A stretch of 64,000 nucleotides of DNA, taken from the NCBI RefSeq assembly GCF_023698535.1, contig NZ_JALJCL010000003.1:1-64000 (forward strand). The letters are read 5' to 3'. Positions 1 through 64,000 of the stretch are shown piece by piece. The stretch comes from Halorientalis regularis (GTDB taxonomy: Archaea; Halobacteriota; Halobacteria; Halobacteriales; Haloarculaceae). A program made the translations under genes and the position numbers. The first letter of the stretch is position 1, and each line of letters begins with the position of its first letter. The notes under the pieces are model-generated. The model was not told where the DNA came from. It saw nothing but the letters and a program-made list of their open reading frames with translations, and did no database searches.

Positions 1-2583
<2,583 letters not shown>

Positions 2584-2931
2584 TCGCTGATGATGACCTG
2601 GAATGACTCCAGATCATGTTGGTGACCCGGACGAGGTCCGGGTCGTGTAGTGACTCGGATATGATTCCGAGTCGCGTCCGCCAGACTACGTCTGGCGTGC
2701 TGTCAGACTCAGAGAGTCTGACAACGTCTTAAGACTCGATGAACTGCACACGAGTCCAGTGGACGCCTGGATCGCACGTACACACAGTCTCATCTGCAAC
2801 GCCCGGTGGTTGCCGGTGCGTGCATCAACCCTTCCCACTCGCGTTCACACGGAGTGGTGCATCGGTCTTCCGTACACGGATCGAACGTCGTGTCCCACTT
2901 AAGGGGCACGGTTCGGATCCGGGACGGGATA
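2584..2931 (-). other. tRNA-Ala to 23S spacer with hairpin run
   Basis: This spacer has no protein gene. Just before the 23S gene it carries successive perfect hairpins: 2624-2644 (9-bp stem, 3-nt loop), 2652-2673 (8 bp), 2679-2697 (7 bp) and 2701-2723 (9 bp), plus a weaker one near 2591-2617. These are probably part of the 23S leader and may serve processing or folding. The 23S processing stem cannot be checked because its 3' half lies outside the window. Two CTTAAG boxes occur at 2728-2733 and 2898-2903. Confidence 0.7.
2898..2903 (-). promoter_or_regulatory. Internal spacer promoter box (CTTAAG)
   Basis: CTTAAG lies just downstream of tRNA-Ala in the direction of transcription. It is preceded on the minus strand by GAACCGTGCCC, and the three 16S leader promoter boxes have similar GATCCG/GCCC context. 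Haloarchaeal rRNA operons are known to carry a promoter in this spacer that gives extra 23S transcription. The call rests on sequence similarity to the leader boxes. Confidence 0.6.
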
Positions 2932-3003
2932 TGGACCCACTGGGATTTGAACCCAGGGCCTCCGCCTTGCAAAGGCGGCGCTCTGCCGCTGAGCTATGGG
3001 CCC
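2932..3003 (-). tRNA. tRNA-Ala (anticodon TGC)
   Basis: The reverse complement folds as a complete tRNA: acceptor GGGCCCA pairs with TGGGTCC, discriminator A73 is at 2932, and the anticodon loop contains TGC. The acceptor has a G3-U70 wobble pair, the identity element of alanine tRNA. No CCA is encoded. Its place between 16S and 23S is typical for Euryarchaeota. Confidence 0.97.
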
Positions 3004-3017
3004 TTCCCTGCGGACAA

Positions 3018-3056
3018 ATGTTAGCCCTGGCAGTTCATAGGTGCTCGGTCGGTTCG
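3018..3056 (-). other. 16S processing stem, 3' half with bulge-helix-bulge
   Basis: This is complementary to 4672-4710. The 18-nt block 3018-3035 is a perfect inverted match of 4693-4710. Around it the transcript forms a canonical bulge-helix-bulge: a 4-bp helix (GGTG/CACC at 3040-3043 and 4688-4691) flanked by 3-nt bulges at 3037-3039 and 4685-4687. That is the substrate of the tRNA splicing endonuclease, which releases pre-16S in archaea. EndA is encoded in this window at 17708-18730. Confidence 0.9.
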
Positions 3057-3112
3057 TGGCTCGAACGCGATCCTCCAAAGGTGGGCTGGGTGTGACCCCA
3101 GTCCCGGTCAGT

Positions 3113-4585
<1,473 letters not shown>

Positions 4586-4671
4586 GTCTCCTGGCCGAAG
4601 CCAGGAGGGTTAGGCGGGACACACTCTCGAAAGAGTGTGACTATCGAAGGTATAACACGTTCGACGACACA

Positions 4672-4710
4672 CGGACCGACCGAGTGTCACCGAACTGCCA
4701 GGGCTAACAT
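4672..4710 (-). other. 16S processing stem, 5' half
   Basis: Pairs with 3018-3056 and closes a loop containing the whole 16S gene. The leader-side bulge is 4685-4687, next to the central 4-bp helix 4688-4691. Cleavage in both bulges would free pre-16S. Confidence 0.9.
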
Positions 4711-4877
4711 CAGATCCCATCTATACGGCGGACCGCAGGGGTGGAATCCTCATTCATTGCGGACCTAATTGTACACCGGGACACCACATAAGGGCTTCGG
4801 TGTTCGTTCGGACCGCTGCCGGGCGATGTCGGCCCCGGACCGGCCGTGTCTGCATTCCGTCCGAGTGCCCTGTTCCA

Positions 4878-5046
4878 CTTAAGGGCATCGGATCGGCCTC
4901 AGCCGGAATCCGCATCCGGGAAGGCCGTGCGTGTTTTCGACGATCCCCTTCGTAGACTTAAGCGGATCGATGCAGACCGCCGGGCAGTGGGATCCGTCCC
5001 ACCGCCCCGCCTTCGTGTTTCTCTCGATGGGGGTGATTTACTTAAG
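4878..5046 (-). promoter_or_regulatory. Three tandem rRNA promoter boxes
   Basis: CTTAAG occurs at 5041-5046, 4957-4962 and 4878-4883, spaced 84 and 79 bp apart. On the minus strand each is preceded by a GC-rich block often containing CGATCCG, as expected for a BRE plus TATA-like haloarchaeal rRNA promoter. Start sites would fall about 25 bp downstream of each box. Multiple tandem rRNA promoters are established for halophilic archaea. These particular ones are assigned by pattern. Confidence 0.7.
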
Positions 5047-5342
5047 CCCGTCGAACCGGAGCCGATACGGCAGGCGATTCCATGGGAACTGCTCGCGCGC
5101 GATCGAGCCTCGTGGCAGCTTTCATATATGTATAGCATCTGGTGTGTAGAGCGTACCCAGGTCGGCAGAAACTGTCGCGTGGGCGGAGGCCGGCCGGTCA
5201 TCCCGCGCGTGGTGCGTTCGGTCTGGCCGGGTGTTTCCACGCAGTCGGTGGTTGGAGCGAGGAACGGCTTATCTTTGTGGATACGTGCCCGTGTGCGCCG
5301 GGTGAAAATGCGACCGAAGAAACCTCCGTCGAAGCCGCGTAC

Positions 5343-5654
5343 TCAGATTTCCTCGAGGTGTTCGACGCCTTGTTTTTCGACGTTGCCTTTCGTGATCTCG
5401 TTGGGCATCCAGTCGGGTTTGTCGTCCGGTGCGTCTTCCTCCCAGGCCCACCCTTCGTAGATGTGCACTTTGTGCGTGCCCTTCTCGCGGAGCCGGAGCT
5501 CCGTTCGGTCGGCGACGGACTCACTGCTCGCCGGATCGAGCCGCCGGGCCGCCTTCAGTGCTGCCTGCCGGGGTGTGCCACCGGAGAAGACGCTGGACTC
5601 GTCTCCGTTCGACTCTCGAAGCGCGAAGTTACGCTTATCTTGGTCACGTGCCAT
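5343..5654 (-). CDS. Non-histone chromosomal protein MC1
   Basis: A 103-aa protein of the MC1 family, a monomeric DNA-bending nucleoid protein of methanosarcinas and haloarchaea. The hallmark blocks are present: KRNFALR near the N-terminus, VFSGGTPRQAALKAARR, an LRLREKGTHKVHIYEGW block, and DKPDWMPNEITKGNVEK near the C-terminus. Unlike Methanosarcina MC1 it has an acidic insert of about 15 residues before the LRLRE block. The ATG lies about 14 nt after the likely transcription start (TATA at 5695-5703). It sits upstream of the rRNA promoters on the same strand, and read-through into rRNA is conceivable but unproven. Confidence 0.93.
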   Translation of the reverse strand: MARDQDKRNFALRESNGDESSVFSGGTPRQAALKAARRLDPASSESVADRTELRLREKGTHKVHIYEGWAWEEDAPDDKPDWMPNEITKGNVEKQGVEHLEEI

Positions 5655-5692
5655 GGTTTTCGCCTCTCCGTGTCAATTCAGCACATGACCAA

Positions 5693-5705
5693 CCATAAAT
5701 ATACC
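5693..5705 (-). promoter_or_regulatory. TATA box of the MC1 gene
   Basis: The minus strand reads GGTATATTTATGG, a strong archaeal TATA box. It is about 40 bp upstream of the MC1 start codon and predicts a short leader. Confidence 0.65.
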
Positions 5706-5730
5706 CCCGGATCCCCCCGCCGTCGGGCGG

Positions 5731-5743
5731 TGAATTTATATAG
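5731..5743. promoter_or_regulatory. Orphan TATA-like element
   Basis: TGAATTTATATAG is AT-rich in an otherwise GC-rich gap and could work in either direction. On the minus strand it would be a second MC1 promoter. On the plus strand it would start a transcript near 5763, about 170 nt ahead of the next gene, which has its own CTTAAG box at 5895-5900. No RNA gene is recognised in between. Confidence 0.35.
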
Positions 5744-5936
5744 TATCCGATAAACCGCTCGCCAGTTTAGGTGATAATCAACCGGTATCGGGCGGATTTC
5801 GCCCGTGCTGGCGCGCGGGCGCGGCGGAAGATGCCCCGCTCCGGGCGGTTCGACGCCAGCGACCTCCCGTGAGAGGGCGACCTCGCACGGTAAGCTTAAG
5901 TAACTCCTACGGCGAACCACGACGTACGATAGCGCG

Positions 5937-6134
5937 ATGGTGCGAAAAAAGAAGCTGAGTCCGAGTGGCGCCAAGGACGAGGATGGCGAGTACCACAACG
6001 TCCACATCAACCTGCACGAGGACGAGTTGGCGGTCGCCGGTATGGAGATCGGCGACGAAGTGTTCGTTCGGGTACGGGACAACAAGATCATCATCCAGAA
6101 GGCCGACCCGGAGGACGTCGAACACGAGTTCTAA
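5937..6134 (+). CDS. AbrB/SpoVT-like small protein
   Basis: A 65-aa protein with a basic N-terminus (MVRKKKLSP). It is followed by a short beta-rich region (VHINLHEDEL, GMEIGDEVFVRVRDNKIIIQKADP) resembling the swapped-hairpin AbrB DNA-binding fold. Proteins like this are common in haloarchaea and usually annotated as hypothetical or AbrB-type regulators. A CTTAAG box at 5895-5900 places a start site about 10 nt before the ATG. It lies 51 bp upstream of pyrD on the same strand and may be cotranscribed. DNA binding is inferred from the fold alone. Confidence 0.7.
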   Translation: MVRKKKLSPSGAKDEDGEYHNVHINLHEDELAVAGMEIGDEVFVRVRDNKIIIQKADPEDVEHEF

Positions 6135-6185
6135 CGCCCCAGTCGTATCGAGCCATCGCCGACCACCCACCTACGAGGAGAGAGT

Positions 6186-7238
6186 GTGATCTACGAACTC
6201 GCGAAACCGCTGTTGTTCAGACTCCCAGCCGAAACCGCCCACCGGAGCGTCCACAGCCTGCTCGGTGTCGTCGACGGCACGCCCGTCGCCGACGCTATGG
6301 TCCGGCACTACACCGTCGAGGACGACCGCCTGACCGTCGAGGCGTTCGACCAGACGTTCCCCAACCCCGTCGGCGTCGCGGCCGGCTTCGACAAGAACGC
6401 CGAGATCCCCGGCGCACTCGCCGCACTGGGCTTCGGCTTCGTCGAAGTCGGTGGCGTCACGGCCGTCCCCCAGAACGGCAATCCCCGGCCGCGGATGTTC
6501 CGCCTCCGCGAGGACGAGGCGCTGATCAACCGCATGGGGCTGAACAACCACGGGGCGGCCGCCGTCGGCGATCGCCTGGCGACCACCGACGCCCCCGTCC
6601 CCGTCGGCGTCAACGTCGCCAAGTCCGAACACGTCGCCCCCGAGGACGCCCCGGCCGACTACCGCGAGACCTACGAGCAGGTGGCCGAGGGTGGAGATTT
6701 CTTCGTCGTCAACGTCTCCTGTCCCAACTCCCAGGGCTTCGCCGAACTCCAGAACCGCGATTCGATGGAAGCCATCCTCGGTGAACTCCAGGACGCGGGC
6801 GCGTCGCCGCTCCTGGTCAAACTCTCGCCGGACCTGCCCGACCCGGCCGTCGAGGACGCCCTCGATCTGGTCGACGAACTCGATCTCGACGGCGTCGTCG
6901 CCACGAACACGACGACGGACAGGCCAGCCCCGTTGCGCAGCCCCAACCGCGCCGAGACGGGCGGCCTCTCCGGGAAACCCATCGAACACCGGGCGACGGA
7001 GATGGTCCGGTTCGTCGCCGAACGCACCGACACCCCGGTCGTCGGCGTCGGCGGCGTGGCGACCGCCGAGGACGCCTACCGGAAGATCCGCGCGGGCGCG
7101 AGCGTGGTCCAGTTGTACACTGGCCTGGTCTACCGTGGGCCGGGAATCGCCCGCGACATCAACCGCGGCCTGCTCGACCTGCTCGAACGGGACGGGTTCG
7201 ACTCCGTACGCGAGGCCGTCGGCGCGGCTCTCGACTGA
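6186..7238 (+). CDS. pyrD: Dihydroorotate dehydrogenase, class 2-like
   Basis: A 350-aa enzyme of de novo pyrimidine synthesis that oxidises dihydroorotate to orotate. Class 2 (membrane-associated, quinone-linked) features are clear: an amphipathic N-terminal extension (KPLLFRLPAETAHRSVHSLL), FMN-site blocks GFDKNAE, NPRPRMFRL and RMGLNNHG, then TGGLSGKP and the C-terminal VQLYTGLVYRGPG. The catalytic-base loop reads NVSCPNSQG, with Cys179 where the E. coli class 2 enzyme has Ser. Cys is the class 1 base. The start is GTG, chosen because the N-terminal extension begins there. It stands alone among pyrimidine genes in this window. Confidence 0.92.
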   Translation: MIYELAKPLLFRLPAETAHRSVHSLLGVVDGTPVADAMVRHYTVEDDRLTVEAFDQTFPNPVGVAAGFDKNAEIPGALAALGFGFVEVGGVTAVPQNGNPRPRMFRLREDEALINRMGLNNHGAAAVGDRLATTDAPVPVGVNVAKSEHVAPEDAPADYRETYEQVAEGGDFFVVNVSCPNSQGFAELQNRDSMEAILGELQDAGASPLLVKLSPDLPDPAVEDALDLVDELDLDGVVATNTTTDRPAPLRSPNRAETGGLSGKPIEHRATEMVRFVAERTDTPVVGVGGVATAEDAYRKIRAGASVVQLYTGLVYRGPGIARDINRGLLDLLERDGFDSVREAVGAALD

Positions 7239-7302
7239 AAATCCGTATCAGCCGCGGTAACCGCCGGGAATTTTTAACGGCTGTTGGACTCTAGACGAAT
7301 CA

Positions 7303-9093
7303 GTGACGTGGGAACTCTCCCAGTGGACGGTCCCGCTCGCGATCTCGGGGGTTCTGGGACTGGCTGTCACCGCCGCGGTCTGGCGGGAACGGCCAAAGAC
7401 CGGGGCGACCTGGCTGTCGTTCGCGGCCCTCGCCGTCGCCGCCTGGGCGGTCGGCCAGGTCGTCGTCGTCTCGAACACGACCCACTCGGTCCGGCTGCTG
7501 GGCAGCGGCCTGACCGTCGCCGGGATGGTGTTCACGCCGCCGCTGTGGCTCCTGTTCTCGCTGGAGTACACCGGCCACGACGCGTACATCAGTTCGCCCC
7601 TGGTGGCCGTGTTGCTCCTCGAACCGACGATACTCAGTGCGCTGGCGCTGTCGGGGAGCCCCCTCATGTTCGCCGAGGGAGCCCTCGCGGCCGGGGCGGC
7701 GGGCGCGACGCTGTTCGTCAAGTACGGCCCCGTGCTCGTCGCCCAGCACGCCTACGGCTACGCGCTGCTGTTCGTCAGCGAGTTCCTCCTCTACAGGATG
7801 TTTCTGGGCACTCGCAACGTCTTTCGCAAGCGCACGTTCTTCCTGCTCCTGTTGATCGTCGTCCTCCACGCCTGCCACGTCCTGAGCGTGGCGGGTCTGA
7901 GCCCGACACCGTACCAGACGCTCACGCCGCTTGGCTTCCTGCTGTTCGGCGCGCTCTCGCTGCTGGCGCTCGTGAGCTACCGGGGGTACGAGTTCCTCCC
8001 GCTCCAGCCGATCCTCGGGCTTTTCAGCCGGCACTCGAAGAATCTCACCCCCATCGCACGGGAGCGTGCCATCGAGGAGATGGCGACCGGCTTCATGGTG
8101 ATCGACCACGCCGGCCGGATCGCCGACATCAACCCGATGGGCAAACGTATCCTCGCCCGCGAGGGCGAACGCGTCGTCGGCAAGGAACTCGCGACGGTGA
8201 TCCCGCCGGAGATCTTCGTCGACGACGTCCCGGAGTTCTTCGACGACGAGACGGACGCGAGTGGTCGGTACTCCGGCATCTGGGTCGAGACCCCGGACGG
8301 TGAACAGCGCTGTTTCGACGTTCTCGTGACGAGGCTGGGCGACGACGCGGAGTCCGGCGCAGTCGCCCTGATCCACGACGTGACCGACCGTGAACGACGG
8401 AAACGCAAACTCCGGGAGCAAAACGTAGAACTCAAGCGACAGAACGAGCAACTCGACAACTTCGCCGGTATCGTCTCCCACGACCTGCGCAACCCGCTGA
8501 CCGTCGCCGACGGCCACCTCGAACTGATCGACCGCGAGACCGACAGCGACCACGTCGACCCCGCCAGGGCCGCCCTGGACCGGATGCGCCAGATCATCGA
8601 CGACGTGTTGACGCTCGCCCGGAGCGGGCAGTCGGTCAGCGACACCGAGCAGGTCGACCTCGCGGCGGTCGCGACCGAGGCCTGGGAGACCGTCGACACC
8701 CGCGACGCGGCCCTCACCGTCGACGTCGACCTGACCGTCGAGGGCGACCCGAGCCGCCTGCGCCAGCTGTTCGAGAACCTCTTCCGGAACAGCGTGGAAC
8801 ACGGTGGTCCCGAAGTTGCCGTCACCGTCGGCACACTCGACGGTGACGGTGGGTTCTTGATCGCCGACGATGGCCCCGGCATCCCGCCCGACCGACGGGC
8901 GGAGGTCTTCGACGAGGGGTTCTCGACCGACGACGACGGCACGGGCTTTGGCCTCGCGATCATCGAGACCATCGTCGAGGCCCACGGCTGGGAGATCGCC
9001 GTCACCGAGAGCGAGCAGTCCGGTGGTGCGCGTTTCGAGATCACCGGCGAGAGCCTCGCCAACGACCAGGACGTCCGGGCCGTCGCCGACTGA
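7303..9093 (+). CDS. 7TM-PAS sensor histidine kinase (copy 1)
   Basis: A 596-aa membrane sensor kinase. The first roughly 230 residues hold about seven hydrophobic segments (histidine kinase N-terminal 7TM type), with NVFRKRTFFLLLL as a conserved cytoplasmic-edge block. A PAS domain follows (about 255-375; MATGFMVIDHAGRIADINP), then HisKA with phospho-acceptor His393 in FAGIVSHDLRNPL. The ATPase domain has N box NLFRNSVEHGG, G1 DDGPGIP and GTGFGLAI. The start is GTG. No response regulator is adjacent, which is common for haloarchaeal kinases. Copy 2 follows directly. The ligand is unknown. Confidence 0.93.
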   Translation: MTWELSQWTVPLAISGVLGLAVTAAVWRERPKTGATWLSFAALAVAAWAVGQVVVVSNTTHSVRLLGSGLTVAGMVFTPPLWLLFSLEYTGHDAYISSPLVAVLLLEPTILSALALSGSPLMFAEGALAAGAAGATLFVKYGPVLVAQHAYGYALLFVSEFLLYRMFLGTRNVFRKRTFFLLLLIVVLHACHVLSVAGLSPTPYQTLTPLGFLLFGALSLLALVSYRGYEFLPLQPILGLFSRHSKNLTPIARERAIEEMATGFMVIDHAGRIADINPMGKRILAREGERVVGKELATVIPPEIFVDDVPEFFDDETDASGRYSGIWVETPDGEQRCFDVLVTRLGDDAESGAVALIHDVTDRERRKRKLREQNVELKRQNEQLDNFAGIVSHDLRNPLTVADGHLELIDRETDSDHVDPARAALDRMRQIIDDVLTLARSGQSVSDTEQVDLAAVATEAWETVDTRDAALTVDVDLTVEGDPSRLRQLFENLFRNSVEHGGPEVAVTVGTLDGDGGFLIADDGPGIPPDRRAEVFDEGFSTDDDGTGFGLAIIETIVEAHGWEIAVTESEQSGGARFEITGESLANDQDVRAVAD

Positions 9094-9156
9094 GCCAGTA
9101 TCACGCGAGATAACACGGAAGCGAGGTTTATCCGCCCCGGCAATCCACGTCCGAGT

Positions 9157-10950
9157 ATGCCCTGGCAGGTGACGCCGTACACGCTCCTGTTGGCACTGTC
9201 GACACTACTCGGGGTCGCGGTCACCGCCGCCGTCTGGCAGGAGCGGCCGAAAGGCGGGGCGACGTGGCTCTCGCTGGCGGCGTCCGCGGTCACGCTCTGG
9301 GCGGCCGGTCAGGTGATCGTCGTCTCGACGACGGCCCTGGAGATGCGACTGCTCGGCAACCGCATCACCATGGCGGGCGCTATCGCCATCCCCTCGCTGT
9401 TCCTGCTCTTCACCCTCGCGTACACGGGCCGCTCCGACGGGGTCGGCAGGCCGCTGAAAGCCCTCGTCGTCCTCGAACCGCTCGTCGTGATCGCCCTGGT
9501 GCTGGTCGGCCACGACCTCGTCTCGCCGGCGGTGACGCTCGCGCTCGGCCGGGGCGAGGCGTTCGGTGCCTTCGGCTACGACCTCATGACGGTTCACTAC
9601 GTGTTCGGCAACGCCCTGCTGTTCGTCAACGAAGTCCTCCTCTACAAGATGTTCCTGCGCTCGCGCAACGTCTTTCGCAAGCGCACGTTCTTCCTGCTGG
9701 CCCTGCTCGGCGTGTTACACGCCACGCATCTCGTGACCGTCCTCGGCCTGAGCCCGACGCCGTACTACACGCTTACCCCGCTCGGATTCCTGTTCTTTGG
9801 CACCCTCTCGCTCGTGGTGACGGTCAGCTACCGGACCCTCTCGTTCCTGCCGCTCCAGCGCCTCCTGGCGACGGTCGGCCGTCACTCGAAGAACCTCACG
9901 CCGCTGGCGCGGGATCAGGCCATCGAGGAGATGGCCACCGGCTTCCTCGTGGTCGACCACCAGGGCCGCATCGTCGACACCAACCCGCTCGGCAAACGGA
10001 TGATCGGACGGGCCGACAGCCGCGTCGTCGGGAAAGACCTCGAAACGGTGATCGCCCCGGACCTGTTCGTCGACGGGCCACCCGAGTTCATGACCGTCGA
10101 CCCCGGCGAGGTGGTCAACGGCCGCTACACCGGCCTCTGGATCGAACCCGCCGACGGCGACCCCCGCTGTTTCGACGTACTCGTGAGCGCACTCACCGAG
10201 GATGGGGAGATGCAGGGCTACGTCGCGTTGATCCACGACGTGACCGAGCGCGAGCGACGCAAGCGCAAACTCGAACAGCGCACGGCCGAACTGGAGCGGC
10301 AGAACGACCAACTCGAGGACTTCGCCGGCATCGTCTCCCACGACCTGCGCAACCCGATAAACGTCGCCAGCGGTCGGCTCCGGATGATCGACGCCGGCGA
10401 CGACCGGGAACACCTCGACGAGGCCCGACAGGCGCTCGACCGGATGGAGGCCATCGTCGACGACGTGTTGACCTTCGCTCGCCTCGGCAAGACCATCGAC
10501 GACACCGAACCGCTCGACCTCGCGGCGGTCGCCCGGGAGGCACGGGGGAACGTCGACACGAAGGACGCGACTCTCGAACTCCCGGCCGACCTGACCGTCG
10601 CCGCGTCCCGCGGTCGCCTCCTCCAGGTGTTCGAGAACCTCTTTCGGAACAGTGTCGAACACGGCGGCCCCGACGTCACCGTCACCGTCGGCGAGTGCGA
10701 CGGCGGCTTCGTCGTCGCCGACGACGGTCCCGGCATCGACCCAGACCACCGCGAGCAGGTCCTCGAACAGGGGTTCAGTTCCGACCCCGAGGGCACCGGC
10801 TTCGGCCTCGCCATCGTCCGCACCATCGTCGAGGCCCACGGCTGGGAGATCGCCGTCACCGAGAGCGAGAGGGGCGGCGCGCGCTTCGAAGTCACCGGCG
10901 ACATCCGCGCCAACGGCGAGAGCGCACGGCCGTCGTCCGTCGACCGATAG
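9157..10950 (+). CDS. 7TM-PAS sensor histidine kinase (copy 2)
   Basis: A 597-aa paralogue of the upstream kinase with the same domain order and nearly the same length. Phospho-acceptor His395 lies in FAGIVSHDLRNPI, with N box NLFRNSVEHGG, G1 DDGPGID and GTGFGLAI. Long blocks are identical or nearly so (RNVFRKRTFFLL, SPTPYYTLTPLGFL, IVEAHGWEIAVTESE). Divergence concentrates in the membrane loops and the PAS domain. This points to tandem duplication followed by sensory divergence. It starts at ATG 63 bp after copy 1, so the two may be cotranscribed. Confidence 0.93.
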   Translation: MPWQVTPYTLLLALSTLLGVAVTAAVWQERPKGGATWLSLAASAVTLWAAGQVIVVSTTALEMRLLGNRITMAGAIAIPSLFLLFTLAYTGRSDGVGRPLKALVVLEPLVVIALVLVGHDLVSPAVTLALGRGEAFGAFGYDLMTVHYVFGNALLFVNEVLLYKMFLRSRNVFRKRTFFLLALLGVLHATHLVTVLGLSPTPYYTLTPLGFLFFGTLSLVVTVSYRTLSFLPLQRLLATVGRHSKNLTPLARDQAIEEMATGFLVVDHQGRIVDTNPLGKRMIGRADSRVVGKDLETVIAPDLFVDGPPEFMTVDPGEVVNGRYTGLWIEPADGDPRCFDVLVSALTEDGEMQGYVALIHDVTERERRKRKLEQRTAELERQNDQLEDFAGIVSHDLRNPINVASGRLRMIDAGDDREHLDEARQALDRMEAIVDDVLTFARLGKTIDDTEPLDLAAVAREARGNVDTKDATLELPADLTVAASRGRLLQVFENLFRNSVEHGGPDVTVTVGECDGGFVVADDGPGIDPDHREQVLEQGFSSDPEGTGFGLAIVRTIVEAHGWEIAVTESERGGARFEVTGDIRANGESARPSSVDR

Positions 10951-11074
10951 GGTCGTGGACTGCGTACGAGCATCCGCCGAGCGACGTTTTGGGTCGTTCG
11001 ATCCCTCGGTTGTTCCCTGCGGTCACTCACGAACACACCGGACGCGAACGAACGCAGTGAGTGAGCCGTCCGGC

Positions 11075-11141
11075 AGTTTTTCCCCACGTTTTTGCGACCG
11101 AGTGGTGGCCACAGGCCACCCGAGGGAGTAAAAAGTGGGCT
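11075..11141 (-). repeat. 66-bp hairpin element, copy A
   Basis: On the plus strand: AGTTTTTCCCCACGTTTTTGC, then a GC hairpin (GGTGGCC-ACA-GGCCACC at 11104-11120), then TAAAAAGTGGGCT. The T-rich and A-rich outer arms are imperfect inverted repeats of each other. The same layout and outer arms recur at 44695-44760. Both copies follow the 3' end of a minus-strand gene, so a terminator or 3'-end processing role is possible. Confidence 0.65.
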
Positions 11142-11179
11142 CGCGGTCCCTACCGCAGTGCGGCCAGGTCGAACTGCGA
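11139..11179 (-). repeat. Duplicated pheT 3' tail
   Basis: About 36 of 41 bases match 11261-11301, which encodes the C-terminal end and stop of pheT. On the minus strand this copy would read FDLAALR followed by a TAG stop, like the real FDLDALR-stop. The offset is 122 bp. It looks like a relic of a local duplication or of a shifted gene end. Confidence 0.6.
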
Positions 11180-11271
11180 CCACCTCTTTCATCGTCGGGT
11201 TCGCTCGCGATGCTCGCGAACCCTCCTCGAAAAAGCTGGATCAAAAATGCCGCTCGCTTCGCTCGCGGTCC

Positions 11272-13017
11272 CTAGCGCAGCGCGTCCAGGTCGAACTCGA
11301 ACGCCGCCACCGGCAGTTCGATGTCGTGTTCGACGATCACTTCGGGGTGGACCTCGCCGATGACACCGACGTCCTCGCCGTCGATTACGACGCTGGCCGT
11401 TCGACCGGAGATGAAGGTCGGATGTTCCGTGGCTGGCGTCTCCAGGTCCTTGTCGAACCCGTCCACGAGCGCCCGGAGCGCGGCCTTGGCGTCCTCGTAG
11501 GACGCGCCGGCGTGACAGAGCGCCGCGGCGACGGTCCGTCGTTCCGCGACGTTGGTGTTCTCGCGCTCGTCGACGTGCGCCGAGAACCCGACCTCCGCGA
11601 GATCCTGTGGGTACGCACGGTGCGTGTTGTTCTCCAGGACCATCATGATCGAGGGCAGTGCCCACGAGCGCACCATGGTGAAGTCCTCGCTGTAGGGCTG
11701 TTCGATGGTGACGGCCTCGCCGCCGCCGACGGCGTCACTGCCCTGGGAGACGTTCAGGCGCTCGTAATTTTGCTCCTCGTCGATCAGGTGGAAGTTCAGC
11801 AGGTCTTCGAAGCCCTGCCCGACCAGCCGGTCGCGGACGGCGTCTTCCAGCCGGGAGCGTTCGTGTCGACCGCCAACGGTCGACACGTCGGGGTAGCGCG
11901 GTTCGAGTTCGTTGAACCCGTAGGCCCGCCCCACGTCGTCGATCAGGTCGACCGGGTGGAGCACGTCGACCCGGTAGGGCGGGACCTCGACCCGGTAGGC
12001 CGCCGTGCCGTCGTCGGTCTCGGTGGGTTCGGCGTCCATCCCGGCCCGCTCGATCAGGTCGACCACGTCCCGTTCGTCCAGGTCGACGCCGAGCATCGTC
12101 TCGATGTCGCCGTGGGCGACGGTCTTTTCCTTGGTCACCAGATCCGGCCGGATCAGTTCGCGCCCGGCGTCGGGCGTCACGGGTGCGTCGTCGGTGTACT
12201 CGACGTCGACCTCCTCGACTTTCCCGCCGCGGGCGTCGAGGGCGTAGCAGACGATGTTCAACATCCTGTCGACCGTCCACTGGTCGGTGCCGGTCATCTC
12301 GATGAACAGATCACGGGAATCGGCCGAGACCTCCGTCCGACGGCCGTTGACCACCGGCGGGAACGAGAACAGCCCGATCTCGTCGTAGATCGCAGGCATC
12401 GACGCGTAGTCGGCCACGAGGTCGGCGTACTCCTGACCGATGTGGTGGACCTCCAGCACTTCCCGCAGTGTGAGTTCCTGATCGCCCTCCAGGGGCACCA
12501 TCGTCTCCTCGTCGGCGTCGACGCCGGTGTAGGTGATCGACTTCGCGCTGTCGTCGTCGTCCTTCAGCGTCTCGCCTTTCAGCATCGTCAGGTCGTGGAC
12601 GCCGATGGCGCCCTTCGCGCGCTGGCGGCCCATCGTCGCGTGGAGCTTCTCCTGCAGCTGGATCAGCGAGTCCAGCGCGGCGTCGTCCATGTCCAGCCCG
12701 CGGACGATAGCGCCCGTCACGTAGGGCCGGTCCTCGGGCACGTCCGCGACGCGGATGGTCCACTCGGCGTCGTTCGTGCTGGGGACGTACACCCCGCGGT
12801 CGTCGCCGTAGTGATAGCGCAGCGAGCGAGCGACGCCCTCGACGGAGAGCCGGTCCAGTCGGTCGGGCGCGAACTCCAGTTCGAACTCGCCGTCGTCGGT
12901 CTCGCCCTCGAACTCGAGGCCGAGGCCGAACAGGTCCTCTTTCAACTCTGCGTCGTCTTTTTCGTCGTGGCCGGTCAGGTACCGGAGTTCGTCGGGATCG
13001 ATTTCGACGGTTGGCAT
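11272..13017 (-). CDS. pheT: Phenylalanyl-tRNA synthetase beta subunit
   Basis: A 581-aa beta subunit of the (alpha-beta)2 PheRS in the short archaeal form. N-terminal MPTVEIDPDELRYLTGHDEKDD, B3/B4 editing-region blocks (ATMGRQRAKGAIGVHDL, MPAIYDEIGLFSFPPVVNG) and the B5 and catalytic-like region (VEVPPYRVDVLHPVDLIDDV, AYGFNELEP) are visible. The ATG at 13015-13017 overlaps the pheS stop by one base (TGATG), a typical coupled start. A longer upstream frame only shadows pheS. The C-terminus FDLDALR has a diverged duplicate 122 bp downstream. Confidence 0.95.
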   Translation of the reverse strand: MPTVEIDPDELRYLTGHDEKDDAELKEDLFGLGLEFEGETDDGEFELEFAPDRLDRLSVEGVARSLRYHYGDDRGVYVPSTNDAEWTIRVADVPEDRPYVTGAIVRGLDMDDAALDSLIQLQEKLHATMGRQRAKGAIGVHDLTMLKGETLKDDDDSAKSITYTGVDADEETMVPLEGDQELTLREVLEVHHIGQEYADLVADYASMPAIYDEIGLFSFPPVVNGRRTEVSADSRDLFIEMTGTDQWTVDRMLNIVCYALDARGGKVEEVDVEYTDDAPVTPDAGRELIRPDLVTKEKTVAHGDIETMLGVDLDERDVVDLIERAGMDAEPTETDDGTAAYRVEVPPYRVDVLHPVDLIDDVGRAYGFNELEPRYPDVSTVGGRHERSRLEDAVRDRLVGQGFEDLLNFHLIDEEQNYERLNVSQGSDAVGGGEAVTIEQPYSEDFTMVRSWALPSIMMVLENNTHRAYPQDLAEVGFSAHVDERENTNVAERRTVAAALCHAGASYEDAKAALRALVDGFDKDLETPATEHPTFISGRTASVVIDGEDVGVIGEVHPEVIVEHDIELPVAAFEFDLDALR

Positions 13018-14528
13018 CAGTATGTCACCTCCTCTTCGCGCAGGAATTCGAGATCGACCAGCGTGCCGTGCACGTCGCGGATGTCCTCCGCGCCAGTGGC
13101 GAGCATGAACAGCCGTTCCAGCGCCAGTCCCCACGCCATCACGTCGCAGTCGACGCCGAGGGGGTCCAGCATCTCCGGCCGGAAGATCCCCGAGTTGCCG
13201 ATCTCGATCATCTCGCCCGTCTCGGGGTGGCGACCGAAGAGCTCGAAGCTCGGTTCGGTGTAGGGGTTGTAGTGGGGCTTGAACTCGATGTCCGTGATCC
13301 CGAACTGCTCGTAGAACTCGGTGAACGTCCCCATCAGGTCACGCACCGAGAGGTCCTCGGCCATCACCCAGCCCTCGATCTGGAAGAACTCCAGCAGGTG
13401 GGTCGCGTCCAGCGTGTCGTTGCGGTAGGCCTTCTCGATGGAGAAGAACCGCTGGGGCGGCTCCAGGTCGCCCATCGCCTCGCCCGAGAGGTGCCGGGCG
13501 GTGAGCGAGGTGGTGTGGCCCCGCAGGGCCAGCGCCTTCGCGAAGTCCAGGTCCCACGGCGAGTGATACCCCTCGCCGTCCGGGCCGACACCCTCGCGGT
13601 GGGCCGACTCGACGGCGTCGGCGAGGCCCGTGGGGAGTTCGTCGATGGACTCTGGCGTATCGAGCGCGAACCGGTCCCAGTGGTTGCGCGCCGGGTGGTC
13701 CTGTGGCATGAACAGGCAGTCGTTGATCCAGAAGTCGGCGTCGACGTGTGGCCCCTGCATCTCCTGGAAGCCCATCCCCACCAGCGCGTCCGTGACGCGT
13801 TCGGCCATCTCCCGGAGCGCGTGCTTGCGGCCGGGGACGACCCGCTCGGCGTCGGCTTCGACGTTGTACTCGGCGAACTCGACGCTCTCCCACTCGCCGC
13901 TGGTGAGCATCTCGGAGGTGACCTGGCCGACGGTCTCGGCCGTCTCGATGCCGGCCATCAACTCCGTGACACCGTCGTCGGTGAGCGTCACCGAGCGGAC
14001 GACGGTCTCAGTCTGCTCGATCAGCCCGCGGTTGTCCAGGTCCTCGAGTGCCGTCTCGCGCGCGTACGCGCCGGCACCCTCCGCGAGAGCGTCAAGGGCC
14101 GTCGCCTCCTCGTCGGCGTCGGGGTCGGCCTCGGGGTCGGCGGAGATCTCGCCGCTGTCGATCTCACCGTACCCCTTCCGGGCGTAGTTCGACAGCGCGA
14201 TGTCGACGGCGTCGCCCGCCAGTCCGGACGCGCCGATGACCTGGCCCATCTGGACGGGGTCTTCGTCTGCTCCCGCGTCGACGGCGGCCTCGTAGAGGCG
14301 GAGTTCGGGCAGGCCCGCCTCGACGTAGCGCTCGGCCTCCTCGGTCAGTTCCACGTCGCTAGTGGTGCGTTCGGTCACCTCCAGCAGGCCCGCGTCGTCG
14401 AGTTCGAAGGCCGCTCGCGTGGCGGCCTCCGGTTTGAGGTCGGCGGCCTCGGCGATGCGGTCGATGGTTCGTTGCTCGTCTGCGCTCGCGGCCTCCAACA
14501 CCGCGACCTGTGCCTGTGGCAGTTTCAT
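13017..14528 (-). CDS. pheS: Phenylalanyl-tRNA synthetase alpha subunit
   Basis: A 503-aa catalytic subunit of PheRS. The N-terminal third contains winged-helix DNA-binding-like folds (residues about 1-90). The class II core has FQEMQGPHVDADFWINDCLFMPQDHPAR, then RNDTLDATHLLEFFQIEGW and motif 3-like WGLALERLFML near the C-terminus. It charges tRNA-Phe together with PheT, to which it is translationally coupled. The ATG at 14528 is the first in frame. Confidence 0.96.
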   Translation of the reverse strand: MKLPQAQVAVLEAASADEQRTIDRIAEAADLKPEAATRAAFELDDAGLLEVTERTTSDVELTEEAERYVEAGLPELRLYEAAVDAGADEDPVQMGQVIGASGLAGDAVDIALSNYARKGYGEIDSGEISADPEADPDADEEATALDALAEGAGAYARETALEDLDNRGLIEQTETVVRSVTLTDDGVTELMAGIETAETVGQVTSEMLTSGEWESVEFAEYNVEADAERVVPGRKHALREMAERVTDALVGMGFQEMQGPHVDADFWINDCLFMPQDHPARNHWDRFALDTPESIDELPTGLADAVESAHREGVGPDGEGYHSPWDLDFAKALALRGHTTSLTARHLSGEAMGDLEPPQRFFSIEKAYRNDTLDATHLLEFFQIEGWVMAEDLSVRDLMGTFTEFYEQFGITDIEFKPHYNPYTEPSFELFGRHPETGEMIEIGNSGIFRPEMLDPLGVDCDVMAWGLALERLFMLATGAEDIRDVHGTLVDLEFLREEEVTY

Positions 14529-14827
14529 GCGTGGATAGTCGTTGTTACGTACCGCGCGGGTCGGTCAGTTAACGGTTCTCACTCGCGGCTCGCGGCTCGC
14601 GTGTGACCGGTTTCGCTCGGCCCGGCGAGTTCCCCCGCCGCCCGAACTCCGCCGGACTCAGACGGCAAAAAAGAAGTCGAACCCCGCTCTCGGGACTCCC
14701 TGGCGCACGACCGACCGGCAATGGGGTTCGGATGCCATGTGCGAACGATTGTGAGAGGACGGCAAAAACGTACCGTTGTCGCCCGCGAGCGCAAGACCTA
14801 TTGGCCAATCTGTAGCCACAGTCACAC
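14529..14827. other. Divergent intergenic region upstream of pheS
   Basis: About 300 bp between divergent genes. The minus strand has a CCGTTAACTG patch near 14566-14575 that could serve as the pheS TATA region. No RNA gene or leader-peptide gene is recognised. Confidence 0.5.
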
Positions 14828-15253
14828 ATGGGAGATCGAGATTCACGGGACCGGAACCGAGATACCGTCGTCGACCTGCTGTCGGCGGCGATGCCGCTGG
14901 CCGACCCGACGCCGCTGACCGACGTGGCCATCGAACTGCAGGACGGACTGGCGGACTTCGGACTGGGGCCGTCGGCCATCGAGCGCGTCCTCGACGGCAC
15001 CAGCCTCCCCGAGGCCGGCGAACTCGACGTGACGAGGGTCACGCAACCGGACGCAGGCATCGCGGAGGACCAGGCCGACGCCGTCGTCGACGCTGGCGGG
15101 CAGGCCGCCGAGGTGATGATCGAGGGCAGCGGCGAGGCGGCGAAAGTCCTCGTCGACACCGGCGGTGACGTAGTCGAGATTACCACCGAAGGCGGCGAGG
15201 TCGCCGCCGAGGCGACCGCGGAGTTGCTCGTCGCCGCGCTCGACGGCGTGTGA
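14828..15253 (+). CDS. Haloarchaeal hypothetical protein
   Basis: A 141-aa acidic protein without a recognised domain. The first 15 residues are charged (MGDRDSRDRNRDT). The second half is a Gly/Ala/Val-rich series (VVDAGGQAAEVMIEGSGEAA) that could form short strands separated by turns. No signal peptide or membrane segment is seen. Codon use is typical of the chromosome, which supports it as a real gene. It converges on trpS with only 3 bp between stops. Function unknown. Confidence 0.7.
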   Translation: MGDRDSRDRNRDTVVDLLSAAMPLADPTPLTDVAIELQDGLADFGLGPSAIERVLDGTSLPEAGELDVTRVTQPDAGIAEDQADAVVDAGGQAAEVMIEGSGEAAKVLVDTGGDVVEITTEGGEVAAEATAELLVAALDGV

Positions 15254-15256
15254 AAG

Positions 15257-16861
15257 TCAGTCGCCGCTCGCTCGCTTCCGATCCGAATCGAACTCGAAGT
15301 CCAACTCGTCCAGTTTCGCCTCCCACTCCTCGCGTTTCTCCTGGTGGTCTTCGAGGAACTCCGCCATCAGCTCGGCGGCCTGCTCTTTGCACCCGCCACA
15401 GAGGCGTTCGCCGCCGACACACTCCTCGTAGACCTCCTTGGCGAACTCGTCGTCGTCACCCGAGAGGAGGTAGGCGTACAGTTCGTAGACCGGGCACTCG
15501 TCGGCCTTCCCGCCTTTCTCGCGCTGTTCCTCGGCGGTCTCCCGGCCACCCGTCGTCGCCGCCGTCACCTTGTCGTACCCCTCCTCGGGGTCGTCGAGCA
15601 GGCTGATGTGACTCGCCGGGATCGACGAGGACATCTTCCCGCCCGTGAGGCCGGTCATGAACCGGTGGTAGATCGAGGACGGCGGGACGAACCCGTAGCC
15701 GCCGTGGTCGACCTCGACCTGCCGGGCGAGTTCCTCGGCTTCGGCGTGATCCAGGTCGAACGCGTCGACGTGGGCTTCGTAGCGGCGTTTCTCCCCGTCG
15801 ATTTCCTCGACCAGTGCGTCGAAGGCCTCGTCGGTGGCGTTGCGGTCGAGGAAGCGGGTCCGGGGTCGGAGCGGCTCTTTGCCGGCGTTGTCGAGTTTCT
15901 CGACCGCCCCATTGCGGGCCTCGGTGGCGCTGGTCTCGTAGTCGGCCAGCCACTCACCGGCCTCGCCACACCGGGGCTGGTCGGGGTCCTCGGCGTACTC
16001 CTCGCGGTGGTCGTAGGCGATGGCGACCAGTTCCCGCTCGGTGTCGGTCAACTCGAAACTGGCGAACGCGTCGGTCACCTTGAAGTAGCGCATCCGGGTC
16101 GACAGGTCCCGCGCGAACCGCATGTGCGGGTCCTGGTCCGGCCCGACCGGGATGACCGTCGGTTTGGGCTCGTCAAGCTGGGGATAGAGGATGTCGGCCA
16201 TCTGGGTGACGACCGACTCCATGTGGGACACGTCGGTCTCTCCGTCGAAACCGTAGATGGCCTGGAACTCCGAGAAGTTCGCCTCGATCCCGAGTTCGAA
16301 GGCCAGGTCCTGCACCTTCCGGTTGGTGGACTGCCGGTAGAGGTCGCCCTCCTCGGGGTCGAACCCCAGCGCGAGCAGGCTCAGGATGTAGTTGCGCGTG
16401 TGTTCGTCGATCTCGTCCCAAGAGAGTCCGCGGGCGCTGTGGGCCTCGAGGTCCGCGATCAGGGCGTAGGCGTCCCCGCCCTGCTGTTGATGCCAGATGA
16501 TCTCGTCGAAGACCATCTTGTGGCCGATGTGGGGGTCGCCAGTCGGCATGAACCCCGAGAGGGCGGCCCAGGGGTCGTCGTTGCGCATGGCGCGAGCGAC
16601 GGGGCGGTAGTCGCGGTGGCCGAAGATCACGCCCCGGCGCATCAGGTAGTGGGGGTCGGGCACCTCGTCGAGCACCTCGTCGAACTGCTCGATGCCGAAC
16701 TCCTCGAACAGCTTGCGGTAGTCCGAAACCGTCGAGGAGCCCCACGGATCCAGCGCCACGTCGTCGGCTCCGGCCGCGCCGCCATCTGGTAGCGCCTGTT
16801 CGACTGCTGGCGCGTCGTCTCCGGTCGGTTCGTTCGTGTCGGTATCGGGTTCGTGTGTCAT
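15257..16861 (-). CDS. trpS: Tryptophanyl-tRNA synthetase
   Basis: A 534-aa class I synthetase that charges tRNA-Trp. The HIGH motif appears as PTGDPHIGHK and the KMSKS loop as GGKMSSSIPAS, both of the archaeal/eukaryotic TrpRS type. The C-terminus has a Cys pair (CVGGERLCGGCK) common in archaeal forms. The ATG at 16861 is preferred, with GGAG about 9 nt upstream; a GTG at 16894 would add 11 residues. endA lies a short way upstream on the same strand. Haloarchaeal tRNA-Trp is known to contain an intron that EndA removes, so this pairing is functionally sensible. Confidence 0.94.
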   Translation of the reverse strand: MTHEPDTDTNEPTGDDAPAVEQALPDGGAAGADDVALDPWGSSTVSDYRKLFEEFGIEQFDEVLDEVPDPHYLMRRGVIFGHRDYRPVARAMRNDDPWAALSGFMPTGDPHIGHKMVFDEIIWHQQQGGDAYALIADLEAHSARGLSWDEIDEHTRNYILSLLALGFDPEEGDLYRQSTNRKVQDLAFELGIEANFSEFQAIYGFDGETDVSHMESVVTQMADILYPQLDEPKPTVIPVGPDQDPHMRFARDLSTRMRYFKVTDAFASFELTDTERELVAIAYDHREEYAEDPDQPRCGEAGEWLADYETSATEARNGAVEKLDNAGKEPLRPRTRFLDRNATDEAFDALVEEIDGEKRRYEAHVDAFDLDHAEAEELARQVEVDHGGYGFVPPSSIYHRFMTGLTGGKMSSSIPASHISLLDDPEEGYDKVTAATTGGRETAEEQREKGGKADECPVYELYAYLLSGDDDEFAKEVYEECVGGERLCGGCKEQAAELMAEFLEDHQEKREEWEAKLDELDFEFDSDRKRASGD

Positions 16862-17087
16862 CTGTGTCGTCTCCGGTGTCTGTTTGTCGGGCACTCGAAA
16901 AGCGAAGGGAGCAACGCCACCGCGGCCGCCGTCACCGGGCGGCCGGAGTCGCGAGACTGTCCGCTTCCGAAGTTCGCCAGCGCCAGCGCCATCCGTCGGA
17001 AGCGGCCATCTTGGGTGAACGTAACCGCGAGCAGGTGTTTAACGGTTTTCAATCTCGGTGCCTGCGATGGCCCCGGACCGGTCACAG

Positions 17088-17657
17088 TCAGACCTGGTAC
17101 CCGAACCCGCCGAGGCGGTCGATCCGCTTCGGCACCCGCAGCAACGTGGCCGCGACGTGCTTCGGCCCGTCGCGCTGGCACGCCCCTTCCCGGTCGACAT
17201 CCTCGTACCGCAACTGGATTTCCGTCAGTGGTACCCGGTCCCCGTACTCGCCCCACTTGAGCCGTTGCAGATCCCACGTCCCGCACGCGTTCACGTCGTA
17301 CTGGTGGACGACGAGCGTCTCGCTGCCGAGGTCCGTCTCGTCGACGAACGCCCTGGCCGCGTCGCGACCGACCGTCGCCGACGGGAAGTCCAGCGCCGCC
17401 CGCTCGGTCTCGGCGGTCACGATCCAGTGGGTCGATCGGTGCTCGATCCGGTGATCGGCGACCGACGACCGAACCGCCGGCCCACCCGCCGGATTCCGGA
17501 CCGTCCGCGCCGCCGGCGAGTCCGTGCTGTTCGCTCAGGACCGTTCGGTGACTGTCGGTGTCGGCGTCCCGCCGCTATCCGACCCGAGACAGCCGCTCGC
17601 TCCGGTGAGAAGTGCCGTGAGACTACCCAGAACCTGCCGACGCGACGGTGCTTCCAT
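17088..17657 (-). pseudogene. Lipoprotein gene interrupted by in-frame TGA
   Basis: One reading frame carries an N-terminal Tat lipoprotein signal (SRRQVLGSLTALLTGASGC), then a short linker, then TGA at 17535-17537 (codon 41). It continues in the same frame without any shift for 148 more codons to a normal stop. The read-through part (STDSPAARTVRNPAGG, then DHRIEHRSTHWIVTAETERA) has good haloarchaeal codon character and runs into a compact acidic domain. So the gene is either a recent nonsense mutant, a sequencing error, or recoded at TGA. Haloarchaea are not known to use selenocysteine. It starts 50 bp after endA. Function unknown. Confidence 0.75.
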
Positions 17658-17707
17658 ACCGGAGGCAGACGTATCGGTCGAATGAACGTTGTGGTTGCGA
17701 AATCGGG

Positions 17708-18730
17708 TCAGGGTGTCAGCCGCTCGGCCGAGAGCCACGCGATCCCCGCGCCCGTAAGCGCGAACACCATCCGCTTGCGGACCCCGCCGGCCAGGCGCAC
17801 GTCCAGCGCGAGGTCCCGCGGCGCGAACCCGTGTCCATCGGGCACCACCCGGATCAGCAACTCCGAGTGACTGAGTTCCGACACCGACTCCACGTCCGCG
17901 TAAGTCCGAAAGTCCGCACCGAATTTATATCCCGTCTTGGGCACGACGCCGGCCGCCCGGAGCGCGGTGTAGACCCGGAGCCGGCGGTCGAACCGGTCGC
18001 CCTCGACGGTTCGGCCCCGCTCCAGCACCGCCTGCTCGTCGTCCCCGTCGGTCCCCAGCGCGAGCGCGCCCTGCCGGACGAGGTAGGCGGCCTCTACCAG
18101 CGAGAGCTGGAGCGTCTCGACGGTCTCGCCGTCGCGGTCCAGCGGCTGGCCGTAGAACCCCCGCTCGTAGATGTCGGCGGGCGGCTCCCAGAGCAGCACG
18201 CGGTCGTCCAGCAGCGAGCCCGGGGTGTCGGCGGGTGGCTCGTAGTCGGTCGACCCCGACACGTCGGGCCGGTCGGTTTCGAGGTAGGTGATCTCGCTCT
18301 CCTCGTCGACGACCGCCAGCACCACGTCGCCCAGGTCACTCGCGGGCACCGTCGCGCGCTCGCTGACGACGCGCACGCGGTAGGCCACCTGGTCGTCCCA
18401 GGGCCCCTTTCCGCGAGGGTAGACCACCAGGTCGGCGGTCCCGTGGTCGGCCACCCAGTCGGCACCGGTCGGAGAGAGGTAGAAACCCCGATCCCGGAGG
18501 TCCTTGTACACCAGAAAGTGTAGGTCCGGGCAGGCCGCCGAGGCGAGAAACTTCCGGAAGCCCATCCCGTCGACCGATTCGAGGTCCCCGCGGTAGAGGA
18601 GGTGGGCGGCCTCGACTGGTGCGAGGCGAACCCCCTCGCCGTCGGGGTCACCGTAGCCGCGAGCGTCGTGGAACTGCTCGCGGGCCTGGCGACCGGCGCG
18701 AACCACGCCCGAAGACAGCGTCGCGTCCAT
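17708..18730 (-). CDS. endA: tRNA-splicing endonuclease
   Basis: A 340-aa tandem-repeat form in which a degenerate N-terminal half and a catalytic C-terminal half are fused, as usual in haloarchaea. It cuts bulge-helix-bulge structures in pre-tRNA and pre-rRNA. The catalytic triad is visible in the C-terminal half: Tyr in TGYKFGADFRTY, His in LSHSELLIRVV and Lys in GGVRKRMVF. The N-terminal half retains FLVYKDLRDRGFYLSP without the full triad. Both a trpS gene and a 16S BHB substrate occur in this window. Confidence 0.96.
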   Translation of the reverse strand: MDATLSSGVVRAGRQAREQFHDARGYGDPDGEGVRLAPVEAAHLLYRGDLESVDGMGFRKFLASAACPDLHFLVYKDLRDRGFYLSPTGADWVADHGTADLVVYPRGKGPWDDQVAYRVRVVSERATVPASDLGDVVLAVVDEESEITYLETDRPDVSGSTDYEPPADTPGSLLDDRVLLWEPPADIYERGFYGQPLDRDGETVETLQLSLVEAAYLVRQGALALGTDGDDEQAVLERGRTVEGDRFDRRLRVYTALRAAGVVPKTGYKFGADFRTYADVESVSELSHSELLIRVVPDGHGFAPRDLALDVRLAGGVRKRMVFALTGAGIAWLSAERLTP

Positions 18731-18781
18731 ACCGCCACTCGCCCACGCGCGGACAAAGCCCCCACGGTCTCGACGGCGCGG

Positions 18782-19525
18782 TCACGACGGGGTCGCCGCT
18801 TCTCGCCCCGCTTCCTCACACCCGCTGTCCAGACACCGGTTCCCGCCCGCCGTCTCGAAGACCGGCAGGCCACAGGCACACTCGTCGACGACGGTGCCGG
18901 TCGGGATGCCCCACCCAGTCTCGCAGTCGGGATAGTGCTCACAGCCCGCGAGGAGGCCGCCCCGCCGGAGAATCCGGAGGTCGCCGTCGCAGTTCGGACA
19001 GTCCCACTCGCGGTCGAAAGCGTTCCGGACCGCCTCGTCCAACGACTCGCACTCCCTGTCGATGCAGACTTCGAACGCGCGCCCGCGCCGGACGCGCATC
19101 CGCGGACACCCGCAGTCACAGTCGGCGGCCTCGGTCAGTATCGTCGCGTCCCGCGGGAACCCGTACGCCGTCCGACAGCCGAGACAGGATACCGCCCCGT
19201 CGTCCCGGACGAGGCGGCCGTCACAGTCCGGGCACTCGCCGACCGGGATGCCGACCTCGGCGAGGGGGTAGCTGTCGTCGCCGTAGGTCTCGTGGACCTC
19301 GACGCGGAGAAACTGGTCGCCGTCGGTGGCGGTGAGGACGCCGTCCGCGACGGTCACGGTCTCGGCGCGGGTGAGCCACGCCACCGGCTGGTAGCCCGCG
19401 GCGTCGTGGACCAGTACGGTGTCGTCGGGCTTGCGGAGGACGATCACGTCACCACGACGGTCGTCGGGTTCGGTGTCGTCGCGGATGGTACACTCGCCGG
19501 CCAGCACGCGGGTTGCCTCGTGCAT
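18782..19525 (-). CDS. NucS-like N-domain plus zinc ribbons
   Basis: A 247-aa protein. Residues about 1-105 resemble the N-terminal DNA-binding region of NucS/DUF91 endonucleases (VLVHDAAGYQPVAWLTR). Several Cys clusters follow: CPDCDGRLVRDDGAVSCLGC, a CDCGCP segment, then a topoisomerase-type C4 zinc finger (CPNCDGDLRI ... GCEHYPDCETGWGIP) and a final CACGLPVFE...C. No RecB-like nuclease motif is present, so it is likely a DNA-binding protein rather than an enzyme. The ATG at 19525 is chosen because the upstream extension is low-complexity Pro/Arg. It is just upstream of endA on the same strand. Confidence 0.7.
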   Translation of the reverse strand: MHEATRVLAGECTIRDDTEPDDRRGDVIVLRKPDDTVLVHDAAGYQPVAWLTRAETVTVADGVLTATDGDQFLRVEVHETYGDDSYPLAEVGIPVGECPDCDGRLVRDDGAVSCLGCRTAYGFPRDATILTEAADCDCGCPRMRVRRGRAFEVCIDRECESLDEAVRNAFDREWDCPNCDGDLRILRRGGLLAGCEHYPDCETGWGIPTGTVVDECACGLPVFETAGGNRCLDSGCEEAGREAATPS

Positions 19526-19726
19526 ACCCCGGGCTGGTCGGGGTTTCGTATTTAAACGTCCGGGCGGGCAGACGCGTCGGTGGGAGAGACGGGTCGAGTC
19601 CGAGGCCCGATCCGGAGGGGGGAAGTGGGAGTGGTCCCGTCGGCGTCGGCGTCGGCGGAGACGGGTGGAGGGCGGTTGAGACGGATGCGGGGACCGTGGG
19701 GCAGGCGAGCCCACGCGTCCACGGCG

Positions 19727-19969
19727 TCAGTCGCGGTTGTAGTTCCGACCCAGGACCGCGCCGGCGAGGTTCGCGACGACGAGCGCCGCGAACAGCGGGA
19801 GGGACTCGCCAGCCAGTCCCGAAACCATCATCGGGACCAACACGAACGGGAGGACGACCGCGCTCCAGAAGGCCAGACACCGCACCGGGGCCAGGAGTTT
19901 GCGGCCGGCATCTTTGCGGGCGGTCCAGTCGGCGACGCCGTCGAACGTGGAAGTCGATTGCGTGGACAT
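19727..19969 (-). CDS. Small two-helix membrane protein
   Basis: An 80-aa protein with a charged N-terminal third (FDGVADWTARKDAGRK) and two hydrophobic helices (about 36-56, LAFWSAVVLPFVLVPMMV, and 60-75). A TATA-like TTATATGC on the minus strand near 20012-20018 predicts a start site about 15 nt upstream of the ATG at 19969. A longer frame upstream lacks coding character. Function unknown. Confidence 0.65.
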   Translation of the reverse strand: MSTQSTSTFDGVADWTARKDAGRKLLAPVRCLAFWSAVVLPFVLVPMMVSGLAGESLPLFAALVVANLAGAVLGRNYNRD

Positions 19970-20183
19970 CGTGGGTCTCCCTGCACTCACCCCTTGGACG
20001 GACACCTGCATATAACGGGTCGACGCTTGCCGAGAATTCGCCTCGTTTTTGCGAGTTTGCGGTCCTTCAGTCACGTTTTACCACCTATCGATCGCCGTTC
20101 GTACGGCTCGCTAACGTTTTAGGACGTGTCTGGATATCTTTAGAGGTTTTATCGACGTTTTTGCGCCCGTTTCGATGATCCAG

Positions 20184-22544
20184 TCACTCGATGCGGACCG
20201 TCCGGGAATCGGAAACCGGCGCGAGCGGCAGATCGGGGAAATAGACCTCGGCGGTGTAGGTCAGCGTGTCGGCGTCGCCGCCGAACACGCCGACCGGGAG
20301 CGTCGTCGTCCCGAGGTAGCCGTCGGTCGTGGTCATCTCGTGGCCGTTGACCGTGACGCGGACGCCCGCCCGCGCACCGTCGCCTGCGTTGGTGACCGTC
20401 ACCTCACACATCTCGTTGCCGCCGCTCGCGATGGCGTCGGGGAACTCGCCCCAGTCGAACTGGAGGGCAGGCAGTGACTGTGCGCTCCCGGCGACCTGTT
20501 TCGCGACGCCCTCGGAGAGCCCGGCCTCGACGAGACCCGACACGCCGGCCTCGCGCACGTCGGCCGGGGACTGCAGGCCCTTCGTGGCCAGTCGGGACGC
20601 CCGGCCCGATCCGACGCCGTCGAGCGCGGTCAGCCCGACCGCATCGGCGCTGACGCCGTGTTCGATGCGTGCCTCGACCCGGGCCGCGAGGTTGGCCGCG
20701 GCCGCCGTCCCCAGGTGATCGAGGAAGGCCCGGAGCGCGGCGAGCAGGCGGAGGGCGTTCTGGCGGATCACCCACGCGTCGCTCCGGAGTTCCGCCGGCG
20801 TGGCCGAGTCCATGCTCGAATCCAGGATCGCCAGCACCTTCCGGGGGCCGGGGTCGAGATTGCGCTCGCGGTCGCCCAGCACGGCGCGCACGGCGTCGCG
20901 TTCGTCCTTGCGGGCGCTCGCGCTGTCGAACTCCGCGGCCGTCGCGACCGCCCGGAGCACGTCGTCGGTCGTCAGTTCCGTCGCGGTCCCGTCGCCGCCC
21001 TCGGCCCGGCGCGCCAGGTCGGCGAACTCCCGGGCGGTGTCCAGACGGAGGTAGAACTTCGAGGCCAGTCGTCCGAGGCGGGTCGGCGAGAGCGACAGGC
21101 CGTCGCGTTCGACGAACCCGCGGTCGACCAGTTGCTCTAGCGTGTCGCTAACGCGGTCGCGCAACTGGCCGTCCGAATCGTAGCGGTCGGGCGCGGACCG
21201 TGCCCGCACCGCGTAGAACGTCGTCTCGATCCAGTCCAGCACGTCGTCGATGTCCTGGACCGTACCCAGCACGATCTCGGCGTTGAGGTGGGCGTCCAGG
21301 TCCGTGGCCAGTCGCGACTCGATCTCCTTGCCGTCCCGGAGCAACTGGCGGTACTTGTCGGCGTCCGAGCGGTCACAGACGACCCAGGCGTACCCCTGAT
21401 CGTCGTAGCCCGGTCGGCCCGCCCGCCCGAGCATCTGGAGCACGTCCAGCGGACTCATGTCGACCTCCCCTTCGAGGGGGTCGTGGAGCTTCGTGTCCCG
21501 GATGACGACACAGCGAGCGGGGAGGTTGACCCCCCACGCCAGCGTCGAGGTCGAGAAGAGCAGGCCCAGGATCCCCTCACGGAACCAGCGCTCGACCAGA
21601 TTCTTGTCGTCCTTCGAGAGCCCGGCGTGGTGAAAACCCACGCCGTCCAGCACGGATTTGCGGAGCGTCTCGTTCTGGAGCTGTTCGGCGTCCTGGTGGA
21701 AGTCGTAGTCGCCGCGGGCCCCCATGGGCACGTCCCGCTCGGCCAACTCGTCGCGGGTCTTCTTGGCGGCCTGCACGGTGTCCTGTCGAGAGGAGACGAA
21801 CACGAGCCCCTGCCCGTCCTCCCGGAGGTGCGGTTCCACGAGATCGAGCGCGCGGTAGAGGCGACGGTACTTGTCGGCGAAGGCGTTCTCGCCGTGGGTG
21901 TAGGTCTTGACGCCAGCTTCGAGGGGCACGGGGCGGTACTCCTCGCCGAAGGCGAAGGTGGTCTCGGCGGGGGCGTCAAGCCACTCGGCCACGTCGTCCA
22001 CGTTGGGCATCGTCGCCGAGAGCGCGACGATGCGGGGGTCACAGAGCCGCCGGAGTCGCGAGATGGTGACCTCAAGCACCGAGCCACGGCGATCCGAATC
22101 CAGCAGGTGGACCTCGTCGATGATACAGCAGTCCACGTCGGTGACGAAGCCGTAGCGGGGCGAGTCGTGTTTCCGGGTGGCTGAATCGGCCTTCTCGGGT
22201 GTCATGACGAGGATGTCGGCCCGCTCGGCCCGGCGGGGGTTCAGGTCGCGCTCGCCGGTGACGACGTACACCGAGTAGCCCAGGTCCTCGAAGCGCTCCC
22301 ACTCGCTTTCCTTCTCGTTGGTGAGCGCCCGCAGGGGAGCGAGAAAGAGGGCGGTGCCGCCCGCGTCGAGGACCCGGCAGATGGCGACCTCGGCGAGCGC
22401 GGTCTTGCCGCTGGCGGTCGGTGCGCTGACGACGACGTTGTCGTCGCGCTCCAGGAGTGCCGGCAGGGCCTCCGACTGCATCCGGTTGAACGACTCGAAC
22501 GGGAAGGCGTCGGCGAACTCGGGGAGGACCTCGTCGATAGCCAC
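20184..22544 (-). CDS. Ski2-family DEAD/DEAH helicase
   Basis: About 786 aa from the GTG at 22544, or 796 aa from the GTG at 22574; no ATG fits. Motifs: Walker A APTASGKTALAE, TPEKAD, DEVH box IIDEVHLLD, LSATMPN, and motif VI QMLGRAGRPGYD. After the two RecA domains come a winged helix, an HhH region (LTALDGVGSGRASRLA) and a C-terminal beta domain (CEVTVTNAGDGARAGVRVTVNG) like the Sec63/FN3 end of Brr2-type helicases. It is related to but distinct from Hel308. It may unwind RNA or DNA. It is divergent from the following PQQ lipoprotein gene. Confidence 0.88.
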   Translation of the reverse strand: MAIDEVLPEFADAFPFESFNRMQSEALPALLERDDNVVVSAPTASGKTALAEVAICRVLDAGGTALFLAPLRALTNEKESEWERFEDLGYSVYVVTGERDLNPRRAERADILVMTPEKADSATRKHDSPRYGFVTDVDCCIIDEVHLLDSDRRGSVLEVTISRLRRLCDPRIVALSATMPNVDDVAEWLDAPAETTFAFGEEYRPVPLEAGVKTYTHGENAFADKYRRLYRALDLVEPHLREDGQGLVFVSSRQDTVQAAKKTRDELAERDVPMGARGDYDFHQDAEQLQNETLRKSVLDGVGFHHAGLSKDDKNLVERWFREGILGLLFSTSTLAWGVNLPARCVVIRDTKLHDPLEGEVDMSPLDVLQMLGRAGRPGYDDQGYAWVVCDRSDADKYRQLLRDGKEIESRLATDLDAHLNAEIVLGTVQDIDDVLDWIETTFYAVRARSAPDRYDSDGQLRDRVSDTLEQLVDRGFVERDGLSLSPTRLGRLASKFYLRLDTAREFADLARRAEGGDGTATELTTDDVLRAVATAAEFDSASARKDERDAVRAVLGDRERNLDPGPRKVLAILDSSMDSATPAELRSDAWVIRQNALRLLAALRAFLDHLGTAAAANLAARVEARIEHGVSADAVGLTALDGVGSGRASRLATKGLQSPADVREAGVSGLVEAGLSEGVAKQVAGSAQSLPALQFDWGEFPDAIASGGNEMCEVTVTNAGDGARAGVRVTVNGHEMTTTDGYLGTTTLPVGVFGGDADTLTYTAEVYFPDLPLAPVSDSRTVRIE

Positions 22545-22695
22545 CTGCGGCTCGTGATCTACGCTCCCTGGCACGACAGCAACCGGGGGTGCCGAGAGTA
22601 TAGGCGTTTCCGTCCCGGTCGGCACCGTGGCTCGGCCGGCACGGCAGGGACCCGAAGTGCGCACACTTACCTTAGTCGAGCGACGTGTCGGCAGT

Positions 22696-23796
22696 ATGCG
22701 ACGGCGGACGTACGTGGCGACGGTGGGGAGCGTGCTGGCCGGCGGCTGTCTCGGACTCGGGGGCAAGGACGGCCGGGGAACGGACGACCGCACGGGGACG
22801 CCGGCCGGCACGGAAGCGTCAGGCGGTGACCGGCCGGTCGGGTTCGAGCGCCAGTGGACGACCGAATTGGGCATCGATAGCCTCGATATGGCGCACGTCT
22901 CGGCCGCCGTGCGGGACGACACGGTGTACACGACACACGACCGGGGGATGAGCGCGCTCTCGCTCGCGGACGGCGACGAACGCTGGGCGAACCCGACGCA
23001 ACGGACCTTCGACGCGTTGACAGCCGACGAGGACGGGCTGTACGCCATCTGGACGACGGGCGAGGTGCTGGCAGTCGACCCCGACACCGGCAAGGCGCGC
23101 TGGGAGCGCGGCGAAAGCGGGGACGAGAACACAATCTACGGCCCGGTCGTCACGACCGCCGACCACGTCGCCGCCAACGGCTCCGACGGCGTCGTCGTCT
23201 ACGAAAAGACCGGCGGCCAGCGGCTCACGGCGCTCGACGAGTCGCCGACCTTGCTGGCCGCCCACGACGGTGGGTTTCTGGTCTATTCGAGAGCCGGACT
23301 CACGCGATACGAGCCGGACGGAACGGTCGACTGGCGTCTCGACGATGCCCCGTCCGGGTTCGCCGTCGGCGCAGCGGTCGGGGACGGGACTCCCGTCGTG
23401 GCCGGGGAGCGTTCGGTCGTCGCCGTCGACCCGGCGGATGGAACGAAGCGCTGGGAGCGAACCGTCGAGACCGACTTCAACGCGAGCGTGACCACAGCAG
23501 GGGGCGTCGCGTTCGTCAGCGAACGGTTCGACCCCACCACCGTGTCGGCCTTCGAGATCGATTCGGGGACCAGACTCTGGACCGAGAACCGAGATGGGGA
23601 GGTACCGTTTCCGACGGTCGGACTCGACTCGGCGGTCGTCGTCGAGGACGACGAGCGGGCACAGGCGCGGGATCACCGGACCGGGGAGGTCCTCGACTCG
23701 TTCGGGACGGGGTTCAACAAGTTCATCATGGGGACCGTCGGACGCGGCCGGACGTTCGTTGGCGTCGGACGCACGGTTTACTGCTACCACGTGTGA
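22696..23796 (+). CDS. PQQ-repeat beta-propeller lipoprotein
   Basis: A 366-aa exported protein. The N-terminus MRRRTYVATVGSVLAGGCLG is a Tat-style signal with a lipobox Cys, so the protein is probably anchored to the outside of the membrane. A Gly/Thr-rich linker is followed by repeated PQQ-like blades (DGDERWANP, VDPDTGKARWERG, VDPADGTKRWER, IDSGTRLWTENRD). This propeller usually mediates protein or ligand binding and does not prove PQQ use. The ATG at 22696 is the one directly before the signal peptide; a longer frame is spurious. Confidence 0.85.
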   Translation: MRRRTYVATVGSVLAGGCLGLGGKDGRGTDDRTGTPAGTEASGGDRPVGFERQWTTELGIDSLDMAHVSAAVRDDTVYTTHDRGMSALSLADGDERWANPTQRTFDALTADEDGLYAIWTTGEVLAVDPDTGKARWERGESGDENTIYGPVVTTADHVAANGSDGVVVYEKTGGQRLTALDESPTLLAAHDGGFLVYSRAGLTRYEPDGTVDWRLDDAPSGFAVGAAVGDGTPVVAGERSVVAVDPADGTKRWERTVETDFNASVTTAGGVAFVSERFDPTTVSAFEIDSGTRLWTENRDGEVPFPTVGLDSAVVVEDDERAQARDHRTGEVLDSFGTGFNKFIMGTVGRGRTFVGVGRTVYCYHV

Positions 23797-23860
23797 CCGG
23801 TGCCCGGAATGGGGCCCCGGAACCCTACACTTTTCTCCCGACGGCCCCTCCTGTTCGACA

Positions 23861-24787
23861 ATGAGTCGCGCCCGCAAGCCCGACTGGCTCAAGATGGCAC
23901 CCCCGTCGGGCGAGCGATTCACCGACATCAAAGAGACCCTGCGCGAGCACGACCTCCACACCGTCTGTGAGGAGGCCAACTGTCCCAATCTGGGCGAGTG
24001 CTGGAGTGGCAGAGAGGGGCCAGGAACGGCGACGTTCATGCTCATGGGCGAGCGCTGTTCGCGAGGCTGTAACTTCTGTGACGTGGAGACGGGCGGGATG
24101 GACCCGCTCGACCCCGAGGAACCCCAGCAGGTCGCCGACGCCGTCGCCGAGATCGGCCTGGACTACGTCGTCCTCACGTCCGTCGACCGCGACGACCTGC
24201 CCGACCAGGGTGCGGGCCACTTCGCCGAGACGATCCGCGCGATCAAGGAGCGCCACCCCGGCATCCTGGTGGAGTGTCTGATCCCCGACTTCCAGGGCGA
24301 GGAACGACTCGTCCGGCAGATCGTCGACGCCGAACCCGACGTGATCGCCCACAATATCGAAACGGTGGACCGCCTCCAGTGGCCCGTCCGGGACCGCCGG
24401 GCCGGCTACGAGCAGTCCCTCTCTGTTCTGCGGCAGGTCGACCGTGAGTCGGACATCTACACCAAGACCAGCCTCATGCTGGGCGTCGGCGAGTACGACC
24501 ACGAGATCTACCAGACCCTCCGGGATCTCAAGACGGTGGGCGTCGACGTGGTGACACTGGGTCAGTACCTCCAGCCCTCGCGGTCGCATCTCGAAGTCAG
24601 CGAGTACGTTCACCCCGACGCCTTCGACACCTGGCGACGGGTCGCCGAGGAGGAACTGGACTTCCTCTACTGCGCGTCGGGCCCGATGGTCCGGTCGTCG
24701 TATCGGGCCGGCGAGTTGTTCGTCGAGGCCGTGCTGGACGGCGAGGACCCGGCGGTGGCGCGCGAGCGGGCGCGGGCGAGCGAGTAG
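23861..24787 (+). CDS. lipA: Lipoyl synthase
   Basis: A 308-aa radical SAM enzyme that inserts two sulfurs into octanoyl groups on E2 lipoyl domains. Both iron-sulfur sites are present: CEEANCPNLGEC for the auxiliary cluster and CSRGCNFC for the SAM cluster. Further family blocks are TSVDRDDLPDQGAGHFA, HNIETVDRLQ, SLMLGVGE and GQYLQPS. The ATG at 23861 begins MSRARKPDWLK. It lies 227 bp upstream of the 2-oxoacid dehydrogenase genes whose E2 it would modify. Confidence 0.95.
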   Translation: MSRARKPDWLKMAPPSGERFTDIKETLREHDLHTVCEEANCPNLGECWSGREGPGTATFMLMGERCSRGCNFCDVETGGMDPLDPEEPQQVADAVAEIGLDYVVLTSVDRDDLPDQGAGHFAETIRAIKERHPGILVECLIPDFQGEERLVRQIVDAEPDVIAHNIETVDRLQWPVRDRRAGYEQSLSVLRQVDRESDIYTKTSLMLGVGEYDHEIYQTLRDLKTVGVDVVTLGQYLQPSRSHLEVSEYVHPDAFDTWRRVAEEELDFLYCASGPMVRSSYRAGELFVEAVLDGEDPAVARERARASE

Positions 24788-25014
24788 TCAGTTTTCCTCG
24801 GCGGGAACAGGTACCAGCGCCAGCCCATCGGCCCACGACACGAAACGTTCGTCCACTTCTGAATCCAGTCGACACCTGAAAGTTCCAGAATATCCAGCCC
24901 GGATCGGCAGACAGCGAACACGAGGGCGCAAGATTGCGTGGTAACGAAAGCTATTTGCCAAAAGCCTATTAGCGAGCGCCGCGACGTGTATGGTATGTGT
25001 TGTCGGAGGGCAGT

Positions 25015-26121
25015 ATGAGTACCCTACAGCGTGACCCGGGCGAACGGGTCGAGATCCTCGACGAGGACGGCCAGGTCCGGGAGGGCGCGACGGTGCCGGA
25101 CCTGGACGACGAGGAACTCGTCGACATGTACAGACAGATCACGTTAGCCAGACACTTCGATCAGCGAGCGGTCAGCCTCCAGCGGCAGGGCCGCATGGGG
25201 ACCTACCCACCGCTTTCGGGCCAGGAGGCCTCGCAGGTCGGGAGCGCCCACGCGCTGGACGAAGCGGACTGGCTGTTCCCCAGCTACCGGGAGGCCGGCG
25301 CGGCACTGATCCGGGGCGTCCCATTGAAGCAGATCCTGCTGTTCTGGATGGGGCACGAGGGGGGCAACGCCGTCCCCGAGGCGGTCAACATGTTCACGAT
25401 GGCGGTCCCCATCGCCACGCAGGTCCCCCACGCGACGGGGGCGGCCTGGGCCTCCAAATTGAAGGGCGAATGCAAGGCCTTCCTCTGTTACTTCGGGGAC
25501 GGCGCGACCAGCGAGGGCGACTTCCACGAAGGCATGAACTTCGCGGGCGTATTCGACGTACCTGCCGTGTTCTTCTGTAACAACAACCAGTGGGCCATCT
25601 CGGTGCCCCGCGAGCGCCAGACGGCGAGCGCGACGCTGGCCCAGAAGGCCCACGCCTACGGGTTCGAGGGCGTCCAGGTCGACGGGATGGACCCCCTCGC
25701 CGTCTACCAGGTCACCCGCGAGGCCGTCGAGAAGGCCAAAGATCCCAACGAAGGCGAGTTGCGGCCGACGATGATCGAGGCCGTCCAGTACCGCTTCGGG
25801 GCCCACACCACCGCCGACGACCCGTCGGTCTACCGGGACGACGACGAGGTCGAGGAGTGGAAGGGTAAAGACCCCATTCCGCGGCTGGAGACGTTCCTGC
25901 GCGAGCGGGGCCTGCTGGACGACGAGACCGTCGCCGCCATCGAACAGGAGAACTCGGATCGGGTGGCCGAGGCCATCGACGCCGCCGAAGCGGTCGAGCG
26001 GCCCGAACCCGCGGAGATGTTCGCACACGTCTACGCGGAGATGCCCCAACGCTTACAGCAACAGCTAGAGTACTTCGAGCGCGTCAGGGACCGACACGGC
26101 GACGACGCCCTCCTCGAATAA
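25015..26121 (+). CDS. 2-oxoacid dehydrogenase E1 alpha subunit
   Basis: A 368-aa thiamine-diphosphate subunit. The TPP/Mg motif runs from [13 protein letters not shown] to CNNNQWAIS, and the phospho-loop region reads [11 protein letters not shown]. The ATG at 25015 is chosen because GGAGG sits 7 nt upstream; a TTG at 24997 is also in frame. With E1 beta, E2 and E3 it would form a pyruvate or branched-chain 2-oxoacid dehydrogenase complex. In several haloarchaea pyruvate is oxidised by ferredoxin oxidoreductases instead and these complexes have uncertain or branched-chain substrates, so I leave the substrate open. Confidence 0.9.
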
Positions 26122-26122
26122 C

Positions 26123-27130
26123 ATGAGTCAGGCAACCGACACCGAGACCGAGGCACAGGATCTCACGCTCGTACAGGCCGTCCGCGACGGGTTGTACGGC
26201 GAGATGCAACGGGACGACGACGTGCTCGTGATGGGCGAGGACGTGGGCGAGAACGGCGGCGTCTTCCGGGCCACGCAGGGCCTCATCGAGGAGTTCGGCG
26301 ACGACCGGGTGATCGACACGCCCCTCGCGGAGTCGGGCATCGTCGGCACCGCCATCGGTATGGCCGCCTACGGCCTCCGCCCGGTGACCGAGATCCAGTT
26401 CATGGGGTTCATCTACCCCGCGTTCGACCAGATCGTCTCCCACGCCGCCCGCCTGCGCACCCGAAGCCGGGGCCGGTTCACCTGCCCGCTCGTGGTACGG
26501 GCCCCCTACGGCGGCGGCATCCGCGCGCCGGAACACCACTCCGAGTCCAAGGAAGCGTTCTTCGTCCACGAGGCCGGCCTCAAGGTCGTCATCCCCTCGA
26601 CACCGTACGACACGAAAGGGTTGCTCGCCTCGGCGATTCGCGACCCGGATCCAGTGATCTTCCTCGAACCGAAGCTCATCTACCGGGCGTTCCGCGAGGA
26701 AGTGCCCGACGAACCCTACACCGTGCCACTGGGCGAGGCCGCGGTCCGCCGGGAGGGGACCGACGTGTCCGTGTTCACCTGGGGTGCGATGACCCGCCCG
26801 ACGATGGAAGCCGCCGAGAACCTCGCAGAGGAGGGCGTCGACTGCGAGGTCGTCGACCTCCGGACCCTCTCGCCGATGGACGAGGAAGCCATCAAAGAGT
26901 CGTTCAAGAAGACCGGGCGGGCGGTCGTCGTCCACGAGGCCCCCAAGACGGGCGGGCTGGCCGGCGAGATCATCGCCACCATCCAGGAGGACGTCCTGCT
27001 CTACCAGGAGGCCCCCATCAACCGCGTGACGGGCTTCGACACGCCCTACCCGCTGTACGCGCTGGAGGACTACTACCTGCCCGAGGCCGCCCGCATCGAG
27101 GACGGCATCCGCGAGACCGTGGAGTTCTAG
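26123..27130 (+). CDS. 2-oxoacid dehydrogenase E1 beta subunit
   Basis: A 335-aa transketolase-like beta subunit. It has GEDVGENGGVFRATQGL, the transketolase central region (EIQFMGFIYPAFDQIVSHAARLR) and the C-terminal domain VVDLRTLSPMDEEAI with FDTPYPLY near the end. The ATG is one base after the E1 alpha stop, indicating tight translational coupling. It pairs with E1 alpha in a heterotetramer. Confidence 0.93.
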   Translation: MSQATDTETEAQDLTLVQAVRDGLYGEMQRDDDVLVMGEDVGENGGVFRATQGLIEEFGDDRVIDTPLAESGIVGTAIGMAAYGLRPVTEIQFMGFIYPAFDQIVSHAARLRTRSRGRFTCPLVVRAPYGGGIRAPEHHSESKEAFFVHEAGLKVVIPSTPYDTKGLLASAIRDPDPVIFLEPKLIYRAFREEVPDEPYTVPLGEAAVRREGTDVSVFTWGAMTRPTMEAAENLAEEGVDCEVVDLRTLSPMDEEAIKESFKKTGRAVVVHEAPKTGGLAGEIIATIQEDVLLYQEAPINRVTGFDTPYPLYALEDYYLPEAARIEDGIRETVEF

Positions 27131-27131
27131 G

Positions 27132-28838
27132 ATGGTTCGTGAGTTCAAACTCCCCGACGTGGGCGAGGGCGTCGCCGAGGGCGAAATCGTCCAGTGGCTC
27201 GTCGGCCCGGGCGACCCCGTCTCCGAGGACCAGCCCGTCGCCGAAGTCGAGACCGACAAGGCCGTCGTCGAGGTCCCTTCGCCGGTGAACGGCACGGTCA
27301 AAGAACTGCGGGCCGAGGCTGGCGACGTGGTCCCGGTCGGCGAGGTCATCATCGTCTTCGACGTTCCCGACGAGGGAAGCGAGTCGGGTGCAAGTCGGAC
27401 GGAGTCCGACTCTGTGGAGGGCGAGGAGGCCGAGGAGACCGGCGAGGAGGCGACACCCGAACCAGCGGCGGGCGGTGAACCAGCCGAGGACCCCGCGGCC
27501 CCGAGTACGAACGGCGAATCGGGCGGTCGGGTGTTCGCCGCGCCCAGCGCCCGCCGACTGGCCCGCGAACTCGGCGTCGACCTCGCCGCCGTCGACGGCT
27601 CCGGTCCCGGCGGGCGCATCACGGAGATGGACGTTCACACCGCGGCCGAGACCGACGCGGACGGACCCGAGGAAGCCGAACCGACCGCCGGCGCTGACGG
27701 GACGGCGACCGGCGCCGACGAGACTGGCGAGGAAGCCGAGGCCGCCATCGCCGAGGCCGAGGAACCGCTGGGCGGCGCCCAACCGACCGTCGCCGAGGGG
27801 AGCCAGCCCACGACGGAGGGGGCGGCGGCCCCAGCGGCCGAACCGGCCGACCGCGACCGCACGCTGGCGACTCCGGCGACCCGCGGCGTCGCGAAGGAAC
27901 TCGACGTGGACATCAACGCGGTGCCCGCGACCGAGGAACGCGACGGCGAGGCCGTCGTGACGGACGACGCCGTCCGGCAGTACGCCGAGTCCCAGCGGGC
28001 GGCCCAGGCGGCCGACGCGGAAGCGGTCAGCGCGGGCGGCGAGCGCGAGGAGGGCACGGCGGCCGAGTCGGAGCGCCCCGAAGTCGCCGCCGGCACCGAG
28101 GAGCGACTCCCCTACCGCGGCGTCCGGCGGACCATCGGCCAGCAGATGGAGCGGTCGAAGTTCACCGCGCCCCACGTCACCCACCACGACCAGGTGGACG
28201 TGACCAGGCTGGTCGAGGCACGCGACGGTCTCGCGGAACGGGCCGAAGATAGGGGCATCAAGCTCACCTACCTGCCCTTCGTCGTGAAGGCCGTCGTCGC
28301 CGCGCTCCGGGAGTACCCGATCCTCAACTCCCAACTCGACGAGGAATCGGAGGAGATCGTCAAGCGGGGCGACTACAATATCGGGATCGCCACCGCCACC
28401 GACGCCGGGCTGATGGTGCCCGTCGTCGAAGACGCCGGGCGGAAATCCCTGCTGTCGATCGCCAGCGAGGCCAACGAACTCGTCGGGAAGGCCCGTGAGC
28501 GGTCGATCGGCCGCGAGGAGATGCAGAGCGGCACCTTCACCATCACCAACTTCGGGGCCATCGGCGGCGAGTACGCCACGCCGATCATCAACTACCCCGA
28601 GACCGCCATCCTCGGACTCGGCGCGATCAAGAAGCGGCCGTGGGTCGTCGAGGACGAACGCAGTGAGTCCTCGGAGAGCGCGAGCGGCGAAGCCGTGAGC
28701 GGCGAAGTCGTCCCCCGCCACGTCATGACGCTCTCGCTGTCCATCGACCACCGCGTGATCGACGGCGCGGAGGCCGCACGGTTCACGAACACGCTGAAGG
28801 AGTACCTGCAGGACCCGACGCTGCTCCTGCTGGAGTGA
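27132..28838 (+). CDS. 2-oxoacid dehydrogenase E2 acyltransferase
   Basis: A 568-aa core of the complex. Residues about 1-80 form a lipoyl domain with lipoyl-Lys43 in ETDKAVVEV. Two peripheral-subunit-binding motifs are visible, near residue 135 (FAAPSARRLARELGVDL...GPGGRI) and near 245 (LATPATRGVAKELDVDI), joined by long Ala/Glu/Thr linkers. The catalytic domain (about 320-568) has His540 in IDHRVIDG. About 15 residues of Ser/Glu-rich sequence at 509-524 interrupt an otherwise conserved stretch; their DNA begins with GAACGCAGTGAG. The ATG follows the E1 beta stop by one base. Confidence 0.93.
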   Translation: MVREFKLPDVGEGVAEGEIVQWLVGPGDPVSEDQPVAEVETDKAVVEVPSPVNGTVKELRAEAGDVVPVGEVIIVFDVPDEGSESGASRTESDSVEGEEAEETGEEATPEPAAGGEPAEDPAAPSTNGESGGRVFAAPSARRLARELGVDLAAVDGSGPGGRITEMDVHTAAETDADGPEEAEPTAGADGTATGADETGEEAEAAIAEAEEPLGGAQPTVAEGSQPTTEGAAAPAAEPADRDRTLATPATRGVAKELDVDINAVPATEERDGEAVVTDDAVRQYAESQRAAQAADAEAVSAGGEREEGTAAESERPEVAAGTEERLPYRGVRRTIGQQMERSKFTAPHVTHHDQVDVTRLVEARDGLAERAEDRGIKLTYLPFVVKAVVAALREYPILNSQLDEESEEIVKRGDYNIGIATATDAGLMVPVVEDAGRKSLLSIASEANELVGKARERSIGREEMQSGTFTITNFGAIGGEYATPIINYPETAILGLGAIKKRPWVVEDERSESSESASGEAVSGEVVPRHVMTLSLSIDHRVIDGAEAARFTNTLKEYLQDPTLLLLE

Positions 28839-28858
28839 CGTCGGGACCGTCCAGACGG

Positions 28859-29383
28859 CTACTCTTCGATCTCCACCTCGGCTCCCAGAGCGTTCCGCTG
28901 GACGCTCTCTAACCCATTCATCGCGTCTTTCCGGCGCGCGTACCCCTCACCGCTGTCGGCGACGATGTTGCCGTTGCGGTGGCGGAGCCGCCAGCGCCAC
29001 TCGTCGGCCTTGTCCCGAAATACCTCGAAGGTGGCCTGTGAGGCGGGTGTGGCGTCGGCCGACGCGTTCGTGGGGTCGGCCGTGGTGTCGGCGGAGTCGG
29101 TCGCCGACGGGTCGTCCGTGCCGGCCGTCTCCGTCACCGCGGTCTCGCGCTCGTCGGCGGGGTCCCACAGGAGTTCGACCTCCAGTTCCCGCTCGTCGGT
29201 CTCGGTGTCGTGGTCGACTTCGATGTCGACGGTCATCTCGGTCGGGACGCCGACGTCGGTGTCGGCGCCGGCCAGCGCGTCGAGGCCGGTCCCCGATTCG
29301 AGGTCGTCGGCGAGCGAGCGCAACAGGGCGGCCGTCGCCGTGGCGTCGCGCTCGTCGGTCTGTTTGAACAGGCGTTCCTCCAT
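28859..29383 (-). CDS. amphi-Trp plus YegP (DUF1508) domain protein
   Basis: A 174-aa acidic protein. The N-terminal half (ATAALLRSLADDLESG ... ELEVELLWDP) fits the amphi-Trp domain. A Thr/Asp/Ala linker follows, then a C-terminal YegP/DUF1508 unit (FEVFRDKADEWRWRLRHRNGNIVADS with RRKDAMNGLESV). Haloarchaeal relatives are known as structural-genomics targets without assigned function. It is encoded against the E1-E2-E3 genes, between E2 and E3. The ATG at 29383 is chosen; upstream in-frame sequence overlaps the E3 promoter region. Confidence 0.8.
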   Translation of the reverse strand: MEERLFKQTDERDATATAALLRSLADDLESGTGLDALAGADTDVGVPTEMTVDIEVDHDTETDERELEVELLWDPADERETAVTETAGTDDPSATDSADTTADPTNASADATPASQATFEVFRDKADEWRWRLRHRNGNIVADSGEGYARRKDAMNGLESVQRNALGAEVEIEE

Positions 29384-29456
29384 ACCCCGACTGGTCGGGT
29401 CGGCGAGGGATAAAGCCAACCCGCACACTCAAAGTCCGGGGGTGCGTTGCCGTGGT

Positions 29457-30881
29457 ATGGTCGTCGGCGACATCGCGACTGGCACCGACGTACTGGTAAT
29501 CGGCGCGGGCCCCGGCGGGTACGTGGCGGCGATCCGGGCCGCCCAGTTCGACCTGGACGTGACCCTCGTCGAAAAAGAGGCCTACGGCGGGACCTGTCTC
29601 AATCACGGCTGTATTCCCTCGAAGGCACTCGTCTCGGCGACGGACGTGGCCCACGAGGCCCGCGAGGCCGAACACATGGGCGTCCACGCCGACCCCGCCA
29701 TCGACATGGCCGGCATGACCGCCTGGAAAGACGAGGTGGTCGACCAGCTCACCACCGGCGTCGAACGGCTCTGCAAGGGCACCGGCGTCAACCTCGTGGA
29801 GGGCACTGCGGAGTTCGCCGACGAGAACACGGCGCGGGTGGCCCACGGCGGCGAGGGGCAGGGCTCGGAATCCATCGAGTTCGAACACGCCGTCGTCGCG
29901 ACGGGGAGCCGCCCGGTCGAACTGCCCGCCCTGCCGTTCGACGGCGAGCGCATCCTCTCCTCTCGGCACGCCCTCGCGCTGGAGTCCGTTCCGGACAGCC
30001 TGCTCGTGGTCGGGGCGGGCTACATCGGGATGGAACTGGCGACGGTGTTCGCCAAGGCCGGGAGCGACGTGACCGTGGTGGAGGCGCTGGATCAGGCGCT
30101 CCCGATGTACGAGGCCGACGTGACTCGCGTCGTCACCCAGCGGGCGAAGTCACACGGGGTCGACTTTCACTTCGAGGAGGCCGCCGCCGACTGGGAGGAA
30201 CGGGAGGGCGGGGTGACGGTCGTCACCGAGGGCGAGGACAGCACGGTCTCGGAGCACGACGCCACGAAGGCGCTGGTCGCGGTCGGGCGCGAACCCGTCA
30301 CCGACACCGTGGATCTGGGCGCGGCGGGCGTCGAGACCGACGCGGACGGGTTCGTGCCGACGGATGACCGCGCGCGCACGAACGTGGACCACATCTTCGC
30401 CGTCGGTGACGTGACCGGCGAGCCGATGCTCGCCCACGAGGGGATGAAAGCCGGCGAGGTCGCGGCGGAGGTGATCGCGGGCAAACCGGCCGCGCTCGAC
30501 CAGCAGGCCGTCCCTGCGGCGGTGTTCACCGATCCGGAGATCGGGACGGTCGGCCTGACCGAACGCGAGGCCGAGGAGGCGGGCTTTTCGCCGGTCGTCG
30601 GGGAGTTGCCCCTGCGTGCGTCCGGGCGGGCGCTGACCCACGACGACACCGACGGGTTCGTCCGGATCGTCGCCGACGCGGCCGACGGGTTCGTCCTCGG
30701 GGCCCAGATCGTGAGCCCGGACGCCTCGGAGTTGATCGCCGAGGTCGGACTGGCCATCGAGATGGGAGCCACCCTGGAGGATCTGGTGGCGACGGTCCAC
30801 ACCCACCCGACGCTCTCGGAGGCGGTGATGGAGGCGGCGGCCAACGCGATGGGGCAGGCGATCCACACGCTGAACCGCTGA
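29457..30881 (+). CDS. lpdA: Dihydrolipoyl dehydrogenase (E3)
   Basis: A 474-aa flavoenzyme that reoxidises the E2 lipoyl group with NAD. It has FAD site VIGAGPGGYVAAIRAAQ, redox cysteines 47 and 52 in GGTCLNHGCIPSK, an NAD-site GAGYIGMELA, second FAD block IFAVGDVTGEPMLAH, and catalytic His450-Glu455 in HTHPTLSE. A much longer frame begins upstream, but the ATG at 29457 fits the family start. It completes the E1-E2-E3 set, separated from E2 by one reverse gene. Confidence 0.96.
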   Translation: MVVGDIATGTDVLVIGAGPGGYVAAIRAAQFDLDVTLVEKEAYGGTCLNHGCIPSKALVSATDVAHEAREAEHMGVHADPAIDMAGMTAWKDEVVDQLTTGVERLCKGTGVNLVEGTAEFADENTARVAHGGEGQGSESIEFEHAVVATGSRPVELPALPFDGERILSSRHALALESVPDSLLVVGAGYIGMELATVFAKAGSDVTVVEALDQALPMYEADVTRVVTQRAKSHGVDFHFEEAAADWEEREGGVTVVTEGEDSTVSEHDATKALVAVGREPVTDTVDLGAAGVETDADGFVPTDDRARTNVDHIFAVGDVTGEPMLAHEGMKAGEVAAEVIAGKPAALDQQAVPAAVFTDPEIGTVGLTEREAEEAGFSPVVGELPLRASGRALTHDDTDGFVRIVADAADGFVLGAQIVSPDASELIAEVGLAIEMGATLEDLVATVHTHPTLSEAVMEAAANAMGQAIHTLNR

Positions 30882-31026
30882 ATCGGACCCCTCCGCAGTC
30901 GGGCAAAAATCGTGCACGTTTTCCGACAATCGTGGCCCCCTGCTGCGATGGGCTCAGTGGTGGAGGTGACCAAAAGAGCTATAGTTGCGATTTCGAAATT
31001 TCGGAACACGAGTCAACCGAATAGCC

Positions 31027-31677
31027 ATGACGGACGATACGGACGATACGGACGATACGGACGACGACGCCGCAGACGACATCACGAGCGCGATCCTCTC
31101 GGGTTCGATGTACGATCAGTTGCGCCTCCAGCGACGGACGTACTTCTCCCAGCCGACTATCACGAAACTGACGTGGCAGAGCCTCCTGCTCGGCGGTCTC
31201 ACACTGCTCTTGCCGATCTATCTGCTCTTTCCGGCGACGGTGCGGGAGTACGTGCCGTCGGCCGATCCGGCGACGGCCTCGCCGAAAGTGTTGATTCTGG
31301 GGCTGGTCGGCGCGGGTGTCGTGACGTTCACTGCCCTCCTGCTGGTCGGCGGTGCGCTGTACCGCATCCGCAACCACCCCCTCGACGAGACGGAGGCACA
31401 GGCGATCCTCAACGTCGAGGACTTCGCGTCCTACCTGGCCTTCGGGACCGGCGGCCTGGCGATCGGGCTGACCGTCGTCTACTTCCTGCTCGGCCTCGGC
31501 GGCGGTGCGGCCGTCGGGAGCTACGTGCAGGCGATGGACGGCGTCAACCCGTTCGCGTCCTCGGGCACGGGGCTGTCCGTCGTCCAACTGGCCGTCGGCT
31601 CCTTTCTCGGGTGTATCGTCTTGCTCATGATCCGGCTGTACCTCAAGCTCCGACTGTTCGAACTCGACGGCGTGTGA
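31027..31677 (+). CDS. Four-helix membrane protein with TDD-repeat start
   Basis: A 216-aa protein. It begins with a perfect short repeat (Thr-Asp-Asp four times, from a 9-bp DNA repeat at 31030-31065). A soluble segment follows (YDQLRLQRRTYFSQP), then four hydrophobic helices (about residues 42-62, 80-105, 132-155 and 180-205). No known family is recognised. The ATG at 31027 is preferred over one 42 nt upstream. The repeat could change length by slippage without shifting the frame. Confidence 0.7.
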   Translation: MTDDTDDTDDTDDDAADDITSAILSGSMYDQLRLQRRTYFSQPTITKLTWQSLLLGGLTLLLPIYLLFPATVREYVPSADPATASPKVLILGLVGAGVVTFTALLLVGGALYRIRNHPLDETEAQAILNVEDFASYLAFGTGGLAIGLTVVYFLLGLGGGAAVGSYVQAMDGVNPFASSGTGLSVVQLAVGSFLGCIVLLMIRLYLKLRLFELDGV

Positions 31678-31741
31678 GCCTGGGGCCGCCGGACGTGGCC
31701 GGCCAGTGATTGCTGACGGACGTATAGTATCGAATAGATCT

Positions 31742-31755
31742 TATGTGATTACATA
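31742..31755 (+). promoter_or_regulatory. Palindromic operator-like site, copy 1
   Basis: TATGTGATTACATA has perfect arms TATGT-N4-ACATA. It lies between the likely TATA region (GAATAGATC, 31732-31740) and the ATG at 31768. The second lipoprotein gene carries the same arms at almost the same distance from its start. A regulator-binding site is likely by position and symmetry. Confidence 0.6.
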
Positions 31756-31767
31756 CAGGAATACGCC

Positions 31768-32763
31768 ATGGAACAGACACGTCGGCGGTTTCTCACCGCC
31801 AGTGCAACGCTCGGGACAGGTGCGCTCGCGGGCTGTAGCACGGTCACGGACGCGATCCCGTTCATCGGCGGTGGCGGCCTCGGCGACTACGAGCAGTGGG
31901 TCTACGAACCGGATCGGTTCGCGAGTTCCGACGGGGGCGGGGACTTCGGTGACGAGAACGTCGCGTTGAGTCTCTTCGCGATCAACCAGCAGTCGATCTA
32001 CGAGAACCGCAAGGACCTGTATCCGAGCACGTACAACTCCCTGTCGACGAACTTCGCGTCGAACACGGGAATTCTCCCGCGAAACGTCTCCTTGCTGCTC
32101 AGCCTGCCCGAAGGGCTGGTCCTCTCGGGGTCGTTCGAGCGGAGCGAGGTCACCGCCGAACTCGAAGACGACAGCAACACCGAGTACGAGAGCGACGGGA
32201 GTTACAGCGGGTTCGACCTGTACGTCCGGTCCGAGCGCGAGGAATCGCCGGACGCGTTCGGCGTGTCCGGTAATGCCGTGGTCCGGGGCCAGCGGGTCGA
32301 CAACTTCGGGTCCGGTTCGGACACAGTCCCGGCCACGGACGTGGTCGAGGGGATCATCGACACCGAGCGCGGCAGTGCCAACAGGTACGTGAACGCCAAC
32401 GACGCCTTCGGAACGCTGGTCAGTTCACTCGGCGGCAGCAGTTTCCTCAGCGCGACCGTCCGGAACGAGCCAATCAGTGCCGACGACGCCGACGAAGACA
32501 GCGGCGAATTCGAGGGGCTGGTCGCCAGCGGGCAGGCCTCCAGCATCAATGGCGCGAAGACCGACTCCCAGTCCGTGTTCGTCTTCGACTCACAGGGCGA
32601 CGCCGATACGGGGTCGGTCGACGACTACATCGAGTACAACGACAACAGCGGCCAGTTCGCCCGCGCCAGGAACGTCGAGGTCAGCCAGAGCGGCCGGACG
32701 ATCACCGTCAGCGTCACCTCGGACACCTACACCTCCCCCAACCTGGGGACCGGCGGCCAGTAA
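31768..32763 (+). CDS. Tat lipoprotein of tandem pair, copy 1
   Basis: A 331-aa exported lipoprotein. MEQTRRRFLTASATLGTGALAGC is a Tat signal with lipobox Cys at residue 23. The mature part is acidic and rich in Ser/Asp/Gly, with blocks shared with the next gene (YPSTY, LPEG, AELEDD, YESDGSYSG, ATDVVEGIIDT, FARARNVEVSQSGR). No known domain is recognised. The first roughly 117 nt are nearly identical to those of copy 2, while the rest has diverged strongly. It has its own promoter with the palindrome at 31742-31755, and its start codon was chosen for the signal peptide. Confidence 0.85.
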   Translation: MEQTRRRFLTASATLGTGALAGCSTVTDAIPFIGGGGLGDYEQWVYEPDRFASSDGGGDFGDENVALSLFAINQQSIYENRKDLYPSTYNSLSTNFASNTGILPRNVSLLLSLPEGLVLSGSFERSEVTAELEDDSNTEYESDGSYSGFDLYVRSEREESPDAFGVSGNAVVRGQRVDNFGSGSDTVPATDVVEGIIDTERGSANRYVNANDAFGTLVSSLGGSSFLSATVRNEPISADDADEDSGEFEGLVASGQASSINGAKTDSQSVFVFDSQGDADTGSVDDYIEYNDNSGQFARARNVEVSQSGRTITVSVTSDTYTSPNLGTGGQ

Positions 32764-32871
32764 CGCCACACGTCCGCCGTCGACCCACTCCGCCTCAACC
32801 GCCGTAACGGCCCGCTACCCCGCCTCGAACGCGGACGCGGGACACCTGGGGTGTTACTATCGAATATATTT

Positions 32872-32885
32872 TATGTTATAACATA
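32872..32885 (+). promoter_or_regulatory. Palindromic operator-like site, copy 2
   Basis: TATGTTATAACATA is a perfect 14-bp palindrome 12 nt before the ATG at 32898. Upstream, ACTATCGAATATATTTTATG matches the copy 1 promoter (GTATCGAATAGATCTTATG), including a TATA box around 32862-32872. Transcription would start close to the ATG, so a bound protein could block initiation. Confidence 0.65.
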
Positions 32886-32897
32886 CAGAAACAGTAC

Positions 32898-33848
32898 ATG
32901 GAACAGACACGTCGGCGGCTTCTCACCGCCAGTGCTGTGCTGGGTACAGGTGCGCTCGCGGGCTGTAGCACGGTCACGGACGCGATCCCGTTCATCGGCG
33001 GTGGCGGGCTGGGCAACTACCAGCAGTGGGTCTATCCGGCCGACCAGTTCAACCAGGACGCCGACAGTCTGAACTTCGACGGCACGAATCAGAAAGGCAT
33101 CTACGACAGTCGCAAAGCGTTCTACCCGAGTACCTACAGTTCGCTCGCGGCGAACTACGGCACGGTCGGACTCACGGGTCGGTCCGTATCCATGGATCTC
33201 GGTCTGCCCGAGGGGCGCGTGCTGAAAGGGTCCTACGACACGGCGGCGGTCGTCGCCGAACTCGAAGACGACGCCAATACCCAGTACGAGAGCGACGGGA
33301 GCTACAGCGGCTACGAGCTGTACGTCCCGTCGGACAGGGACACACCTTCACAGGCGGTGGCCGTCTCGAACAACGCCATCGTGTTCGGCCGGCGCGTCGA
33401 ACCGCCGTTCGGTGCCGACTGGGACGCGGTCGCCGCGACGGACGTGGTCGAAGGCATCATCGACACCAGCGGCGGGAGCGGCACCCGCGCCGTCGACGAG
33501 AACGACGACCTGACGACGCTGGTGAACGCGCTGAACAGCGGGACCAACGTCAGCGGCGGTACCCGAGCGGACGAGGTGGATTCGGATCAGGCCGACGCCG
33601 AGTCGGGCGTCTTCGACGGCCAGGTCGCCAGCGGCCAGTCCTGGTCGGTCAACGGGAACACGACCAGCCGCCAGTGGGTGTTCGTCTTCGACTCCGAGGG
33701 TGACGTGAGTACCACCGACCTCAACGACTGGGTCGAAGCCAACGATACCGGCGGTGTGTTCACCCGCGCCCGCAACGTCAAGGTGAGCCAGAACGGACGT
33801 GCGGGCGTCGTCACTGCCAAGATCGACACCTACGACCTCTTCCGCTGA
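32898..33848 (+). CDS. Tat lipoprotein of tandem pair, copy 2
   Basis: A 316-aa paralogue of the previous gene. The signal and start of the mature protein (residues 1-39, through TVTDAIPFIGGGGLG) are nearly identical in protein and DNA. The rest keeps scattered blocks (YPSTYSSLAANY, LPEGRVLKGSY, AELEDDANTQYESDGSYSG, AATDVVEGIIDT, FTRARNVKVSQNGR). It ends at YDLFR, without the Gly-rich tail of copy 1. It is membrane-anchored outside the cell by prediction. Function unknown. Confidence 0.85.
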   Translation: MEQTRRRLLTASAVLGTGALAGCSTVTDAIPFIGGGGLGNYQQWVYPADQFNQDADSLNFDGTNQKGIYDSRKAFYPSTYSSLAANYGTVGLTGRSVSMDLGLPEGRVLKGSYDTAAVVAELEDDANTQYESDGSYSGYELYVPSDRDTPSQAVAVSNNAIVFGRRVEPPFGADWDAVAATDVVEGIIDTSGGSGTRAVDENDDLTTLVNALNSGTNVSGGTRADEVDSDQADAESGVFDGQVASGQSWSVNGNTTSRQWVFVFDSEGDVSTTDLNDWVEANDTGGVFTRARNVKVSQNGRAGVVTAKIDTYDLFR

Positions 33849-33937
33849 GACGGCTCCGTGGCGAAATCGAGTGCTGGACATCCGTCTCCGGGTCGACACC
33901 ACGACGCTTTTTATCCGCAGGAGCGAAGACGACGACG

Positions 33938-34750
33938 ATGAAGGCACTCACGCTCGGTCCGACGGGAACCTACTCACACCGGGCCGCGACGGCCGTCGCC
34001 GACGAGGTAGCCTTTACCGAATCGGTGACGGCCATCGTCGAGGCCGTCGCAGGGGGCGAGTACGACCGCGGCGTCGTCCCGGTCGAGAACAGCATCGAGG
34101 GCAGCGTCACCGAGTCGCTCGACGCCTTCGCCGAACACGACGTGGCGGTCGTCAGGGAACTGATCACCCCCATCCGCCACGCCCTGCTCGCTCAGAGTCC
34201 CGACTTCGAGTTGATCGCCAGCCACGCCCAGGCGCTGGCCCAGTGTCGGGACTACCTCGACGCCGAGTATCCCGACGCCGACCTGGAAGCGGTCGCCTCG
34301 ACCGCCCGCGGCGTCGGGCGCGCCCGCGAGGACCCGTCAGTCGCGGCCATCGGCCACCCCGAGAACGCGACCAACGGCACCGACCTGGCGGTGCTGGCGA
34401 AAGACATCCAGGATCAGTCCTCGAACGCGACCCGCTTCCTGGTGGTCGCGCCCGAGAGCGAGCGCTCCGAGGGCGGCGGCAAGACCTCGCTGATCGTCTA
34501 CCCCAACGTCGACTACCCCGGGCTCCTGCTGGAGATGCTGGAGCCCTTCGCCGAGCGGAACATCAACATGACTCGCGTCGAGTCCCGCCCCAGCGGCGAA
34601 CGCCTGGGCGATTACGTCTTCCACATCGACATCGCGGCCGGGCTCTACGAGGACCGGACCCAGGACGCCCTCGACGAGATCGAGACCATCGCCGAGGACG
34701 GGTGGGTCCGCCGGTTGGGGTCCTACGATACCGAGCACGTGGTGGAGTAG
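33938..34750 (+). CDS. pheA: Prephenate dehydratase
   Basis: A 270-aa enzyme that converts prephenate to phenylpyruvate in phenylalanine synthesis. The PDT domain starts with LGPTGTYSHRAA, has VVPVENSIEGSVTESLD and the catalytic TRF motif in NATRFLVV. A C-terminal ACT domain follows (KTSLIVYPNVDYPGLLLEMLEPFAERNINMTRVESRP), which normally binds phenylalanine for feedback inhibition. A TATA-like CTTTTTATCC lies at 33905-33914, about 25 nt upstream of the ATG. Confidence 0.96.
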   Translation: MKALTLGPTGTYSHRAATAVADEVAFTESVTAIVEAVAGGEYDRGVVPVENSIEGSVTESLDAFAEHDVAVVRELITPIRHALLAQSPDFELIASHAQALAQCRDYLDAEYPDADLEAVASTARGVGRAREDPSVAAIGHPENATNGTDLAVLAKDIQDQSSNATRFLVVAPESERSEGGGKTSLIVYPNVDYPGLLLEMLEPFAERNINMTRVESRPSGERLGDYVFHIDIAAGLYEDRTQDALDEIETIAEDGWVRRLGSYDTEHVVE

Positions 34751-34824
34751 GAGGCTCGAACGCAGTGAGAGCCTCGCTGTCTGGAAGACAGTGTTTTCAC
34801 CCGTCGGCGCGACGGAACGAACCG

Positions 34825-35262
34825 ATGCTCGACACAGGCGATGCGGTACCCGAAATCGAGGCACAGAACCAGAACGGTGAGACGGTCACACCGACGTTTA
34901 CCGGGCCGACGGTCGTCTACTTCTATCCCCGCGACGGGACGCCGGGCTGTCAACTCGAAGCCCGCCAGTTCCAGGCCGAACTCCCGGACTTCAGGGACCT
35001 GGGCGCGACCGTCTACGGCGTCTCGACCGACGACGTGGCTTCCCACCGCGCGTTCGCCGACGAGGAGGCCCTCGATTTCGACCTGCTGGCCGACCCCGAC
35101 GGCGAGGTGGCCGCGGCGTTCGGCCTCGACACCGAGGGCGGGTACGTCGAGCGGATCACATTCGTGCTGGCCGACGGGGCGGTGCAGGCGGTCGTCGACG
35201 CCGACGACGTGAACCCGGACGGCCACGCCGCGACGGTCCGCGAGCAGGTGGCGACCCTCTAG
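34825..35262 (+). CDS. Bcp-type peroxiredoxin (first copy)
   Basis: A 145-aa thiol peroxidase that reduces peroxides. The active-site loop is YPRDGTPGCQLEARQF with the peroxidatic Cys; the usual TTEA after the Cys is replaced by QLEA. Further family blocks are YGVSTDDVASHRAFA and LLADPDGEVAAAFG. It follows pheA after a hairpin-containing gap (GAGGCTC...GAGCCTC, 34751-34775). A second Bcp lies at 37176. A long upstream frame is spurious. Confidence 0.92.
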   Translation: MLDTGDAVPEIEAQNQNGETVTPTFTGPTVVYFYPRDGTPGCQLEARQFQAELPDFRDLGATVYGVSTDDVASHRAFADEEALDFDLLADPDGEVAAAFGLDTEGGYVERITFVLADGAVQAVVDADDVNPDGHAATVREQVATL

Positions 35263-35329
35263 CCCGTTATCGCGTTCGATAAAATCGCCGAAACGTTGAG
35301 GAGCGGGGTGTGAGAACGCACAGGGAGAG

Positions 35330-36646
35330 ATGTCAGAACAAGAGCGGCGCGGGGCGGCGGCGGGCGTCTACGCCGACTTCGACGACGCCGAGATGATGTG
35401 GGTACAGGCGTTGCTGGACCTACCCGTGCCCATCGTCGTCACGGACGATGAGCCGAACATCCTGCTGTTCAACCCCGCCATGCAGGAGTTGATGGCGCTT
35501 CCCCCCGAACGCGTCCCGGAGATGGAGGGCCACGAGGTGTTCCGGACCGAGGAGACACACGGGACACAGACGACGACGGCCCAGCGGACGATGGCCAACG
35601 AGACCCAGATCAGGGGCGTCGAGGCGAAACTGTTGAACCACGACGACGAGGAGCGGACGGTCAAGATCACGAGTACGCCGATGTACGACGCCGACGGCGA
35701 CCTCGCGGGGTCGGTGACGGCACTCCAGGACGTGACCGAGTTGCGCGAGAAGGAGCGCCGCCTCCAGGAGAGTCAGGAGCAGGTCGCCGAGCGGCTGACG
35801 GACGTGATCGCGCGGCTGGAGACGGTCGCGGGCGACGTGGCCGACAACGCGGCCGACATCGAGGACCGGGCGGTCGCCCAGGACGACCGGCTCGACGAGA
35901 TCAGCGGGGAGATGGAGTCACTCAGCGCGAACATGGAGGAGATCGCGGCGACGACCGACGAGGTGGCCGAGACGGCGGCCAGCGCCCGCGAGGCTGCCCG
36001 TCGCGGCCAGGAGGCGGGCACGGAGGCCGAATCGGCGGCCGACGACATCCTCGCGACCAGCGAGAATCTGGAGGCGACGGTGGACCGACTGGCCGACCGG
36101 ATGGACGACATCGAGGCGGTCGCCGAGATCATCGCCGACATCGCCGAGCAGACGAACATTCTGGCGTTGAACGCCAACATCGAGGCGGCGCGGGCGGGCG
36201 ATTCGGGCGAGGGGTTCGCCGTCGTCGCCGACGAGGTGAAAGACCTCGCGGACCAGACCCGCGAGTACACCGACGAGATCGGCGACGAAATAGAGGCGAT
36301 CACCGGCGAGACCGACCGGACCGTCGAGGAAGTCGAACGAGCCCACGACCGCGCCGTCGAGGTGAGCGACCGCGTCGACGAGACCCTCGACGCGCTGGAG
36401 GAGATCGTCGAGCACGTCGAAGACGCCGCGGATGGGGCCGAAGAGATCGCGACGGCCAACGACGACCAGGCGGCCCACATCGAGGAGGTCACCGCGTCGG
36501 TCGAGCAGAGCGCCACGGAGGCGGGCGAGATCCACGAGACCGCCACCGAGACGGCCGACCTGACCGAGCGCCAGCACGACATCGTCGAGGAGGTCCGCGA
36601 GGCTGTCGAGGAACTCTCCGAGGACCTCGCCGAGGGGGACGACTGA
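35330..36646 (+). CDS. Soluble PAS-domain chemotaxis transducer (MCP-type)
   Basis: A 438-aa protein with no membrane segment. A PAS domain occupies about residues 22-140 (LLDLPVPIVVTDDEPNILLFNPAMQ). A long coiled coil follows, with the MCP signalling tip IIADIAEQTNILALNANIEAARAGDSGEGFAVVADEVKDLA near residues 265-310. It would signal to CheA/CheW in the cytoplasm in response to an internal cue. Lack of a HAMP domain and TM helices agrees with the cytoplasmic Htr class of haloarchaea. The signal is unknown. Confidence 0.9.
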   Translation: MSEQERRGAAAGVYADFDDAEMMWVQALLDLPVPIVVTDDEPNILLFNPAMQELMALPPERVPEMEGHEVFRTEETHGTQTTTAQRTMANETQIRGVEAKLLNHDDEERTVKITSTPMYDADGDLAGSVTALQDVTELREKERRLQESQEQVAERLTDVIARLETVAGDVADNAADIEDRAVAQDDRLDEISGEMESLSANMEEIAATTDEVAETAASAREAARRGQEAGTEAESAADDILATSENLEATVDRLADRMDDIEAVAEIIADIAEQTNILALNANIEAARAGDSGEGFAVVADEVKDLADQTREYTDEIGDEIEAITGETDRTVEEVERAHDRAVEVSDRVDETLDALEEIVEHVEDAADGAEEIATANDDQAAHIEEVTASVEQSATEAGEIHETATETADLTERQHDIVEEVREAVEELSEDLAEGDD

Positions 36647-36712
36647 CGGGCAGGGTGGGCCTCGCCGACAGACAGTTTTAACGGGCCGTCGTAATCGTGG
36701 TGGGGTGAACCC

Positions 36713-37138
36713 ATGGATCGACAGAACCCATTCGAGGAGATCGACCGGCTGTTCGACCGGATCAGCAGCGAATTCTCCGAGCTCCCGGCGGCCGGACCGG
36801 GTGGCAGCGTCGCCGTCGACGTGGCCGACACGGGCGAGGCCTTCGAGGTGACCGCCGACGTGCCCGGGTACACCAGTGACGACATCGACGTGACCCTGCC
36901 CGACCCGCGGACGGTGCGGATCGCCGCCGGTTCGGAGACGACCAGCGAGACCGAAGACGAGGACGACGACCACCGGTACCTCCGCCGGGAACGGACCCGC
37001 CGCTCGACGAGCCGCACAGTGGCGCTCCCCCACCGCGTCCGGAAAGGAGACGCCGAGGCGAGCTACGACAGCGGCGTCCTGTCGATCACGCTCCCAAAAC
37101 AGGAGGCCAGCGAGGGGACGGACATCCCGGTGAACTAG
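36713..37138 (+). CDS. Hsp20 small heat-shock protein
   Basis: A 141-aa alpha-crystallin domain chaperone. It starts with NPFEEIDRLFDRISSEF. The domain has VDVADTGEAFEVTADVPGY and the conserved end ASYDSGVLSITLPKQ. An unusually acidic loop (TTSETEDEDDDHRYL) sits in the middle, fitting a halophile. The C-terminal I-x-I/V anchor appears as DIPVN. It lies between transducer and peroxiredoxin genes on the same strand. Confidence 0.92.
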   Translation: MDRQNPFEEIDRLFDRISSEFSELPAAGPGGSVAVDVADTGEAFEVTADVPGYTSDDIDVTLPDPRTVRIAAGSETTSETEDEDDDHRYLRRERTRRSTSRTVALPHRVRKGDAEASYDSGVLSITLPKQEASEGTDIPVN

Positions 37139-37175
37139 CACAACGGCCTTCCCGCCGGCCGTCGAATCGGCGGGT

Positions 37176-37631
37176 ATGCTCGAACCGGGCGACCCGGCAC
37201 CCGACGTAACGGCACGGAACCAGCACGGCGAGTCCGTCTCGCCGACGTTCACCGACCCGACGGTGGTCTACTTCTATCCCGAGGACGGGACGCCGGGCTG
37301 TACGACCGAGGCCGAACAGTTCGCGCGCGAGCGCGAGACCTACGACGACGCCGGCATCACGGTCTACGGCGTCTCGACCGACGACGCCGAGTCCCACCGC
37401 GCGTTCGCCGAGGAGACCGGCGTCGAGTTCGACCTGCTGGCCGACCCCGACGGCGAGGTAGCGGCGGCGTTCGGCGTGCCCCTGGACGCGCCCGGCGATT
37501 CGACGCCCCGGACGACGTTCGTCCTCGTGGATAGCGTCGTCGAGCGGGTCTATACCGGCGTGAACCCGGACGGCCACGCGCGCGACTTGCTGCTCGAACT
37601 GCTCGACGACGGCGTCGTCACGCTGGACTGA
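37176..37631 (+). CDS. Bcp-type peroxiredoxin (second copy)
   Basis: A 151-aa paralogue of the protein at 34825. The loop is YPEDGTPGCTTEAEQF, the standard Bcp form. YGVSTDDAESHRAFAEE and LLADPDGEVAAAFGVPLD are shared with copy 1. It lies 37 bp after hsp20, so the two may be induced together under stress, though this is only inferred from spacing. Confidence 0.93.
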   Translation: MLEPGDPAPDVTARNQHGESVSPTFTDPTVVYFYPEDGTPGCTTEAEQFARERETYDDAGITVYGVSTDDAESHRAFAEETGVEFDLLADPDGEVAAAFGVPLDAPGDSTPRTTFVLVDSVVERVYTGVNPDGHARDLLLELLDDGVVTLD

Positions 37632-37772
37632 TCCGGCCGGCGGGACGCGGTCGAACTGACGACGCTGGGCGCGACGGTACCTCGAACTCGGATGGGGACC
37701 CACCGACCGGACGAGGGACGGTGACTCGGCAGATAGGGAGTTCTTTTAGGCTGGCAGGGGGAACCGGTACGT

Positions 37773-40745
37773 ATGGATTACGAGCCCCAGGAACTCGAAG
37801 CGAGGTGGCGCGATCGCTGGGCCGAAGCGGGACGGTACGAGGCCGATCCCGACGGCGAGGCCGAGCCGACGTTCATCACCGTCCCCTACCCCTACCCGAG
37901 CGGCGGTATGCACATCGGGCACTGCCGGACCTACACCGTGCCCGACGTGTACGCCCGCTACCGCCGGCTCCAGGGCGACGACGTCCTCTTCCCCATCGCC
38001 TGGCACGTCACTGGCACCCCGATCATCGGTGCCGTCGAGCGCCTGAAGAAAGGCGAAGAGGATCAGCTGTCGGTCCTGCGGGACACCTACAACGTCCCCG
38101 AGGACACCCTCGAAGACCTCGAAACCCCGATGGGCTACGCCCGCTACTTCATCGAGAATCACTACAAGTCGGGGATGAAGCAACTCGGCCTCTCCATCGA
38201 CTGGCGGCGGGAGTTCACGACGAACGACGAGCGCTACTCGAAGTTCATCACCTGGCAGTACGAACGGCTCAAAGAACGGGGCCTGCTGGAGAAGGGGCTC
38301 CACCCCGTGAAGTTCTGTACCGACGAGGAGAACCCGGTCACCACCCACGACCTGCTCGAAGGCGAAGAGGCCGAGTTCCAGGAGTACACGCTCGTGAAGT
38401 TCGAATCGGAAGTCGATGGTGCGGACACAATCTTGCCGATGGCCACGCTCCGACCCGAAACCGTGCGGGGCGTCACGAACGCCTACGCCCACCCGGACGG
38501 CGAGTACGTGCGGGCGACGGTCGACGACGAAACGTGGGTGGTCTCCAGCGCGGCCGTCGAGAAACTGCGACTCCAGGAACGCGACATCGAGATTCGCGAA
38601 GAACTGAGCGGTGCGGACCTCATCGGCGAGACGGTGACGAATCCGATCACCGGCGACGAGGTGCTGATCCTGCCGGCGACCTTCGTCGACACCGACAACG
38701 CCACCGGCGTCGTCATGTCCGTCCCGGCCCACTCGCCCGACGACTACCTGGCCCTACAGGAGGCCAAGGCCGACGACGAACGAATGGCCGAGTACGGGAT
38801 CGACCCCGCCGACGTGGCCGACATCGAACCGATCCCGATCCTCGACATCGAGGACTACGGGGAGATCCCCGCGAAGACCGCGGTCGAGGACGCCGGTATC
38901 GAATCGTCGGACGACCCCGAGCTGGAGGGCGTGACGGCCGATCTCTACCAGGCCGAGTTCCACCAGGGGATCATGCACGACGACTACGGCGAGTTCGCGG
39001 GCATGACCGTCGAGAACGTCCGCGAGGAGTTCCGCGCCCACTACCAGGACGAAGGCGCGTTCGACGAGATGTACGAGTTCACCGAGGAGGTCGTCTGTCG
39101 CTGTGGCGGCGACGTGGAGGTCGCCAAACAGGACACCTGGTTTTTGCGCTACAACGACGCCGAGTGGACGGAGAAAGCCCACCGGGTGCTGGACGGCATC
39201 GACACGATTCCCGAGAACACCCGCGACCAGTACGATCACACCATCGACTGGCTCAACGAGTGGCCCTGCATCCGCAACTACGGGCTGGGCACCCGCCTGC
39301 CGTGGGACGAGGACTTCGTGATCGAACCGCTGTCGGACTCGACGATCTACATGTCCTACTACACCATCGCCCACCGGCTGGACGAGATCCCGCCCGAGGA
39401 CCTCGATCCCGAGTTCTTCGACGCACTGTTCTACGGCGAGGACGCGGTCGACGCCCCCGACGAGCGCGCGCTCGAACTGCGCGAGGAGTTCGAGCACTGG
39501 TATCCCGTCGACTGGCGCTGTTCCGGCAACGACCTCATCAACAACCACCTCACTTTCTTCCAGTTCCACCACGGCGAACTGTTCCCCGAGGACAAGTGGC
39601 CCCAGGGGATCACCATCATGGGCATGGGCCTGCTGGAAGGGGAAGCGATGTCCTCCTCGAAGGGGCACGTCGTCCTGCCCTCGAAGGCAATCGACGAGTA
39701 CGGAGCCGACACCGTCCGATTCTTCCTGCTGAACTCCGCGGAGCCGTGGCAGGACTACGACTGGCGCGACGACCTCGTGGGGAGTACGCGCGACCAGCTC
39801 GAACGGTTCTGGAGCCGGGCCCAGGAAGTCATCGACTTCGACATCGACGAGATGGTCGAGATCACGCTCGAAGTCGAGGGCGAGGAGACGACCGACGTGG
39901 CCATCGACGAGGAGGCGCGACCCGACCTCGAACACATCGACCGGTGGCTCCTCTCGAAACTGCAGAGCACGATCCGGGAGGCGACCGAGGCCATGGAGGG
40001 CTTCGAGACGCGGACGGCGAGCCAGGCGATCTTCTACAGCTTCGAGGAACACCTGAAGTGGTACCGGCGGCGGGCCGACCTCGACCGCGAGGGGGCCCAG
40101 TGGACCCTGCGTGAGGTCCTGCGGACGCGCCTGCGCCTGCTCGCACCGTTCGTCCCGTTCATGGCGAACGAACTCCACGAGCAGTTGACCGGCGAACCGG
40201 CCGAGGACGCCGACTGGCCCGAGCCCGACCCCGCGTTCGAGGACGAGACAGTCGAGCGCCGGGAGCGACTGGTCGAAGCCGTCACCGACGACATCCACGA
40301 CATCGTGGACGTGACCGGGACCGACCCGGACACGGTACGGGTGTACGTGGCGGCCGACTGGAAACGCGACGTGTTCGAGACCGTCCGGGAGCGCGCGGAA
40401 CGGAGTTCCGGGGACGGCGCGAGCGGCGACAGCCGCGAGCAGGGACTCGACGTGGGTGCGATCATGGGGCAGGTCATGGAGGACCCGGACCTCCGGGAGA
40501 AAGGCGACGCGGTCAACGACCTCGTGCAGGACCTCGTGGAACTGGTTCGGGAGCGCGACGCGGACGAACTCGCCGCACTAGCCGATGTCGACGAGCAGGC
40601 CGTCTACGCGGACGCCGGAAGCTTCCTCGAATCCGAGTTCGACGCGACCGTCGAAGTCTACGACGAGGCCGACCCCGACGCCGTCGACCCCGACGGGAAA
40701 GCCGACAGTGCCGTCCCGTTCCGGCCGGCGATCCACCTGGAGTGA
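37773..40745 (+). CDS. leuS: Leucyl-tRNA synthetase
   Basis: A 990-aa class I synthetase. The HIGH motif is GGMHIGHCRTY (His47). The KMSKS loop is EAMSSSKGH with Lys630. A large CP1 editing insertion lies between them (blocks TLRPETVRGVTNAYAHPDG and VMSVPAHSPDDYLAL), followed by CRCGGDVEVAKQDTWFLRY. Order and length match the archaeal/eukaryotic LeuRS type, with the editing domain placed late in CP1. A Ser/Gly/Glu-rich insert (near residues 875-890) interrupts the C-terminal domain. Confidence 0.96.
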   Translation: MDYEPQELEARWRDRWAEAGRYEADPDGEAEPTFITVPYPYPSGGMHIGHCRTYTVPDVYARYRRLQGDDVLFPIAWHVTGTPIIGAVERLKKGEEDQLSVLRDTYNVPEDTLEDLETPMGYARYFIENHYKSGMKQLGLSIDWRREFTTNDERYSKFITWQYERLKERGLLEKGLHPVKFCTDEENPVTTHDLLEGEEAEFQEYTLVKFESEVDGADTILPMATLRPETVRGVTNAYAHPDGEYVRATVDDETWVVSSAAVEKLRLQERDIEIREELSGADLIGETVTNPITGDEVLILPATFVDTDNATGVVMSVPAHSPDDYLALQEAKADDERMAEYGIDPADVADIEPIPILDIEDYGEIPAKTAVEDAGIESSDDPELEGVTADLYQAEFHQGIMHDDYGEFAGMTVENVREEFRAHYQDEGAFDEMYEFTEEVVCRCGGDVEVAKQDTWFLRYNDAEWTEKAHRVLDGIDTIPENTRDQYDHTIDWLNEWPCIRNYGLGTRLPWDEDFVIEPLSDSTIYMSYYTIAHRLDEIPPEDLDPEFFDALFYGEDAVDAPDERALELREEFEHWYPVDWRCSGNDLINNHLTFFQFHHGELFPEDKWPQGITIMGMGLLEGEAMSSSKGHVVLPSKAIDEYGADTVRFFLLNSAEPWQDYDWRDDLVGSTRDQLERFWSRAQEVIDFDIDEMVEITLEVEGEETTDVAIDEEARPDLEHIDRWLLSKLQSTIREATEAMEGFETRTASQAIFYSFEEHLKWYRRRADLDREGAQWTLREVLRTRLRLLAPFVPFMANELHEQLTGEPAEDADWPEPDPAFEDETVERRERLVEAVTDDIHDIVDVTGTDPDTVRVYVAADWKRDVFETVRERAERSSGDGASGDSREQGLDVGAIMGQVMEDPDLREKGDAVNDLVQDLVELVRERDADELAALADVDEQAVYADAGSFLESEFDATVEVYDEADPDAVDPDGKADSAVPFRPAIHLE

Positions 40746-40817
40746 AACAACCCGCGAGCCGGTGTCGATCGGAAAGCGGAACGTTGTTGTGAGAAACTCT
40801 TTTCGGTCGCGATAACG

Positions 40818-42359
40818 ATGACACAGAACCGAAGCGCAGACGACGGCTTCGGCTCCTCCGGAAACGGAACTTCGGAGCCTGATAGTGCCAGTACCCCGGA
40901 TTTTCCACTCGGGTTCGGGTCGATTCTCGACCGGATCGACGGTGCGATCTTCGTTCTCGATTGTGATAGCAACATCGTGAGCTGGAACGAGGGGCTGGAG
41001 CAGTTGACGGGCCACTCGGAAGCCGAGGCACGGTCGATGGAGATGGCCAGTCAGGCGTTCTACCACGACGGGCGGCGCTCGAAGACACTGGCGGACAAGG
41101 TGGTCGCCGCGCCGGAGCGGGCCGACGATGAGTTCGGCGTCCCGCGGGCCGAAGACGTGGACTACACGCTGTACCGGGACACGAGCACGATGGTCGCGGC
41201 CGACGGGACCGAGCGGGAGATCGAATTCAGCGCCGCGCCGCTGTACGAGGGCAGCGAGGGACAGGGTCCCTCTGGCAGCCGGACGCAGTCCGGCGACGGC
41301 GAACTGGTCGGGGCCGTCGAGATGGTACAGGACCGGACAGCGGAGGTCCACCGCCGCGAGCAGTTGCAGGCGCTTGTCGAGGAGGTCTCCGGGACGCTCA
41401 CGGCGATCGCAGAGGGGAACCTCGATGCGCGGGCGTCCTTCGAGTCCGAGCATCTCGACGACGAGGTGGTGGCGGTCGTCGACGCCGTCAATCGGATGGC
41501 CGAGCAGCTGTCGGAACTCGTCGCGGACGTGGGCAGACGGACCGAAGAACTGGAGCAGTCGGCCGCGGACGTGGCCGAAAGCGCCAGCGAGATCAGCGAC
41601 CTCGCCGACGAGCAGACCGAGGACGTCGAAACCGTCGCCTCCGAGGTGTCCCAGTTGAGCGCGACCGTCGAGGAGATCGCCTCGACCTCCGACGAGGTGG
41701 CGGCGACCAGCCGCGAGGCCGCCGACCTCGCCGACGAGGGGCGAGCGGCCGGCCGCGAGGCCATCGACGTCATGGACGACGTGAACGATTCGACGGCGTC
41801 GGTCACCGACTCGGTCGACGACCTCCGGACCCGTGTCGACGAGATCGACGAGATCGTCGAGGTGATCAACGACATCGCCGACCAGACGAACATCCTGGCG
41901 CTGAACGCCTCCATCGAGGCCGCGCGGGCGGGCGAGGCTGGCGAGGGCTTCGCCGTCGTCGCCGACGAGGTCAAGGAGTTGGCCGGGGAGTCACAGGATC
42001 GGGCCGGCGAGATCGAGACCCGGGTTCGGGCGATTCAGGACGACACCGAGAGAACCGTCGAGCGCCTCGAGCGGATGACCGAGCGGGTCGAGGCGGGGAT
42101 GGAACAGGTCGAAACGGCGATGGAGCGACTGGAGGAGATCGCCGACGTGGCACGGGAGGCAGCCGACGGTGTCCGGCAGGTGTCGGAGGCGACCGACGAT
42201 CAGGCCGCCTCGACGGAGGAGATCGCCAGCATGATCGACGGCGTCGTCGAGAAGGCCGAACGGGTTTCCGCCGAGATCGAGGACGTGGCCGCCGCCAACG
42301 AGGAACAGACCGCGACCGTCACCGAGATCAACGGGTCGCTCCAGCGGCTGACGGACTAG
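40818..42359 (+). CDS. Soluble PAS-HAMP-like chemotaxis transducer
   Basis: A 513-aa protein without membrane segments. A PAS domain (about residues 35-180; AIFVLDCDSNIVSWNEGLEQLTGHSEAEA) is interrupted by a Gly/Ser insert (EGQGPSGSRTQSGDG). A HAMP-like segment follows (LTAIAEGNLDARASFESEH), then a methyl-accepting coiled coil with tip DIADQTNILALNASIEAARAGEAGEGFAVVADEVKELA. It probably feeds CheA. A degraded fragment of a similar gene lies about 300 bp downstream. Confidence 0.9.
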   Translation: MTQNRSADDGFGSSGNGTSEPDSASTPDFPLGFGSILDRIDGAIFVLDCDSNIVSWNEGLEQLTGHSEAEARSMEMASQAFYHDGRRSKTLADKVVAAPERADDEFGVPRAEDVDYTLYRDTSTMVAADGTEREIEFSAAPLYEGSEGQGPSGSRTQSGDGELVGAVEMVQDRTAEVHRREQLQALVEEVSGTLTAIAEGNLDARASFESEHLDDEVVAVVDAVNRMAEQLSELVADVGRRTEELEQSAADVAESASEISDLADEQTEDVETVASEVSQLSATVEEIASTSDEVAATSREAADLADEGRAAGREAIDVMDDVNDSTASVTDSVDDLRTRVDEIDEIVEVINDIADQTNILALNASIEAARAGEAGEGFAVVADEVKELAGESQDRAGEIETRVRAIQDDTERTVERLERMTERVEAGMEQVETAMERLEEIADVAREAADGVRQVSEATDDQAASTEEIASMIDGVVEKAERVSAEIEDVAAANEEQTATVTEINGSLQRLTD

Positions 42360-42508
42360 ATCTCCGCCAGCGATTCGTACTCGTCCCAGCAGTCACAGTC
42401 GAGGTCCTCGATCGAATCTACCTCGTCCGGCAGGTCCGAGAGCGGCATCCACCCCGACTCCTGTTTGGCGCACTCGTCGGCGTGAACGCTGAAATCGTCA
42501 CCCGACAT
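42356..42508 (-). CDS. Small acidic cysteine-containing protein
   Basis: A 50-aa frame whose 3' end overlaps the transducer gene by 4 bp. Residues include VHADECAKQESGW and a C-terminal DLDCDCWDEYESLAEI with a Cys-x-Cys; three Cys and one His could bind a metal. Base composition and acidity fit a real haloarchaeal gene. The start is ATG at 42508, or at 42517 giving three more residues. Function unknown. Confidence 0.5.
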   Translation of the reverse strand: MSGDDFSVHADECAKQESGWMPLSDLPDEVDSIEDLDCDCWDEYESLAEI

Positions 42509-42632
42509 GTAGGGCATATCGGCAGGTATGGCCACAAGATTGAAAACAGTATCGTCGGGTTTGGGGAGGGAAAACGGCGGCCGAACCGACAGCGGCCCCG
42601 ACGTAGGCGGGTCTTGCCGCGACGCCCGGACC

Positions 42633-42737
42633 GCTTCGACCGGGGAGATCGCGAGCATGATCGACGGGATCGTCGACCGGGCCGAGGCGGTCGCCGCCAC
42701 CGAGGAACAGACCGCGACCGTCACCGAGGCGGAGTGA
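42633..42737 (+). pseudogene. Decayed 3' fragment of a transducer gene
   Basis: The frame reads ASTGEIASMIDGIVDRAEAV then ATEEQTATVTEAE and a stop. It matches the last part of the transducer at 40818-42359 (ASTEEIASMIDGVVEKAERV ... NEEQTATVTE), with about 24 bp missing in the middle. DNA identity is high: for example GAGGAACAGACCGCGACCG is exact. Upstream sequence has no transducer homology, so only the tail of a former tandem copy remains. Confidence 0.7.
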
Positions 42738-42749
42738 CCGCGACGCGGC

Positions 42750-43739
42750 TCACAGGTCGGTCCCGACGAGTTCCATCGACTCGCCCACGCCGTGCTCGCG
42801 GGCGTACTCGTAGACGACGTGGGCGCTGGCCACGTCCTGGATGGCCAGTCCCGTGGAGTCGAAGACGGTGATGCCGTCGTCGGTCCGGCCGCTGGCCTCG
42901 CCGATCACGACCGCGCCCAGTTCCGCGTGGATGTCCTCGTCCCCGAGCGTACCGGCGGCGTAGGGGACGTTGATCTCCCCGGAGTGGGTACACTGGGCGT
43001 GGTCGTCGATGACGAGTTTCGCGTCCAGCAGAATCGCGTCGTCGAGTTCGTGTTTCCCCTCGGCGTCGGCCCCCATCGCGTTGATGTGCGTGTGGTCGCC
43101 GACAGCCTCGCGGGGGACGATGGGGTCGCGGACCGGCGTCGTCGTCGACACCACGTCACAGTCGACGGCGTCGGCGATAGAGCCCCCATGGACCTCGAAC
43201 TCGTCGCCGGTCTCGGCCCGGAACGCGTCGACGGCGTCGGGGTCCTTGTCGGCGACGACGACAGTCTCGATGTCCCGGACGGTGGCGATGGCATCGAGCT
43301 GGGCGCGGGCCTGGACGCCGGCCCCCACCAGGCCCAGCGAGGTGGCGTCGGCGACGGCGAGGTGATCGGTGGCGACGGCGGCGGCCGCGCCGGTCCGCTT
43401 GCGGGTGAGCGTGGTCCCGTCGATGATCGCCAGCGGGACCGCCGTCTCGGGGTCGGAGTAGATCATCGTCCCCATCACCGTCGGCAGGCCGTGGTCTTCG
43501 GGATTCGACGGGTGGGAGTTGACCCACTTGATGCCAGCGCCGTCCCAGTCGTCTGCCTCCAGATAGGCGGGCATCGACCGGAAGTCCCCGTCGTACTGCG
43601 GGAGGTCGATGTATGACTTGGCTGGCATCTGGGCGTCGCCGCGGGCGTAGGCGGCGAAGGCGGCCTCGACGGCGTCAACGACCGCCGGCACCTGGGCGCT
43701 CTCCTCGACGGCGGCCGGGTTCAACAGCAGCGTCTCCAT
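42750..43739 (-). CDS. Ornithine cyclodeaminase/mu-crystallin family dehydrogenase
   Basis: A 329-aa NAD-linked enzyme, either alanine dehydrogenase of archaeal type or ornithine cyclodeaminase. Family blocks: AKSYIDLPQYDGDFRSMPAYL, GIKWVNSHPSNP, IIDGTTLTRKRTGAAAAVA and Rossmann motif LGLVGAGVQARAQLDA. The motif HINAMGADAEGKHELD resembles archaeal alanine dehydrogenase (AlaDH). Substrate cannot be settled from sequence alone. It stands alone, facing the transducer fragment. Confidence 0.88.
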   Translation of the reverse strand: METLLLNPAAVEESAQVPAVVDAVEAAFAAYARGDAQMPAKSYIDLPQYDGDFRSMPAYLEADDWDGAGIKWVNSHPSNPEDHGLPTVMGTMIYSDPETAVPLAIIDGTTLTRKRTGAAAAVATDHLAVADATSLGLVGAGVQARAQLDAIATVRDIETVVVADKDPDAVDAFRAETGDEFEVHGGSIADAVDCDVVSTTTPVRDPIVPREAVGDHTHINAMGADAEGKHELDDAILLDAKLVIDDHAQCTHSGEINVPYAAGTLGDEDIHAELGAVVIGEASGRTDDGITVFDSTGLAIQDVASAHVVYEYAREHGVGESMELVGTDL

Positions 43740-43832
43740 ACCGGCATCTGGTCGGCCGGGCGACTTAGTTCCAACCCCGCCTCCAGCCGAACCCGTCCCG
43801 AGGTTTATTTCGGCACAGTCCTACCAGTGGCC

Positions 43833-44537
43833 ATGTCCCGCCTCGCGCCGGCCGTCCTGTGCTGTGCCCTCCTCGTGGCCGGCTGTGCCGGGTTCGCCGC
43901 CGACGAGCCCGAGACCCCCGGCCCCGTCTCCGTGCCCGAGGTCACGGTCCCGACGCCCGAGGCGACGCCGACCGCGACCCCACGCCCGCGGATCGCCGCC
44001 GGCGTGACCCGCGAGCGCGTCGTCGCCCCCGAGGCACTCGTGGCCGCCCACGTCGGAACCCTCCGGAACGCCTCCTTTCTGTTCACCTACGAGCGGACGG
44101 TCACTGCCGAGAACGGGACGGTCCAGCGACGGGTGATCGACGGTCGTGTCGACCGCGGCGCCAACGACACGACGACCTGGACCGTGACGAACGCGAGCGA
44201 CACCGCCGCCGGGACCGAAACCGAGACACGGTCGGGCGAGAACTGGTCGTTCTCGCCCTCGTTCCGGGACCGGCTGCGACCGGTCCTCTCCGCGGTCGAA
44301 CTGGTCCGGGCCGACGATCCGAGCGGAGTGCCACTGCGGACGACGACGTACTACTACCGGGCCAACGCGACGACCGCGACGCTGTTCGGGGAGCGAGCGC
44401 GGAACGTCTCGGTCCTGCTGGAGGTCGAGCCCAGCGCCGTCGTCATGTCCTACGAACTGCGCTACGAGCGGGCCGGGACCGGCGAAGAAGTGGTCGAGCG
44501 CCTGAACTACGGCGCGGTCTGGTTCGGGAACGGCTGA
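43833..44537 (+). CDS. Sec-type lipoprotein of unknown function
   Basis: A 234-aa protein. The signal MSRLAPAVLCCALLVAGCAG has a lipobox with Cys18. A Pro/Thr-rich linker (VPTPEATPTATPRPR) leads to a mature domain of mainly beta pattern (NASFLFTYERTVTAENG, TTTYYYRANATTATLFGE). Several N-x-T/S sites could be glycosylated. Haloarchaea encode many such proteins, and the function is unknown. A TATA-like GTTTATTT is at 43803-43810, placing the start site close to the ATG at 43833; an upstream GTG is also in frame. Confidence 0.75.
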   Translation: MSRLAPAVLCCALLVAGCAGFAADEPETPGPVSVPEVTVPTPEATPTATPRPRIAAGVTRERVVAPEALVAAHVGTLRNASFLFTYERTVTAENGTVQRRVIDGRVDRGANDTTTWTVTNASDTAAGTETETRSGENWSFSPSFRDRLRPVLSAVELVRADDPSGVPLRTTTYYYRANATTATLFGERARNVSVLLEVEPSAVVMSYELRYERAGTGEEVVERLNYGAVWFGNG

Positions 44538-44694
44538 GCCGTCGCTGGTCGAGCGGTACCGAAAGAAAGCGTCGTTTCGTTCGGCGGAGCGATGCGGGTG
44601 CGGTGCGGCGGGCACTTGGGTATCGTGCCGCACGCGAGGGCCGTCAGGCCCGAGCGCGCGGAACCTCGGCGTCCGACCAACGGGAGGACGGCGA

Positions 44695-44760
44695 GATTTT
44701 TCCCCAAGTTTTTGCCGCGAGTCGCGCCTCTGGCGCGACGAGCGTGCAAAAAGTGGGCTT
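44695..44760 (-). repeat. 66-bp hairpin element, copy B
   Basis: GATTTTTCCCCAAGTTTTTGC, then a GC hairpin (GTCGCGCC-TCT-GGCGCGAC, 44721-44739), then GCAAAAAGTGGGCTT. It starts at the thermosome stop codon. Copy A is at 11075-11141 after pheT. The inner hairpin differs in sequence but keeps its place, while the outer arms are conserved. Confidence 0.65.
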
Positions 44761-46453
44761 ACATCATCCCGCCCATGCCGCCGCCCATGCCGCCCATGCC
44801 GCCGCCCATGCCGCCGGGCGCGCCGCCGGGGCCGCCTGCGGGTGGTCCTTCGTCGCCGTCGTCGTCGCTCTGGCCACCCTTCATGTCGCCGGCCGCGATC
44901 ACGTCGTCGATGCGCAGGATCATGACTGCGGCTTCGACGGCGGACTCGACGGCCTGGGTCTTGACGCGCAGCGGCTCGACGACGCCGTCGTCCTCCATGT
45001 CGACGACCTCGCCGGTGTAGGCGTCGAGACCGACGGTGGTCGAGCCCTCGTCGTGCTGGGCGCGGAGGTCGACCAGCGAGTCGATGGGGTCGAGGCCGGC
45101 GTTCTCCGCGAGCGTGCGCGGGATGACGTCGATGGCGTCGGCGAAGGCCTCGACGGCCAGCTGTTCGCGGCCGCCCACGGAGTCGGCGTAGTCACGCAGG
45201 CCGAGCGCGAGCTGGGTCTCGGGGGCACCGCCGCCGGGGAGAACCTGCCCGTCTTCGAGCGTGACGGACACGACACCCAGCGAGTCATCGACGGCGCGTT
45301 CGACCTCGTCGACGACGTGGTCGGTGCCGCCGCGCAGGATCATGGTGACCGCGCGGGCGTCCTCGACGTCCTCGACGAAGATGCGCTGGTCGCCACCGAT
45401 GTCTTTCTCCGCGACGGAGCCGGCGAAGCCGAGGTCGTCCTCGGTGACGTCGTCGATGTTGGAGACGACGCGAGCGCCCGTCGAGCGGGCGAGCGCCTTG
45501 ATGTCGGACTTCTTGGCCCGACGGACCGCGAGGATGCCCTCCTGAGCGAGGTAGTGCTGGGCCATGTCGTCGATGCCCTTCTGGCAGAAGACGACGTCAG
45601 CACCGGCTTCGTCCAGGTTGTCGACCATCTCCTTGAGCTGTTTCTCCTCCTGGTCGAGGAACTGCTGGAGCTGGTCGGGGTCGGTGACATTGACCTCGGT
45701 GTCGAGTTCGGTCTCGGGGACCTCGATAGCCGTGTCGAGCAGGGCCACGTTGGCGTCCTCGACGCCGTAGGGCATGTTGTCGTGGACGCGTTCCTTGTCG
45801 ACGATGACGCCCTCGACGAGTTCGGACTCGTCGATGGAGCCGCCGACGACCTTCTCGACCTTGATGTTGTCAGTGTCGATACCCTCGTCGTCGGCGACCG
45901 AGCGGACGGCGTCGACGACCAGTGCGGCGAGGGTGTCCTTGGCGTTTTCGGCACCCTTGCCGGTCATGGCGGTGGCGGCGATCTGCTCGAGGATGTCGGT
46001 GTCGTCCTCGTCGACCTCGATAGCCATGTCCTCGAGGATCTCCTTGGCCTCCTCGGCGGCCTGGCGGTACCCCTGGGCCAGGATAGTGGCGTGGATGTCC
46101 TGGTCCAGCAGGTCCTCGGCCTTCGCGAGGAGTTCACCGGAGATGACGACGGCGGTCGTAGTGCCGTCGCCGACCTCGTCTTCCTGGGTCTGGGCGACCT
46201 CGACGATCATGTTGGCCGCCGGGTGCTCGATGTCCATCTCGTCGAGGATGGTGACGCCGTCGTTCGTGACGACGACGCTACCCGTGTCGCCCACGAGCAT
46301 CTTGTCCATCCCCTTCGGACCGAGGGTGGTCCGAACGGACTCGGCGACGGCCTTGCCGGCCGTGATGTTCATCGACTGTGCGTCTTTCCCCGATGTCCGC
46401 TGACTCTCCTCGGAGAGTACGATGAGGGGCTGGTTACCCATCTGCTGAGCCAT
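44759..46453 (-). CDS. Thermosome (group II chaperonin) subunit
   Basis: A 564-aa ATP-driven protein-folding subunit of the CCT family. Blocks: [40 protein letters not shown], the apical region and [19 protein letters not shown]. It ends with an acidic stretch and a Gly-Met tail ([18 protein letters not shown]) typical of haloarchaeal thermosomes. The ATG at 46453 is chosen, with a TATA box at 46482-46490 upstream. Heat-inducible expression is usual in the family. The stop codon is part of the 66-bp hairpin element. Confidence 0.97.
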
Positions 46454-46481
46454 AGTCAAGCAAAGAATTGTATTGCCATTC

Positions 46482-46490
46482 TATATAAAA
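46482..46490 (-). promoter_or_regulatory. Thermosome promoter TATA box
   Basis: The minus strand reads TTTTATATAG 29 bp upstream of the start codon, in an AT-rich patch. This agrees with a strong, leaderless or nearly leaderless heat-shock promoter. Confidence 0.7.
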
Positions 46491-46650
46491 GTTGTGTTAC
46501 CCACAGCCGAAACCGCCAACGGGCGACGCGTCCGAACCGCGTGGCACCGGATACCAAAGCAGGCTTTAAACAGCCTGAGGGCGACCGCTCCGGTCGCCGG
46601 CCCGGGTTCGGCACCGGGATTTAGGTGCTGGGTACACGAACGTTCGGGCG

Positions 46651-47145
46651 ATGGAGATTCGCCTACGCCTGGACGACGACCTGGTCGCGGAGCTAGACGA
46701 GGAGGCCCAGCTCCAGGGGTTCGACGACCGGGGCGCGTACCTCCGGTGGATCGTCGCCAACCGCCCGATGTCGGACCTGGCGACCACACAGGCGCCGGCC
46801 GTCGCGAGCCGTGTCTCGGAACTGGAAGAGCGCGTGAAACTGCTCGAACGCCAGCTGGACCTGGACGAACCGACGAACCCCGACGCCGACCTCGGACAGT
46901 CCGGCGGGTCGGGGCCCGTGACGACGGAGTCTGACACCGGCGGTGCGGAACTGGAGCCCAGCGGGACGAGCGACCCCGACGAGACCGCGGGCGGCGAGCC
47001 GACGAGTCTGGACGACGACATCGAACCCGACCAGGAAGCGATGGACCTCGACGAGGACGAGGAGAGCGAGGAGGAGGCCGCGGCCGACGACGACATCGCC
47101 GAGGCCATCGGGGACGTATCACTGGAAGACGACGACGAGGAGTGA
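46651..47145 (+). CDS. RHH-like N-domain with coiled coil and acidic tail
   Basis: A 164-aa protein. Residues 1-36 (MEIRLRLDDDLVAELDEEAQ then GAYLRWIV) fit a ribbon-helix-helix DNA-binding unit. A short coiled coil follows (VSELEERVKLLERQLDL), then about 85 highly acidic disordered residues. Possibly a dimeric regulator or nucleoid-associated protein; this is inferred from the fold only. It is divergent from the thermosome gene and upstream of a permease. Confidence 0.65.
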   Translation: MEIRLRLDDDLVAELDEEAQLQGFDDRGAYLRWIVANRPMSDLATTQAPAVASRVSELEERVKLLERQLDLDEPTNPDADLGQSGGSGPVTTESDTGGAELEPSGTSDPDETAGGEPTSLDDDIEPDQEAMDLDEDEESEEEAAADDDIAEAIGDVSLEDDDEE

Positions 47146-47196
47146 GCGCCGGCCGAGACCGACGGGGTTTTGCCTGCTAAGCCACAGCCCCGACCG

Positions 47197-48735
47197 ATGG
47201 GTACCGAGGCCGACGAGAGTGCGGAAGCGTCGTTCGTGGAGTACGGGGTCGACGACTGGCCGGGAACCTGGCCGTCGATACTGCTCGGCCTCCAGCACTA
47301 CCTGACGATGGTCGGGGCGAACGTCGCCGTCCCGCTGATCCTCGCGGGCGCGATGGGGATGCCGACCGACGTGACCGCGCGGTTCGTCGGCACCTTCTTC
47401 GTCGTCTCCGGCGTGGCGACGCTGGCCCAGACCACCCTCGGGAACCGCTATCCGATCGTCCAGGGCGCGCCCTTCTCGATGCTCGCGCCGGCGATCGCCA
47501 TCGTGACTACCGTGACCGCCACGGGCGGACTCCCGGGCTGGCAGGCCAAACTCCAGGTCCTCCAGGGCGCGATCATCGTGGCGGCGCTGGCGGAGGTCGC
47601 TATCGGCTACCTGGGGATCGTCGGGAAACTCAGAGCCTTCCTCTCGCCGGTCGTCGTCGCCCCCACGATCACCCTCATCGGACTGGCGCTGTTCGACGTG
47701 TCACAGGTCACCGCCGCCACCACGAACTGGTGGTTGCTCGGACTCACCCTGGGCCTGATCGTCCTGTTCTCGCAGTACCTCGACCGCAGTCACCGCGTGT
47801 TCAGTCTGTTTCCGGTCCTGCTGGGCGTGGTGATCGCCTGGGTCGTCGCGGCCGGCCTCTCCGTGGCCGGCGTCTACACCCCGAGTGCGGCCGGCTTCGT
47901 CGATCTGGGCGCGGTCACCGAGGGTCGGCCGCTGTTCCCGATCTACCCCTTCCAGTGGGGGCTGCCCCGCTTCGAGCTGGCCTTCGCCATCGGCATGTTC
48001 GCCGGCGTCCTCGCCTCCATCGTCGAGAGCTTCGGCGACTACCACGCCGTCGCGCGCCTGACCGGGAGCGGGATGCCCAGCGAGCGCCGCATCAACCACG
48101 GGATCGGCATGGAGGGGCTCACCAACGTCTTCTCCGGGATCATGGGAACCGGGGGCGCGACCTCCTACTCCGAGAACATCGGGGCCATCGGCCTGACGGG
48201 AGTGGCCTCGCGCGCGGTCGTCCAGATCGGCGCGCTCGTGATGCTGGTGGTCGGATTCGTCGGCTACTTCGGTCGGCTGGTCGCGACCGTGCCCGATCCC
48301 ATCGTCGGCGGCCTGTTCGTCGCCATGTTCGGCCAGATCGTCGCCGTCGGCCTCTCGAACCTGAAGTACGTCGATCTGGACTCCTCGCGGAACGTGTTCG
48401 TCCTCGGCCTGGCGCTTTTCGTCGGCCTCGCCGTCCCCGAGTACATGGCCAACGTCGGCGACGTGGCCACGTTCCAGGCGGGACTGGCCGGGATCCCACT
48501 CGCCGGCCCGGTTCTGGGCACGGAAGCGGTCGCCAACACGGTCTACGTGATCGGTACGACCGGCATGGCCGTCGGCGGCCTCACGGCGCTCGTGTTCGAC
48601 AACACGATCCCCGGGAGCGACGCGGAGCGCGGGCTCACCGAGTGGGATCGGATCTCCGAGGCCGAGGACGCGTTCCAGCCGGTGTGGACCCGCTGGTTCG
48701 GGCAGGAGTCGACGGAGTTGGACGAAAAGCGGTAG
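47197..48735 (+). CDS. NCS2 uracil/xanthine permease
   Basis: A 512-aa transporter with 12-14 hydrophobic segments. NCS2 signatures: LLGLQHYLTMVGANVAVPLILAG near the start, FSMLAPAIAIV, and the motif NHGIGMEGLTNVFSGIMGTGGATSYSENIGAIGLTGVASR around residue 300. It imports a nucleobase by ion symport; uracil or xanthine cannot be told apart here. The start at 47197 is the ATG before GTEADES; an earlier one lacks support. Confidence 0.92.
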   Translation: MGTEADESAEASFVEYGVDDWPGTWPSILLGLQHYLTMVGANVAVPLILAGAMGMPTDVTARFVGTFFVVSGVATLAQTTLGNRYPIVQGAPFSMLAPAIAIVTTVTATGGLPGWQAKLQVLQGAIIVAALAEVAIGYLGIVGKLRAFLSPVVVAPTITLIGLALFDVSQVTAATTNWWLLGLTLGLIVLFSQYLDRSHRVFSLFPVLLGVVIAWVVAAGLSVAGVYTPSAAGFVDLGAVTEGRPLFPIYPFQWGLPRFELAFAIGMFAGVLASIVESFGDYHAVARLTGSGMPSERRINHGIGMEGLTNVFSGIMGTGGATSYSENIGAIGLTGVASRAVVQIGALVMLVVGFVGYFGRLVATVPDPIVGGLFVAMFGQIVAVGLSNLKYVDLDSSRNVFVLGLALFVGLAVPEYMANVGDVATFQAGLAGIPLAGPVLGTEAVANTVYVIGTTGMAVGGLTALVFDNTIPGSDAERGLTEWDRISEAEDAFQPVWTRWFGQESTELDEKR

Positions 48736-48789
48736 AACGGTCAGCTCGTGTCCACACGAGCGGAGGGAGTGTGGGCTCGGATAACCGTG

Positions 48790-49338
48790 TTATCCGGTGA
48801 ACTGGTGGTACTCCATGCCCTTCTGTTTCATCTCGTTGTGGCGACGCTCCAGGAACGAGTAGACCGAGCCGTGGGGCGCGCCGTCGAGGATCATCTCGGC
48901 GGCCTCCCGGACGGTGTCGACCTGTTCCGGTTCGCCGATGATCGACAGCGTGGAGCCGTAGATGACGACGGCCGCGCCGGAGAGTTCTTCCATGAGCTCC
49001 CGCGTCCGGCCGTCTTCGCCGATGAGTCGGCCCTTCTTCCGTCGCATGTCTTTCTTGTTCCGGGAGGCGGCTTTCAGATCGACCACGTCGAACATCATCA
49101 GGTCGTCCTCGAGCAGTTCCAGTGCGTCCTCGGGGGCGAACCCGCGGCCGATGGCCTTCACGATGTCCGGACCGTTCAGCCCCACGATGGGATCACCGAC
49201 CGTCTCGACTTTGACGGACCCGCTTTCGGAGTCGATGTCGAGTCGCACCTCCGCGCGCTCTTCGATCTCGCGCATCGTCTCCCCACCTTCGCCGATGAGC
49301 ACGCCGATGCGGTCCTGCGGTATCTTCACGTGCTGCAT
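48790..49338 (-). CDS. KH-domain RNA-binding protein (Krr1/Dim2-like)
   Basis: A 182-aa protein with two KH domains: GVLIGEGGETMREIE (GxxG GEGG) and GRLIGEDGRTRELMEEL (GEDG). Archaeal Dim2/Krr1-like proteins act in small-subunit rRNA maturation and bind near the 16S 3' end. It follows rio1 and the aIF-1A gene on the same strand, a conserved archaeal group. The ATG at 49338 begins MQHVKIPQD, the family start. Confidence 0.92.
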   Translation of the reverse strand: MQHVKIPQDRIGVLIGEGGETMREIEERAEVRLDIDSESGSVKVETVGDPIVGLNGPDIVKAIGRGFAPEDALELLEDDLMMFDVVDLKAASRNKKDMRRKKGRLIGEDGRTRELMEELSGAAVVIYGSTLSIIGEPEQVDTVREAAEMILDGAPHGSVYSFLERRHNEMKQKGMEYHQFTG

Positions 49339-49420
49339 AATATGCTCGCCACTACGGTACCCCACGGTTTCAAGGCTTCGCACAGTGGCCGCCACCGAAC
49401 CGTCGCTCCGTGGCCGTCGA

Positions 49421-50308
49421 TCAGTCCTCGTCGCCGCCCGTCACAAACGCCAGCAGGTCGTCGTCCTCGACCGCCAGTCCCTGCCGACGGAAAAACGAGG
49501 CGACGTTGTGACAGTCCCGTTCGAGGAAGTCGCGGCTGTTGGGATGGTGGACGGTGACCGCCTGGCCCAGGTCGATGACGACCAGTTCCTCGCCGTGGAG
49601 GATGATGTTGTACTCCGAGAGGTCGCCGTGGACCAGGCCGGCACTGTGGAGCCGGCGCATGTACTCCCGGACCACCTCGAAGGCCGTCTCGGGGTTCTCG
49701 ACGTGGACCTCGGCCAGTCGCTTGGCGCGACCCTCGCCGTCGTCGATTCCCAGCAACTCCATCACCAGGACGTTGCGCTCGACGGCGATGGGTTCGGGGA
49801 CGCGGACGCCGGCGTTGCGCGCGCGTTCGAGGTTGGCGTACTCCTTGCGGACCCACGCCTTGACGATGTCGCTCTTCTTCGAGCCGATGCCGTCGAACCG
49901 GGGGTCGCCGTCGAGGTAGCCCCGCATGTCCTGGAAATCGGAGGCGTTGATCCGGTAGATCTTGACGGCGACCTCGGGCGAGTCCGCGATATCCAAAGCG
50001 TCGGCGGCCGCCCGGCCGCCCAGCGCGGAGTAGACGTTGGCCTCCTTGCCCGTCGAGATCGGGCCGCCGAATGCGTCGATGTGGCCGTCCTGGACGAGTT
50101 TGTAGAGAGCACCGAAGGTGGCGTCGTCGAAGACGGACGCCTCGACCTTGAACTGGTCTGCGTCCTTGATCCGCTCGCGGAACTGGCTGAACTCCCGGTC
50201 GCGACTCCGGGCGATGCGGTCGGCCTCGGTGTCGGCGACGTCGATCTCCTCCCACTCGTCGCCGGGCGAGTCCACGTCGTCGGTGTCGACGAGATCGAAC
50301 TCAGCCAC
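49421..50308 (-). CDS. rio1: RIO-type serine protein kinase (Rio1)
   Basis: A 295-aa atypical kinase/ATPase of small-subunit maturation. Motifs: the flexible ATP loop STGKEANVYSA, AVKIYR with the ATP-binding Lys, catalytic loop LVHGDLSEYNIIL and metal-binding VIDLGQAV. No ATG fits; GTG at 50308 (VAEFDLVDTDD) with AAAGGTG upstream is the likely start. It is followed by the KH protein 82 bp on and preceded by the aIF-1A gene after a 192-bp GC-rich gap with short inverted repeats. Confidence 0.93.
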   Translation of the reverse strand: MAEFDLVDTDDVDSPGDEWEEIDVADTEADRIARSRDREFSQFRERIKDADQFKVEASVFDDATFGALYKLVQDGHIDAFGGPISTGKEANVYSALGGRAAADALDIADSPEVAVKIYRINASDFQDMRGYLDGDPRFDGIGSKKSDIVKAWVRKEYANLERARNAGVRVPEPIAVERNVLVMELLGIDDGEGRAKRLAEVHVENPETAFEVVREYMRRLHSAGLVHGDLSEYNIILHGEELVVIDLGQAVTVHHPNSRDFLERDCHNVASFFRRQGLAVEDDDLLAFVTGGDED

Positions 50309-50500
50309 CTTTCTACACCCCCCTCGTTCGCGTTCGCTCACTCGGTCGGGCAAAAATCCGGGCCAGAAATCGTGGTTCGGTTCGGTCGCGCTCGCTGCGG
50401 TCGCGCGTCGCCTCCCCGCGGCGCTCGCTCACTCCGTTCGCTCGCGTCGACTGTACGTTCTCGGGGAGGCCACGTGGGGCCGGGGAGACAAACATCACCG

Positions 50501-50788
50501 CTACTCCTGGATGTGTCCCTCCTGTCGAAGCTGGTCGGCCTCCTGTTTCTCGTAGCGCCACGTGATGTCCGCCTTCTCGTCCTGCCAGTCCCACGGTTCG
50601 ACCAGCACCACGTCGTCCTCGCGGATCCAGATGCGTTTCTGCATCTTTCCAGGGATGCGCGCTGTACGTTCGACACCGTCCATACACCTGACGCGTACCC
50701 GGTTCGCACCGAGCATGTTCGTAACGACCGCAAAGACCTCGTCGTCGTCGGGCATACGAAGGTCTTTGCGTCCCTCGTTGTCGCTCAT
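50501..50788 (-). CDS. Translation initiation factor aIF-1A
   Basis: A 95-aa S1/OB-fold factor that binds the A site of the small subunit. Blocks: [42 protein letters not shown] and [19 protein letters not shown]. The ATG at 50788 gives the standard N-terminus. AAACTTAAAC on the minus strand near 50813-50822 may be its TATA box. It heads the conserved aIF1A-rio1-KH group. Confidence 0.96.
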
Positions 50789-50913
50789 AGTCGCCCCTTC
50801 GGCGGGCAGACGGTTTAAGTTTTTCAACACTGAGAGGGGCCGTGGCACCCCACAGAGGGGCCGAAATCGGCGACGTACGCGTGATACCACACCCCACGAA
50901 ATACAGCCGCATA

Positions 50914-50923
50914 TAACCGGTTA
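50914..50923. promoter_or_regulatory. Palindrome upstream of alcohol dehydrogenase
   Basis: TAACCGGTTA is a perfect 10-bp palindrome in an AT-rich patch about 80 bp before the alcohol dehydrogenase start. It may be a regulator site or a part of the upstream promoter. Confidence 0.3.
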
Positions 50924-50994
50924 ACCCTGAAAACTCCGGGGTATGAAAAGGCCTACCAATGTTTTATTACGGTGTCTCTATTGATACGGGCTGT

Positions 50995-52062
50995 ATGAAA
51001 GCAGCAGTCTTTCAGGGGGTAGAGGAACCCCTCGAGATTCAGGACGTGGAGGAGCCGACGGCCGACGAAGACCAGGTGGTCGTCGAGACGGAAGCCTGCG
51101 GGATCTGCCGGAGCGACTGGCACGCCTGGAAGGGGGACTGGGGACACATCGGCGTCGTCCCGACGGAGGGGCTGATCTTCGGTCACGAACCGGCCGGCCG
51201 CGTCGTCGAGGTGGGGGACAACGTCGATCGGTTCCGCGAGGGCGACATGGTGACCGTCCCGTTCAACCTCTCCGACGGGACCTGTCAGCACTGCCGTGAC
51301 GGCCGCGGGAACATCTGTGACCGGATGGTCCCACTCGGCTTCCTGCAGATGGCCCCCGGGGCCTTCGCCGAGCGGTTCCCCGTCCGGGAGGCCGACCACA
51401 ACGTCGTGAAACTCCCCGACGACGTGGATCCAGTCAACGTCGCCGGCCTGGGCTGTCGGTTCGCGACCGCGTTCCACGGCCTGGTCAGCCGTGTCGACGT
51501 CACCCCCGGCGACTGGGTGGCCATCCACGGCTGTGGCGGCGTCGGCCTCTCGGCGGTCCACATCGCCGACGCGCTGGGTGCCAACGTGATCGCCGTCGAC
51601 ATCAAGGACGAACAGCTCTGGGCCGCCGAGGAACTCGGTGCCGACGAGATCATCAACGCAACCGACGTAAAGGACGCCGCCCAGGCGGTCAAGGCTCACA
51701 CCGAAGGGTCCCACGGCGTCGATGTAGCCGTCGACGCACTGGGAGTCGCCCAGACCTGCAAGAACGCCGTCAACTCGCTGGGCAAAGCCGGGCAGCACCT
51801 CCAGATCGGTCTCACGACCGGTGAGAACGACGGGAAGGTCGAACTCCCGGTCGACAACATGGTCATGGACGAACGCGAGTTCTACGGCTCCTTCGGGATG
51901 CCCCCGAACGAGTACGACCAGATCTTCCGCATGATGTCCCGCGGCAAGATCGACCCCGGCCAGATCGTCACCGAGACCGTCAGCCTCGAGGAAGTGCCGG
52001 ACATGATCGGCAACATGGGGAACTACGAAACCGTCGGCATCCCCGTCTGTAACGAGTTCTAA
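50995..52062 (+). CDS. Zinc-dependent alcohol dehydrogenase family protein
   Basis: A 355-aa medium-chain dehydrogenase. The catalytic zinc site is CGICRSDWH and GHEPAG. The structural zinc lobe is altered: CQHCRDGRGNIC has three Cys rather than four in that stretch. The Rossmann motif is HGCGGVGLSAVHIA, with Asp in VIAVDIKDE suggesting NAD. The start ATG is at 50995, with a TATA-like GTTTTATTAC at 50961-50970, so the leader is only a few bases. Substrate unknown. Confidence 0.92.
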   Translation: MKAAVFQGVEEPLEIQDVEEPTADEDQVVVETEACGICRSDWHAWKGDWGHIGVVPTEGLIFGHEPAGRVVEVGDNVDRFREGDMVTVPFNLSDGTCQHCRDGRGNICDRMVPLGFLQMAPGAFAERFPVREADHNVVKLPDDVDPVNVAGLGCRFATAFHGLVSRVDVTPGDWVAIHGCGGVGLSAVHIADALGANVIAVDIKDEQLWAAEELGADEIINATDVKDAAQAVKAHTEGSHGVDVAVDALGVAQTCKNAVNSLGKAGQHLQIGLTTGENDGKVELPVDNMVMDEREFYGSFGMPPNEYDQIFRMMSRGKIDPGQIVTETVSLEEVPDMIGNMGNYETVGIPVCNEF

Positions 52063-52101
52063 CTCGCGATCCGTTTGCTTTCTGCTGAAAACGAGCGCCG
52101 C

Positions 52102-53859
52102 CTAGTCCGGCGAGAACGAAAAGGCCGGTCCGTTCGAATCGGTGCCGAAAGCGAAGTCCGCACCACCTGCGTCCGTGCCGAGGTCGAAGCCGGACCCGCC
52201 GGTGTCGTCACCGAACCCGAAGGACGGCGTGTCCGAGTCGGTCTCGAAGCCGAACCCGGACCCGCCCGCGTCGCTGCCGAACTCGAACGCCGGTCCGCTC
52301 GCGTTCGTCGCGAAGTCGAAGCCGGAACCACTGCTCTCGGTGTCGAACTCGAACGCCGGTCCACTCGACCCCGACTCGTTGAACCCGTCGAACGACCCGT
52401 TGGTCTCGTTCCCCATTCCATCGAACATCCCACCGCTCGAATCGTTGCCTGCCTCGAACGTCGGATCGGAGTCCGTCGAGTCGTTGCCGTCCCCGAACGT
52501 GGGGTCCGAGTCGCCGGTGGTCTCGTCGGTCCCGCCCCCGTCGGTCCCACCGTCGGTTCCGCCCCCGTCGGAGGTGTTCAGCGACGGGTCGACGGTGAGG
52601 ACGGTCGAGGCGGCCGCGTCGCCGCTCCGGACGGTGGCGGTATAGCTCCCATCGGCGTCGGCGCTCGCCGTCCACACGAGCGTGAGCGACTGGGTCGCGC
52701 CGGCGGCCACCGAGACGAACGTGTCGTCGACGGTCGCGCCGTCGACGACGAGCGAGACCGGCTGGCTGACCGTTTCGTCACGCTGGTTCGTCAAGGACAC
52801 GTCGACGGCGACCGTGCCGCCCGGCGCGACCGGATCGGACGTACCGGTGATCGCGACCGCGAGCGGTGCCCGGGACGCGTTGCGTTCGGTGAGGGCGAAG
52901 TCGGTCTCCGTGGTCCGGCCCGCCTGGACGGCGACCTCGCTGGTGGTCGGCTGGTAGCCGTCGGCGTCGGCGACGACCGTGTACGTGCCTGCGGCCATCG
53001 TGAGGTCGAAAGCGCCGTCGGCACCGGTCGAGGCGGACATCGTGCCGTCCAGCGTCGTCACGGTGGCGTTCGGGATCGGCGTCCCGTTCTCGTCGGTGAC
53101 GGTACCGGCGATTCCCCCGTCGGCCCGGTCGAGCGTGAAGTTCCGCGTCAGCGTCTCACCCGGTAAGAGCGAGACATTCGTCACGCGGAGCTCGTACGCG
53201 ACGCTCCCGGCTCCGAGGTCGTACTCCCCCGGGTCGACGGAGAGCTGGTAGTTCCCGTCGGCGGCCGGCTGTGTGCGAGCTACGTACTCGTCGGGGAACC
53301 CGGCGGTGTCCGCGAACCCGCCGGGCTGGCGCAGGTCGACCAACACCGAACTGATCGGCTCGCCGTCGCTGTCGGTCACCGTCCCCTGGATCGTCGCGGT
53401 CACCGTCACGGTCACGTCGACGGTCGTCGTCGTGTTGGCCGTCACGTTCACCGACCGTGTGGCGACCTGCTCGCCGTCGACCGACACCGCGAGCGTGTAC
53501 GTCCCGGTCTGCACCGCGACCGCGTACCCCCCGGTCGCGTTCGTCGTCGTCGCCGCCGGGCCGACCGAGACGGTCGCATCCGCCACCGCCGCACCACTGC
53601 CGTTCGTCACCGTCCCCGTGACGCCCCCGATGGTAATCCCGTCGGTCGTGTCCGTACCGTTCGTCCCGTCAGTCGTGTTCGTGTCGGTCGTGTTCGTCGT
53701 GTCCGTCGTATTGGTCTCGTTCGTCTGTATCGTCCCGAGCGACGCGTCCGCTGCGTCGGCTCCTGTCACGGCTGTCCCGCCGACAGCACCCGCAACCCCC
53801 ACGGCTGCGATAGCGAATGTGACGACGGCAACCACTGCTGCGATCCGTATCTCCCCCAT
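52102..53859 (-). CDS. Secreted protein with CnaB-like domains and FxF repeats
   Basis: A 585-aa exported protein. A Sec signal (IRIAAVVAVVTFAIAAVGVAG) is followed by a Thr/Asn tract full of N-x-T glycosylation sites. Three carboxypeptidase-regulatory-like beta domains follow (GVTGTVTNGSGAAVADATV; TIQGTVTDSDGEPISSVLV; GIAGTVTDENGTPIPNATV). A CARDB-like domain comes next (AVAITGTSDPVAPGGTVAVDVSLTN). The last about 83 residues are 11-residue units beginning F-x-F. No C-terminal PGF anchor or TM helix is seen. It is probably released or bound to the cell surface. The ATG at 53859 is preferred over a GTG at 53868. Confidence 0.82.
   Translation of the reverse strand: MGEIRIAAVVAVVTFAIAAVGVAGAVGGTAVTGADAADASLGTIQTNETNTTDTTNTTDTNTTDGTNGTDTTDGITIGGVTGTVTNGSGAAVADATVSVGPAATTTNATGGYAVAVQTGTYTLAVSVDGEQVATRSVNVTANTTTTVDVTVTVTATIQGTVTDSDGEPISSVLVDLRQPGGFADTAGFPDEYVARTQPAADGNYQLSVDPGEYDLGAGSVAYELRVTNVSLLPGETLTRNFTLDRADGGIAGTVTDENGTPIPNATVTTLDGTMSASTGADGAFDLTMAAGTYTVVADADGYQPTTSEVAVQAGRTTETDFALTERNASRAPLAVAITGTSDPVAPGGTVAVDVSLTNQRDETVSQPVSLVVDGATVDDTFVSVAAGATQSLTLVWTASADADGSYTATVRSGDAAASTVLTVDPSLNTSDGGGTDGGTDGGGTDETTGDSDPTFGDGNDSTDSDPTFEAGNDSSGGMFDGMGNETNGSFDGFNESGSSGPAFEFDTESSGSGFDFATNASGPAFEFGSDAGGSGFGFETDSDTPSFGFGDDTGGSGFDLGTDAGGADFAFGTDSNGPAFSFSPD
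52105..52353 (-). repeat. 33-bp coding repeat (11-residue FxF units)
   Basis: Seven full units and a final partial unit in strict 11-residue register: FEFDTESSGSG, FDFATNASGPA, FEFGSDAGGSG, FGFETDSDTPS, FGFGDDTGGSG, FDLGTDAGGAD, FAFGTDSNGPA, then FSFSPD. Less regular F-containing units (FGDG, FEAG, FDGM, FDGF) continue upstream. In DNA each unit keeps a GAA.TCGAA.GCCGG core on the plus strand. Confidence 0.9.
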
Positions 53860-54023
53860 AGTGTTCACTTAATTTCTATATTTTCTGCTTAAAATTTTTC
53901 TGTCTGTTTTAATTATAAATTCGTGTCTCGTTCCCGTCGCTCGGGTCGTCGGGACAGCCCCCAGCACCGGCGCTGTCGTGTCGAGTCACGGTTTTTAAGC
54001 TACCCGAGATGGGAGGGGAGTGT

Positions 54024-54218
54024 ATGCTTGACAAAATCGGGACGGCTGGGGTTCTGGGGCTGGTCCTCCTGATCGGGGGTATCGGTCTCGTCGCGGTAGA
54101 GAACCCACTCGTCGCGGCTGGCATCTGTTTCGCCATCGCGGGCTTGCTACTGGTGGCGTACGGGTTCGTGACGACGATACTGAGCGCGCTCGGGATGGGA
54201 CTGGGCGACGTGACCTAG
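54024..54218 (+). CDS. Small two-helix membrane protein
   Basis: A 64-aa protein, nearly all hydrophobic, with helices about 7-25 (GVLGLVLLIGGIGLVAV) and 28-52 (LVAAGICFAIAGLLLVAYGFV). The ATG at 54024 is preceded by GGGAGGGGAGTGT, a purine-rich tract fitting a ribosome site, and TTTTTAAGC lies at 53993-54001. Similar small proteins occur throughout haloarchaea without known function. Its stop overlaps the convergent DUF460 gene by 4 bp. Confidence 0.7.
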   Translation: MLDKIGTAGVLGLVLLIGGIGLVAVENPLVAAGICFAIAGLLLVAYGFVTTILSALGMGLGDVT

Positions 54219-56200
54219 CTCTCCGGGCGGTCGGCCCGGTGTTCGCTGATCAGTCGATCCACCATCTGTTCGTTGTTCTGTTTCTCGCGTTCCTCGGCCC
54301 GGTCTTCCCAGTCGTCGATGACGGTCTCGACCTCGCTCTCCCGGGCCACCGCGAGTTCGTCGACCTCCTGAATCCCCACGTCCTCGGCGGGGCCAATCGG
54401 CACCTCGTGTTCGAAGAGCAGGTCGTCGGCAGCCTCGGAGAGCTGGCCGCCGTCCCGCAGGACCACGCGCGGGTTCACGTCCGCGAGGCGCTGGGCGGTC
54501 GACCGACCGGCACCGCTCCCGTCGCGCAGGTAGATCACGTCACCCTCGGCGAGCCCGTAGGCCTCGTCGGCGCGTTCGATTGCGTCTTTCGTGAACTCCT
54601 CGATTACCTTCACCGGGACGAGGTCCTGCTGTTTCTCCGATACGTCCGCGAAGTTCGAGTGGTCGAGTTTCCACAGCGCCTTCAGGCGTTCGAGTTTGGT
54701 CTCCAGTTCGTCGACCCGCTCGCGCTCCTCGTCGAGTTCCCGTTCGAGCCGTTCGTTCTCCCGCTCTAGCCGCGTGATCTCCCGGCGCTCGCGGGCCTCG
54801 CGGCGCTCCTCGCGGCGAGCCTCAGAGAGCTCCTCCTCGTACTCCTCGATCCGGTCGTCCTTGCGCGCGATGGTGTCTTTCAGATCCTCGTTGTGGTCTT
54901 CCAGCCGGTCGACCCGCGCTTCGAGGCGATTGATTTTCTTCTCCTCGGCGGTGAGTTCCCGCTCGGTGTGTTCGGTCGTCTCCTCGTCCTCGTCGGGGTC
55001 CCGTTCCAGATCAGTGATGACGGCCTCGACGGACTCCTCGCCGGCGACGACGCGGGCCAGCACCTCCCCGAGGTCGAACTGGGGCGGCACTTTCTCCGCG
55101 ACGCGCTCGAACTGGTCCTCGTGGGCGTCGAACGCCGACAGCGCCGCCGCCAGGGCGTCGCGCTGGTGGTCGTCGTCGTATCCTTCCTCACGGGTGCGGT
55201 GTTTCTTCTCGTCGATCGGGAGGTCGCTGGCTGGCACCCACGCGGCGGCCTCGAAGCTCCGACGGATCTTCTCGACGGTCTCGGGCATCGGCTCCACGTC
55301 GGCGGCGACGACGATGGGTCGGCCGCGCTCGATGATCCACTCGATCACGTCCGCGGTGTCCGCAGTACGAGTACTGAACACGTCCAGTACCTCGCCGTGC
55401 ACGTCGACGACGGCCGCCGCGGTGGTCGTCCCGGGGTCGATGCCGACGATGACGTGATCCCGGCGCTTGACCAGCGGCTGGAACTCGATGCCGTCGCGGC
55501 GCTCGCGCTCGATTTCGACGCGCACGTCACCCGAGCGGTGCGCCGAGACCGGAATGTCGGCGGGCCGCCCCTCGACCTCGAAGATGGCGTTGGAGAAGCC
55601 GCCGTACTTCTCGGTGGCGTCCCGCTCGTAGTCGAGACCGGCGTCGTCCAGTTCGGACTCGACCTCGCGGGTTCGCTTCTTGACTGCCCCGTGAATCCGG
55701 CGGGTATAGCGGTCCTCCGACCAGCCCCCCTTACCGGTCGAGCGGCCGCGAGCGACCTTCACGCGGGTGGTGTTCGTGAAGGCCGACACCTCCTGCCCGA
55801 CGTTCATCGCGGCGAGGCGGGCCGCGGCCTCGGCCTCTTTCATCGGGTCCTTGCCGTAGGGGACGTTGTGCCGGCCGGCGACCCGCGAGAGCGGTTCCGG
55901 TCGCTCCGCGCCGGTAACCTGGACGAGTTTCGTCTCGTCGGGGAGCTCGCCGAGGAAGTGGATCAGGGCGTCCTTGTCCGCGGCGAGTTCGTACATGTTG
56001 TCCGTGGCGACGATGGCCGGCTCACGGTCGGCGATCAGCCGATTGAGTTTCCGCCGGGAGACCACGTCCCGGCTCACGGACTCGCCGTCGAAGACGACCA
56101 GTGCGTACGACGGTGCCGACCCGCGTACGTCACCGCTCTGGATGTCCACCCCGAAGACGACTGCATCGAGCGCGCTCGTGCGGGCGTTCACGACTACCAC
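54215..56200 (-). CDS. DUF460 RNase H-like protein with coiled coil
   Basis: A 661-aa archaeal protein. An N-terminal domain (VFGVDIQSGDVRG) and a second domain (VIVGIDPGTTTAAAVVDVHGEVL) each look like RNase H/RuvC-type folds with Asp-containing first strands. A long charged coiled coil occupies about residues 415-520, and a C-terminal domain has VKVIEEFTKDAIERADEAYG. Family members are widespread in archaea and uncharacterised; nuclease activity is possible from the fold. The GTG start at 56200 is the first plausible one; another GTG lies three codons in. Confidence 0.85.
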   Translation of the reverse strand: MVVVNARTSALDAVVFGVDIQSGDVRGSAPSYALVVFDGESVSRDVVSRRKLNRLIADREPAIVATDNMYELAADKDALIHFLGELPDETKLVQVTGAERPEPLSRVAGRHNVPYGKDPMKEAEAAARLAAMNVGQEVSAFTNTTRVKVARGRSTGKGGWSEDRYTRRIHGAVKKRTREVESELDDAGLDYERDATEKYGGFSNAIFEVEGRPADIPVSAHRSGDVRVEIERERRDGIEFQPLVKRRDHVIVGIDPGTTTAAAVVDVHGEVLDVFSTRTADTADVIEWIIERGRPIVVAADVEPMPETVEKIRRSFEAAAWVPASDLPIDEKKHRTREEGYDDDHQRDALAAALSAFDAHEDQFERVAEKVPPQFDLGEVLARVVAGEESVEAVITDLERDPDEDEETTEHTERELTAEEKKINRLEARVDRLEDHNEDLKDTIARKDDRIEEYEEELSEARREERREARERREITRLERENERLERELDEERERVDELETKLERLKALWKLDHSNFADVSEKQQDLVPVKVIEEFTKDAIERADEAYGLAEGDVIYLRDGSGAGRSTAQRLADVNPRVVLRDGGQLSEAADDLLFEHEVPIGPAEDVGIQEVDELAVARESEVETVIDDWEDRAEEREKQNNEQMVDRLISEHRADRPES

Positions 56201-56272
56201 GGACTAGGAGCCTGCGAGCCATAAACTTCGTGCCGGTCCGACACCCGGGCTGACCGCGAACGGGACGGCGAC

Positions 56273-56689
56273 CTACAGTTCCGCGGCGACCGCGTCGGCG
56301 AGTTCGTCCAGCCGCTCGCGCCCGGGCTCGGACCGCTCGAAGCCGAGCGTGACGCTGTCGTCGGCCGTCCGGGGAATGACGTGCAGGTGGACGTGGAACA
56401 CCTCCTGGCCCGCGACCGCACCGTCCGCCAGGAAGAGGGTGATCCCCTCGGTCGGCACGGAGGACGCTCGCACCGCCGCGGCGATCTCCTGGCCCACCCG
56501 AAACAGTCGCCCGCCGGTGTCGGGGTCCAGTCCGTCGAGTCCCGCCGAGTGGGCCTTCGGAATCACCAGCGCGTGGCCCTCCGTGACGGGCGCGATATCC
56601 AGGAACGCGAGCGTCTCGTCGGTCTCGTGGACGACGCTGGCCGGCGCGTCACCGGCGACAATGGCACAGAACGGGCAGTCGTCGGGCAT
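56273..56689 (-). CDS. HIT family nucleotide hydrolase
   Basis: A 138-aa protein of the histidine triad superfamily. It starts CPFCAIVAGDAPASVVHETD, has HALVIPKAH and the triad EVFHVHLHVIPR. The N-terminal Cys pair with conserved His can bind zinc. It likely hydrolyses nucleotide phosphoramidates or dinucleoside polyphosphates. The start at 56689 gives the standard MPDDCPFC. Confidence 0.94.
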   Translation of the reverse strand: MPDDCPFCAIVAGDAPASVVHETDETLAFLDIAPVTEGHALVIPKAHSAGLDGLDPDTGGRLFRVGQEIAAAVRASSVPTEGITLFLADGAVAGQEVFHVHLHVIPRTADDSVTLGFERSEPGRERLDELADAVAAEL

Positions 56690-56767
56690 AGCGGCGATGG
56701 GGCGGGCGAGAGGAAAAGTTCGGTCCCCGGCAGTACGTTTTTTCGGTTGCGGGTCCGAGATGCCGGT

Positions 56768-57070
56768 ATGGCGGAGCGTGACACCCGACGGATCGCTCGT
56801 GAGCGCATGGGTGAGCCCCACATTCGTGGTCGACGGATCAGCGTCCGGCAGGTGTACGCGCTCGTCGAAGAACGCGGGGAAGACCCGGAAACCGTCGCGG
56901 ACCGATACGACCTCGACATCGCCGACGTGTACCACGCGCTCGCCTACTATCACGACCATCCTGCCGAAATGCGAACCGTAGCACGGGAGCGGGACGACGC
57001 GATGGTGTCGCTCCGTGAGCGGATCGACCGACCCACCGGCGTCGACCCGGACGCGGATCGAGATGAGTGA
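56768..57070 (+). CDS. DUF433 antitoxin-like protein
   Basis: A 100-aa protein whose core HIRGRRISVRQVYALVEERG then EDPETVADRYDLDIADVYHALAYYHDHP matches DUF433, a winged-helix family that includes VapB45-type antitoxins. The C-terminus is charged. The next gene overlaps by 8 bp and encodes a DUF5615 PIN-like protein, the usual toxin partner. The ATG at 56768 is chosen because the longer frame antisense to the HIT gene lacks coding character. Confidence 0.85.
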   Translation: MAERDTRRIARERMGEPHIRGRRISVRQVYALVEERGEDPETVADRYDLDIADVYHALAYYHDHPAEMRTVARERDDAMVSLRERIDRPTGVDPDADRDE

Positions 57071-57407
57071 GTGGCGGTTTCTCCTCGACGAGAACGTCGA
57101 TCCGAAGACGGCGACGTATCTGGAGAAAGAAGGGATGTACGCGGAACACGTCCGCGACGCGCTCTGGCAGGGAGCGGACGACGAAACAGACGTACTCCCC
57201 TACGCGGTCGAACACGATCTGATCGTCCTGACCAGCGACGTGAAAGATTTCAGTGATCTGGTCCCGGCCGAACACGCTGGCGTGGTGATCCTCTACGACG
57301 ACACGATGCCCGCGTACGATGTCGCGTCGGACGTGATCGCGATGGTCGACGCGTATCCGGGCCGCGACTCGTTTTCCGGCTACGAGGAACTCGATCCGTG
57401 GGTGTGA
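57063..57407 (+). CDS. DUF5615 PIN-like toxin-type protein
   Basis: A 114-aa protein of the Mut7-C/DUF5615 PIN-like group. Acidic active-site candidates are in FLLDENVDP near the N-terminus and LTSDVKDFSDL in the middle, with ADDETDVLPYA between. The ending VILYDDTMPAYDVASDVIAMVD fits the family. It overlaps the DUF433 gene by 8 bp, so the two are translationally coupled. It likely cleaves RNA when freed from its partner; this is family knowledge, not shown here. Confidence 0.83.
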   Translation: MSEWRFLLDENVDPKTATYLEKEGMYAEHVRDALWQGADDETDVLPYAVEHDLIVLTSDVKDFSDLVPAEHAGVVILYDDTMPAYDVASDVIAMVDAYPGRDSFSGYEELDPWV

Positions 57408-57414
57408 GCCGACG

Positions 57415-58356
57415 CTACGTCGCGTCCTCGCCCTCCCCGTCCGGGAAGGGCACGTCGAGTTCGTCCCCGTCGTCGGGGAGGAACGCCTCGCCGTCGAACA
57501 CCTCGCGGGCTTCGTCTTCCAGTCGCCCGGACTGGCCGGCGTAGCGCGTCGAGACGTGGGTGAGCGCCAGCCGTTTCGCCCCGGCCCGGTTGGCGATCTC
57601 GGCGGCCTGTTTCGCCGTCGAGTGGCCGGTCTGGCCCGCCCGCTCGCGGCGGTCCTCGGCGAAGGTGGCGTCGTGGATCAACAGATCCGCGTCGTCGGCG
57701 GCTTCGACGACGCCTTCGGTGGGGCAGGTGTCGCCGGTGTAGACGACCCGCCGACCCGGCCGCGGCGGGCCGACGACCTGTTCGGGCTGGACGACGGTGC
57801 CGTCGTCGAGTTCCACGGGCTCGCCGTTGTGGAGTTTGCTGTACGCGGGGCCGGGTTCGATGCCGAGTTCCGCCTCGGCCTTCTCGCGGTCGAACCGGCC
57901 CTTGCGGTCGTCCTCGACGATGGCGTAGCCGACCGACGTGGCCCGGTGGTCGGTCTCGAACGCCCGGACCTCGAACTCCGCGCCGTCCAGCGCCACGTCG
58001 CCGGGTGAGACCTCGTTGACGCGGACGGGAAAGGACGGTTCGTTGCCAGTCACGGTGACCAGATCCCGGATCCGACGGCGGGTGCCCGCCGGCGTGTGGA
58101 TCGCGACGGGTTCCTCGCGGTCATTGAAGTCCCAGGTCTGGATCAGGCCGGGGAGGCCGAGGACGTGGTCACCGTGGAGGTGGGAGACGAAGACGTGTGA
58201 GACAGCGAAGCCGGTGGAAAAACGCATCATCTGACGCTGGGTCCCCTCGGCGGCGTCGAAGAGGAACCGTTCACCTTCCCGGCGGACCATCACCGCGCTC
58301 GGGTTGCGCATCGTCGTCGGAACGGCCCCGCTGGTCCCGAGAAAGGTCACGTGCAT
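57415..58356 (-). CDS. rnz: Ribonuclease Z
   Basis: A 313-aa metallo-beta-lactamase enzyme that trims tRNA 3' trailers. It starts MHVTFLGTSGAVPT, has the zinc motif SHLHGDHVLGLPGL, FETDHRATSVGYAI, VYTGDTCP and the C-terminal TGHSTAKQAAEIANRAGAKRLALTHVSTRY. The ATG at 58356 is the family start; the frame stays open upstream but only as a shadow. It ends 7 bp from the PIN-like gene in convergent orientation. Confidence 0.95.
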   Translation of the reverse strand: MHVTFLGTSGAVPTTMRNPSAVMVRREGERFLFDAAEGTQRQMMRFSTGFAVSHVFVSHLHGDHVLGLPGLIQTWDFNDREEPVAIHTPAGTRRRIRDLVTVTGNEPSFPVRVNEVSPGDVALDGAEFEVRAFETDHRATSVGYAIVEDDRKGRFDREKAEAELGIEPGPAYSKLHNGEPVELDDGTVVQPEQVVGPPRPGRRVVYTGDTCPTEGVVEAADDADLLIHDATFAEDRRERAGQTGHSTAKQAAEIANRAGAKRLALTHVSTRYAGQSGRLEDEAREVFDGEAFLPDDGDELDVPFPDGEGEDAT

Positions 58357-58724
58357 ATCATCGGGGTCGGCCAGAGCAGGTAAACCCGCTTCGAAACGTC
58401 TCCGCCCGCGAGCGGTCGTCCGACACAGGTCGGTCGCGAAACAGTGGAAACGCCGTCTTACTCGCGGCGCCACGGCGGCCCAGAACGCACAGCTCCCACA
58501 ACAGGCTCCGCCGGACGATCCAGACGTCACCTTCGACGACCAGGAGACCGACAGCGGAACACCCGAACCCGGGGACGGCACCCCCGGAGACGTGGCAGAC
58601 ACGTCCGAGCCCGAAGACGGTGACACGCCCGAAGACGAGAACGGCGAGGGGACCTGCCCACTCGCCGCTCGCTCTGTTCGACAGGTGCCGACCGATCGAT
58701 TCTTACCGGCCGTCCCCGTAGCCG
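58357..58724 (+). other. Gap with coding-like acidic frame, possible gene remnant
   Basis: A 368-bp gap between divergent genes. On the plus strand, about 58430-58690 reads as an acidic, GC3-rich frame typical of haloarchaeal proteins (KRRLTRGATAAQNAQLPQQA, then DDPDVTFDDQETDSGTPEPG and EPEDGDTPEDENGEGTCP). It has no convincing start codon and no stop until inside the RFC gene, so it may be the remains of a gene. An alternative is chance openness in GC-rich DNA. Confidence 0.3.
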
Positions 58725-59735
58725 ATGCCAATGGACACCCCCCTGTGGACCGAGGAACACGCGCCGGAGATCGACGATCTCCCACAGTCCGGGGTCCGCG
58801 AGTCGCTGTGGCGAGCGGTCGACGAACCCCTCAATCTCGTCGTCCACGGCCCGCGCGGGAGCGGCAAGACCGCCGCCGTGCGCGCGCTGGCTCGCGAGAC
58901 CCACGCCGACCCCGATAACGACTTCGTGGAGATCAACGTCGACGACTTCTTCGGGATGACCAAGAAGGAACTGAGCGAGGACCCGCGCTTCAGTTCGTTC
59001 ATCACGTCCGAGCGCCGCCGCGAGTCCTCGAAGGCCGACCTCATCAACCACGTCCTCAAGGAGTCGGCCAGCTACTCACCGGTCTCGGGTGAGTACAAGA
59101 CGATCCTGCTCGACAACGCCGAGTCGATCCGCGAGGACTTCCAGCAGGCCCTGCGCCGCGTGATGGAGAAGTACTACGAGACCACCCAGTTCGTCATCGC
59201 GACCCGCCAGCCGTCGGCGCTGATCCCGCCGATCCGCTCGCGGTGTTTCCCCGTCCCCGTGCGCGCACCGACCCACGACGAGACCGTCGATGTCCTCCGG
59301 TCGGTCGTCGAGGACGAGGGTGTCGAGCACGACGAAGACGGCCTGGAGTACGTCGCCGGCTACGCCGACGGCGACCTCCGGACGGCGCTACTCTCGGCCC
59401 AGACCACCGCCGAGACCGAGGGCGAAATCACCATGGAAACGGCCTACGAAGCGCTCGGCGAGGTCGGCACCGACGACCGCGTCGAGGAGATGCTCGACGA
59501 CGCCGAGGCCGGCGAGTTCACCGACGCCCGGACGACGCTCGACGACCTGCTGGTCGACGAGGGCTACAGCGGCGAGGAGGTCATGAAAGACCTGCTACGC
59601 GTCGCTCGGTCGCGATACGAGGCCGACCGGCTGGCACGACTCCACCAGCTGGCCGGCGAAATCGACATGGACCTGAAAGAAGGGACCAACGAGCGACTCC
59701 ACGTCTCCCATCTCCTCTCGAAACTGGCCGAGTGA
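58725..59735 (+). CDS. Replication factor C small subunit paralogue
   Basis: A 336-aa AAA+ clamp-loader subunit. Walker A is GPRGSGKTAAV. The Walker B region is TILLDNAESI, with DNAE in place of the usual DEAD/DEAA box. The sensor region is TRQPSALIPPIRSRCFPVPV, including the SRC motif. Haloarchaea have more than one small subunit and this resembles the second type (RfcC). The altered Walker B suggests weakened ATP hydrolysis, but that is inferred. The ATG at 58725 is used; another is two codons on. Confidence 0.9.
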   Translation: MPMDTPLWTEEHAPEIDDLPQSGVRESLWRAVDEPLNLVVHGPRGSGKTAAVRALARETHADPDNDFVEINVDDFFGMTKKELSEDPRFSSFITSERRRESSKADLINHVLKESASYSPVSGEYKTILLDNAESIREDFQQALRRVMEKYYETTQFVIATRQPSALIPPIRSRCFPVPVRAPTHDETVDVLRSVVEDEGVEHDEDGLEYVAGYADGDLRTALLSAQTTAETEGEITMETAYEALGEVGTDDRVEEMLDDAEAGEFTDARTTLDDLLVDEGYSGEEVMKDLLRVARSRYEADRLARLHQLAGEIDMDLKEGTNERLHVSHLLSKLAE

Positions 59736-59800
59736 ACCGGACTGACCGGCCGCTATCCGGCGACGACTCCGGGAAACACGCCGCCGTCAACGGCTACTCT

Positions 59801-59866
59801 GCCGCGACTGTCACCGACGACTGCGGCTGGATTGCCGCGACTGTCACCGACGACTGCGGCTGGATT
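59801..59866. repeat. 33-bp tandem direct repeat
   Basis: Two exact 33-bp copies (59801-59833 and 59834-59866; unit begins GCCGCGACTGTCACCGACGA), followed by a few bases of a third. It lies between the RFC gene and the 3' end of a small zinc-ribbon gene. The unit is a multiple of three but is not within a recognised gene. It probably arose by recent slippage or unequal exchange. Confidence 0.85.
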
Positions 59867-59876
59867 GCCGCAGTCG

Positions 59877-60017
59877 TCAGCGCGCCACCGTCAGATCCTC
59901 CAGATACCCACCGCAGTCAGGACAGAGCCGGTCGTCGACCTCCTCGGTAATACGCTGATCGCAGTCCAGACACTCGTAGTACGGGTCCGTGTCCGGCGTC
60001 GGTTCGGTCAGTGGCAT
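59877..60017 (-). CDS. Rubrerythrin-like zinc-ribbon small protein
   Basis: A 46-aa protein, MPLTEPTPDTDPYYECLDCD... with two CxxC knuckles (CLDC and CPDC), an acidic spacer between them and the ending GGYLEDLTVAR. This fits the very short rubrerythrin-like zinc ribbons common in haloarchaea. It would bind one zinc. The role is unknown; regulatory or protein-binding roles have been proposed for such micro-zinc-proteins. ATG at 60017; it lies upstream of the 33-bp tandem repeat. Confidence 0.75.
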   Translation of the reverse strand: MPLTEPTPDTDPYYECLDCDQRITEEVDDRLCPDCGGYLEDLTVAR

Positions 60018-60066
60018 CCCTTCGGTTCGAGCAACGACAGCCGCCCTTGTTAATCCCTTGCACAGT

Positions 60067-61074
60067 TCAACCGTCGGCGCGAGCCAGCACGAGGACGTGC
60101 CGGGTCAGCGAGCGATGGACGCGGCGCTCGAACCGATCTGTCACTCGCCAGCCGGCCTCGCGTGCGGCGTCGTCCCAGGCCCGGTCGCCGACGACGACGG
60201 CCCGTGGCGCGACCCGGCAGGCCTCGGCGAGCGCACCGGCCACGAGGTCTTCGAGTGGCTGATTGGCGATCTTCGACTGGCGGCCGTATGGCGCGTCGAA
60301 GACCACGCCGTCGACCGCGTCGTCGGGGAGCGGGAGCGCCGTCGCATCCCCGCGGAGTGTGTGCCAACTCCCCGGTTCGGGCAGGCCCTCGGGCGACCGT
60401 GCGGCCGTGAGGCAGTGCCCGAGGTTCTCTGCCGCGCCGCGGACCATCTTCGACTGGGCGTCCACGCCGAGCACGTCGGCCCCGACCAGCCCCGCCTCGA
60501 TCAGCCCGCCGCCAGTGCCACACATCGGGTCCAGGATCGTCGTCTCCGGCCCCGCACCCGCGATGTTCGCCAGGGCACGGGCCAGGAGCGGATCCATGCT
60601 CCCGGGCTGGAAGAACGGGCGGTCGGTGGGCTGGCGGTCGCCGAAGTCCCTGACGCTCTCGAACGCGAGCCACCCCAGGGCGCACGCGTCGGTGGAAAAT
60701 ACCGCCCGGAGTTCGTGGTCCGGGTCGTCGAGGTCGACGGCGAACCCACGGTCCACGAGGACGGCTCCGAGTTCCCGCTCGGCCGCCTGCGTGTCGACGG
60801 CGGAGAGACCGCGCACGTCGCGAGCACGGACCGCGACCGTCCCCGAGCGCTCGATAACGGCGGCCTCCAGCAACGCCCGGGCACTCGCCACATCGGGATC
60901 GGTCCGGCCAACGTACTCGCTGGCGCGGTGAGTGTACGCGAGGCCGCGTGTGCGCGCGCCAATACCACGCGCTGTCGCCAGCCCCGGGGCTAGCCGCTGC
61001 ACGTCCGTCGCGACGGCCGCGGCCTCCCGCCGGGCGAAGGCGTCGTCCTCGCCGGCCAGTTCCAGCAGGTACAC
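60067..61074 (-). CDS. tRNA (guanine10-N2)-dimethyltransferase
   Basis: About 335 aa from the GTG at 61074 (VYLLELAGEDDAFARREAAA); no ATG fits. An N-terminal THUMP-type region is followed by a SAM-binding domain with LDPMCGTGGGLIEAGLVGADVLGVD. The catalytic motif is DAPYGRQS where the family has D-P-P-Y. This matches archaeal Trm-G10 (Trm11-like), which makes m2,2G10 in tRNA. It is divergent from tbp. Confidence 0.88.
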   Translation of the reverse strand: MYLLELAGEDDAFARREAAAVATDVQRLAPGLATARGIGARTRGLAYTHRASEYVGRTDPDVASARALLEAAVIERSGTVAVRARDVRGLSAVDTQAAERELGAVLVDRGFAVDLDDPDHELRAVFSTDACALGWLAFESVRDFGDRQPTDRPFFQPGSMDPLLARALANIAGAGPETTILDPMCGTGGGLIEAGLVGADVLGVDAQSKMVRGAAENLGHCLTAARSPEGLPEPGSWHTLRGDATALPLPDDAVDGVVFDAPYGRQSKIANQPLEDLVAGALAEACRVAPRAVVVGDRAWDDAAREAGWRVTDRFERRVHRSLTRHVLVLARADG

Positions 61075-61202
61075 GCCCGCAGGTGGCGTCCTGTGGCCTA
61101 TACGCCTTCCGGTCGGACGCCCCGGCCCCAGTCCGCCGACCGGCCGCGGCGAAGCCACCGAGACTGGTAAGCACAGCGACCTATCATCGACAGGTACCAA
61201 AC

Positions 61203-61209
61203 TTTATAA
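61203..61209 (+). promoter_or_regulatory. TATA box of the tbp gene
   Basis: ACTTTATAAACC lies 29 bp before the tbp ATG at 61238, so the transcript is probably leaderless. A second AT-rich block TTTTAAG at 61224-61230 is too close to the start to act as TATA for it. Confidence 0.65.
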
Positions 61210-61237
61210 ACCTTAAATACGTGTTTTAAGTCGAGAC

Positions 61238-61801
61238 ATGGTTGACCCCAAGGAAACAATCAATATTGAGAACGTCGTCGCCTCGACCGGCATCGGGCAG
61301 GAGCTGGACCTCCAGAGCGTGGCAATGGACCTGGAGGGGGCGGATTACGACCCCGAGCAGTTCCCTGGCCTCGTCTACCGGACCCAGGAGCCCAAGTCGG
61401 CGGCACTCATCTTCCGGTCGGGAAAGATCGTCTGTACGGGCGCGAAGAGCACGGACGACGTGCACGAGAGCCTGCGGATCGTCTTCGACAAGCTGCGTGA
61501 CCTGAACATCCAGGTCGACGAGGACCCCGAAATCGTCGTCCAGAACATCGTCACCTCGGCGGATCTGGGCCGGAATCTCAACCTCAACGCCATCGCCATC
61601 GGCCTCGGACTTGAGAACATCGAGTACGAGCCCGAACAGTTCCCCGGGCTGGTCTACCGGCTGGACGACCCCGACGTAGTCGCGCTCCTCTTTGGCTCGG
61701 GCAAGCTCGTGATCACGGGCGGCAAACAGCCCGAGGACGCCGAGGAAGCCGTCGACCGGATCGTCTCCCGGCTCGAAGAACTCGGCCTCCTCGACGGATA
61801 G
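61238..61801 (+). CDS. tbp: TATA-box-binding protein
   Basis: A 187-aa two-repeat saddle that binds TATA boxes and nucleates the archaeal transcription complex. Repeat 1 has IENVVASTGIGQELDL, FPGLVYRTQEPK and GKIVCTGAKS. Repeat 2 has VQNIVTSADLGRNLNLNAIA, FPGLVYRLDDPD and GKLVITGGK. The acidic surface is typical of haloarchaea. It is followed by a membrane protein gene after 36 bp. Confidence 0.98.
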   Translation: MVDPKETINIENVVASTGIGQELDLQSVAMDLEGADYDPEQFPGLVYRTQEPKSAALIFRSGKIVCTGAKSTDDVHESLRIVFDKLRDLNIQVDEDPEIVVQNIVTSADLGRNLNLNAIAIGLGLENIEYEPEQFPGLVYRLDDPDVVALLFGSGKLVITGGKQPEDAEEAVDRIVSRLEELGLLDG

Positions 61802-61837
61802 CACAGGCTACATACCCGCGCCACGCCAAGCGCGAGT

Positions 61838-62227
61838 ATGCTTCCACTCCAGACCGGCGTGACGGGTGGTGGGCCGCTGGCGATCGTCGTCACCTTCCTG
61901 CTCGTCGCCGCCTTCTACGCCGTCACCCTTCACCTGGCGGCGACCTTCTTCATCGGTGACGTACCGAGCCAGCGCGCCGCCTACGTCGCCCCCGCACCCG
62001 CTTCCGCCTCCCTGTTGCTCCAGCAGTGGGGCCTGCGCGGGTTCGGTCCCCTCTCACCGAGTCTCGCCGCCGGCATCGCAATCCTCGGGATTCTGGTCGC
62101 CGACCTCATCGCTATCAGCTACGTCTACCGGCTGCAGTGGTCGTCGGCGCTCCCGCTCGCCCTGTTGCACTTCGGGTTCGCCGCAGTCCTCGGTGTGGCA
62201 CTGAACAATATCTTCGGCCTGCTCTAG
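61838..62227 (+). CDS. Four-helix membrane protein
   Basis: A 129-aa hydrophobic protein with helices near residues 12-40, 45-60 (weaker), 75-97 and 103-125. Motifs such as VTLHLAATFFIGDVPSQRA and LQWSSALPLALLHFGFA are seen. No family function is known. It lies 36 bp after tbp on the same strand and may be cotranscribed. Its end overlaps the convergent regulator gene by 4 bp. Confidence 0.7.
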   Translation: MLPLQTGVTGGGPLAIVVTFLLVAAFYAVTLHLAATFFIGDVPSQRAAYVAPAPASASLLLQQWGLRGFGPLSPSLAAGIAILGILVADLIAISYVYRLQWSSALPLALLHFGFAAVLGVALNNIFGLL

Positions 62228-62628
62228 GCCTCCTCGAAGGCCACGTCGTCGAGCAAGCGACCGAACGTGTCGTTCTCGACGGTACAGACGGCACGCCTGT
62301 CCTCGGCGTCGTACGTGATCACGCCCGCAGCGTCGAGCTTCGGCAGGTGGGTGTGGTGGAGCTGGAGACGAACCGTCGCCAGCGGGGGTCGGTCGTCACC
62401 GGCCGCAGTTACGTCACGCCGGGCTAGGACCGCCCGTGCGAGGGCGTCGAGCGAGAGCCATCCCCCATTCCGGAGGACCGCGAACGCCGCACGACGATGG
62501 GGATGTGCCAGTACGTCGAACAGACGCGAGAGGTCGTCGGATTCGTTGGAGGGTCGTCCTGTCCGACGCCGCCCATCCTGCATGGTCCGGGTAGCCGTCC
62601 GCTCGGTCCCCTGAGTATCCTGGCCCAT
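62224..62628 (-). CDS. Winged-helix DNA-binding protein (haloarchaeal type)
   Basis: A 134-aa protein with a winged helix: LSRLFDVLAHPHRRAAFAVLRNG, then LSLDALARAVLARRD and VRLQLHHTHLPKLDAAGVITYDAEDR. This layout is common in haloarchaeal ArsR-like or DUF7344-type regulators. The start at ATG 62628 is tentative; ATG 62583 (MQDGRRR) would give 119 aa. No adjacent target can be named, though tbp and the membrane protein are its convergent neighbours. Confidence 0.75.
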   Translation of the reverse strand: MGQDTQGTERTATRTMQDGRRRTGRPSNESDDLSRLFDVLAHPHRRAAFAVLRNGGWLSLDALARAVLARRDVTAAGDDRPPLATVRLQLHHTHLPKLDAAGVITYDAEDRRAVCTVENDTFGRLLDDVAFEEA

Positions 62629-62718
62629 ACGCCCCAGAGGGGCGGCCCGCCCCATCAGCATATCCCGTGCACAGTGTGCAGGGGGTGCACGCGCCGCGAC
62701 AGCGTCACCGCGTCGCGG

Positions 62719-63660
62719 TTACCACTGCTCGAACGGCGTCGCCTCGGTGCGGTACTCCTCGACGGTGCGTTCGGCCCATCGGCGAGCGCGTTCGTCCTCG
62801 GTCGCCACCAGCGCGGCGGGTTGCCCGTCGTCGACCAGGCCGAGTTCGACGGTGTCGGCGTACCGGCCGAGATAGTAGGGGAACTGCCCCTCGTAGACCC
62901 ACAGCGAGGCCGTCTCGGCCGCCTGCAGGTCCGCGACCTGTTCGCGGTAGTCCGCCTCGCTCCGGAGGTTCTCCGCGACGGCGGGGGTCACCACCAGTTC
63001 GAGGTCCGCCCCGGCCTCGGTGACCTGCTGGTGGAGTGCCTCCAGTGCCTGCGCGCAGGTCAGCGGGAACAGCATCCGGAGGTACTCCGCGCCCTCGATG
63101 TGTGTGACCTGCTCGTGGATCATCTTCAGCGGGTCGGCCGGGTCCGGCGTCGTCACCGAGACGTCCATGTGCCGGAGGTTCAGGTCGACCGCTCCGGTGT
63201 CGACGTGTTCGTAGACCGGCGCGAGTTCCGACGCGGTGTCGACGGTCCGCACCAGGTGGCCGAAGTCCTCGACGACCCACTCGCCGGCCTGCGTTGCGTC
63301 GTACTCACGATTTCGTTCCCGAACCCACCCCTGCTCGACCAGCGCGTCGAGGTTACGCTGGACCGTCGTCCGGGCCGCGTCGAACCGCCGCTGGAAGTCG
63401 TCACGAGTCAGCGGCCCCGATTCGACCAGCGCGTCCAGGATTCGGACCCGCGTCTCCGAACGCGCGAGGAACTCGACAGCCGCGATGGCCTCGCTCCGCT
63501 CGTCCGCCGTCGTCGGAGTCGGCCGCTCACTGCCGACCTGCGGTGTCGCACCGCCAGCGGTCCCGCCGTCCGTCCGTTCGGTCTCGGTCGCGCCGTCGCC
63601 CCCCGAAGTCCGCTCCTCGGCCCGCTCGTCTACTTCCGCACCCTCGGTCGCCTCGTCCAT
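62719..63660 (-). CDS. Winged-helix transcription regulator
   Basis: A 313-aa protein. An acidic, disordered N-terminus of about 55 residues is followed by a winged helix (ETRVRILDALVESGPLTRDD, ARTTVQRNLDALVEQGWVRE) and a large C-terminal domain (LNLRHMDVSVTTPDPADPLKM; TCAQALEALHQQVTEAGADLELV; ASLWVYEGQFPYYLGRYADTVELGLVDDG). Many paralogues of this layout occur in haloarchaea. The ligand, if any, is unknown. It is transcribed toward the other regulator. Confidence 0.85.
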   Translation of the reverse strand: MDEATEGAEVDERAEERTSGGDGATETERTDGGTAGGATPQVGSERPTPTTADERSEAIAAVEFLARSETRVRILDALVESGPLTRDDFQRRFDAARTTVQRNLDALVEQGWVRERNREYDATQAGEWVVEDFGHLVRTVDTASELAPVYEHVDTGAVDLNLRHMDVSVTTPDPADPLKMIHEQVTHIEGAEYLRMLFPLTCAQALEALHQQVTEAGADLELVVTPAVAENLRSEADYREQVADLQAAETASLWVYEGQFPYYLGRYADTVELGLVDDGQPAALVATEDERARRWAERTVEEYRTEATPFEQW

Positions 63661-63714
63661 ATCGCCTTTCGTTTCAGGCTATCTCCACATAAAACCAGCC
63701 ACACGTCCCAGCTG

Positions 63715-64000
63715 TCACTCGACCAGCCGCTCGATCTCGGTCACCAGCACGTCCGTCGCCCCTTCTGCCTTGAGGTCGGTGATCGTCTCGAACACCGACC
63801 GCTCGTCGACGACCGCGTGGACCGCCACCATCTCCTCGCCCGCGATGTCCATCACCGTCGGGCCGCCCATGCCCGGAATCACGTCCTTCACCGCCTCGAC
63901 CCGCTCCTCGGGGACGTTCATCATCAGGTAGCGTTTGTCCTCGGCGGTCTTGACCGACGAGAGGGCGGTCCGCACCTGCTCGACCTTCGGGTCGTCCACC
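63715..64000 (-). CDS. hisG: ATP phosphoribosyltransferase, C-terminal part
   Basis: Only the last about 95 codons are in the window; the gene continues past the right edge. The segment has [45 protein letters not shown] and [14 protein letters not shown]. It matches the HisG C-terminal regulatory domain of the long form, which binds histidine for feedback inhibition of the first step of histidine synthesis. Confidence 0.9.

Follow-up and report, generated by a model that had tools for sequence, protein, structure and literature searches.

A secreted Halorientalis protein that ends in an FxF repeat tract, a candidate self-associating terminus with relatives in the same genus

What might a periodic, phenylalanine-rich tail do at the end of a secreted haloarchaeal protein? 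The window analysed, a stretch of 64,000 nucleotides from Halorientalis regularis (G000), encodes on its minus strand (as for all features below) a 585 amino acid protein, P0001, that is predicted to be secreted (52102-53859 with the stop codon; coding part 52105-53859, stop TAG at 52102-52104). A possible archaeal TATA element, TTTATAAT (53912-53919), was picked out by eye 53-60 nt upstream of the ATG. By sequence inspection, residues 1-25 (53785-53859) form a Sec-type signal peptide with A-G-A ahead of the likely cut and with no twin arginine and no lipobox. This is the only strongly hydrophobic stretch in the hydropathy profile, and there is no C-terminal membrane anchor (the top 19-residue hydropathy past residue 40 is 1.23).

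The mature protein begins with a T/N/D-rich stalk (aa 45-75, 53635-53727) with N-glycosylation sequons at residues 47, 50, 56, 61, and 67; there are 21 sequons across the protein, many of them in the T/N-rich stretch close to the N-terminus. Pfam PF13620 matches the protein in three stretches (E 5.5e-37), which gives three CarboxypepD_reg-like domains: the first two have approximate boundaries (aa ~78-156, 53392-53628; aa ~157-247, 53119-53391), and the third (aa ~248-326, 52882-53118; best stretch 250-324) has an AlphaFold pLDDT of ~60-80 and matches carboxypeptidase D in the PDB by sequence. A fourth domain appears to be a CARDB-like Ig domain (aa ~331-427, 52579-52869), based on a beta-sandwich at ~332-411 in the AlphaFold model and on tblastn alignment of region 331-427 to domains of CARDB type in other proteins of haloarchaea; Pfam makes no CARDB call in P0001. 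The original prediction was of a glycosylation-rich stalk plus three CnaB-like domains. Its sequon-rich stretch and its three domains stand, with the domains assigned by Pfam to CarboxypepD_reg, and the fourth, CARDB-like domain was missed. Overall, the sequence predicts a secreted rod of Ig-like domains that is probably glycosylated. The body is similar to that of archaeal CARDB/carboxypeptidase-regulatory-like secreted proteins, which are common in the order, but no FxF tract was seen in those matched outside the genus, whereas P0001 has one at its terminus. A plasmid tblastn returned CarboxypepD_reg matches only. T-rich stalks with many sequons are also found on the secreted PGF-CTERM/archaeosortase substrates of haloarchaea; this identity was rejected, as P0001 has no PGF motif, NCBIfam match, or C-terminal transmembrane segment.

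The last 83 residues, starting at F503, are an FxF tract that runs to the free C-terminal end (52105-52353). It consists of FEFDTESSGSG (52321-52353), FDFATNASGPA (52288-52320), FEFGSDAGGSG (52255-52287), FGFETDSDTPS (52222-52254), FGFGDDTGGSG (52189-52221), FDLGTDAGGAD (52156-52188), FAFGTDSNGPA (52123-52155), and the partial unit FSFSPD (52105-52122). Seven full units plus a partial one had been predicted in a strict FxF, 11-residue register; the units and the register are as described, except that the sixth unit has Leu in its second slot (FDL). Seven of the units, counting the partial one, therefore have strict FxF, and no more than five of them follow one another without a break. Degenerate units were also expected upstream, and these are present, next to the folded domains (52354-52497; F455, F468, F479, F490, and F493). 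They are of FGDG, FEAG, FDGMG, and FDGFN types, and the F-x-G-I-G type also occurs in orthologs of P0001 and in a CARDB-containing family described below. When the tail was shuffled 20,000 times, seven FxF in one register never appeared (the best shuffle had four), nor did a run of five. Residues 431-585 are 12.9% phenylalanine, versus 1.6% for residues 1-430. They include 33 acidic and no basic residues, and 16 of the acidic residues are in the 83-residue tail, which also has no basic residue. RTX nonapeptide repeats are likewise Gly/Asp-rich C-terminal tandem repeats of secreted proteins, but they have a period of 9, the GGxGxDxUx pattern, and a calcium-bound beta-roll, whereas the period here is 11; with no PF00353 match (Pfam E up to 10) and no GGxGxDxUx pattern in the tail, this identity was rejected. 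The tail has no significant match in the PDB or Pfam (E up to 10) and matches no known repeat family. An antifreeze-protein match in the PDB (5ix9, E 0.39) was taken as chance.

One alternative account is that the tail has no specific function and is a low-complexity acidic linker expanded by replication slippage in a halophile. The DNA of the units bears on this. Codon differences among the seven full units are most frequent at third positions (112/231, 48%, versus 73/231 at first and 76/231 at second positions), which indicates that the repeat is not a fresh DNA duplication and rules out fresh slippage as the sole cause. Phenylalanine is found in slot 1 of all seven units (the lead codon is TTC every time) and in slot 3 of six. 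The protein pattern has thus outlasted the divergence of the DNA. Slippage would also leave unexplained the enrichment of a costly aromatic residue in an otherwise F-poor protein.

Comparison within the genus gives evidence on both sides. Syntenic orthologs are found in G004 (73% identity), G007 (70%), and G005 (62%). A C-terminus of variable noise that lacks the register in close relatives had been named beforehand as a result that would refute the original prediction. Two of the three orthologs (G004 and G007) keep the register intact, each with four full units and a partial one; their C-terminal ends, FEFPSD and FDFSPD respectively, compare with FSFSPD in P0001. The G005 tail is built mainly of 12-13-residue FDTG units with a single F, with a few FxF close to the end. 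The copy-number comparison that was called for, made here across species, shows that full units vary (seven in G000, four in G004, four in G007). When the G000, G004, and G007 tails are aligned, F is invariant at 10/10 F positions and other columns are invariant in 14/47 cases. The body of the protein has a dN/dS of 0.41-0.50 and the aligned tail one of 0.35 to 0.95, so overall constraint on the tail, spacers included, is weak. We suggest a mode of tail evolution in which stickers are held while spacers and copy number are loose. Presence of the gene varies across the genus: at the syntenic site it is absent from G002 (L288) and G006 (L289), where the flanking genes, a DUF460-like gene and an alcohol dehydrogenase, directly adjoin, and P0001 is thus dispensable. 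Variable copy number, loosely conserved spacers, the upper dN/dS values, and the empty sites fit a functionless linker. The invariance of every aligned F in three species, a register beyond chance, and units that have diverged in DNA do not.

Undescribed relatives of the P0001 tail exist within the same genus. By pattern searches of genomes and translation of the loci, we found F-dyad, acidic, often P-x-F-punctuated tracts in two further secreted families, unrelated to P0001 and to each other. Proteins of the first (family 2) have a signal peptide, an N-terminal F-dyad tract on the mature protein, CARDB with or without CarboxypepD_reg, and a cysteine-containing C-terminal domain. Tract-bearing members are encoded in G000 (three), G002, G004 (two), G005 (two), and G007, and some members have no F-dyad tract. 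There is also a partial tract-bearing member in Halorientalis pallida (L128), which comes from a genome-collection pattern scan in which unrelated F-rich open frames are abundant among the matches listed. Over its best-covering stretch, this H. pallida contig shares 86-94% DNA identity with the eight genomes placed here in the genus, compared with 83-84% for three other genera, and we assign the eight to Halorientalis on that basis. The C-terminal domain (last ~235 aa) had no Pfam match in the three proteins scanned (L093, L094, and L102), and among 96 genomes of the taxonomic family, domains of this type are found in this genus only. Two of the H. regularis members are tandem paralogs of 1022 and 710 aa, both with N-terminal F-dyad tracts (L093, G000:C6:74000-82000), and in H. 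pallida the homologous gene is arranged divergently from genes for ribosomal proteins and RNA polymerase. The other family (family 3) comprises Tat-signal proteins of G002 and G005 that combine a cysteine domain with an (FEFDVDDEEPE)n tract at the C-terminus; the tail is absent from homologs in other genera, among those readable as protein. Its second slot may be F, I, or M and its third alternate slot V or I (FDFDVDEEEPE, FDIDVDEGEPR).

Across these sibling tracts, 11 is the commonest spacing (65 of 143 gaps), with a range of 9-16 except for two gaps of 3, and 109 of 159 units have a proline two residues ahead of their lead F. In a few proteins the dyad is WW. A 792-aa family 2 (CARDB) sibling (L100, G005:C1:2711500-2719500) has an acidic N-terminus of SPWWEDD type in which FxF has been replaced, and a G004 Tat-signal protein, a 372-aa open frame (L306, G004:C47), has the C-terminus GGWWDDD...GGWWEDD...DDWWD. 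These few cases suggest that aromatic dyads in acidic termini matter, rather than FxF alone. From the sequences, the P0001 tail appears to be the C-terminal copy of a reusable terminal module at the level of the genus.

The two types of unit are ordered within the tracts. Each of the 12 tracts that contain both has its FxF units closer to the free end and its F-x-G(-I)-G or F-x-T units farther from it. The permutation p is < 0.05 for 10 of them and higher for those of the G005 ortholog (0.11) and Halorientalis pallida (0.26). As tracts of the same family are related to each other, we count this polarity as two mirrored cases and not twelve independent ones. The cases are family 2, where the tract is N-terminal, and P0001 with its orthologs, where it is C-terminal, and in both the F-x-G(-I)-G units are beside the folded domains. 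As the order is kept relative to the free end and not from N to C, we infer that simple transfer of a tract would not yield it. That such tracts recur at free ends in three secreted families that are unrelated, two of which have the polarity in common, is further evidence against a functionless linker, and we consider that account improbable.

A second alternative is that the tail is a multivalent recognition peptide, in which each F-x-F, often after P-x, would be a linear motif for a specific folded partner (the S-layer, another secreted protein, or the Ig domain of a sibling by strand addition), so that the protein is docked or retained at the surface. A free terminus would suit the threading or capture of a peptide, the proline two residues before the lead F looks motif-like, and the lack of a C-terminal membrane anchor or PGF-CTERM match leaves room for another means of retention. 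Nucleoporin FxFG repeats bind folded receptors, according to references given in PMC9918544. A single stereospecific pocket is hard to reconcile with WW dyads in siblings, a period that ranges over 9-16, and a free residue between the F's, and we think this explanation somewhat unlikely, if the most plausible of the alternatives.

The third alternative is ordered beta-structure, with each unit a short strand (F-x-F-x-T/V/I) and a turn, stacking into a beta-solenoid or a cross-beta (amyloid-like) tip. The alternation of hydrophobic and acidic residues, the F/I/M and V/I slots of family 3, and the one Leu in P0001 would be expected of such strands. In the AlphaFold models, the tail has a pLDDT of 31-42 within the full protein (four-sequence alignment) and of 37-42 alone (three-sequence alignment); from these shallow alignments neither model shows a repeat fold, and the model of the tail alone has one isolated hairpin-like strand pair. 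The strand pair may be counted in favor of the ordered structure. Against it are the low pLDDT of both models, the drift in unit length within tracts, the high charge and the Gly/Pro content, which disfavor tight stacking, and the lack of a PDB or Pfam repeat family match. An ordered tip therefore seems the least probable account, and the models, at this alignment depth, weakly suggest that the tail is disordered. The original prediction had left the choice among cross-beta, beta-solenoid, and FG-type low-complexity sequence. The FG-type part fits best; amyloid or beta-solenoid is unsupported, given a pLDDT of ~40 and no repeat fold from shallow alignments and the variable unit length of the sibling tracts.

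We favor a fourth reading, to which we give a probability of roughly 40%: a disordered free end of aromatic stickers and acidic spacers that self-associates in molar salt, like FG repeats by analogy and not by homology. The best reading of the data is still a surface-type protein that is secreted and has a self-associating tail, and the earlier interpretation is supported to that extent. The paired phenylalanines, every ~11 residues, would be the stickers, and the acidic and small polar spacers would hold the chain soluble and flexible. Molar salt would screen the charges and strengthen hydrophobic contacts. Tracts on P0001 and on sibling proteins, whether N- or C-terminal, could then cohere reversibly and cross-link surface or matrix proteins or neighboring cells. 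The sticker model is supported by F that is invariant in the alignment while spacers and unit number vary, by F-dyad tracts at the free ends of families 2 and 3, by the polarity of FxF to the free end, by WW in place of FxF, and by the tail having no AlphaFold fold. We infer cohesion, a matrix or cell-cell role, and salt dependence by analogy with FG domains.

Like the nucleoporin FG domains (FxFG/GLFG; Nup98, Nsp1), the tail is a hydrophilic, low-complexity and apparently disordered tract in which short F motifs recur at regular intervals. The spacing of ~11-13 is near that of an engineered 12-residue GLFG repeat, and part of the units contain FxFG tetrapeptides (FEFG, FGFG, and FAFG). The tail differs in being prokaryotic, secreted, and strongly acidic in its spacers, where Nup98-type spacers are charge-poor, and in lacking nuclear transport receptors. 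The PDB and Pfam searches gave no significant match that would point to homology with eukaryotic FG domains. Per-repeat cohesion of Nup98 FG domains goes up by ~30 J/mol per 100 mM NaCl (PMC9579204), and FG cohesion is raised by shorter spacers and FSFG motifs (PMC9918544). An extracellular FG domain in trophinin is proposed to mediate homophilic adhesion (PMC8311347). Trophinin is similar in having FG-type repeats in an extracellular region, but it is an animal membrane protein with a sequence that is unrelated as far as known and a role that is partly hypothetical.

The main objection to the sticker model comes from the same system. Nup98 cohesion at ordinary salt requires that negative charge be absent (PMC9918544), and the P0001 tail has its 16 acids in 83 residues; we assume that these charges are screened at 3-4 M salt. 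The model is also weakened by the mostly single-F FDTG tail of the G005 ortholog, by the tail dN/dS of up to 0.95, and by the dispensability of the gene. In addition, disorder is predicted from alignments of three or four sequences, and the comparisons are of related tracts within one genus.

A broader version, which we offer as doubtful, is that Halorientalis evolved an acid-spaced, FG-like cohesion code: aromatic-dyad termini (FxF, some WW) on several unrelated exported proteins would condense only because the medium is molar salt, forming a phase outside the cells, or a glue between them, that would dissolve when diluted. If the sticker model is right, aromatic sticker-spacer cohesion reaches beyond the charge-poor FG domains of eukaryotes to extracellular archaeal proteins that are strongly acidic, and high salt would substitute for charge depletion as the condition of cohesion. 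The tract-bearing and tract-free species, the copy-number differences, the FDTG and WW variants, and the mirrored placement form a natural test set for sequence features. The work also names a module confined to this genus and a C-terminal domain that has no Pfam family.

No secreted FxF tract was found outside the genus among the loci read, from the matches listed for 392 genomes (95 genera) of the order; part of the listed matches were read at the protein level. The claim that no described haloarchaeal family has such a tail was borne out in Pfam, NCBIfam, and the PDB, and a literature search on surface proteins of Halorientalis and on FG repeats in archaea found no matching paper. By eye, from translated loci, FxF matches elsewhere in the order mostly looked like acidic or Ser/Asn-rich repeats read in another frame or from the opposite strand. 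Three in-frame acidic matches, in G183 (L250), G220 (L059), and G242 (L256), are N-terminal extensions of KaiC-like ATPases; these are presumably cytoplasmic and convergent and were set aside. Such extensions, in other haloarchaeal families, have FGFG-type repeats every ~12 residues.
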